Below are positions 1 through 33,602 of a DNA stretch of 33,602 nt, piece after piece (within the stretch, counting starts at the first letter, position 1; each line of letters starts with the position of its first letter). A program made the position numbers and the translations under genes. The notes under the pieces were generated by a model, which saw only the letters and a program-made list of their open reading frames with translations, searched no databases and was not told the DNA's origin. This DNA comes from Actinomycetota bacterium (GTDB taxonomy: Bacteria; Actinomycetota; Acidimicrobiia; IMCC26256; PALSA-610), in NCBI GenBank assembly GCA_005772765.1, contig SXIR01000049.1:1-33602 (forward strand), given 5' to 3'.

Positions 1-419
1 ACAGCTTCCGCAAGACTTGAGCGGGTATGCGGCTGGAATTTTTGCCAGCTGATCGCCATGACGCTTTGGTATTGCGCATCGACGAAGACGATTTCGTCCC
101 GACCGATCCCCAGGCGCTCGGCTACGCCGGGGCGGAAGCCCTCGATCAGGACGTCGGCGTGCTCGGCGAGTTGTGCGACGAGGCCGGCGGCCTCGGGGTG
201 CTTGAGATCGATGCCAGCGGAGCGTCGGCCCCGGTCGAGCACAGACATCGGGTTGTAAGCGCCTTGGATGCCGCTGTTCGTGTCGACGTGGAGCTTGCGG
301 TCGAGGCGCAGGACTTCCGCGCCGAGGTCGGCGAGGATCGACCCGGCGTGTTGGAGGGGCCCGATGTTCGGTATTTCCAAGACGTTGATGCCGGCGAGCG
401 GCCCGTTCCGTGCACCCAT
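1..419 (-). CDS. CaiB/BaiF family CoA-transferase, N-terminal part (cut by window edge)
   Basis: Class III CoA-transferases move CoA between carboxylic acids, or racemise 2-methylacyl-CoA. The visible 139 codons begin with ATG at 419. They match the family N-terminus: the LAGINVLEI strand, GSILADLGAEVLRLDR, a DRGRRSAGIDLKHPE stretch, and LIEGFRPGVAERLGIGRDEI near residue 110. The catalytic aspartate would lie beyond the window. After about residue 113 (left of position 80) the frame stays open but no longer resembles the expected NPRLVYGRMTGWGQ-like strand, and that DNA looks less GC-rich. The gene may be broken or joined to foreign DNA there. A hairpin terminator separates it from the upstream amidohydrolase operon, so it is probably its own transcription unit. 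Family call is firm; intactness is unknown. Confidence 0.75.
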   Translation of the reverse strand, partial: MGARNGPLAGINVLEIPNIGPLQHAGSILADLGAEVLRLDRKLHVDTNSGIQGAYNPMSVLDRGRRSAGIDLKHPEAAGLVAQLAEHADVLIEGFRPGVAERLGIGRDEIVFVDAQYQSVMAISWQKFQPHTRSSLAEA

Positions 420-518
420 GGAGCGTGAGTCTCGCCGCCGTCGTTCGACGCTGTCACCTCGACGCGCGAGGTCGCGGCGAATCCCCATGAGTGCGCGCGC
501 TCGTCGGTGGAAATCCCG

Positions 519-567
519 GTTCTGACCCGCTAGGGCGACGGAATACGTCCACCTAACGGGTCAGAAC
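519..567 (-). terminator. Long hairpin terminator after the amidohydrolase operon
   Basis: Two 16-nt arms (519-534 and 552-567) are complementary except at one position, and enclose a 17-nt loop. In the minus-strand transcript that position is a U-G wobble, giving 16 continuous pairs. In a plus-strand transcript it would be a C-A mismatch, which supports the minus orientation. It lies 15 nt past the stop codon of the last amidohydrolase gene. No U-tract follows, as is common for actinobacterial terminators. The rest of 420-582 holds no recognisable gene. Confidence 0.7.
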
Positions 568-582
568 GTGAAAAAGTCCAGG

Positions 583-1503
583 TCAGGGGAGGTTGAAGAC
601 GCGTTGGGCGTTTTCGCGGAGGAACTTGGGCCAGACGTGGTCGCGAAACGCGACGTGGGGCAGTTCGGCGAACTGGCGCTCATACGACAACCCGGCCGGG
701 AAGTAACCCGAGAAGATGATCTTGTCCGCACCCCGCGTGTTCGCGTAGTTCACGATGTCGGCCGGATAGTGCTTCGGCGCGAACGCGGTCGTCGAGTAGT
801 AGAGGTTCGGCCACTTCAACATGAGCTTCACCGCCAGCGCGGTCCACGGTTCGCAGCCGTGACGGGTGACGAACTTGAGCTCGGGGAAGAACCAGCAGAT
901 CTCGTCGAGGTGTTCGACCAACTGCGGTTCCATCGGAATGCGCGGACCCGGCACGCCCACCGTCGAACAGAACGGTAGATCGAGCTCGATGCACTTCATG
1001 TAGATCGGATAGAACTTCTTGTCGTTCAACGCGACCTGCGGATACAGCCCCGCGGGGAAGCAGTGCACCAGTTTGAGTTGGTCGCCGAACGTCTCTTTCG
1101 CCCGCTCGATGTGGCGCAGCGCATCCATCCCTTGATTCGGGTCGGCCATCACCGAAGCCGAGAACCGATCGGGATGCTCCCGCAGCGCGCGCCGTTCGTC
1201 GTCGGAGCCGCCGCCGGTGACGAGATGCGACAGCCCGTGCGTGTCCATCAACGCGACCATGAAACGAACTGGATCGTCGAGCTCGTCGGCGTCCCACTCG
1301 GGAACGTCTTTGAACATGTACCCCGCCGGGAACTTCAGACCGCCTTCGCCCTCACGCGACTGCGCATCCATCGTCTGTTTGCGGATGAACTCGTAGAACT
1401 CGAACATCTCCTCTTTGGACTTCGGGAAGCCGACCGCGGTGTCGATGACCCCGCCTCGGCGCGCCTCGTCGAACGCAGCGTTGCTCGATGGTGCCCAACT
1501 CAC
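583..1503 (-). CDS. Amidohydrolase-2-like TIM-barrel protein, paralog 3 of 3
   Basis: 306 aa, GTG start at 1503 overlapping the stop of the preceding gene as GTGA, so translation is coupled. The frame stays open far upstream, but that extension lies over the neighbouring gene. The protein aligns along its length with the two genes before it: a GGVIDTAVGFP N-terminus, FPAGYMFKDVP, DKKFYPIYMKCIELD, ELKFVTRHGCEPW, LMLKWPNLYYSTTAFAP, NYANTRGADKIIFSGYFP and FRDHVWPKFLREN. This is the PF04909 fold (ACMSD-like decarboxylases and hydrolases). However, the N-terminal HxH and the late metal-binding Asp of catalytic members are absent. A link to CoA-ester or ring-cleavage catabolism is inferred only from its neighbours. 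Confidence 0.8.
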   Translation of the reverse strand: MSWAPSSNAAFDEARRGGVIDTAVGFPKSKEEMFEFYEFIRKQTMDAQSREGEGGLKFPAGYMFKDVPEWDADELDDPVRFMVALMDTHGLSHLVTGGGSDDERRALREHPDRFSASVMADPNQGMDALRHIERAKETFGDQLKLVHCFPAGLYPQVALNDKKFYPIYMKCIELDLPFCSTVGVPGPRIPMEPQLVEHLDEICWFFPELKFVTRHGCEPWTALAVKLMLKWPNLYYSTTAFAPKHYPADIVNYANTRGADKIIFSGYFPAGLSYERQFAELPHVAFRDHVWPKFLRENAQRVFNLP

Positions 1504-2408
1504 TTCGACGGTCCCATCCCGAACAGCGACAACGCGTTGTCGCGGAGGAACTTCGGCCAGACATGGTCGCGGAAGCCGACGCCCGGCATCTCGGAGAAGA
1601 TGCGCTCGAGCGAGAGCCCCATCGGGTAGTAGCCGCTGTAGATGATCTTGTCGGCGCCACGCGTGTTCGCGTAGTTGACGATGTCGGCGGGGTAGTGCTT
1701 CGGCGCGAACGCCGAGGTCGAGTAGTAGAGGTTCGGCCACTTCAACATGAGCTTCACGGCGAGGGCCGTCCACGGTTCGGCGCCGTGACGCATCACGAAC
1801 TTCAGGTCGGGAAAGAACCAACACACCTCGTCGATGTGCTCGACGTGCTGGCACATCATCGGGACGCGCGGTCCGGGCACGCCGGCATTGACGAAGATTG
1901 GGATGTCGAGCTCGACGCACTTCGCATACAGCGGGTACATCTTCTTGTCGTTGATCGGCACCTGCGGGGTGAGCCCAGCGGGGAACACCTGGGCGGAGCG
2001 CACGCCGAGGTTGCGTACACCGGCTTCGAGGTTGCGCACCGCGTCCATGCCCTCGTTGGGGTCGACGTCCCAGGAAGCGATGAACCGGTCCGGATGCTCG
2101 GCGACCGCGCGGCGCGCCTTCTCGTTGGTGGCAACGTTGACCATCCCGTGGCTGATCTTGAAACGGTCCATCTCGGTGACCAGCAGATCGATCGGGTCGT
2201 CGATCTCGTCATAGTTCGGGATGTCCTTGAACATGTATTGCGCCGGGAACGTGAACTGCTCGCGCGCTTCCTTGTCGAGGATCTGGCTAGCGAACTTGTC
2301 GTAGTGCTGGGTTTTGCGTTCAGCGGCGGTTGCCGGAATGCCCATCATGAGGTCGACGACACCACCTTCCCAGGCGGCGAAGTATGCGGGATTGACCGAG
2401 TCAGTCAT
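1500..2408 (-). CDS. Amidohydrolase-2-like TIM-barrel protein, paralog 2 of 3
   Basis: 302 aa, ATG start at 2408, overlapping the end of the upstream paralog by 8 nt; its own stop forms GTGA with the next start. Domain layout is the same as in its neighbours: GGVVDLMMGIP near residue 15, FPAQYMFKDIP, DPNEGMDAVRNLE, FPAGLTPQVPINDKKMYPLYAKCVELD, DLKFVMRHGAEPW, LKWPNLYYSTSAFAPKHYPADIVNYANTRGADKIIYSGYYP and FRDHVWPKFLRDN. The conserved His of RHG is kept. The HxH motif is reduced to D-L-M-M-G, and the usual FGSDxP aspartate is Gly/Tyr. Middle gene of a coupled three-gene operon. Specific substrate unknown. Confidence 0.8.
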   Translation of the reverse strand: MTDSVNPAYFAAWEGGVVDLMMGIPATAAERKTQHYDKFASQILDKEAREQFTFPAQYMFKDIPNYDEIDDPIDLLVTEMDRFKISHGMVNVATNEKARRAVAEHPDRFIASWDVDPNEGMDAVRNLEAGVRNLGVRSAQVFPAGLTPQVPINDKKMYPLYAKCVELDIPIFVNAGVPGPRVPMMCQHVEHIDEVCWFFPDLKFVMRHGAEPWTALAVKLMLKWPNLYYSTSAFAPKHYPADIVNYANTRGADKIIYSGYYPMGLSLERIFSEMPGVGFRDHVWPKFLRDNALSLFGMGPSK

Positions 2409-3297
2409 CGAGCTTGAACACCTTTCGCGCGTTCTCGTGCAGGAACTTCGGCCAGACGTGGTCGCGGAACGCGACGCCCGGCAGCTCATCCATGATTCGA
2501 TCGAGGGACAGCCCCATCGGGAAGTAGCCCGCGTACATCACCTTGTCAGCGCCGCGAGTGTTGGCGTAGTTGACGATGTCAGCGGGGTAGTAGCGGGGTG
2601 CGAACGCGGACGTCGAGTAATAGAGGTTCGGCCACTTCAGCAACAGCTTGACGGCGAGGTCGGCCCACGGTTCGCAGCCGTGCCGCGTGACGAACTTGAG
2701 CTCGGGGAAGTACCAGCAGACTTCGTCGATCAGGCCGACGTACTGGGGTGCGAACGGCAGCCGTGGACCTGGCACTCCCGCGCACACACAGATCGGGATG
2801 TCGAGTTCGATGCACTTGGCATAGATCGGAAACATCTTCTTGTCGTTGATCGGCACCTGGGGGTTCATGCCGGCCGGAAACGCGGTCGCGGCCTTGATGC
2901 CGATCTCGTCGTGCGCACGCATGAGCGCACGGACGCCTTCCATCCCGAGGTTCGGATTGACCTCGTACGATCCGAAGAAGCGATCGGGGTGACGTTGCAT
3001 CGCTCGATGGCCGAGATCGCCAGGCGTGTTCGTGCCGACCATTCCCTTGGCGATGCCATGCTGATCCATCAACTCGACGAGGTGCGCGATCTTGTCGGGC
3101 TTTTCTGCAAAGTGTGGCGGCTGCTTGAACATGTACTGCGCCGGAAACTCGAAGTCCTCGGTCGACTCACGGTCGTGCAGCAGCGGCTTCATGAACTCGT
3201 AGTGCGCTCGCCGGTCGTCGATCGGGAAGCCCAGCATCAAGTCGATCTTCGGGGTGGTGGCGACAATCGCACGCGCGTCGTTCGGGGAGTCGCTCAT
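2401..3297 (-). CDS. Amidohydrolase-2-like TIM-barrel protein, paralog 1 of 3 (operon lead gene)
   Basis: 298 aa, ATG at 3297, eight bases after a TACGTT -10 box, so it is probably read from a leaderless mRNA. Markers by residue: KIDLMLGFP (17-25), FPAQYMFKQ (51-59), FPAGMNPQVPINDKKMFPIYAKCIELD (140-166), CVCAGVPGP (170-178), FVTRHGCEPW (202-211) and NYANTRGADKVMYAGYFP (243-260). Compared with ACMSD, only His206 of the metal ligands is evident. HxH is missing, the mid-barrel VHP His is replaced in VCAGVPG, and the terminal Asp is replaced in MYAGYFP. It heads the operon divergent from the Ltp/DUF35/CaiB genes and shares their palindromic control site. Confidence 0.82.
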   Translation of the reverse strand: MSDSPNDARAIVATTPKIDLMLGFPIDDRRAHYEFMKPLLHDRESTEDFEFPAQYMFKQPPHFAEKPDKIAHLVELMDQHGIAKGMVGTNTPGDLGHRAMQRHPDRFFGSYEVNPNLGMEGVRALMRAHDEIGIKAATAFPAGMNPQVPINDKKMFPIYAKCIELDIPICVCAGVPGPRLPFAPQYVGLIDEVCWYFPELKFVTRHGCEPWADLAVKLLLKWPNLYYSTSAFAPRYYPADIVNYANTRGADKVMYAGYFPMGLSLDRIMDELPGVAFRDHVWPKFLHENARKVFKLDD

Positions 3298-3305
3298 CGC
3301 GGGCG

Positions 3306-3335
3306 AACGTATCCCGAGATCTGACGCCCCGTCAG
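3306..3335 (-). promoter_or_regulatory. Promoter of the amidohydrolase operon
   Basis: Read on the minus strand: a CTGACG -35 (3335-3330), an 18-nt spacer, and a TACGTT -10 (3311-3306). Eight bases later is the ATG at 3297, so the transcript should be leaderless or nearly so. The -35 is one arm of the palindrome at 3319-3337. Assigned by eye. Confidence 0.5.
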
Positions 3336-3337
3336 AT
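3319..3337. promoter_or_regulatory. Shared operator palindrome between two divergent operons
   Basis: ATCTGACG-CCC-CGTCAGAT is a perfect inverted repeat with 8-bp arms and a 3-bp centre. It lies in the 61-bp gap between the two divergent operons. Each arm holds the CTGACG -35 hexamer of one of the two promoters, so a dimeric repressor bound here would close both. TetR-family repressors of acyl-CoA catabolism commonly bind sites of this form. No regulator gene is present in the window, so the binding protein is unknown. Confidence 0.6.
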
Positions 3338-3349
3338 TGGAGTTAGCGT
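3321..3349 (+). promoter_or_regulatory. Promoter of the Ltp/DUF35/CaiB operon
   Basis: -35 CTGACG (3321-3326), 17-nt spacer, -10 TAGCGT (3344-3349), then 9 nt to the ATG at 3359. The same TAGCGT hexamer occurs before the gene at 12967. The -35 is embedded in the operator palindrome. Confidence 0.55.
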
Positions 3350-3358
3350 CGAGGGCCG

Positions 3359-4561
3359 ATGGTGGATACGCCCGACTGGGGTCACGCGGTCGAACTCGAC
3401 GACATCGCGGGCGCGGTCTCGATCGTGGGTATCGGCGAGACCGCGTTCACCAAGGCGAGCGGGCGAACCGCAACCGAGATCGGGGCCGAAGCGGCGGAGC
3501 GGGCCATCGCCGATGCCGGGCTGATCCCCGACCAGATCGACGGCCTCACCTACTCGGGGGCGTTCGCCGGCTTCGGTCCTGCCGACTTCCATGCTCACTT
3601 CGGCACGAACCACGAACTGTGGTCTTCGCCGTGGGGCGGAGGCATGGCCTGGGCAGGTACTGCGCCGTATCTGGCGGCCAAAGCGATCGCCGCGGGTGAT
3701 GCCACACACGTCCTCAACGTGTTTCCAGTCGCGTGGGCCACCCAACGGGCCGAGATGACCGGTGGGCCGGGCGAGGTGCACGCGCAACAGAGCCTCAAGC
3801 AGAACCTGGAGGTTCCCTTCGGGTGGTTCCCGCAGCCGATTTACTTCGCGACGATCATGCAGCGCTACATGCACGAGTACGGCACGACTCGCGAACAGTT
3901 CGGAGCGGTCGCCGTGACGTTGCGCGATCACGCCAACCGAACTCCGGGCGCAGTGTTTCACGACAAGGCGATGTCGATCGACGACTACCTCGCTGCGCCG
4001 ATGCTGGCCGACCCGCTGTGCTTGTTCGATAGTTGTCCGATTTCCGACGGTGGCGGCGCGTACGTCGTGACATCCACCGAACGGGCGCGGGACCTGCGCG
4101 CCGACCCGGTCGTGGTGCTCGGTGTCGGCGAGGGCTACTCGGCAACCGGAACCCATTGGTCACAACAGCGCGCGTTCACGTCGACGCCCCAGGTGTTTGC
4201 TGCGCCGCACGCGTGGCGGATGGCCGGGATCACGCCGGCCGATGTCGACGTGCTGACGTGCTACGACCCATTCACGGTCGTGTCGTTGATGCAGCTCGAG
4301 GACATGGGGTTCTGCGAGAAGGGCGACGCCGGTGCGTTGGCGCAATCCGGTGCGTTGCGATTCGATTCGCAGCAGATCCCGTACAACACCCACGGGGGGT
4401 TGCTCTCGCACGCGTATGTGCTGGGTATCGCGCACGTCATCGAGTGTGTGCAGCAGCTCCGCGGCTCCGCCGGAGCGCAGGTCGCCGGCTGCGAGGTCGC
4501 AGCGTACGGTGGGTACACCGGGCACATGGCCAGCACCCTCGTGCTCGGTCGAGATCGCTGA
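3359..4561 (+). CDS. Thiolase-fold lipid-transfer protein (Ltp2-like, putative acyl-CoA retro-aldolase or thiolase)
   Basis: 400 aa with the SCP-x/Ltp thiolase fold: SIVGIGETAF (21-30), EAAERAIADAGL near 44-55, SCPISDGGGA (225-234), TCYDPFTVVSLMQLEDMGFC (300-319), NTHGGLLSHAY (343-353) and a C-terminal GGYTGHMASTLVL. The usual N-terminal nucleophilic Cys is not seen; the region reads ELWSSPWGGG (86-95). The Tyr of CYDPFT and the Tyr after HGG match the tyrosines used by Ltp2, the retro-aldolase that acts with a DUF35 partner in steroid side-chain breakdown. Such a partner is encoded 2 nt downstream. Aldolase activity is inferred; a thiolase or inactive role is possible. The start follows a TAGCGT -10 box by 9 nt. 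Confidence 0.82.
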   Translation: MVDTPDWGHAVELDDIAGAVSIVGIGETAFTKASGRTATEIGAEAAERAIADAGLIPDQIDGLTYSGAFAGFGPADFHAHFGTNHELWSSPWGGGMAWAGTAPYLAAKAIAAGDATHVLNVFPVAWATQRAEMTGGPGEVHAQQSLKQNLEVPFGWFPQPIYFATIMQRYMHEYGTTREQFGAVAVTLRDHANRTPGAVFHDKAMSIDDYLAAPMLADPLCLFDSCPISDGGGAYVVTSTERARDLRADPVVVLGVGEGYSATGTHWSQQRAFTSTPQVFAAPHAWRMAGITPADVDVLTCYDPFTVVSLMQLEDMGFCEKGDAGALAQSGALRFDSQQIPYNTHGGLLSHAYVLGIAHVIECVQQLRGSAGAQVAGCEVAAYGGYTGHMASTLVLGRDR

Positions 4562-4563
4562 CC

Positions 4564-5025
4564 GTGGCAATCGAACGCGGCGAGTTTCCGCTTCCCGACG
4601 TCGACGACCCGCTCGTGGGTCCGTTCTTTGCCGCAGCTGCACGCGGAGAGTTGGCGATCACTCGCTGTGCCGAGTGTGATCGACTTGTCTGGTACCCCGC
4701 GTCGTGTCCCGTGTGCGGAGCGGAGCCGATCTGGGTCGCGGTGAGCGGTCGCGCCACGTTGTTTTCGTGGGTGACGGTCCGGCGGCCGTTTCTCCCGGCT
4801 TTCGCGGACTTCGTGCCGTTCGTCACCGCGCTTGTCGCGCTCGAAGAAGACGCAAGCGTTCGGTTGTGCACGATGGTTCCCGAGGTCGATCCGTCGGTGT
4901 TGCGCGCGGACCAGGCGATGCGGGTGGTCTTTCGACCGTTGCGGTTCGCAACAGTGCCCGACCGCGAGGTCATCGTGCCGATGTTCGTGCCGGTTGAGTC
5001 CAGTTCGAACCGGCCACCGCACTGA
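4564..5025 (+). CDS. DUF35 OB-fold protein with zinc ribbon
   Basis: 153 aa, GTG start two bases after the Ltp-like gene stop. The N-terminal rubredoxin-like zinc ribbon has C35-x2-C38 and C48-x2-C51 (RCAECDRLVWYPASCPVCG). It is followed by an OB-fold with SGRATLFSWVTVRRPFLPAF and a C-terminal VVFRPL strand. DUF35 proteins pair with thiolase-like enzymes and bind the acyl-CoA. Examples are the ChsH2 DUF35 domain with Ltp2, and the HMG-CoA synthase/thiolase DUF35 subunits of archaea. Adjacency and spacing strongly suggest a complex with the upstream protein. Confidence 0.85.
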   Translation: MAIERGEFPLPDVDDPLVGPFFAAAARGELAITRCAECDRLVWYPASCPVCGAEPIWVAVSGRATLFSWVTVRRPFLPAFADFVPFVTALVALEEDASVRLCTMVPEVDPSVLRADQAMRVVFRPLRFATVPDREVIVPMFVPVESSSNRPPH

Positions 5026-5053
5026 CCGAGCGCGGTTCTGCAATGATGCACTG

Positions 5054-7240
5054 GTGATCCTCGACGACCTGCGGGTCCTCGATCGTTCGACGTCGTTGGC
5101 CGGTGCGTACTGCTCGAAGCTGCTGTGTGATCTCGGCGCCGACGTGGTGCGGGTCGAGGCCGCGGATGGTGATCCGGCGCGGGTCGATGGGCTCGGCGGC
5201 GAGCTTTGGGCCTATCTCCGCACCTCACAACGTTCCGTGACCGAGAGTGGGGCATGGGAGTCAGCGGCCGACATCGTGGTGCAAGACGACTCCATCGAGT
5301 CGACCGCGCTCGTCACTGTCGCGATCACCCAGTTCGGGACGTCCGGGCCCGACGCGCGACTCAACGCGCTGAGGATCCCAGAAGCCGTGTTGCAGGCGCG
5401 CAGCGGCGCGCTTGCCGGGCACGGCCACATGACGCATCCACCGCTCACGGTCAATGGCAATGTCGGGGAGTACGTGGCGGGCGTGTTCGGCGCCCTCGGG
5501 GCGGTCACCGTGTGGCGTCGCGCATCGCGCACGGGCATAGCCGAATCGGTCGATGTGTCGATTTTCGAAGCGATGCAGTTGACGATGATCACGGTTCCGA
5601 CGCTGTTCGCGAACTTCCCCGATGGACGGGCGGGCGCGTTTCGGTTCGTGATGATCCCCGGGAACGAACCCTGCGCGGATGGCAACTTCGTCGGAATCAC
5701 TACGAACACGATCGCCCAATGGCAGGCGCTCCTGCGCGCGGCGGGGCGCGACGATCTTGCGCGGGACGACGAGTTGCAGACGATGCTCGGCCGATTCGTT
5801 CGAGCCGACGATGTCCACGCGGCGTTGCACGCCTGGACACTCGCGCACACCGCGGCCGAGATCGAACGCTCGTGCATCGAACATCGGGTGCCGGTTGCGG
5901 TCGTCGGCAACGGCAAAGTGTTGCTCGAGTTCGAGCATCTCCGCGATCGCGGCGTGTATGTCCCGCAGCCGGGCGGCACGTTCATGCGGCCGCGTGCGCC
6001 GTTTCGGTTCCATGGAGTCGACGATCGGCCATTGTCTCCAGCGCCGCAGATCGGCGCCCACGACCACGAGCGCCCGTGGTCGGCTTCCCATCGACCTGAG
6101 ACGGTCGCGCCGAACGCCGATGCGAGCGCCGACCGTCCCCTCACCGGCGTCAAGGTGCTCGACTTCACTGCGTTCTGGGCGGGCCCGTTCGCGACGGCGT
6201 GGCTCGCAGCGATGGGTGCGGACATCATCAAAGTCGAGTCGGCATCGCGACCCGACGGGATGCGGATGGCTGGGACCACACGCCACGGCCAACCCGATGC
6301 GCTCGAGTGCTCTCCGCTCTATCACGCTGCGAATCTCGACAAGCGTGGGATCGCGGTCGACCTGAACCATCCACGGGGCGTGGCGCTGATCCGACAGCTC
6401 GTCGAGTGGGCGGATGTCGTCACCGAAAACTTCACGCCGCGAGTCATGGAGGATTTCGGACTCGATTACGAGGCGCTGCGCACGATTCGACCTGATGTGA
6501 TCATGCTGCGCCTTTCCGCCTTCGGGTTGACCGGACCGTGGCGCGACCGACCTGGTTTCGCGCAGACGATGGAGCAACTCTCGGGCATGGCGTGGACGAC
6601 TGGATACGAGGACGGTCCGCCGATCATCGCTGGCGGTGTCGTCGACCCGCTCGTGGGCGCCCACGCCGCCCTCGCGACGGTGGCGGCCATCGAGCACCGC
6701 GAGCGGACTGGTCTCGGCCAACTCGTTGAAATGGCGATGGTCGATGTCGCCGTGGCGACGACTGCTGATCAGGTGATCCGTTATCAACGGACCGGCGACG
6801 TCGGCGGTCGGCGCGGGACGCACGGGGTGTTTCGCTGTGCCGGCGACGATCAGTGGATCGCTATCGATGACGCCCGCGACCCGATGTCGTCCGAGGCCCG
6901 AGCGGAATGGTGCGCCACCCGCGACAAGTCGACCGCGGAAGTCGAGCTGTTGGCTTCGGGGATTCCCGCGCTCGCGGTGGTGCCGGGCTTCACTGCACTC
7001 GACGACCCGCAACTGCGGGCGCGGCAGTACTTCGAACCCGTGCACCACGCGATCGTGGGCGACCAGTCCTATCCCGGATGGCCGATGCGTCTCTCGGGTG
7101 GGCCGCCCCGCTACTGGCGTCGGCCGGCGCCGATGCTCGGGGAGCACACCGTCGAGGTGCTGCGCGACGTCCTCGGTCTCGACCCCGAGTCGATCGCATC
7201 GCTGGTCGCGGCCGGCGTCGTGACCGTCAACTCGCGCTGA
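5054..7240 (+). CDS. Tandem-domain CaiB/BaiF (class III) CoA-transferase
   Basis: 728 aa, GTG start at 5054 chosen because the family N-terminus (ILDDLRVLDRSTSLAGAYCSKLLCDLGADVVRVEA) starts there, although the frame is open further left. Two CaiB domains are fused: about residues 1-345 and 370-728, the second beginning LTGVKVLDFTAFWAGPFATAWLAAMGADIIKVES. In single-domain enzymes the catalytic Asp precedes a small-residue helix. The second half keeps it (GGVVDPLVGAHAALATVAA). The first half has Glu at that place (NGNVGEYVAGVFGALGA), so probably only one site is fully active. It lies 28 nt after the DUF35 gene and probably activates the substrate used by the Ltp/DUF35 pair. Confidence 0.88.
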   Translation: MILDDLRVLDRSTSLAGAYCSKLLCDLGADVVRVEAADGDPARVDGLGGELWAYLRTSQRSVTESGAWESAADIVVQDDSIESTALVTVAITQFGTSGPDARLNALRIPEAVLQARSGALAGHGHMTHPPLTVNGNVGEYVAGVFGALGAVTVWRRASRTGIAESVDVSIFEAMQLTMITVPTLFANFPDGRAGAFRFVMIPGNEPCADGNFVGITTNTIAQWQALLRAAGRDDLARDDELQTMLGRFVRADDVHAALHAWTLAHTAAEIERSCIEHRVPVAVVGNGKVLLEFEHLRDRGVYVPQPGGTFMRPRAPFRFHGVDDRPLSPAPQIGAHDHERPWSASHRPETVAPNADASADRPLTGVKVLDFTAFWAGPFATAWLAAMGADIIKVESASRPDGMRMAGTTRHGQPDALECSPLYHAANLDKRGIAVDLNHPRGVALIRQLVEWADVVTENFTPRVMEDFGLDYEALRTIRPDVIMLRLSAFGLTGPWRDRPGFAQTMEQLSGMAWTTGYEDGPPIIAGGVVDPLVGAHAALATVAAIEHRERTGLGQLVEMAMVDVAVATTADQVIRYQRTGDVGGRRGTHGVFRCAGDDQWIAIDDARDPMSSEARAEWCATRDKSTAEVELLASGIPALAVVPGFTALDDPQLRARQYFEPVHHAIVGDQSYPGWPMRLSGGPPRYWRRPAPMLGEHTVEVLRDVLGLDPESIASLVAAGVVTVNSR

Positions 7241-7276
7241 AGGCGGGCTGGGTCGGCAACGGTGGCGTCGCCCTGA

Positions 7277-8158
7277 TCAGGTGATCGACCATGTCCGCGG
7301 CCGATCGGTCTGCGCGAAGGCGCGGAACTCGAGCGTCAACGGGTCGGTGCCATCCTCCACGAGGAACGAGAGTTGGCCGCGGCTGGTTGCGCTCGGCGCG
7401 ACTGCTTCGAACGGCAGTGGTCGCGGAAGCACACGACCGTTGAACGAGTCGTAACGCGTCGCGCCGTCCCGGGCGGTGAGCGCGACCTCGAGTTCGGCGA
7501 ACAGCACGCGCTCCTCCGACGTTGTGTTGCGCAGTTCGATCGTCACGATCGTGAAGTGCTGGCCGAGGGGTGCCGGGGTATTGAACTGATTTGCCTCGGC
7601 GATCTCGTCGTCACCGCGAGGATCGACCGAAACCACGGTGACCATGAATGGGCCGACGGGTGCCGACTGGCCGACCGTGAGCACCTCGAAGTCAGCGCCC
7701 GTCGGCACGGTGGTCGCCGTGTCGAAGTCGTCGACGGGGAACACGAACGTCGGAACCGATGAAGGCTGGGTGTCGTCGCCGGCGACCCGGGCCGCGACCA
7801 CTCCGACACCCAGGAGCGCGACCAACACGCCACCGATGAGCGGTCGAGGGGCGGACGTCTTCGTGGGCGGGCGCCGACGAACCAACGGATCGATCGGCGC
7901 GTGCCGACGATCAGGGACGCGTCGCGGCGTAGGCCGGACCGGCGCGGCGGGAAGTTCGTTGGTGTCCGTTGGGAGTCGAGCTGGTTCGGTGCCCGGCGCC
8001 TCCGGTGGGCGCGGCGAATCTGGGACCGGTCCAGGTGTCGGTGGTGACGGTTGCTCTTGGTGGCGCGGAGGGTTCGGCGCAACGTCGGGGGCCAACGGCT
8101 CCCTCGGCGGTTCAGCGCCGAATCCCTTGGCGACCGGTGGTCGGTATCCCCAACTCAT
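7277..8158 (-). CDS. Proline-rich single-pass membrane protein with DUF4352-like extracellular domain
   Basis: 293 aa, ATG at 8158 (the frame is open further upstream but without a better start). Residues 1-105 are a disordered cytoplasmic tail rich in Pro, Arg and Glu. A single membrane helix (PLIGGVLVALLGVGVVAARVAG, 106-127) follows. The rest is a beta-rich domain with VGQSAPVGPFMVTVVSVDP, FTIVTIELRNTTSEERVLF and a C-terminal strand, like the telokin-type DUF4352 domains of Gram-positive surface proteins. Function unknown; an envelope-anchored binding module is likely. It is convergent with the CoA-transferase and divergent from the MFS gene. Confidence 0.7.
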   Translation of the reverse strand: MSWGYRPPVAKGFGAEPPREPLAPDVAPNPPRHQEQPSPPTPGPVPDSPRPPEAPGTEPARLPTDTNELPAAPVRPTPRRVPDRRHAPIDPLVRRRPPTKTSAPRPLIGGVLVALLGVGVVAARVAGDDTQPSSVPTFVFPVDDFDTATTVPTGADFEVLTVGQSAPVGPFMVTVVSVDPRGDDEIAEANQFNTPAPLGQHFTIVTIELRNTTSEERVLFAELEVALTARDGATRYDSFNGRVLPRPLPFEAVAPSATSRGQLSFLVEDGTDPLTLEFRAFAQTDRPRTWSIT

Positions 8159-8227
8159 GTCACCATGATCGGCGATCGGCCTGACGACTTCGCGGCAATC
8201 GTTTCCTGTCGTGCCGAACGACGTCGG

Positions 8228-8233
8228 TAGGGT
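8228..8233 (+). promoter_or_regulatory. -10 box for the MFS gene
   Basis: TAGGGT lies 9 nt before the ATG at 8243, with no ribosome-binding site between them, which suggests a leaderless transcript. No convincing -35 hexamer is seen at the right distance. The 84-bp gap 8159-8242 also has to carry the promoter of the divergent gene. Confidence 0.4.
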
Positions 8234-8242
8234 CGCACTCGG

Positions 8243-9550
8243 ATGAAGTCCGATGCCCATCGCACAGGAGAGCTTTCGGTCGAGCAGATCGCCGAAGCAC
8301 TCGAAGAAGGCGATGTTGCGATCCAGCCGGGTACGGCGCGAGCGGCGCTACGCCATCGGGACTTTCGCATCTTTTGGGGTGGTCTCTTTGCGTCCAACAT
8401 CGGGACGTGGATGCAGAACGTCATCATCGGTGCGTACCTGCAAGAAAACTTCGACAATGCGCGCCTGATCGGCGTCAAAGAGTTCGTCCAGCTCGGTCCG
8501 TTGGTCTTCTTGTCGATGCTTGCCGGAGCAATTGCCGACAGCGTCGATCGTCGGCGGTATCTCGTGACGATGCAGTGTCTACAGATTGCTGGCTCGTTGG
8601 TGTTGGCCGCGCTCGTGGCGAGCGACGAACCAGTTGCTGCCCCGATTCTCGCTTGCATGCTCGGGATCGGTCTGGCCAATGCAATGGGCGGACCCGGGAT
8701 GTCTGCGATCTCACCGTCGCTCGTCCCGAAAGAGGATCTGCCGGGCGCGATCTCACTGTTCTCGTTTCAGATGAACATGAGCCGTGTCATCGGTCCGGTG
8801 ATCGGTCAGTTCCTCTATGCGTCGACCGACTCGAACGCGGGTGCTTCCGCCGTGTTCGCCGTGAACGCCGCGACCTACCTGTTCGCGATCTACGGGTTGT
8901 TGCGGGCGCGGTATCCCCGTCGGGCCGGCGCCAAGTTCGACGGCGGCGTGTGGGAGCGGTTCGTGTCGGGATTCCGCATCGCGTGGGACGACCCGCTGCT
9001 GCGTCGAGTGTTGTTCATCTTGTGGACCTTGTCGTTCCTGTCCCTGAACTTCATCTCGTTCATGCCCACCCATGCCGCCCGTTCGTTCGGCATCGACCCG
9101 AAGTCAGAGCCGTATGGCGTGCTCTACGCCGTCTTCGGTCTCGGTGCGGCCGCTGGCGCGATGAGCGTCGGATCGGTGTTCTCGAGGAGAGACAAGGCAA
9201 CGCTGATTCGTCCGGGCCTTGCGTTCTTTTCGATCTTCCTGCTCGTATTCGCGCAACTGCGAACGGATTGGATCGCGTATCCGGTTGCCGGGATGCTCGG
9301 ATATGCCTACTTCGTGACGATCACGTCGCTGTCGACCGTGATGCAGGCGAGTATCAGCGAGGACGTGCGCGGTCGCGTGATCGCGCTCTGGATCATGGGC
9401 TTCGGCGGCGCAGTTGGGATTGCGGCGATCGCGTGGGGTCCTGTCGCCGAGTGGTCGATCCGAACACTCCTCACCGGCGGTGCAGTATGGGGAGCGATCT
9501 TGGCGGTGATCTCGTCACCAGGGTCGCTACGAAGAGAGGCGACGGCGTAG
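8243..9550 (+). CDS. MFS transporter, EntS/MFS_3 family exporter
   Basis: 435 aa with about 12 membrane helices. After a 30-residue cytoplasmic head comes ALRHRDFRIFWGGLFASNIGTWMQNVIIGAYL, the signature start of the MFS_3 (EntS-like) family. The loop motif GAIADSVDRRRYL follows helix 2, and PSLVPKEDLPGAISLFSFQMNMSRVIGPVIG follows later. Members are proton-driven exporters of siderophores, macrolides and other small molecules. The substrate cannot be read from the sequence. It has its own leaderless-type promoter and no partner gene. Confidence 0.88.
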   Translation: MKSDAHRTGELSVEQIAEALEEGDVAIQPGTARAALRHRDFRIFWGGLFASNIGTWMQNVIIGAYLQENFDNARLIGVKEFVQLGPLVFLSMLAGAIADSVDRRRYLVTMQCLQIAGSLVLAALVASDEPVAAPILACMLGIGLANAMGGPGMSAISPSLVPKEDLPGAISLFSFQMNMSRVIGPVIGQFLYASTDSNAGASAVFAVNAATYLFAIYGLLRARYPRRAGAKFDGGVWERFVSGFRIAWDDPLLRRVLFILWTLSFLSLNFISFMPTHAARSFGIDPKSEPYGVLYAVFGLGAAAGAMSVGSVFSRRDKATLIRPGLAFFSIFLLVFAQLRTDWIAYPVAGMLGYAYFVTITSLSTVMQASISEDVRGRVIALWIMGFGGAVGIAAIAWGPVAEWSIRTLLTGGAVWGAILAVISSPGSLRREATA

Positions 9551-9628
9551 CCGGCACGACACGCCGTCACGCCGCAAGCGCATCCGCAGCTCGGCGTGCG
9601 GGCCGACGAAACGACGACGGGAGTTGAC

Positions 9629-10306
9629 ATGATGCACGAGGCGCGAACCGGGAGCGATCACGCCAAGGAATACGCCGCGCTGCGAGAGCGAGTGATCGGA
9701 ATCGTCACATTGGCCGACCGATCGGCGCCGTGCCCGCTCACCCCAGCTTGGACCGTCGGCGACACGCTGGCGCATTTGGTGGGGGTCACGGCCGACATCC
9801 TCGACGACCGCCTGGATGGCGTTGCGAGCGATGCGTGGACCGATGCCCAAGTGCAAGCGCGCGCGACATCGTCGATCGATGCAATGGTCGCCGAGTGGAT
9901 CGGCACCGCCGAAGCGTTCGACGCTCGGGTCGCAGCACTGCCGACGCAGGTGAGCGGTCAGATCGTCTTCGACGCGGTGACCCATGAGCACGACTTACGC
10001 CACGCGCTCGGCGTCCCCGGCGCCCGGGACGTGGAGGCGGTGTCGATCGCCGCCGATTGGATCGGGACAATGGCCGGCATGGGGAAGGTTTCGATGGACC
10101 CCGGCATCCGGCTGGTGGTCGGCGCTCAGGAATACCACTGGGGCGTCGAGTCCAGCGCCGCCGTGACGCTCACGCCGTTCGAGTTCGTGCGCACGACGAG
10201 CGGCCGTCGGAGCGCCGCCCAGATCCTGGCCACGGGCTTTCCGTCGCTCGAGCTTGGTCTCGCCGCGGGCATCTTCCGACCTGCGAGTGTCGACGTCGTC
10301 GAGTGA
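9629..10306 (+). CDS. Maleylpyruvate isomerase (MDMPI) family protein, DinB-like
   Basis: 225 aa. The ATG at 9629 is chosen because GGGAG ends five bases before it; a GTG at 9596 lacks this. Family features (TIGR03083, MDMPI_N): PCPLTPAWTVGDTLAHLVGV with His49, and VTHEHDLRHALG with His119, His121 and Asp122. These supply the three-His metal site of the DinB four-helix bundle. A C-terminal sterol-carrier-like beta region ends in RRSAAQILATGFPSLELGLAAG. In actinobacteria such proteins are metal- and mycothiol-dependent isomerases or thiol S-transferases. The actual substrate is unknown. Convergent with the selenoprotein-like gene, 39 bp away. Confidence 0.8.
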   Translation: MMHEARTGSDHAKEYAALRERVIGIVTLADRSAPCPLTPAWTVGDTLAHLVGVTADILDDRLDGVASDAWTDAQVQARATSSIDAMVAEWIGTAEAFDARVAALPTQVSGQIVFDAVTHEHDLRHALGVPGARDVEAVSIAADWIGTMAGMGKVSMDPGIRLVVGAQEYHWGVESSAAVTLTPFEFVRTTSGRRSAAQILATGFPSLELGLAAGIFRPASVDVVE

Positions 10307-10345
10307 ACGGCAGACGTCCGCAGTGTCGCGACGCGTTGCCGGGGG

Positions 10346-10813
10346 TCAGTGTTCGTGGTCGATGCCGAGCGTGACGAGCGTGCGGCCAAGCGCGATGAAC
10401 GACCCGATACAGATCGTGAGGTCGAGGATCTCCTGGTCGCTGAACGCGGCGTGCATCCGGGTCCAAAACGCGTCGTCGATTCGTTGGTGGTCGTACGCGA
10501 ACCGTTCGGCGTATTCGATCGCCAAGCGTTCCTGTTCGTTGTACCCCTCGAAGTCGAGGTTCTCGACGTTCTCGTAGAGGGCTTCGTCGACGCCGTGATC
10601 CCGCAACTGCGGGATACGAAACGTCAGTCAGTTGGGGCAGTCGTTGATGCGGGCGATGCGCATGCGCGCCGCCTCTCGCACCCTCGGCGCCAGCACGCTG
10701 TCGCCGTACACGGCCATCGACAAGTTCGCGACCGCTGCGCCGAACTTGGGGTGGATGCTCCAGACCCGGACCTGCTCCGGGCCGTCGCCGTCAGGAACTC
10801 CGATGCGTGCCAT
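10346..10813 (-). CDS. Carboxymuconolactone decarboxylase/AhpD-like protein, probable selenoprotein (in-frame TGA as Sec62)
   Basis: 155 aa if the TGA at 10630-10628 is read as selenocysteine. Codons 1-61 run from ATG 10813 through VREAARMRIARINDCPN. The TGA follows, then LTFRIPQLRDHGVDEALYENV and the rest of the fold (ERLAIEYAERFAYDH, FWTRMHAAFSDQEILDLTICIGSFIALGR). In the family the AARMRIA helix ends in a redox CxxC; here it reads C59-P-N-U62. The downstream half keeps full family resemblance and has no start codon of its own except an internal TTG. A SECIS-like hairpin begins 12 nt after the TGA. AhpD-like proteins act as peroxidase or disulfide reductants and are a known selenoprotein group. 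The alternative is a recent nonsense mutation of a Cys codon. A TAAGGT -10 box lies 8 nt before the start. Confidence 0.8.
10598..10615 (-). promoter_or_regulatory. SECIS-like hairpin directing selenocysteine at the TGA 10630-10628
   Basis: In the mRNA, AUCCCGC (10615-10609) pairs perfectly with GCGGGAU (10604-10598) around the tetraloop AGUU (10608-10605). The stem starts 12 nt, and the loop 19 nt, after the UGA. Counting U of UGA as 1, the loop G and U fall at 24 and 25. In E. coli fdhF the SelB-contacting loop G and U are at 23 and 24. This fits the known bacterial pattern of a short apical stem with a G in the first two loop bases. The bulged U17 of fdhF is not reproduced. Confidence 0.7.
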
Positions 10814-10821
10814 GCGTCGAG

Positions 10822-10842
10822 ACCTTAGCGGTGTCCTACCGT
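10822..10842. promoter_or_regulatory. Face-to-face -10 boxes for the selenoprotein-like gene and dinG
   Basis: The 37-bp gap between the two start codons holds a minus-strand TAAGGT (10827-10822), 8 nt before the ATG at 10813. It also holds a plus-strand TACCGT (10837-10842), 8 nt before the ATG at 10851. Both imply leaderless mRNAs. The two polymerase sites would overlap, so the promoters should compete. The -35 regions are poor matches. Confidence 0.4.
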
Positions 10843-10850
10843 GAGCGGCC

Positions 10851-12884
10851 ATGACGACCGCACCGGACGCCGACGACCGTCTCGTCGTCACCGTCGGGGC
10901 CGCGCTCGATGCGGTTGTTGGGCGGCTCCCGGGCGGCGTCGTGCGCGACGGTCAGCGAACGATGGCCGAGGCAGTCGCCGATGCGTTCGATCACCGAGAA
11001 CACCTGTTGGTGCAGGCGGGGACGGGTACCGGCAAGAGCCTCGCGTATCTCGTTCCGGCGGTGCTCGCCCACGAGCGGGTCGTGGTCGTCACCGCCACGC
11101 GGGCGTTGCAAGAACAGCTGTGCCGCAAGGACTTACCGTTCCTCCGAAGCGTCATGAACGACCTCGGTCACGCGTTCTCGTTCGCGCAGCTGAAAGGGCG
11201 TTCGAACTACCTCTGCCGGGCCCGGTTGGCCGAGCACGCCACCGATCGCGAAGGCGTGCTCGCCGGGATTCGCGCCGACGACGATGTGCTCGACGCGCTC
11301 GACGACTGGGCGGAAGCGACGAGTTCGGGTGATCGGGGCGACTTCGAACTTCCTGTTCCCGATGCGTTGTGGGCGACGGTGAGCATGGACAGCCGCGAGT
11401 GTCCGGGGCGAACGAAGTGCACGTATGGCGACGCTTGCTTCGCGGAGCAAGCCCGCGACCGGGCCGCAGCGTCTGACGTCGTGGTGGTCAACACGGCGCT
11501 GTACGCCCAGCACCTCGCTGCGGCGGGCGCGGTGCTCCCGGAGCATTCCTTGGTCATCATCGACGAGGGCCACATGCTCGAAGACATCTGCGCGAGCGCG
11601 TTCGGCGTCGAGCTCGGGTCGCGGCGGCTCGAACGGCTCGCGGCCGAAGTCCGGGGATTTCTCGCTGGCGAGAGCGGCGGCGATGCCGATGCGGTTGTCG
11701 CGCTGAACGAGCGGGCTCGCCGATGGGATGAGTTGCTGCGCCAGCAACCCAACGAACAACGCGTTGATCTCGATGGCGCGGGGTTGCGCCCGGCGCTCAT
11801 GGTGCTGAACGATCAACTCGCCGCACTGAGCGCAGCGGTGTCGCAGGTGACCGCCGCGGCCGGCGATGCGGCGTTGAAACAGCAGCGACTGCTTCGCCTG
11901 ATCACGTCGACCCGCGACGATGTTGTCTACATGCTTGGCGCGACTCCCGACCGCGACGCGATCTGGGTCGAGCGCCGGGATCCACCGATGTTGATGGTTG
12001 CCCGCATCGACGTTGGTCCGCCGTTGTTCCAGGCGTTGTTCAGTGAAGCGACGACGATCGTGACCTCCGCGACGTTGGCGTTGGGCGACGACTTCGATCC
12101 GTTGGCCTGGCGGCTCGGGCTCCGGCCCGACCTGGCCGAGCGTTCGGCCCGGTTCGGCGGCGCCGATGCCGGCGACGACGATTCCACGCCGAAGCACCGA
12201 CCCGAACACCCGGATCGATTTCGGGCGCTCGACGTCGGCAGCCCGTTCGACTACCGCTCCCAGGCGATCTTGTATTGCGCCGCGCACTTACCAGACCCGC
12301 GCAAGGATCAGTACGAAGCGGCGTGGTTGGCCGAGGCGGTCGATCTGGTGCGAGCCGCGGGCGGACGCACGCTCGGGTTGTGCACCAGCCTCCGGGCAGC
12401 GGGCGCGCTCCGCGAAGCGTTACGCGAAGCGCTGCCCGAAATTCGGGTGCTCGCGCCCGATGATCTGCCCCGCTCGAAGCTGATGGAAGAGTTCGCGGCC
12501 GACGAAACAAGCTGTCTCGTGGGTTCGTTGGGCTTATGGCAGGGCCTCGACGTGCCGGGCCCGTCGGTGAGCCTCGTGCTCGTCGACAAGATTCCGTTCG
12601 CTCGACCGAATGATCCACTTGCGATGGCTCGTCGGGAGGAGGCCGAGGGGCTTGGTCGAGATCCGTTTCGGACCTTCGATCTTCCCCGCGCCGCGTTGCT
12701 GCTGGCGCAGGGGGTCGGCCGGCTGATCCGGTCGTCCGACGATCGGGGCGTCGTCGCGATCCTCGATCGTCGGTTGGTGACCGCGGGATACGGCCGGACG
12801 CTCATCGACAGCCTGCCACCGATGTTCAGGATGACCGACCCGGTGCGGGTGAAAGGCGCCCTCGAACGGTTGGCGTCTGGCTGA
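10851..12884 (+). CDS. ATP-dependent DNA helicase, DinG/XPD (Rad3-like) family
   Basis: 677 aa superfamily 2 helicase. Walker A is VQAGTGTGKSLAYLVP near residue 60, followed by motif Ia VVVTATRALQEQL. The DEAH-type box is IIDEGHMLED near 237. Between them lie four cysteines that can hold the 4Fe-4S cluster of XPD/DinG enzymes: one in NYLCRAR near 121, and three in ECPGRTKCTYGDAC near 184-196. The C-terminal motor domain has GSLGLWQGLDVPGPSVSLVLVDKIPF and motif VI QGVGRLIRSSDDRGVVAILD. DinG helicases unwind R-loops, G-quadruplexes and stalled forks. Very short divergent spacing from the selenoprotein-like gene. Confidence 0.9.
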   Translation: MTTAPDADDRLVVTVGAALDAVVGRLPGGVVRDGQRTMAEAVADAFDHREHLLVQAGTGTGKSLAYLVPAVLAHERVVVVTATRALQEQLCRKDLPFLRSVMNDLGHAFSFAQLKGRSNYLCRARLAEHATDREGVLAGIRADDDVLDALDDWAEATSSGDRGDFELPVPDALWATVSMDSRECPGRTKCTYGDACFAEQARDRAAASDVVVVNTALYAQHLAAAGAVLPEHSLVIIDEGHMLEDICASAFGVELGSRRLERLAAEVRGFLAGESGGDADAVVALNERARRWDELLRQQPNEQRVDLDGAGLRPALMVLNDQLAALSAAVSQVTAAAGDAALKQQRLLRLITSTRDDVVYMLGATPDRDAIWVERRDPPMLMVARIDVGPPLFQALFSEATTIVTSATLALGDDFDPLAWRLGLRPDLAERSARFGGADAGDDDSTPKHRPEHPDRFRALDVGSPFDYRSQAILYCAAHLPDPRKDQYEAAWLAEAVDLVRAAGGRTLGLCTSLRAAGALREALREALPEIRVLAPDDLPRSKLMEEFAADETSCLVGSLGLWQGLDVPGPSVSLVLVDKIPFARPNDPLAMARREEAEGLGRDPFRTFDLPRAALLLAQGVGRLIRSSDDRGVVAILDRRLVTAGYGRTLIDSLPPMFRMTDPVRVKGALERLASG

Positions 12885-12930
12885 GCCGCTCGGTCGGCGC
12901 ACACGGCCGCTACTCGCCCCGATTCGAGCC

Positions 12931-12959
12931 TTCACGGCGGGGGTGTGACCACGTAGCGT
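12931..12959 (+). promoter_or_regulatory. Promoter of the FAD oxidoreductase gene
   Basis: -35 TTCACG (12931-12936), 17-nt spacer, -10 TAGCGT (12954-12959), then 7 nt to the ATG at 12967. Transcription would begin at or next to the start codon. Confidence 0.5.
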
Positions 12960-12966
12960 CGCAGGT

Positions 12967-14349
12967 ATGAGTGGGTACGCCGCGGTCTCGTATTGGCTCG
13001 ACACCTGCGCCGACGATCTGACCGCGCGCCCGCCGCTCGACGGCTCGATCGAGGCTGATGTCGCCATTCTCGGCGCGGGTTTCAGCGGTCTGTGGACGGC
13101 GTATTACTTGCTCCAACACGATCCAACCCTGAAGATCGCCATCGTCGAGCGAGACATCGTCGGGTTCGGAGCCTCCGGACGCAACGGTGCGTGGTGCACC
13201 TCTGGGTTCGGTGCTGGTCCGAGACTGCTGGCGAAGCGATATTCACGCGACGTCGCGGCCCGAGTGCACGACCTCATGATCGACACCGTTGGCGAGGTCG
13301 GCCGCGTCTGCGAGATGGAAGGCATCGACGCGCACTACCAGCGCGACGGCGAGCTGATCGTTGCGCGCGGCCGTCATCAACTCCCGACGTTGCACCACAT
13401 CGAAGAGGAGTACGCGCGTATCGGTCGGGCCGACCATTGGCAACGTCTGGACGCGGCCGAGGCCAAGGCCAAGCTCGCGGTGACCAATGCGGTTGGTGCG
13501 CTGCACCAAACCGCGAGCGCGGTGGTGCATCCTGGTCGGCTGGTTCGGGGACTGGCTCGAGCGGTGGAACGGGCGGGCGCAGTCATCTACGAACGGACCG
13601 AAGCGACGGGTTGGACGCCAGGCAGGCGTCCGGTGTTGCACACGGCTCGGGGCGATGTTCGCTCCGATGCGGTGGTGCTTGCCGGTGAGGGTTACCTCGC
13701 TCGCCTGCGCCCTACGCACCGTCAGGTACTGCCGCTCTACTCGCTCATCGTGCTGACCGAACCGCTGTCCGACGCGCAACTGGCCGAGATCGGCTGGACG
13801 CACCGGTCAGTCGTGCAGTCCTGCGCGCTGACCGTCGACTACTTGTCGCGTACCGCCGACGGCCGCATCCTGTTCGGCGGGCGGGGCGCGCCGTACCACT
13901 TCGGTTCGCGGATCCGACCGGAGTTCGACATGCACGAAGCGACTCACGGACGGCTGCGCGCCGCGGTGCGCGAGTGGTTCCCGCAGCTCGGCAACGTTGG
14001 TTTCAGCCATGCCTGGGGTGGTTGTCTCGGCGTGCCGCGTGACTTCATGCCGACGATGACGTTCGATCGCCGCAGCGGCATCGCGACGGCGCGCGGCTAC
14101 ACGGGGGAAGGTGTCGCAGCCACCAACTTGGGAGGTCGGGTGCTCGCCGCTCAGATCTGCGATGTCGAGTCCGAGTTGGTGTCGCTGCCGACGGTCGGCC
14201 ACGAGAGCCGCAACTGGGAGGTCGAGCCGTTGCGCTGGATAGCGACGCGCTATTTGCAGCGGGCGTCCCTCCGAATCGATGAGCAGGCCACCCAGTCGGG
14301 CAAGCCGCCAACCGGTCGTTCGCTTACCGAACGGCTCATCGGACACTGA
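12967..14349 (+). CDS. FAD-dependent oxidoreductase, DAO family (amine/glycine oxidase-like)
   Basis: 460 aa. The N-terminal Rossmann dinucleotide site is ADVAILGAGFSGLWTAYYL near residues 28-46, with the second strand KIAIVERDIVGFGASGRNGAWC. This is the arrangement of YgaF/PuuB-like amine oxidases of the DAO superfamily. The middle holds a substrate domain with HRSVVQSCALTVDYLSRTADGRILFGGRG. The C-terminal FAD contact is ATARGYTGEGVAATNLGGRVLA. It is likely to oxidise an amine or amino acid with O2, but the substrate cannot be told. It opens a run of four close plus-strand genes. Confidence 0.85.
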   Translation: MSGYAAVSYWLDTCADDLTARPPLDGSIEADVAILGAGFSGLWTAYYLLQHDPTLKIAIVERDIVGFGASGRNGAWCTSGFGAGPRLLAKRYSRDVAARVHDLMIDTVGEVGRVCEMEGIDAHYQRDGELIVARGRHQLPTLHHIEEEYARIGRADHWQRLDAAEAKAKLAVTNAVGALHQTASAVVHPGRLVRGLARAVERAGAVIYERTEATGWTPGRRPVLHTARGDVRSDAVVLAGEGYLARLRPTHRQVLPLYSLIVLTEPLSDAQLAEIGWTHRSVVQSCALTVDYLSRTADGRILFGGRGAPYHFGSRIRPEFDMHEATHGRLRAAVREWFPQLGNVGFSHAWGGCLGVPRDFMPTMTFDRRSGIATARGYTGEGVAATNLGGRVLAAQICDVESELVSLPTVGHESRNWEVEPLRWIATRYLQRASLRIDEQATQSGKPPTGRSLTERLIGH

Positions 14350-14353
14350 CACG

Positions 14354-15025
14354 GTGCGATTCGATCCGATCGACCCATCGATGCGCCGCGCGCTCCAGCT
14401 TGCCTGGGAGTCGACCCGAGCGGGGAGTCTCGGCATCGGGTGTGTCATCACCGACGCAGCGGGCGACGTCGTCGCAACCGGCCGTAATCGGCTCTTCGAA
14501 CACGACCCGGGCGACGACATCCTTGCCGGAACGTCGTTGGCGCACGCCGAGATGAACGCGCTGGCGAAGTTGCGGTGGGGAATGCACCGGGACGAGCGAC
14601 TCGTCCTGTACACGACCTTGCAACCGTGCCTCCAGTGCTTGGGTGCGATCCGGATGAGCGCAGTCGAACGAGTCGTCGTGCTCGCGCCGGACCCGCTGTT
14701 TCGCGGGGTGGAGGGCATCCTCGACGTGAACGAGTTCGTCGCGTCGCGACGGCCGGAGGTCGTGCAACGGCCCATCGACTCCTGGTCGGTGCTCGGGTTG
14801 ATGCTGCCGACACACGCACAGGCCTTCTGGTCGTACAACTGGGGTTGGGCCGATACCTTGCCGAACGTGTGGCGACACGCCAGCGAGCTCGTCGCGGAGA
14901 AAACGGTTGTCGACCTCGTCGAGTGCGGCGCGTCGTTCGACCAGGTGCTGGAGCGTTTGACTCCGCGCCTTCGCGACTGCGTCGACGAAGTCGCCGGGCT
15001 TGCTCGGCCTGCGGGTCGATCGTGA
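14354..15025 (+). CDS. CMP/dCMP-type zinc deaminase (nucleoside or tRNA adenosine deaminase-like)
   Basis: 223 aa, GTG start 4 nt after the upstream stop; its stop overlaps the next ATG by one base (TGATG). The catalytic zinc site is clear: H64-A-E66 in SLAHAEMNAL and P91-C92-x2-C95 in TLQPCLQCLGAIRMS. Such enzymes hydrolyse the amino group of a cytosine, adenine or guanine base. Residues 120-223 form a long C-terminal extension (YNWGWADTLPNVWRHASELVAEKTVVDLVECG) not found in TadA, so it is not simply tadA. Coupled to the Nudix gene, it may serve nucleotide salvage or clean-up. Confidence 0.82.
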   Translation: MRFDPIDPSMRRALQLAWESTRAGSLGIGCVITDAAGDVVATGRNRLFEHDPGDDILAGTSLAHAEMNALAKLRWGMHRDERLVLYTTLQPCLQCLGAIRMSAVERVVVLAPDPLFRGVEGILDVNEFVASRRPEVVQRPIDSWSVLGLMLPTHAQAFWSYNWGWADTLPNVWRHASELVAEKTVVDLVECGASFDQVLERLTPRLRDCVDEVAGLARPAGRS

Positions 15026-15537
15026 TGGAGCATTGCTACGACTGTGGTTCGCCGTCGCCGGTTGTCGGCGATTGGCCGACGTGCCCACAGCACGGTCCGA
15101 GGTGGAAGTTGCGACGCAACGCGCCGTGCTCGGAAGTCGCGCTCGAACGCGACGGCCGGGTGCTGATGGTGCGTCGCGCCCGTGATCCCTTCGCTGGGTG
15201 CTGGGAGTTTCCCGGCGGCTACGTCGATCTCGGCGAGACGCCGATGATGGCCGCGGTGCGAGAGGCGCGTGAAGAACTTGGTGTCGATGTCGAGTTGACG
15301 GCGGCGTTGGGGGTGTTCGTGGTCGAGTGGGAGCCGGGGGAGTACGTCCAGGTGCACCTGTTCGCAGCGCGGTCCGACGGCGAGATCGTTTCGGATCCAT
15401 CGGAGATCGCGGAGTTCCGCTGGTGTGCGGCCGGAGACGCGCCCGACGTCGCATTGCTGTCCCCCGGCACGGCCGCGCGATTCGAGGCGTGGTCCACCGG
15501 CGCAGGCGTGCCGCTCGTGCCGGGCCAAGGTGCGTAG
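15025..15537 (+). CDS. Nudix hydrolase with N-terminal zinc-ribbon
   Basis: 170 aa, ATG at 15025 overlapping the deaminase stop. A short zinc-binding head has C4, C7 and C20 with H23 (CYDCG...TCPQHG). The Nudix domain follows, with the complete box at residues 65-87: GYVDLGETPMMAAVREAREELGV, spaced G-x5-E-x7-REAREELGV. A zinc ribbon before a Nudix domain is typical of NudC-like and ADP-ribose or CoA pyrophosphatases. The substrate, a nucleoside diphosphate derivative, is not specified. Confidence 0.85.
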   Translation: MEHCYDCGSPSPVVGDWPTCPQHGPRWKLRRNAPCSEVALERDGRVLMVRRARDPFAGCWEFPGGYVDLGETPMMAAVREAREELGVDVELTAALGVFVVEWEPGEYVQVHLFAARSDGEIVSDPSEIAEFRWCAAGDAPDVALLSPGTAARFEAWSTGAGVPLVPGQGA

Positions 15538-15540
15538 TCG

Positions 15541-16023
15541 ATGGAGGACGTCGGCATCCATGCGCTGGTGTCGGTGGCGTTCGTCGCGGGAGCGCACTCC
15601 ACGGCGGCGTTGATCGAACGCACGCCGGGCGCGGCGCTTGGTGCGCATTTCTCGGTGAGCAACACGAAGCTCGCGTCGGTGATCGCGTGGAGCGACCAGC
15701 GCGTGGGCGTCGACCTGGAGATCGTACGGCGCCGCCCCCATCTCGATCGTTTGGCGCGGCGGACCATGCACGACGACGAATACGACCGGTGGGGGTCCGC
15801 CGCCGACCGGGACCGCTCGTTCGCGCAACACTGGACCCGAGTCGAGGCGTACTTGAAGGCGATTGGTATGGGTGTCGCGGGCGGCTACTTGACCCGACCG
15901 GGCGCGGAGTGGTCGGTGATCGACTTGGATCTCGAACCACCGTTCGTTGGCGCGATTGCGCTCGAAGCGCTCGATCCCGTGGTCAGCGTGCGCTGGGCGA
16001 CGGCTCACGAAACGTCACGCTGA
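15541..16023 (+). CDS. 4'-phosphopantetheinyl transferase superfamily protein
   Basis: 160 aa. It carries FSVSNTKLASVIAWSDQRVGVDLE (37-60), matching the FN-SH...GVDLE core of Sfp-type enzymes with Mg ligands Asp58 and Glu60. It also carries HWTRVEAYLKAIGMGV (97-112), matching W-x2-KEA-x2-K, with Glu102 and Lys106. These enzymes attach the CoA phosphopantetheine arm to a carrier-protein serine. At 160 aa it is shorter than Sfp (about 230) and lacks much of the N-terminal pseudo-repeat. The KEA lysine is replaced (RVEA), so activity is likely but not assured. Its 3' end overlaps the convergent AlkB-like gene by 41 bp. Confidence 0.75.
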   Translation: MEDVGIHALVSVAFVAGAHSTAALIERTPGAALGAHFSVSNTKLASVIAWSDQRVGVDLEIVRRRPHLDRLARRTMHDDEYDRWGSAADRDRSFAQHWTRVEAYLKAIGMGVAGGYLTRPGAEWSVIDLDLEPPFVGAIALEALDPVVSVRWATAHETSR

Positions 16024-16636
16024 CGCGCGCGCCGACCGCGCGGCGCGTCTTGGGGACGCAGTGCTCATGGGTGCGATGGATCGTGCCGCCGAGCACGACG
16101 AGATCCCCGGTGTGCAGGACGAAGCCGATACTGGTGCCGCCAGCGCTCGGTCGGATGCGGAGCTGGCGCGGTCCGCCCAGCGAGACGATCGCAACCATCG
16201 GTTCGACCATCGTCGGATCGAAGCGGTCGCCATGCCACGCGACGCTGTCGTTGCCGTCGCGATACAGCGCCGCGGCGATGCGGCTGAGGTCGCGGTCGTA
16301 GCGAACGGACAGTGCCGCACTGACTGCGGCGATCTCGGGAAACCCTTCGAGGTGATCGTGTACGCAGAACTGCGTGAGACGCGGTTCGTCGACGATGCGG
16401 TCGTACATGGTGACCGTGTGACGCTCCCACGGCAGGTCGCGGGCGAGACGCGACAGCAACGCGTCGCCGCCGCGCAGCCAACCTGGACAATGATCGACCC
16501 AGGCACCGTCGCCGAGCGAGGTGCGGACCAAGCCGTCGAACCCGCGGTCGTATGCGAACGGGTGGGCGGCGCCCAGCAGATCGCACTGCCAGGTCAGGGC
16601 ACCCGGCGCCGCGTGTACCGAACGAATGTTCGCCAT
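15983..16636 (-). CDS. AlkB-type 2-oxoglutarate/Fe(II) dioxygenase
   Basis: 217 aa, ATG at 16636, seven bases after a TACATT -10 box (16649-16644), so it is probably leaderless. The jelly-roll core shows the iron facial triad His135-x-Asp137 (VAWHGDRFD) and His192 in THEHCVPK. The 2-oxoglutarate arginine lies in RAVGARVSVTFR (204, 210). The order matches ALKBH2/3-like bacterial proteins that oxidatively remove alkyl groups from DNA or RNA bases. The N-terminal quarter (MYDRIVDEPRLTQF region) is the usual substrate lid. The 3' end overlaps the convergent PPTase gene. Confidence 0.85.
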   Translation of the reverse strand: MANIRSVHAAPGALTWQCDLLGAAHPFAYDRGFDGLVRTSLGDGAWVDHCPGWLRGGDALLSRLARDLPWERHTVTMYDRIVDEPRLTQFCVHDHLEGFPEIAAVSAALSVRYDRDLSRIAAALYRDGNDSVAWHGDRFDPTMVEPMVAIVSLGGPRQLRIRPSAGGTSIGFVLHTGDLVVLGGTIHRTHEHCVPKTRRAVGARVSVTFREPSPSAR

Positions 16637-16665
16637 ATTGAGGAATGTAGCAGCGGGAGCGACCG

Positions 16666-17295
16666 TCAGTGCTCGCAGTCCTTGGCGTCGCTCGCAAGGT
16701 CCTCCCGCCACTCGTCGCGCAGCATTGCAAACCACATGACGTCGCTGCGTTCGTCGTGCCAGACGGTGTGGGCGCGCATGGTTCCTTCGTGCGTGAACCC
16801 GGCGCGGCGGGCAACTGCGGCAGATGCATCGTTTTCGGCCACGATGGTCATGAAGACCCGCTCGGCGCCGTGCCCGAACAACCAGTTCGTCAGCAGCACG
16901 ACGGCACGAGTCGCGTAGCCGTTCCCGCGTGCGGCAGGGGCAAGCCAGTAGCCGATCTGGGCGACGTCATCCGTCGACCATTCGTCGATGCCGCACTGGC
17001 CCAGCCGCGCGCCGTTGGCCGCGTCGGTGATTGCGAACCCGACGCCGATGAGCGCACCCGTTGTCGCCGCGGCCTTCCAGTTCGCCCGGAACTCGTCGAT
17101 GGTCGTCGACGCGTCGGCGATCGATGGCGGAGGAGCGGGATGTCCACGCGGATCGTGTGGGAGGGAGTAGCGCTGCAGCGCAGGGTCGGTGCTGGCCGCA
17201 GCGATGAAGGCTGCATCGTCGCTCGACCACGCCCGCAGTGCAACGACGCGGTCAGCAACGGAGAACGTCGCATACTCCGGGTGCGGAAGACGCAT
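16666..17295 (-). CDS. GNAT acetyltransferase, RimJ/RimL type
   Basis: 209 aa. The ATG at 17295 is preferred over the adjoining GTG (17298) because GGAGG lies five bases before it. The N-terminal beta strands include VVALRAWSSDDAAFI. The acetyl-CoA motif A is IGYWLAPAARGNGYATRAVVLLTNW, with the R-G-N-G-Y-A loop, and motif B is VFMTIVAENDASAAVARRAGFTHEGTMR. This layout fits protein N-alpha- or amino-acid-acetyltransferases of the RimJ/RimL group. The target is unknown. It lies 29 bp upstream of the AlkB-like gene on the same strand. Confidence 0.85.
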   Translation of the reverse strand: MRLPHPEYATFSVADRVVALRAWSSDDAAFIAAASTDPALQRYSLPHDPRGHPAPPPSIADASTTIDEFRANWKAAATTGALIGVGFAITDAANGARLGQCGIDEWSTDDVAQIGYWLAPAARGNGYATRAVVLLTNWLFGHGAERVFMTIVAENDASAAVARRAGFTHEGTMRAHTVWHDERSDVMWFAMLRDEWREDLASDAKDCEH

Positions 17296-17341
17296 CACAC
17301 CCTCCGTCGTGGGGAGGTCGCCGCGACCGGCAAGTCGTTGT

Positions 17342-17830
17342 TCAACTCGCGCCCAGGGGTGCGAATGCCGAGAGCACTGCGATCGGGTCGTAGTACTCGG
17401 TCCAGCGAGTGATCATCCCGGCCTCGTCGAACTCGAGAACGGTGCAGTAACGGTTCGTGTACGAGCGGCCGTCGGTTGTTGTGCCGACACTGTTCGCCTC
17501 GACGACGGCGATGCGCTCAGTTGTCGCGAGCGCGCGGTCGACCGTCAGCGAAAAGGTGTCGAACGAACGGGCGGCGCGGCGTTGGAACGCGACGACTGCG
17601 GACTTGCCGACATGGAGCTTTGGCCACGGTGGCGGTGCGAACGGGAGTTCCATCACGATGTCGTCGGCAAACATCGCCACAAGCGCATCGATGTTCATCG
17701 CGCCCGCGTGAACGTAGGCGGTGTGTGCGAGGTCGATGATCGCCGCGTCGTCGAGTGGTGTGGCCGAACCGTGCATCGGAGGGTTGTTGCTTGTGGCGTC
17801 GCGGTTCGTCGGTTTCGCCGGCGTTGCCAT
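17342..17830 (-). CDS. SnoaL-like/NTF2-fold protein
   Basis: 162 aa, ATG at 17830 preceded by GGGAG eight bases away. After a 25-residue low-complexity head comes the NTF2-like fold: an IIDLAHTAYVHAGAMNIDALVAMFADDIVMELPF helix-turn, VEANSVGTTTDGRSYTNRYCTVLEF strands, and MITRWTEYYDPIAV. That last segment closely resembles the polyketide-cyclase-like SnoaL_2 group, with YYDP near the C-terminus. Such proteins are small cyclases, isomerases or binding proteins. No specific role can be assigned. A single gene, divergent from the small protein at 17892. Confidence 0.78.
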   Translation of the reverse strand: MATPAKPTNRDATSNNPPMHGSATPLDDAAIIDLAHTAYVHAGAMNIDALVAMFADDIVMELPFAPPPWPKLHVGKSAVVAFQRRAARSFDTFSLTVDRALATTERIAVVEANSVGTTTDGRSYTNRYCTVLEFDEAGMITRWTEYYDPIAVLSAFAPLGAS

Positions 17831-17855
17831 GCGGTGGTCTCCCTCGATCGCCGCC

Positions 17856-17884
17856 TTGGTCGGGTGGCGCGACGACCCTACGCT
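17856..17884 (+). promoter_or_regulatory. Promoter of the small unknown gene at 17892
   Basis: -35 TTGGTC (17856-17861), 17-nt spacer, -10 TACGCT (17879-17884), then 7 nt to the ATG. This predicts a leaderless mRNA. Confidence 0.5.
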
Positions 17885-17891
17885 TTCATCG

Positions 17892-18200
17892 ATGGGAGAT
17901 GAGTGGGTCGTGCCGAACGCCGACGATGAGCGTCTCGAACCGATCGTCGATCAGCGGCCGATCGAGCGCTTTCGCCGTGGCGCGGTCGGTGGCGTTCTCG
18001 CGGCCGGGCTCAACGGCCTGGCCGACGTGCTCGATCCTCGCGAGAAAGACGAGGTGGCGATCGTCGAGACCGTCGGCGCCGACCCGCCTCGAACCGAACG
18101 CATCGTGCTCCGACTCGACCCCGACGACCCGGCCGATTCGATCGTCATGATCCGCACGTGGATGGACGACGAATCCGGCTCGGGCACCGGCGGTGACTGA
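17892..18200 (+). CDS. Small acidic protein of unknown function
   Basis: 102 aa, not recognised. The ATG at 17892 is chosen because a -35/-10 pair ends seven bases before it, although the frame is open back to 17721 over the SnoaL promoter. The protein is soluble and rich in Asp and Glu. It has a Gly/Ala-rich central segment (RRGAVGGVLAAGLNGLADVL), a beta-like half (DEVAIVETVGADPP, RIVLRLDPDDPADSIVMIR) and a Gly/Ser tail. Codon use matches the neighbours. It ends 7 bp from the convergent D-aminoacylase gene. The central segment could be a short amphipathic or membrane-touching helix. Confidence 0.6.
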   Translation: MGDEWVVPNADDERLEPIVDQRPIERFRRGAVGGVLAAGLNGLADVLDPREKDEVAIVETVGADPPRTERIVLRLDPDDPADSIVMIRTWMDDESGSGTGGD

Positions 18201-18207
18201 GCGGATG

Positions 18208-19875
18208 TCACCGCCCGTCGAGCAACGCTCCAGGACGGTTGTCGAGCGCTGCCGCCATCGCCTCGCCATCGACTCGAATCGGGACACCGTTCACGAGCGT
18301 GTGCGTCATGCCCACGGGCGCGTCGGCCGTGAGGCGCTCGCCATCAGCCGGGAAGTCACGGATCCGGCGAATCGGCCCCGGTGCGACGGTATCGAAATCG
18401 AAGACTGCGATGTCTGCGGCCTTGCCGATCTCGATCGTGCCGCGGTCGTGTAATCCGTAGACCGCGGCCGGTTCGCCCGAGAGCTTCCGGACGGCCTGCT
18501 CGAGCGGCATGACCGCTTTGTCGCGCACCCAGTTGCCGAGCAGGTCGGTCGCGAAGCACGCATCGCACAACTGGCCGACGTGCGCGCCTGAGTCCGCCAG
18601 CCCGAGCAACGTGTTGGCCTGCGGCAGCAGCCACGCGATCGCATCCGGGTCGTTGTTCGCCAAGACCGATGCGAAGCGCGTGTCGAGGTTGTCGCTCAAC
18701 GCGAGGTCGAGCATCGCTTCGAGTTCGTTGACGCCGCGTTCGCGAGCGAGTGCGCGCACCGACGTGCCGATCCACTCGGGATGTGCCACCGACTCGGCCA
18801 CCGCCATCGAGTCCCAGTTCGGAGGGAGCATCTTCGAAGTCGTGAGATCGTCCCACGCTCGAGCGCGCCATTCGGCGGAGCGATAGGCCGCCGCACGTTC
18901 GTCGCTCGATCGGTCCATCAACTCGGCGAACGCGGGTCGCATGTTGAACGTGAACGGCTCGAGCAGGTTCATTTGGAATACGAGCGGCCGGCACGAAACC
19001 TGCGGCCAGACCTCGACACCCTCGGCGCGGGCGGCATCGTGCTCGGCCATCACCTTGAGGTGGTAGTCGAGGCCTTTGATCGTCAGGAGCGCAGTCCAGG
19101 TGAACGGCCGACCGATCTCGCGCTGAAGGTCGAACATCTGCTGGTTCGAGAACACGCCGCCGGGCAACAGGGCAACGACCCCACGACCGGCGTCACGAAC
19201 CGGCAAGAGCAGCGAACGCAGTTCGGAGAAATCTGCGACGCGCGACGGCACCGGCCGACCGCTGTCGCCGTTGTGGGTCGGTGACGCGCTTGTTGCGAAA
19301 CCGATGGCGCCGCCGTCCATTGCCTCTGCCACGATCTGTTGCATCGCGGCGAGCTCGCCGTCGGTGGCGGGCCGTTCGTAGCTTTCGTCGCCCATTACGT
19401 GGATGCGAATCGCGGTGTGGCCGACGTAACAGCCGAAGTTGAGCACGGTGCCGCGACGTCGGATCGCGTCGAGGTACTGCGGGAACGTCTCGAACTCGTC
19501 CCACGGCACGCCGACGTCGAGCGTGTCGAGGCTCATGTCCTCGACGTGTTGGAGCGTGCGTGCGAGCAGTCCCACGTTGTCACCGAACACCGGAGCGATC
19601 GAGAACCCGCAGTTGCCGGCAATCACCGACGTGACGCCGTGAAACGACGACGGTGTGAGCGCAGGATCCCAAAAGACCTGCGCGTCGAAATGGGTGTGGA
19701 TGTCGATGAACCCAGGACTCACGATCTGGCCGGCGGCGTCGAGTTCGCGCCCGCCCGCCAACGCCGCGCCGATGTTGCTGATCCGGCCATCCGTGATCGC
19801 GACGTCGGCCCGGTATCCAGGTGCTCCCGTCCCGTCGACGACGGTCCCGCCTCTGATCACGATGTCGGCACTCAT
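18208..19875 (-). CDS. N-acyl-D-amino-acid deacylase-like amidohydrolase
   Basis: 555 aa, ATG at 19875 with GAGGAG four bases upstream. The N-terminal composite beta domain (MSADIVIRGGTVVDGTGAPGYRADVAITDGRI) leads into GFIDIHTHFDAQVFWDP with the metal pair His60-x-His62. The family cysteine is in VIAGNCGFSIAP (Cys89). Later come GLADSGAHVGQLCD with the catalytic Asp, and the C-terminal GTIEIGKAADIAVFDFD. Family members (AmdP/DAN group) cleave N-acyl-D-amino acids or related amides with one or two zinc ions. Many environmental paralogs have other amide or cyclic substrates. It is divergent from the dehydrogenase operon. Confidence 0.85.
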   Translation of the reverse strand: MSADIVIRGGTVVDGTGAPGYRADVAITDGRISNIGAALAGGRELDAAGQIVSPGFIDIHTHFDAQVFWDPALTPSSFHGVTSVIAGNCGFSIAPVFGDNVGLLARTLQHVEDMSLDTLDVGVPWDEFETFPQYLDAIRRRGTVLNFGCYVGHTAIRIHVMGDESYERPATDGELAAMQQIVAEAMDGGAIGFATSASPTHNGDSGRPVPSRVADFSELRSLLLPVRDAGRGVVALLPGGVFSNQQMFDLQREIGRPFTWTALLTIKGLDYHLKVMAEHDAARAEGVEVWPQVSCRPLVFQMNLLEPFTFNMRPAFAELMDRSSDERAAAYRSAEWRARAWDDLTTSKMLPPNWDSMAVAESVAHPEWIGTSVRALARERGVNELEAMLDLALSDNLDTRFASVLANNDPDAIAWLLPQANTLLGLADSGAHVGQLCDACFATDLLGNWVRDKAVMPLEQAVRKLSGEPAAVYGLHDRGTIEIGKAADIAVFDFDTVAPGPIRRIRDFPADGERLTADAPVGMTHTLVNGVPIRVDGEAMAAALDNRPGALLDGR

Positions 19876-19892
19876 GGCGCTCCTCGGGGCAC

Positions 19893-19912
19893 GCGATCGC
19901 GTCCGCGATCGC
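19893..19912. promoter_or_regulatory. Inverted repeat upstream of the D-aminoacylase-like gene
   Basis: GCGATCGCG-TC-CGCGATCGC is a perfect inverted repeat with 9-bp arms, 18 bp before the start codon at 19875 and just upstream of its ribosome-binding site. It could be an operator or a leader hairpin in the mRNA. GC-rich DNA makes chance palindromes common, so confidence is low. Otherwise the 215-bp gap 19876-20090 shows only the second palindrome near the dehydrogenase start. Confidence 0.3.
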
Positions 19913-20050
19913 CGGCGATCGACCACCAGCGTGTTGCCCGGTGGTCGCGTGACGCTACCGGGACGGGTCGCCCGGCGCGGCGGCCCTGCGCTGGCGAGCG
20001 TGGGCCGGTCAGGGTGTCGTTCGGCGCTGATCGTCCGAATCGCCGCCACT

Positions 20051-20070
20051 ACTTGACACCCGTGTCAGGT
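20051..20070 (+). promoter_or_regulatory. Operator/promoter palindrome before the dehydrogenase operon
   Basis: ACTTGACAC-CC-GTGTCAGGT has 9-bp arms with one mismatch. It contains a perfect -35 TTGACA (20053-20058). GAGTCT (20077-20082), 18 nt further on and 8 nt before the ATG, may be the -10. An operator over the -35 suggests repression. The half-site TGAC with a GC-rich centre recalls the palindrome at 3319-3337, though the spacing differs by one base. Confidence 0.5.
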
Positions 20071-20090
20071 TTCGCGGAGTCTGGGCGGTC

Positions 20091-21152
20091 ATGAACGAGA
20101 TCGCTCCGACGATGGCCGCCGCGGTGTTCTACGGCATCCGCGACGTTCGGGTCGAAGAACGCCCAACCCCGACCATCGAGGCCGACGAGGTCCTCATCGA
20201 AGTCAGTCACTGCGGTATCTGCGGGAGCGACATCCACTTCATCGTCGAGTGGCCGGGAGCCGCCCAGCCGGGGACGATCGAGGGCCACGAGTTCAGTGGA
20301 ACCGTTGTCGCGGTCGGTGCCGATGTGGCCGAATGGAAGGTTGGTGACCAAGTCGTCGGCGGTCCGACGCCGCGCTGCGATCGCTGTCGTTTCTGCCGCG
20401 ATGGTCGGCCGAGCCTGTGCGAAGAACGGGGTCGGGTCGGTGCCGACGATCGTGGTTGGCAGGGAGCGTTCGCCCAGTACAAGAAGTTGCAGGCCCGACA
20501 GCTCCTGCGGGTGCCCGAAGGTTTGGCGTTGAAGCACGCGGCCTTGGTCGAACCGCTTGCAGTGTCGCTCCACGGCATCACGCGGGCTGGCGGTGTCGAC
20601 CCGGAGAAGCGTTACCTCGTTACTGGTGGTGGACCAATCGGATTCTTGAGCGTCGCGGCATTGCGGGCTGCTGGCGTTGTCGACGTCGTGGTGAGCGAGC
20701 CGCACGAAGGGCGTCGCAACCTGTGCGCCGCGTTGGGCGCGCGGGTTGTGATGCCCGACGAGTTCTCGACGCCACCGATGCCGCACGACATCGTCGACGA
20801 GCCGTTCGACGTGGTGCTCGAGTGCAGCGGTAACAAGGAAGCGATGGAGGCGGGGCTCGGACAGCTCCGGCGTGGAGGTCGGTTGGTGCTCGTCGGCGCG
20901 GGAATTCGCGCCCCACGGTTCGATCCGAATCGCATCTTGCTGAACGAGCTCGAGATCACCGGCAGTTTCGTCTACGACGCCGATGGGTTCGAACAGGCGC
21001 TCGAACTGCTCGCATCGGGTCGGATACCGGTTGAGTTGCTCGTCGAGGCCGATGACGTTCCGCTGGATGGGTTGGTGGATGCCACTGTCGACCTGCATGA
21101 GGGTCGCCGTCCGGCCAAGGCGATGGTCGTGCCGCGTGTGACCAAGGCATGA
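20091..21152 (+). CDS. Zinc-dependent medium-chain alcohol/polyol dehydrogenase
   Basis: 353 aa MDR-family enzyme. Catalytic zinc ligands are Cys41 (SHCGICGSDIH) and His66-Glu67 (GTIEGHEFSG). The structural zinc lobe has Cys96, Cys99, Cys102 and Cys110 (RCDRCRFCRDGRPSLC). The NAD(P) site is YLVTGGGPIGFLSVAALRAAG. The later segment FDVVLECSGNKEAMEAGLGQLRRGGRLVLVG is typical of threonine or sorbitol dehydrogenase-like members. It oxidises a secondary alcohol or reduces a ketone; the substrate is unknown. It is the first gene of an operon with a VOC protein 10 bp downstream. Confidence 0.88.
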   Translation: MNEIAPTMAAAVFYGIRDVRVEERPTPTIEADEVLIEVSHCGICGSDIHFIVEWPGAAQPGTIEGHEFSGTVVAVGADVAEWKVGDQVVGGPTPRCDRCRFCRDGRPSLCEERGRVGADDRGWQGAFAQYKKLQARQLLRVPEGLALKHAALVEPLAVSLHGITRAGGVDPEKRYLVTGGGPIGFLSVAALRAAGVVDVVVSEPHEGRRNLCAALGARVVMPDEFSTPPMPHDIVDEPFDVVLECSGNKEAMEAGLGQLRRGGRLVLVGAGIRAPRFDPNRILLNELEITGSFVYDADGFEQALELLASGRIPVELLVEADDVPLDGLVDATVDLHEGRRPAKAMVVPRVTKA

Positions 21153-21162
21153 GGAGACCACG

Positions 21163-21615
21163 ATGACCTCGTTCGAACCACTGCAGCTCTCGCGAGCGCC
21201 TCGCTTCAACCACGTCGGTCTCAGCGTTGCGGCAGATGCACTCGACGAAACCGGGCGAACGTTGATCGGCGACTTCTATCGGGACGTGTTCGGGTTTCAG
21301 GTGCTCGACGTCATGACGATCGATCGCCAGCGATTCGTGATGCAGGCCCACACGATCGAGCAGTTCGTCTTCGTGCATGCCGAAGAACAACCGATGACGG
21401 CACCGCGGCTCGACCACTTCGGCCTCTCGGTGGCAAGCGAAGCCGACCTCGACGCGATCCTCGAGCGGGCGAAGCAGTGGCGGGAACGTGACAATCGGGT
21501 CGACATCATCGACAAGAAGACCGAGGATCACGGCGTCTTGGCCATCACGGCGTTCTACGTTCGTTTTCTGCTCCCGATGATGATCGAGATCCAGTATTGG
21601 GACTACAAACGATGA
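21163..21615 (+). CDS. VOC-family protein (glyoxalase/bleomycin-resistance fold)
   Basis: 150 aa, ATG at 21163 with GAGGAG six bases upstream, directly after the dehydrogenase stop. Two beta-alpha-beta-beta-beta modules are visible. The first begins RFNHVGLSVAADALDETGRTLIGDFYRDVFGFQVLDVM, the second RLDHFGLSVASEADLDAILERAKQW, and the protein ends MMIEIQYWDYKR. His at the start of each module and Glu in the last strand (IEIQ) are the usual metal ligands. Members are lyases, epimerases, dioxygenases or binding proteins. With its neighbours it probably acts on the dehydrogenase or LLM substrate. Confidence 0.82.
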   Translation: MTSFEPLQLSRAPRFNHVGLSVAADALDETGRTLIGDFYRDVFGFQVLDVMTIDRQRFVMQAHTIEQFVFVHAEEQPMTAPRLDHFGLSVASEADLDAILERAKQWRERDNRVDIIDKKTEDHGVLAITAFYVRFLLPMMIEIQYWDYKR

Positions 21616-21695
21616 CCCGAGGCATCCGTCGCGCCGGCGTGGGGAGCGCGGCTTGAGCGGGGGATTGCGTCCGGCGTTGGGGTCGAGCGTCGCAG

Positions 21696-21810
21696 CGAGT
21701 CTGGCCGGAGCGGCGGGTCTGGTTGGGGCGGCGAGTCTGGCCGGAGCGGCGAGCCTGCGAGCGCGACCATGAACGCGAGCGCGACCATGAACGCGAGCGC
21801 GACCATGAAG
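21696..21810 (+). repeat. Period-18 tandem repeat over the LLM oxidoreductase start
   Basis: Three copies of CGAGTCTGGCCGGAGCGG (21696-21749; the middle copy has five changes) are followed in the same phase by a hybrid unit. Two perfect copies of CATGAACGCGAGCGCGAC (21768-21803) and a partial third come next. The second array repeats the peptide MNASAT and supplies three ATG codons in one frame (21769, 21787, 21805). The whole array is free of stops in the LLM frame. Confidence 0.85.
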
Positions 21811-22797
21811 ACCAGCGCGATCGTGAAATACGGCGCGTTCGTGCCGCAGGGGTGGAAGTTGGAGTACGCCGGCGTCGATGCGGCGACGGCGTGGGCTCGC
21901 AGCGTCGAGCTGGCGCGGCACTACGAGGCGATCGGCTACGACCATCTTTGGGTGTACGACCACGTCGAGACGGTGCCGCGACGCGAACCAACACATGTGT
22001 TCGAAGCGTTCACGATGTTGGCGGCGCTCGCGCAGCACACGTCGACGATCGGGCTGGGGCAGTTGGTGACGTGTGCGAGTTACCGTAATGCCGGTCTCCT
22101 TGCGAAGACGGCGGCGGGTGTCGACGTGATGAGCGGGGGTCGGCTGATCTTCGGGCTTGGCGCGGGTTGGTACGAGCGCGAGTACCAGGCCTATGGCTGG
22201 GACTTCCCGTCGGCGGGAACTCGGATCGCGGTGCTGGACGAGTCGCTCGAGGTGATCCGACGGTTGTGGACCGAGGAGACGGTGACGTTCGCGGGCGAGC
22301 ATTTGCGCTTCGATGGTGCGTACTGCGATCCGAAGCCGGTGCAGCAGTTGCCGCAGATTTGGGTTGGCGGTGGAGGCGAGCGCAAGACGCTGCGGGTTGC
22401 CGCGAAACATGCGAGTCACACGAACTGGCAGGTGCCGATCGATCAGTTCGTGCACAAGAGCAAGGTGCTCGCCGAGCATTGCGATGCGATCGGCCGAAAT
22501 TTCTCGACGATCGTGCGGACGCATGGTCCCGATTGCGCGTTGTTCGACACCGAGCGTGAGCTTCGGGCGTGGTGCGCGGGCCCGTCGGGCGGGCATCCGC
22601 GCAAGTACGGGACCGACGACGAGTACATCGCGAATCAGCTCGTGGGAACGCCGGAAATGGTGGCCGAGAAGGTCCAGGCCTTCGTCGATGCGGGATGTCG
22701 CGAGTTCGTGTTGTGGTTTCGCGATCAGCCGCACGGTGAGTCGGTCGATCGGTTCTTGGCCGAGGTCGTTCCGATGGTTCGAGTTCCCGACGCATGA
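21805..22797 (+). CDS. LLM-class F420-dependent oxidoreductase
   Basis: 330 aa from ATG 21805. Equivalent in-frame ATGs at 21769 and 21787, created by the tandem repeat, and a GTG at 21823 are also possible; the family fold begins at VKYGAFVPQG. Luciferase-like markers are LARHYEAIGYDHLWVYDHV, TSTIGLGQLVTCASYRNAGLLAKTAAGVDVMSGGRLIFGLGAGWYEREYQAYG, LPQIWVGGGGERKTLRVAAKHA and GTPEMVAEKVQAFVDAGCREFVLWF. In actinobacteria this subclass mostly uses F420H2 to reduce or oxidise a small organic molecule, although FMN use is possible. It probably belongs to the operon with the dehydrogenase and VOC genes, but lies 189 bp downstream of them. Confidence 0.85.
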   Translation: MKTSAIVKYGAFVPQGWKLEYAGVDAATAWARSVELARHYEAIGYDHLWVYDHVETVPRREPTHVFEAFTMLAALAQHTSTIGLGQLVTCASYRNAGLLAKTAAGVDVMSGGRLIFGLGAGWYEREYQAYGWDFPSAGTRIAVLDESLEVIRRLWTEETVTFAGEHLRFDGAYCDPKPVQQLPQIWVGGGGERKTLRVAAKHASHTNWQVPIDQFVHKSKVLAEHCDAIGRNFSTIVRTHGPDCALFDTERELRAWCAGPSGGHPRKYGTDDEYIANQLVGTPEMVAEKVQAFVDAGCREFVLWFRDQPHGESVDRFLAEVVPMVRVPDA

Positions 22798-22820
22798 TCT
22801 GCGGGTCTCGGCGCGCCCTC

Positions 22821-22826
22821 TAGCCT
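22821..22826 (+). promoter_or_regulatory. -10 box for the envelope glycan operon
   Basis: TAGCCT lies seven bases before the ATG at 22834 of a seven-codon ORF, and 27 bases before the aftD ATG. No good -35 is seen. It predicts transcription starting at the small ORF. Confidence 0.4.
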
Positions 22827-22833
22827 GGCGCCG

Positions 22834-22857
22834 ATGACCTGGGCGTCGCGACGATGA
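22834..22857 (+). CDS. Possible leaderless leader peptide (MTWASRR) overlapping aftD start
   Basis: A seven-codon ORF with start ATG 22834 and stop TGA 22855-22857 overlaps the aftD ATG as ATGA. The spacing from TAGCCT suggests it starts at the mRNA 5' end. Leaderless mini-ORFs coupled to the next gene are common in mycobacteria. It could simply deliver ribosomes to aftD, which has no clear ribosome-binding site. No conservation evidence is available here. Confidence 0.35.
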   Translation: MTWASRR

Positions 22858-25800
22858 AACGTCCCGCTCTGGCGTTTCTCGGGAGTCGGGCGCGCTCAAA
22901 TGGCGCGCGCCCGAACCATGTCGGTCGAGGTTTCGGTTGGCGGGCGGGCGAGTCGCTGGTGCTCGCGGCCGTTGCGCTGGTGCCGTATTTGCGGGTTCCG
23001 AATCGGGTCACGAGCGATACGAAGGTCTACCTGTTCACCGATCCGATCGAGTTCTTGGGTCGCGTGCCGTACTTGTGGGATCGTCAGGTCGGCGCGGGCA
23101 CGGTGTCGCATCAACATGTCGGATACCTCTTTCCGATGGGGCCGTTCTTCGCGCTGGCGGAGGTGGTCGGGTTGCCCGACTGGCTTGCGCAGCGGTTGTG
23201 GCTGGCGTCGATCACGGCGCTCGCCGGGTTCGGGGCGCGATGGATGCTGCGCCGCGTCGGGGTGGACCGCCTTGGTGCGTTCGTCGGTGCGGTCGTGTAC
23301 ATGTTGTCGCCGTATCAGCTTGCGTTTTCGTCGCGCATGTCGGTGTTGTTGTTGTCGTTCGCTGCGTTGCCGTGGATCGTCGGTCTGACGTTCGACGGCG
23401 TTCGACGGGTTGGCTGGCGGGAGCCGGCGGCGATCGCGTTGTTGGCGATGGCGGCCGGATCGGTGAACGTCTCGGCGCTCGTGCTCGTGGCGGTCGCTCC
23501 GGGGATCATTGTGCTGTGCGGCGCCCGTCGACGATCGACGTGGATCTTCGCAGGACGCACGGTCGTGTTGACCATCGCTGCGAGCGCATGGTGGTTGAAC
23601 GGCTTGCGGCTCCAAGGTCGCTATGGGCTGCCGATCTTGGAACTGACCGAAAACGTCGAGACGATCGGAGCGTTTTCGTCGCCCGGCGATCTGTTGCGCG
23701 GACTCGGCAACTGGTTCTTCTACAGCCGAGATCCGTCGGGTGCAGCGTCACTGAGCCAGACGTCGGCCTACGAGAGCAATCGGTTCGTCGTCGCGGCGAC
23801 CTATGCCCTCCCCGCAGTCGCGTTCGCGCTCGCCTGGTGGAGTCGTTGGTCCTACCGACGTTGTTTCGCGGCGACCGTGGTCGTGGGCATCGTGATTGGG
23901 GCTGGGGCATGGCCGGTCGACGACCCGCGTGCGGCGGGATGGTTCTGGCAATGGTTGACCGAACGCAGCGCCGTGTTCGCTGCGCTGCGTAATACGCCGC
24001 GTGTTGTTCCGGTCGTGGCGTTGGCCGTTGCCGCGCTGCTCGCGGCCGGGATTGCTGCGGTCGCGCGTCGCTACGCCTACGGCGCGCGCGTGCTGGCGAG
24101 CGGGGTGTTGGCGTTGGCGGTGGTGGGTTTCGCGCCGGTGCTTCGTCACGGAGTGTCGTCGCCGCCGTTCGAGCGAGGTCCGACGCCCGGCTACTGGACC
24201 GACCTTGCGGCGTCGCTCGAAGCCGACGGTCGCGAAACCCGAGTGCTCGAGATTCCTGGCGCCAACTTCAGCGTGTTTCGTTGGGGGAACTCGATCGACG
24301 CGTTGTTGCCGGGGCTGATGACGCGCCCGTCGCTCGGGCACGAGGTGCTCCCATACGGCACCGCGGGTACCGTCGACCTGCTCGACGCATTCGACCGCCG
24401 GCTGCAACTCGGCGCGTTCGAGCCGAGTGCGCTCGCGCCGATCGCCCGATTGTTCGGTGCCGGAACCATCGTCGTCCGTAACGATCTCGACTATCGACGT
24501 GCACAGACCCCGCAACCGATGTTGGTCTGGGGCGCGTTGGCAGAACCGCTTGACGACATGGGTCTCGAAGATCCGGTCACGTTCGGTGACCCGATCCCCG
24601 CGTCACTACGCGACGACCCGATTTCGTTGCGGGGCGCTGCGAACATCGCGGTGCCGCCGGTTGCGCGTATCGACGTGAGCGACGCGCGCCCGATTGCCGA
24701 CGTGGTCGACGAGTCGGGCGGGGTCGTCGTCGTGGGGGATGGCGACGGTCTGGTCGACGTGGCTGCTGCGGGTCTGTTCCGAGGCGACGAGTTCGTTGCG
24801 CAACTCGGCGCGCTCGACGACGATCAACTCGTCCGAGCGCTCGGGTCGTCGGCCCGCATCGTGATCACCGACTCGAATCGGAAGCGGTATCGGAACTTCT
24901 TCTCGTCGATCGCCGCAACTGTCGGACCGACCGAGACCGCCGAGGAGACGCTCGCGGACCCGTTCGGCTCGAGTACTCGCCCCGATGTGTTCGCGCACGA
25001 TGGCGACAACGATCAGTCGTTCTTCGAACAGATCGGCGGGCGCGTCAGTGCGAGCCGCGACGGCGGGTCGGGCCGGCCGGAAGATCGTCCCGCGGCGGCC
25101 TTCGACCGCGATCCGCGTACGTCGTGGCGGATCGATGGTCGCGACGTGGTGGGGGAGCAGCTGCGGATCGAGCTCGATCCAGCCGATGCCGTCGGTGAGA
25201 TCCGGGTGCTGCAGGCCAACGATTTTCCCCGTGACCGACGGATCACGGCGATCGACCTGTCGATCGACGATGCCGAACCGATTCGGGTCGATCTCGATGC
25301 GACGTCGTTTGTCGGTCGCGGCCAGACGATCACTCTCGAACGGGCGACGTACCAATCGCTCACGCTCACCGTCGCGGCGACGACCGTGCCTCCTGGCAAC
25401 CCCGATTTCGCGAATCCCGTCGGATTCGCGGAAGTCGTGATCGGTGACTTGCGTATCGAGGAGGTCCTCGTCGTCCCCGACGTCATCGGCCGGCGTGTCG
25501 CAGACCCGACGTCGCTGCCGCCGGTCGACATCGTGTTGACGCGCGAGCGTGTCGACCCGGGCGTCCTCGGTCGGCGGAGTCCCGAGACTGCGATCGCACG
25601 TCGGTTCACGACGCCGATTGCGCAGGACTTCGTCGTGCGCGGTTCGATGCGAATCGACGCGACGGCGCCGGATGTCGCGCTCGATGCTGCGCTCGGCAAT
25701 CCTGTTGTTGGTGCGCGGGCGCGCTCGTCGTCTCGTCTGCAAGGGGCCGCGATTGCGCGAGCGGCCTCGGCGGTCGATGGCGATCCGTCGACGTGGTGGA

Positions 25801-27062
25801 CCAGCGGGTTCCGGCCCCAAGCCGGTGAGTGGCTCCAGGTCGACTTCGCCGAACCGACGACGATCGAACGGTTCAGCGTGGATGCGCTGGCCGACGGACG
25901 CCACCAGGTGCCGACTCGTCTTTCGATCTCGATCGACGGTCGTGCGGTCGAGACCGTCGAGTTGCCGGCGGTCGATGGCGGTGAAGAAGGCGATTCGGTC
26001 ACGGCCGACGTCGTGCTCGCTGCGCCGGTGTCGGGGCGGCGGTTACGGCTGATGATCGAAGCGGTGAGGCCCGCGCCGAACAATCCGGACCCGTGGTTGC
26101 CGGTCTCGCTACAAGTGCGCGGACTGCCGGTCAACCCGGCACCGTCGACGGTTTCGGCAGGCTGCCGATCCGACCTGCTCACGATCGACGGCGAGGCGTT
26201 CCCGATTCGAGCGACCGGTGCCGACACGTTCGAGGCGTGCGCTGTAGACCTCGACCTCGATGCCGGTGTCCACACCGTGGTCGCGACTCGCGGATTCGAT
26301 TCCGGCATCGACATCGATCGCGTGGTGCTCGAATCGCGGGTGGCGACGCCGACCGATGCGCCCGCCGAGCGCTCCGAAGTCACGGGCCGCAACCTGAACG
26401 CGGTGGAGTTGCTGCGCAATGGGCGAGACCACCTCGAGGTCGCGGTCGAGAGCAACGGCGAACCGTTCTGGCTCGTCCTGCGCGAGTCGCTGAGTGAGGG
26501 TTGGGAGCCTTCGGGTTCAGGGTTCGATCTTGGTCCGCGCACGATGGTCGGCGGATACGCGAACGGTTGGCTGGTCACCCCCGAGCGACCTGGCCGCTAC
26601 GAGATCGCGATGCAGTGGTCGCCCCAGCGGTCGCAGTGGCTGGCGTTCGCCGTGTCGTTCCTTGCGCTCGGCGCGTGTCTTGCGCTCCTGGTGCTGGCCC
26701 GACGCCGACGCATCGACACCGGCTCGGTCACGATGCCGCCGACGCTCGACGTGGTGACGAACGACCGACTCATCGGGTTGGGTTGGCCGGCGCGGGTCGG
26801 TGCCGCGTGTGCGCTGACTGGCGCGGGCGCGTTCGTCGCCCGCCCCGGTGTCGGGTTGGTGCTGGGCCTCACGGTCCTGGCTTGGCGCCATCGCTTCGTC
26901 CGCTGGGCGACAGGCTGCGCGGCGCCGGCCCTGGTCCTCGGGTCGAGACTGTTCGACCGCCCAGCGTGGGTCTGGGTCGCGCTGGGCTGGCTCGTGGTCC
27001 TCGTGGGAGCAGTCGACGATGATCCCGCATTCGCCGAACCAGCATCGGATTCGCCAACATGA
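22854..27062 (+). CDS. aftD: Alpha-(1->3)-arabinofuranosyltransferase AftD-like (DUF3367)
   Basis: 1402 aa, the size of mycobacterial AftD (about 1400). GT-C enzyme of the plasma membrane using decaprenyl-phosphoryl-arabinose to branch arabinan chains. The N-terminal helices follow RVTSDTKVYLFTDPIEFLGRVPYLWD (near 50-76), equivalent to the AftD catalytic loop (DTK...NP..FL...LW). About eleven membrane segments run to residue 440. The extracytoplasmic part holds two F5/8-type (discoidin) carbohydrate-binding domains, near 715-865 (AAFDRDPRTSWRI) and 950-1085 (AVDGDPSTWWTSGFRPQAGEWLQVDF), plus a further beta domain to about 1180. Four C-terminal helices (1260-1390) end the protein. It leads an ATGA-coupled glycosyltransferase operon. 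Confidence 0.87.
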   Translation: MKRPALAFLGSRARSNGARPNHVGRGFGWRAGESLVLAAVALVPYLRVPNRVTSDTKVYLFTDPIEFLGRVPYLWDRQVGAGTVSHQHVGYLFPMGPFFALAEVVGLPDWLAQRLWLASITALAGFGARWMLRRVGVDRLGAFVGAVVYMLSPYQLAFSSRMSVLLLSFAALPWIVGLTFDGVRRVGWREPAAIALLAMAAGSVNVSALVLVAVAPGIIVLCGARRRSTWIFAGRTVVLTIAASAWWLNGLRLQGRYGLPILELTENVETIGAFSSPGDLLRGLGNWFFYSRDPSGAASLSQTSAYESNRFVVAATYALPAVAFALAWWSRWSYRRCFAATVVVGIVIGAGAWPVDDPRAAGWFWQWLTERSAVFAALRNTPRVVPVVALAVAALLAAGIAAVARRYAYGARVLASGVLALAVVGFAPVLRHGVSSPPFERGPTPGYWTDLAASLEADGRETRVLEIPGANFSVFRWGNSIDALLPGLMTRPSLGHEVLPYGTAGTVDLLDAFDRRLQLGAFEPSALAPIARLFGAGTIVVRNDLDYRRAQTPQPMLVWGALAEPLDDMGLEDPVTFGDPIPASLRDDPISLRGAANIAVPPVARIDVSDARPIADVVDESGGVVVVGDGDGLVDVAAAGLFRGDEFVAQLGALDDDQLVRALGSSARIVITDSNRKRYRNFFSSIAATVGPTETAEETLADPFGSSTRPDVFAHDGDNDQSFFEQIGGRVSASRDGGSGRPEDRPAAAFDRDPRTSWRIDGRDVVGEQLRIELDPADAVGEIRVLQANDFPRDRRITAIDLSIDDAEPIRVDLDATSFVGRGQTITLERATYQSLTLTVAATTVPPGNPDFANPVGFAEVVIGDLRIEEVLVVPDVIGRRVADPTSLPPVDIVLTRERVDPGVLGRRSPETAIARRFTTPIAQDFVVRGSMRIDATAPDVALDAALGNPVVGARARSSSRLQGAAIARAASAVDGDPSTWWTSGFRPQAGEWLQVDFAEPTTIERFSVDALADGRHQVPTRLSISIDGRAVETVELPAVDGGEEGDSVTADVVLAAPVSGRRLRLMIEAVRPAPNNPDPWLPVSLQVRGLPVNPAPSTVSAGCRSDLLTIDGEAFPIRATGADTFEACAVDLDLDAGVHTVVATRGFDSGIDIDRVVLESRVATPTDAPAERSEVTGRNLNAVELLRNGRDHLEVAVESNGEPFWLVLRESLSEGWEPSGSGFDLGPRTMVGGYANGWLVTPERPGRYEIAMQWSPQRSQWLAFAVSFLALGACLALLVLARRRRIDTGSVTMPPTLDVVTNDRLIGLGWPARVGAACALTGAGAFVARPGVGLVLGLTVLAWRHRFVRWATGCAAPALVLGSRLFDRPAWVWVALGWLVVLVGAVDDDPAFAEPASDSPT

Positions 27063-29083
27063 ACGACGTGACGGCAGAACCAGCCCACACGGTCGGGCGG
27101 CGACCGCGGGTCGAGCGATCGGAGTGGCTGGCGGTGGTCGGTCTGTCGCTGCTGGGCGCCGTGGTCGCCTGGGCGTCGAACCGCTGGGTGTTTCCGGCGT
27201 TCTCCTGGAATCGTGACGAGCCCGTGTATCTGTGGCAGGCCGCGACCTTGCGTTCGGGGAGCTTCAGCAGCCCCGATGGCGGTTTCCCCGAGTTCTTTCA
27301 TCCGTGGCTCGGCGTCGCGGCCGACGGAAGACTCTTCAGCCAGTACACGTTGGGTTGGCCCTTCGTGCTCGTCGTCGGCGATGTCGTCTTCGGGACGCCC
27401 GCGGCCGGGCTCTCGATCGGTGTCGCGATCGCGGTGTCGGGTACCTACGCGTTCGCGCGATCGATCGCCGGTGATCACGCGATGGCGCTCGTGGCGGCCG
27501 GCGCGCTCGTCCTGTCGCCGATTCTCATCGTGCAGGGCGGTGTCTATCTCGGGTACCTCTTCACGCTCGGCGTCGGCGGATGGTTCGCGGCCGCCTTGCG
27601 AAGCGGCGTACTCGAGCGTCGGCTGGGACGGTTGGTGGCGGCCGGCGCGCTCCTCGGCCTCATCTTTCTCACCCGGTCGTTCGACGCCATCGTGTGGGCG
27701 TTGGCGATCGGTGTGCCGTTGGTGGTGCAGTGCCGACACGAAGTGCCGCGCATCGTGCGATCGGCGATCGCGGTCGGGTTTGGCGCGTTCCCGATCGTCC
27801 TGCTCACGTTGCTCTACAACCAGCGCATGACGGGCAGCCTCACGACGTTTCCGGTGACGGTGAAGGACCCGCTCGACACCTACGGATTCGGAACCCGTCG
27901 GATCGCGCCGCTGTTTCCCTCGATCGATTACGGAATCCGTGAAGCCGTGAAGGGCACGTTGAAGAACGGCTTCTACTTGTTCTTTTTCACCGTCGGTGGC
28001 TTGGTCGCGTTGCCGGTCGCGGCGCTCGGGGCTTGGCAACGTCGGCGCGATCCTGCGTGGTGGACCGTCGGCGCGTTGTTCGTTGCGTTTCCGGCGGGCT
28101 ACTTCTTCTTCTGGGGGACGAACGTTTCGTCGCTGACCTCGCGCATGTCGGGGCCGATCTACTTCATCCCGTTGTATGGCGCAGTGTGCATGTTGCTCGC
28201 GACGGTGATCATCGGAGCGTTCCGACGTTCGGCCCGCCACGGCATTGCCATCGCCGGTGTGCTCGTCGTCGCGGGACTTCCGTTCGTCGTGGATCGAGTC
28301 GCGTTGAACCGTGACATCAGCCGAGCCCAGGTGCCGTGGGAGCGAGCGAGCAACGCTGCGAACGCGCTCGATCACGATGCGCTCGTGTTCGTGGCCGACT
28401 CAGGTCCGTACCTCATGTTCTTGAACCCGTACTCGGCGAACGAACCCGACCTCGACGGTCGTGTCCTGTGGTCGACCGAACGGCTCGGGCGCGACGTCGA
28501 CCTCATCGAGGCGACTCCGGATCGGACTCCCTACCGGATGCAAGCGAGTTTTCGCGGCGACGAGTTGGGGCCGAGCGACGCGCCCAAGGTTCCGGAGATC
28601 GACCTCATTCCGCTGTCGACGACCCGAGGTGCCTCGCTCGAGCTCGGCGCGGTGGTCACGAACCCGACCGAGTTCGCGGTGGTGACTGCCACCGTCACGA
28701 TCGACGGGCGTGTCGTCGCGCAGCGGGTGGTGAGCGAGTCGTCGCGGCGCGACGACCGCCTCGAGTTCGACTGGGTGGTCGCAGCGTCGGACCTCGCGAC
28801 GTCTTCGGGCGTTCCGACATCGAGTCCCTCCGGCGACGAACGAGTGACGGTCTTGACGGAGGAGTACGGCTCGGTCGTGCTGTCGTTCGGATTCGGTCCC
28901 GATCGTCGAGCCGCAGCGCGCCCGGTCGTCCAGCACGTCATTGGCTACCGGGTCGCTGACGGTGACGTGGCAATGGTGCTGCCGGCCCGAGCCGAACGCC
29001 TCGCCGACGTCGGCGGACCAAAGCTGCGGTGGCGTCCCACGGTCGATCTGCCGGAAGTCGACCTCGACGTTCGCGCCACATGA
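27059..29083 (+). CDS. GT-C family membrane glycosyltransferase (PMT_2-like)
   Basis: 674 aa, starting inside the aftD stop (ATGA overlap). Twelve or so membrane helices span residues 22-410. The first periplasmic loop carries SWNRDEPVYLWQA with Asp53-Glu54, the acidic pair that binds the polyprenyl-phosphate sugar donor in ArnT/PMT-type enzymes. FSQYTLGWPFVLVVGD follows later. After the last helix a 240-residue extracytoplasmic beta-rich domain (SLELGAVVTNPTEFAVVTATVTIDGR and others) resembles an Ig-like accessory module. Likely adds a sugar to a cell-wall polysaccharide or lipoglycan. Donor and acceptor are unknown. Confidence 0.8.
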   Translation: MNDVTAEPAHTVGRRPRVERSEWLAVVGLSLLGAVVAWASNRWVFPAFSWNRDEPVYLWQAATLRSGSFSSPDGGFPEFFHPWLGVAADGRLFSQYTLGWPFVLVVGDVVFGTPAAGLSIGVAIAVSGTYAFARSIAGDHAMALVAAGALVLSPILIVQGGVYLGYLFTLGVGGWFAAALRSGVLERRLGRLVAAGALLGLIFLTRSFDAIVWALAIGVPLVVQCRHEVPRIVRSAIAVGFGAFPIVLLTLLYNQRMTGSLTTFPVTVKDPLDTYGFGTRRIAPLFPSIDYGIREAVKGTLKNGFYLFFFTVGGLVALPVAALGAWQRRRDPAWWTVGALFVAFPAGYFFFWGTNVSSLTSRMSGPIYFIPLYGAVCMLLATVIIGAFRRSARHGIAIAGVLVVAGLPFVVDRVALNRDISRAQVPWERASNAANALDHDALVFVADSGPYLMFLNPYSANEPDLDGRVLWSTERLGRDVDLIEATPDRTPYRMQASFRGDELGPSDAPKVPEIDLIPLSTTRGASLELGAVVTNPTEFAVVTATVTIDGRVVAQRVVSESSRRDDRLEFDWVVAASDLATSSGVPTSSPSGDERVTVLTEEYGSVVLSFGFGPDRRAAARPVVQHVIGYRVADGDVAMVLPARAERLADVGGPKLRWRPTVDLPEVDLDVRAT

Positions 29084-30291
29084 ACGAATACGCGATGGCG
29101 GACCCGAACGTGCCGCCGAGCGAGTCGACGACCTGCGAGGCGGTCGATCGTAAGGATCCGATGCCTGCCGCCGTTGTGGGTTCGGTTGCCCGTTGGCCTT
29201 GGCGCACGTGTGTGGGTGCGTGGGTCGTGAGCCGCGTCGTGGTGCTGGCAACCCTGCTCGCAACGCGGATCGTTTTCGATGACGCCACGGGAGAGCGTGC
29301 CCGGGTGCTCGATCGGGGGCTGCGTTCGTGGGACGGCGCGTTCTACGCCGACATCGCGCGTGGCGGCTACGACGCGGTTGATCCGGCGGGCCTGCGATTC
29401 TTTCCGTTGTTACCACTGCTCGGGCGCGGCCTGGCCGCGATCACGCCGTTGGCTGCCGGTCCTGCGGTCGTCGTGGTCGCCAACCTCATGGCGTTGGGTG
29501 CGTTGTTCGCCATCGAACGACTCGTCGCCCACGAGTACGGCGCAGCAACGGCGCGGGTTGCGGTGTGGATCGCGGCGCTTGCGCCTCCGGCGTTCGTGCT
29601 CGTGATGGGCTATGCCGAGTCGACGTTGATGGTTGCGGCGACGCTCGCCCTGCTTGCGGCGCGGCGCCACCGCTTTGGCCAGGCCGGGCTCTGGTGCATG
29701 GTCGGAGCGCTCGCGCGTCCCACCGGGCTCCTGCTCGTCGTGCCGATGGCGATCGAGCTTGCTCGCTCGTGGCGGGCGCGTCCCGCGCCGTGGTCGCTGC
29801 CGACGCTGCTGCGTGCCAGCTTCGGATTGGCGGGCGCGCCGCTCGGGATCGGGTTGTATCTCGTTGCGGTGCGGTCTCGCACCGCAACGTTGCTCGAGCC
29901 GCTGCGTATTCACGACCGCCCGTCGCTGCGCGGCGGCGTGCGGAACCCTCTTGCGGCGACCGCCGACGCGCTCGGCGATCTGATTGCAGGCGATCGGTTC
30001 GCGTCCGGGGTGCACTTCCTCACGATCGTCGTGCTGGTGGTCTTGATGATCGTGTTGTGGCGGCACGCGCCGAGGTCGTTCTTCGCGTACGGTCTGGTGA
30101 GCATGGTCCTCGCCGTGTCCGCCAACAATCTCGACTCTCTCGAGCGGTACTCGCTCGCGACGGTGCCATTCGTCGTCGCGGCGGCGATCGCGATTCGTCG
30201 CTCGCGTCGCGAAGTGCTGATCGTGATCGCGATGGCGACGACAATGGTCGGGTTCGCCGCGGCATCGTTCGCTGGGGAGTTGGTGCCATGA
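29080..30291 (+). CDS. PIG-V-like GT-C mannosyltransferase
   Basis: 403 aa, ATGA overlap with the preceding gene. About nine membrane helices. The first loop has LRSWDGAFYADIARGGYD with Trp84-Asp85, followed by LRFFPLLPLLGR, then MGYAESTLMVAATLALLAARR, ALARPTGLLLVVPMAIELAR and NNLDSLERYSLATVPFV. This set (WDG..Y..IA..GY, FFPLxP, AES, ARPTG, RY) is the pattern of the PIG-V/Gpi18 family, which also occurs in actinobacteria as polyprenol-phosphomannose-dependent mannosyltransferases. Predicted to add mannose to an envelope glycan on the outer face of the membrane. Confidence 0.8.
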   Translation: MNEYAMADPNVPPSESTTCEAVDRKDPMPAAVVGSVARWPWRTCVGAWVVSRVVVLATLLATRIVFDDATGERARVLDRGLRSWDGAFYADIARGGYDAVDPAGLRFFPLLPLLGRGLAAITPLAAGPAVVVVANLMALGALFAIERLVAHEYGAATARVAVWIAALAPPAFVLVMGYAESTLMVAATLALLAARRHRFGQAGLWCMVGALARPTGLLLVVPMAIELARSWRARPAPWSLPTLLRASFGLAGAPLGIGLYLVAVRSRTATLLEPLRIHDRPSLRGGVRNPLAATADALGDLIAGDRFASGVHFLTIVVLVVLMIVLWRHAPRSFFAYGLVSMVLAVSANNLDSLERYSLATVPFVVAAAIAIRRSRREVLIVIAMATTMVGFAAASFAGELVP

Positions 30292-31736
30292 GCGGGCGAT
30301 GGCGTTTCCGATTGGATCGCTTCGGACGGGCGCTCCTGGCGATCGTGATCATCGCGTTGACGGTGCGGCTCGGGTACGTGCTCGTAGGCAAGGGAGGCGA
30401 ATGCCTCGTGACGGATCCGGGAACCGGTGAAATCATCAGCTCGCCGACCGACTGTCCGAGTGGTCCCGAAGGCCAGGCCAACGACGCGACGTACTACAAC
30501 GCGGCCGCGAACTTGCTGGCGCGCGGTGAGGGCATGGTCGATCCGTTCCGGCCTGACCGCGAAGCGGCAGACCACCCACCGCTCACGGTGTGGGTGCTGA
30601 CGCCGGTGTCGTGGATTGGCGACAACGTCGTGCCGGCGGCTGTGCTCGACGACCTCACGAACGTGTTCTTGCATCGCTTGACGATGGCCGTGCTCGGCAC
30701 CGCGGTGGTCGCGGTCGTCGGACTGATCGGGAAGCGGGTGGGCGGTCGGCGGGTGGGACTGGTCGCGGCCGCCTTGGCGGCGATCTACCCCGGCTTGTGG
30801 ATCAGCGACGCGCTGATCTTTGCTGAAACGGTCACGAACCTGGCCGTCGTTGTGACCTTGCTGGCTGCGCTACGCGCCCGGGAAGCGCCGACCCTCAAGC
30901 GATTCGTTGTTGTCGGTGTGGGCGTGGGCGCATGTGCGCTCGGTCGCGCCGAACTCGTGCTGTTCGTCCCGCTCCTCGCGGTCGCGCTGTTCGACGCGCT
31001 GCGGCCGGGTCAACGGATCCGATCGCTTGCTGCGCTCGGCGGTGCGACGTTGCTGACCCTTGCGCCTTGGGTCGTCTACAACAACGCGCGGTTCGATCGG
31101 CCGACGATCTTGTCGACCAACGACGGCCTGGCGTTGGCCGCGTCGAATTGTCTTCCGGTGTATGGCGGCGACACGATCGGGCTCACGCTCTACGACGCGG
31201 CCCCGGTCGACGCGCCGCCCGAGGAGAAGGCGTCCGATCGGTATTGCATCGAGAATCCCGAGCCGCCAGGCGATCAGTCGGAGGTCTCGGCGGTCTATCG
31301 ATCGCGCGCGTTGCGCATCATGCGCGATCATCTCGACCAACAGCCAGCGGTGATCGCGGCTCGGGTCGGGCGTACATGGAACGTGTTCCGCCCGTTCGAC
31401 ATGGTCTGGTACAACGAAGGCGAAGACCGGGAACCGTGGGCAACGCGTGCTGCGATCTGGTCCTTCTACCCGATCGCGGTGGCGGCGATGGCCGGTGCGT
31501 TCGTGTTGCGGCGCCGTGATCGGTCGTCAGGCGCGCAGTCGGGATTCGGTCGCATTCTCGCCGTCCCGTTGGTGAGCGTGACGATCGCGTCGGCCCTCAC
31601 CTATGGGCAAGCCCGTTATCGGGCGGTGGGCGAAGCCGCGCTCGTGGTGTTGGCGGCGGTTGCCGTCGACGCGTGCGTTTCCGCCCGCGGCGCACGGCGC
31701 GCGGATGTGCCCGAACCGACGGACGTGCGAGCCTGA
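30288..31736 (+). CDS. ArnT/PMT_2-type GT-C glycosyltransferase
   Basis: 482 aa, ATGA overlap with the mannosyltransferase gene. After helix 1 (RALLAIVIIALTVRLGYVLVG) a loop holds NDATYYNAAANLLARGEGMVDPF with Asp66, the donor-binding acidic residue. Then ADHPPLTVWVLTPV, a typical HPPL motif of PMT_2 proteins, is followed by eight or more helices. A periplasmic segment (YDAAPVDAPPEEKASDRYCIENPEPPGDQ) is followed by two last helices. Four Cys (near 39, 56 and in the loop) could pair outside the cell. Same envelope operon; sugar not known. Confidence 0.8.
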   Translation: MSGRWRFRLDRFGRALLAIVIIALTVRLGYVLVGKGGECLVTDPGTGEIISSPTDCPSGPEGQANDATYYNAAANLLARGEGMVDPFRPDREAADHPPLTVWVLTPVSWIGDNVVPAAVLDDLTNVFLHRLTMAVLGTAVVAVVGLIGKRVGGRRVGLVAAALAAIYPGLWISDALIFAETVTNLAVVVTLLAALRAREAPTLKRFVVVGVGVGACALGRAELVLFVPLLAVALFDALRPGQRIRSLAALGGATLLTLAPWVVYNNARFDRPTILSTNDGLALAASNCLPVYGGDTIGLTLYDAAPVDAPPEEKASDRYCIENPEPPGDQSEVSAVYRSRALRIMRDHLDQQPAVIAARVGRTWNVFRPFDMVWYNEGEDREPWATRAAIWSFYPIAVAAMAGAFVLRRRDRSSGAQSGFGRILAVPLVSVTIASALTYGQARYRAVGEAALVVLAAVAVDACVSARGARRADVPEPTDVRA

Positions 31737-31737
31737 C

Positions 31738-32907
31738 ATGAACGATTGGCCGACCGCGGACGATCGATCGCGCCGGGTCGACGGGCTGCGCGGGATCGCG
31801 GTGGCGCTGGTCGTCGTCTACCACCTCGCGATCAACGCGGCCCCCATGTCGATGACGTGGTTGCGCGACCTGATGTTCCAGGGCCGAGCGGGCGTGTGGG
31901 TGTTCTTCGTGCTGTCGGGGTATCTGATCTTTCTGCCGTTCGTCTCCGGTTTGTTGACCGGGACGACGGTGCCGACAATTCCGTTCCTCGTTCGCCGCGC
32001 CGCTCGCATCTATCCGGCCTACCTCGTGACCTTGCTCGTGCTGGCGATCGGGTTCGGCTACGGCAATCTGCACAGCGTGGGCGAATGGGTGCAGGCATTG
32101 ACACTGACGCAGAACTGGACCGGCGCCGCCTACGAACGCCAACTCGGAGTCCAGCAAGCGTGGAGCTTGGCGCTCGAGATGAACTTCTACTTGTTCGTGC
32201 CGGCCTTCGCCGCCGCCCTCACGATGTGGACGCGTCGGCTCGACGCAGCCGCCCGTCCGGTACGGATCTGGATCGCGCTGGGTGCGTTGGTGGTGGTGGG
32301 ATTCGGCTGGCAGCTCGGCGCTCGCGGCACGATCGTCGGTCTGTTCGTCTTGCCCAACTATTTCCCAGCCTTTGGCGCGGGCATGGCCCTCGCGCTCACC
32401 GCCGTGCAGCCACCGGTTCGCCTCCGCGCGATCATGGACGGCGTCGGCCGATACCGAGGCTGGTGTTGGCTCGCAGCCGCCGGATTGCTCGCGCTGCGCG
32501 CATGGGTGTTCACAGCTCCCGAGGGCTTCGACGCCAAGCAGGGCCCCGAAGCCCAGGCGTGGTTCTCGGTCTTCGGCGTCGTCCTCGTCGCGGCCACCGT
32601 GTGGTCGCTCGATCGCCCCGGGGTGATTGGCGGCCGGGCCCTCGCGTGGCTCGGCACCATCAGCTACGGCGTGTTCTTGTGGCACCTTGCCATCGTGCAG
32701 ACGTGGGCTCCGAGCGACTGGTTTGGAACCGACCCGACACTCGACGGCAACATCTTGGTCCGAGCCGCGCTCGTGGTGCCGTGCAGCATCGCAATCGGCG
32801 CGGCGAGTTGGTTCCTCGTCGAGCGCCGGTGCATCGCGTGGGGGCGTCGAGTCGGGCGTCCGGCGGTGACGGGCTCGGAACACCGACCGATCGACCTTCG
32901 GCGGTAG
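31738..32907 (+). CDS. Acyltransferase-3 family membrane protein (O-acetyltransferase-like)
   Basis: 389 aa, ATG one base after the preceding stop. About ten membrane helices. The signature start is RRVDGLRGIAVALVVVYHLAINAAP with Arg18 and His29, the paired motif R-x10-H of acyltransferase 3 proteins. Then AGVWVFFVLSGYLIFLPFV, FLVRRAARIYPAYLVTLL and VQQAWSLALEMNFYLFVPAFAAAL follow. Such proteins move acetyl or succinyl groups across the membrane to surface sugars. In an operon with AftD-like and mannosyltransferase genes it probably decorates the arabinan or mannan. Confidence 0.87.
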   Translation: MNDWPTADDRSRRVDGLRGIAVALVVVYHLAINAAPMSMTWLRDLMFQGRAGVWVFFVLSGYLIFLPFVSGLLTGTTVPTIPFLVRRAARIYPAYLVTLLVLAIGFGYGNLHSVGEWVQALTLTQNWTGAAYERQLGVQQAWSLALEMNFYLFVPAFAAALTMWTRRLDAAARPVRIWIALGALVVVGFGWQLGARGTIVGLFVLPNYFPAFGAGMALALTAVQPPVRLRAIMDGVGRYRGWCWLAAAGLLALRAWVFTAPEGFDAKQGPEAQAWFSVFGVVLVAATVWSLDRPGVIGGRALAWLGTISYGVFLWHLAIVQTWAPSDWFGTDPTLDGNILVRAALVVPCSIAIGAASWFLVERRCIAWGRRVGRPAVTGSEHRPIDLRR

Positions 32908-32978
32908 GCTGCTCGCCCGGTGCCGAGCGGTGTCGGGATCGCCGCCGCCGAGCTTGGATCAACCACCGATCTCCAGAC

Positions 32979-32988
32979 GACACGTGTC
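32979..32988. promoter_or_regulatory. GACACGTGTC palindrome before the flavoprotein gene
   Basis: A perfect 10-bp palindrome in the 123-bp gap 32908-33030, about 45 bp before the ATG at 33031. Its half-site GACAC resembles the arms of the palindrome at 20051. It may be a chance match. Nothing else recognisable lies in this gap. Confidence 0.2.
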
Positions 32989-33030
32989 CATCCGACCGGC
33001 CTGCGCCGGGCTCGGGTGGCTGAGGGCCCT

Positions 33031-33602
33031 ATGACGACAACTGACAGCGCCTCGGCCCGCGAATCCAGCTCCCCGCGTATCGTCGTGATCGGCGCGGGTC
33101 CGGCGGGGCTCACCGCGGCGTACCAACTCTCGAAGAGCGGCGTGACGAGCACGATCCTCGAATCCGACGACATCGTCGGCGGCATCAGCCGCACCGTCGA
33201 ACGCGACGGCTGGCGCTTCGACATCGGCGGGCATCGGTTCTTCACCAAGGTGAAACCCGTCGACGACCTCTGGTTCGAGATCCTGGGTGCCGACGAGTTT
33301 TTGCAGCGTCCCCGCATGAGCCGCATCTACTACCGAGGGAAGCTCTACGACTACCCTCTGCGCCCGCTCAACGTGCTCGGCAACATCGGACCGATCGAAG
33401 CGGTTCGCTGCGTGTTGTCCTATATCTGGGCGCGCATTCGGCCTCCGAAGGACCGGTCGAACCTCGAAGGCTTCTACATTGCGATGTTCGGTCGACGGTT
33501 GTACGGCCACTTCTTCGATCGTTACAACCAGAAGGTCTGGGGAGTTCCGACTCGCACCATCTCGGCTGACTTCGGCGCGCAGCGCGTGAAGGGCTTGTCA
33601 CT
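33031..33602 (+). CDS. UDP-galactopyranose mutase-like FAD/NAD(P)-binding protein, N-terminal part (cut by window edge)
   Basis: 190 codons seen; the gene runs off the right edge. ATG at 33031 is chosen because GAGGG lies four bases before it; a GTG at 33016 is in frame. The Rossmann FAD site is RIVVIGAGPAGLTAAYQLSKSG. Then GGISRTVERDGWRFDIGGHRFFTKV (the GG motif of amine oxidase/UGM-like flavoproteins) and RIYYRGKLYDYPLRPLNVL follow. This branch, close to UDP-galactopyranose mutase and protoporphyrinogen oxidase-like proteins, is common in polysaccharide clusters. A UGM role in supplying Galf would suit the neighbouring AftD-like gene, but only the start is visible. Confidence 0.75.
   Translation, partial: MTTTDSASARESSSPRIVVIGAGPAGLTAAYQLSKSGVTSTILESDDIVGGISRTVERDGWRFDIGGHRFFTKVKPVDDLWFEILGADEFLQRPRMSRIYYRGKLYDYPLRPLNVLGNIGPIEAVRCVLSYIWARIRPPKDRSNLEGFYIAMFGRRLYGHFFDRYNQKVWGVPTRTISADFGAQRVKGLS

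Follow-up and report, generated by a model that had tools for sequence, protein, structure and literature searches.

The window, the whole stretch of DNA analysed (33,602 nucleotides, from an uncultured actinobacterium), carries on its minus strand, at 10346..10813, a coding sequence for a 155-residue AhpD/CMD-like protein that seems to be broken by a single TGA. Read from 10813 to 10346, the frame opens with MARIGVPDG and its translation is MARIGVPDGDGPEQVRVWSIHPKFG...NDCPN(TGA)LTFRIPQ...GIDHEH, followed by a terminator that is also TGA. The only internal stop is codon 62 (10628..10630, minus strand), in the context TGAC. As judged from the frame and the aligned homologs, it takes the second position of an active-site CxxC, whose first Cys, C59, is encoded by TGC at 10637..10639 on the same strand; read as selenocysteine (Sec), it would be residue 62 in the motif C59-P-N-U62. 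A sequence-only reading of this locus had described two half-genes in one frame, parted by a TGA exactly at the second Cys of the CxxC, with family resemblance kept in the downstream half, and both descriptions were borne out. The gene aligns with its homologs over residues 1-152, on both sides of the TGA, and identity persists past it. GC3 is 0.90 upstream and 0.85 downstream of the TGA, as in other window genes, and its high value past this codon indicates that the downstream half is coding sequence. Moreover, the match to PF02627 (CMD) spans the TGA when this is read as a residue, with 29.1 bits for a cut-off of 23.

In all, 109 distinct homologs were collected by a protein search of 58 same-order genomes and a single scan of GTDB-220 genomes. 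The aligned codon 62 is TGC in 70 of them, TGT in 22 and TGA in 17, with no other codon, so that every homolog has either Cys or TGA where the sequence-only reading had proposed to look for them. The in-frame TGA is therefore aligned with a Cys conserved among homologs, as expected of a selenoprotein gene. E47, C59 and C/U62 are conserved in 109/109 homologs. The TGA genes come from about 14 genomes, comprising same-order loci and MAGs labelled Acidimicrobiia or Actinobacteria/Actinomycetota, and the base that follows the TGA is C in 17/17. All Mycobacterium homologs have Cys. One weak TGA match (L059, in genome G003) showed no convincing hairpin and was left out of the count. On a maximum-likelihood tree, for which Sec was entered as Cys so that the codon-62 column did not drive the topology, the Sec/Cys state changes 8 times, and at least 3 of these changes are forced by well-supported branches. 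One record, L151 (CAMDCC010000097.1), is titled as a Bifidobacterium breve MAG, but its contig agrees in length (9411) and in CMD position with contig C97 of genome G043, from the order of the window; its title looks mislabelled.

The gene could be a pseudogene, a nonsense mutation having killed a CxxC gene in this strain. The one in-frame stop, as well as the lack of a close copy in same-genus genomes, would fit such an event. However, the 17 homologs have the TGA at the same codon, never TAA or TAG, and none of the 17 has a second in-frame stop; codon bias and conservation carry on downstream, and a hairpin goes with the TGA forms. A pseudogene is thus very improbable.

This hairpin lies at 10598..10615 on the minus strand and starts 12 nt after the TGA. 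It is made of AUCCCGC (10615-10609), the loop AGUU (10608-10605) and GCGGGAU (10604-10598), exactly the perfect 7-bp stem and tetraloop that had been claimed from the sequence. The loop G and U are presumably one position off their placement in E. coli fdhF. The spacing had also been held to be typical of bacterial SECIS elements, and the geometry agrees with the published bSECIS model, in which a stem of 4-16 bp bears a loop of 3-9 nt with G in loop position 1-2, the loop lying 16-37 nt after the UGA (PMC13188914). In the window, the stem has 7 bp, the 4-nt loop has G at position 2 followed by U, and the UGA-to-loop distance is 19 nt. Taken alone the hairpin is only mildly unusual, as about 3% of synonymous recodings equal it (p about 0.03). 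Its weight therefore comes from its conservation and not from its energy. All 17 TGA genes have a hairpin at a fixed distance, with the loop G 21 nt after the TGA. An in-register stem of at least 6 bp was found in 16/17 TGA genes and 0/92 Cys genes (Fisher p about 3e-18, a value that ignores relatedness), and one of at least 4 bp in 17/17 and 13/92, respectively. The in-register test was used since a free search for any hairpin discriminates poorly (16/17 TGA genes and 32/92 Cys genes). Finally, stem covariation was scored in a 12-sequence alignment: 14 cells have both sides changed, a number reached in 0/500 shuffles, while slid controls gave 0-4. The position of the TGA and the homolog-wide conservation of the hairpin far exceed chance.

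These data also bear on a sequencing or assembly error, in which the TGA would stand for TGC or TGT. The sequence comes from a single MAG, and TGA is one base from the Cys codons. Yet 16 other loci share the TGA, and the window gene has the hairpin that is absent from 92/92 Cys genes. We consider an error extremely improbable; this one and the pseudogene are effectively excluded.

A similar TGA was observed in a second, distant CMD-like gene of several relatives (loci L044-L046, also L056 and L057), at the same place and within CGYU, CGLU or CRTU. In L044-L046 this gene shares a cluster with the first, at a distance of a few kb (L044:4497-4889, minus strand; L045:4326-4643, minus strand; L046:7604-7996, plus strand). 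Mostly, a hairpin follows soon after the TGA of these second genes. The energy test with a fixed unpaired loop suits the 12 close homologs only; the loop of the second CMD paralogs is 2-3 nt earlier, so that their p-values in this test are not meaningful.

Sec insertion calls for its own machinery, and the sequence-only reading had proposed a search of the genome for the sel genes. In the host MAG, of 3.6 Mb and 80% completeness, a tRNA-Sec gene lies at C139:286-375, with a score of 68 bits (gathering score 47) and the anticodon TCA, and ARAGORN agrees on its identity (tRNA-SeC). A short tandem repeat, cagccgcgagccgtcgcagtca, of about 22 bases, is found immediately 3′ of this gene (L001:385-515, host contig C139). 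The host also has selD, which itself bears a TGA at the active site (GAG-U-ACK), and a second selenoprotein is thus predicted in the genome. This selD (in-frame TGA, U23) is directly followed by a putative EgtB/SenA-like gene (L012:1465-3906, host contig C218), an order which we take to resemble the senC-senA arrangement of selenoneine biosynthesis. Only the 3′ end of selB was recovered, right where contig C81 stops, with 74% identity over 53 residues to the SelB of the same-genus genome G056. The search for selA found no copy in this 80% complete assembly, so that the expected set was recovered in part: tRNA-Sec, selD and the 3′ end of selB. In G056, selB is immediately preceded by selA and followed by ArsA-like and inositol-phosphatase-like genes, the latter two also being found downstream of selB on C81. 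Since selB abuts the end of C81 and G056 has selA just upstream, the rest of the host selA-selB locus most likely falls into a gap of the assembly, and selA probably with it. Both same-genus genomes carry selA and tRNA-Sec. tRNA-Sec and/or selA are present in 9/9 genomes with TGA homologs; for sel genes, the comparison of 9/9 TGA-form with 16/23 Cys-form genomes goes in the right direction but falls short of significance (p about 0.07). In two genomes, the selA matches fall into two or three adjacent pieces (G050:C1:1022593-1023891 and G044:C1:658815-659970), which suggests frameshifts, possibly from sequencing indels.

The frame is open and conserved on either side of the TGA, which would also be expected if UGA were decoded otherwise, as Trp, by general readthrough or under a reassigned code. 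Against this, TGA terminates the selenoprotein gene itself and most neighbouring genes, the aligned residue is Cys and never Trp, and the genome has tRNA-Sec and SelD. Such decoding can be given hardly any credence. None of the observations that the sequence-only reading had named as refuting Sec decoding was borne out, be it a genome devoid of sel genes, relatives with neither Cys nor Sec at this position or a sequencing error. Therefore the locus is almost certainly a bacterial selenoprotein gene in which UGA62 is read as Sec under the guidance of the hairpin, and which encodes a thiol-selenol redox protein of AhpD/CMD fold. The homolog codons, the TGA-tied hairpin, tRNA-Sec and SelD together support Sec decoding; we infer actual Sec insertion, thiol-selenol redox catalysis and the substrate.

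The AlphaFold2 model of the protein is all-helical and confident (pLDDT 94.5). The best Foldseek matches in the PDB are PA0269 and other AhpD-like proteins, which, with the PF02627 match, places the protein in the AhpD-like/CMD family by domain and fold. The fold resembles that of PA0269 (2O4D, 2IJC; TM about 0.75-0.8) and that of M. tuberculosis AhpD (1GU9, 1KNC; TM about 0.6). It is also of the CMD type seen in the debrominase Bmp8 (6OHI), to which there is HMM similarity, although this resemblance is remote (15-17% identity over the structural match). In common with AhpD-like peroxidases, the protein has a Glu placed 12 residues ahead of the first Cys and a CxxC/U active site: E47, C59 and U62 correspond to Glu118, Cys130 and Cys133 of M. 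tuberculosis AhpD. The proton relay of PA0269 and M. tuberculosis AhpD involves Glu, Cys, His/Tyr, Cys and His; of these, both Cys and the final His are reportedly invariant in the family (PMC3141380). In the window protein, unlike PA0269 and M. tuberculosis AhpD, the second Cys is replaced by Sec and the catalytic His (His55 of PA0269, His137 of M. tuberculosis AhpD) is HMM-aligned with Arg66. This Arg is present in 109/109 homologs, and the relay is altered alike in Sec and Cys forms. Thus the AhpD/CMD assignment of the sequence-only reading holds for fold and family but not for the catalytic His of AhpD. Since this His is Arg, peroxidase activity cannot be assumed, and a peroxidase role of the selenoprotein is uncertain.

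That AhpD-like CxxU selenoproteins exist, as had been stated, has been in the literature since 2005; the Sargasso Sea data yielded both AhpD-like and CMD-domain selenoproteins with CxxU (PMC1088965). The GOS data added the AhpD-like 2 family (pfam02627), with 70 sequences and a higher abundance in non-marine samples (PMC2398784), and reviews published in 2022 and 2026 list AhpD-like/CMD CxxU selenoproteins (PMC9312934, PMC13188914). The window gene resembles the Sargasso and GOS AhpD-like 2 and CMD-like selenoproteins in PF02627, CxxU, the bSECIS hairpin and the existence of Cys homologs. Unlike that metagenomic set, it belongs to Acidimicrobiia-type genomes with Cys relatives, the comparison being one of features. 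With the NCBIfam selenoprotein models NF053654 and NF041047, the protein remains far under the cut-offs, reaching 34.1 bits with NF053654 (YciW-related (seleno)protein) for a curated cut-off of 310, so that neither model would give it a name. In standard annotation, the window gene and its 16 TGA homologs would be split or dropped. A full-text search of a collection of papers found no dedicated report on Sec use in Acidimicrobiia, which this homolog set documents. It forms a compact Sec/Cys family in which an in-register SECIS hairpin of at least 6 bp occurs only with TGA, and would help to test the reasons for Sec/Cys interchange and the function of the Arg-bearing AhpD-like active site.

In the mechanism we propose, tRNA-Sec and SelB would read UGA at codon 62 as Sec, with the hairpin 12 nt downstream as their guide, while the terminal UGA would stop translation as usual. 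In the resulting all-helical AhpD/CMD-fold thiol-selenol redox protein, Sec62 would take the place of the second active-site Cys of AhpD and Cys59 that of the first. Oxidation would create a Se-S bond between Cys59 and Sec62, which a cellular reductant would then reduce. As a weaker step, the change of His to Arg66 and the CoA-transferase, P450 and SDR neighbours in relatives may point away from a classical AhpC-AhpD partner and towards a function in redox or peroxide handling alongside lipid-type CoA catabolism.

The gene neighbourhood is consistent with such a role beside CoA-linked lipid-type catabolism, which we put forward as a weak suggestion. In relatives, a cytochrome P450 gene lies directly downstream on the same strand in 15 cases and a CaiB-type CoA transferase gene directly upstream in 9, some cases in either count being double-counted from overlapping collections; SDR genes are also found nearby, as is a second CMD gene. 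In the window, the selenoprotein gene is divergent from a DinG-like helicase gene, and amidohydrolase, thiolase-like, ChsH2-like and CoA-transferase genes lie some 3-10 kb off. It is conceivable, if rather doubtful, that the C-x-x-C/U + Arg subfamily lacks peroxidase function and instead provides a redox enzyme dedicated to an Acidimicrobiia CoA-transferase/SDR/P450 catabolic pathway, in which Sec and Cys forms would exchange repeatedly and several relatives would have a second CMD selenoprotein (CGYU) nearby in the gene cluster. Contamination of the bin by this contig was considered and rejected, the closest relative of the adjacent helicase being of the same genus, with 77% identity. The nearest homologs of the CMD gene, at 60% identity, come from other families of the order and not from the same genus. 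This difference between the two neighbours suggests that the CMD gene may owe its presence to horizontal transfer or differential loss. Elsewhere in the window, three consecutive Amidohydro_2 genes (586-3297, minus strand) look like tandem duplicates.
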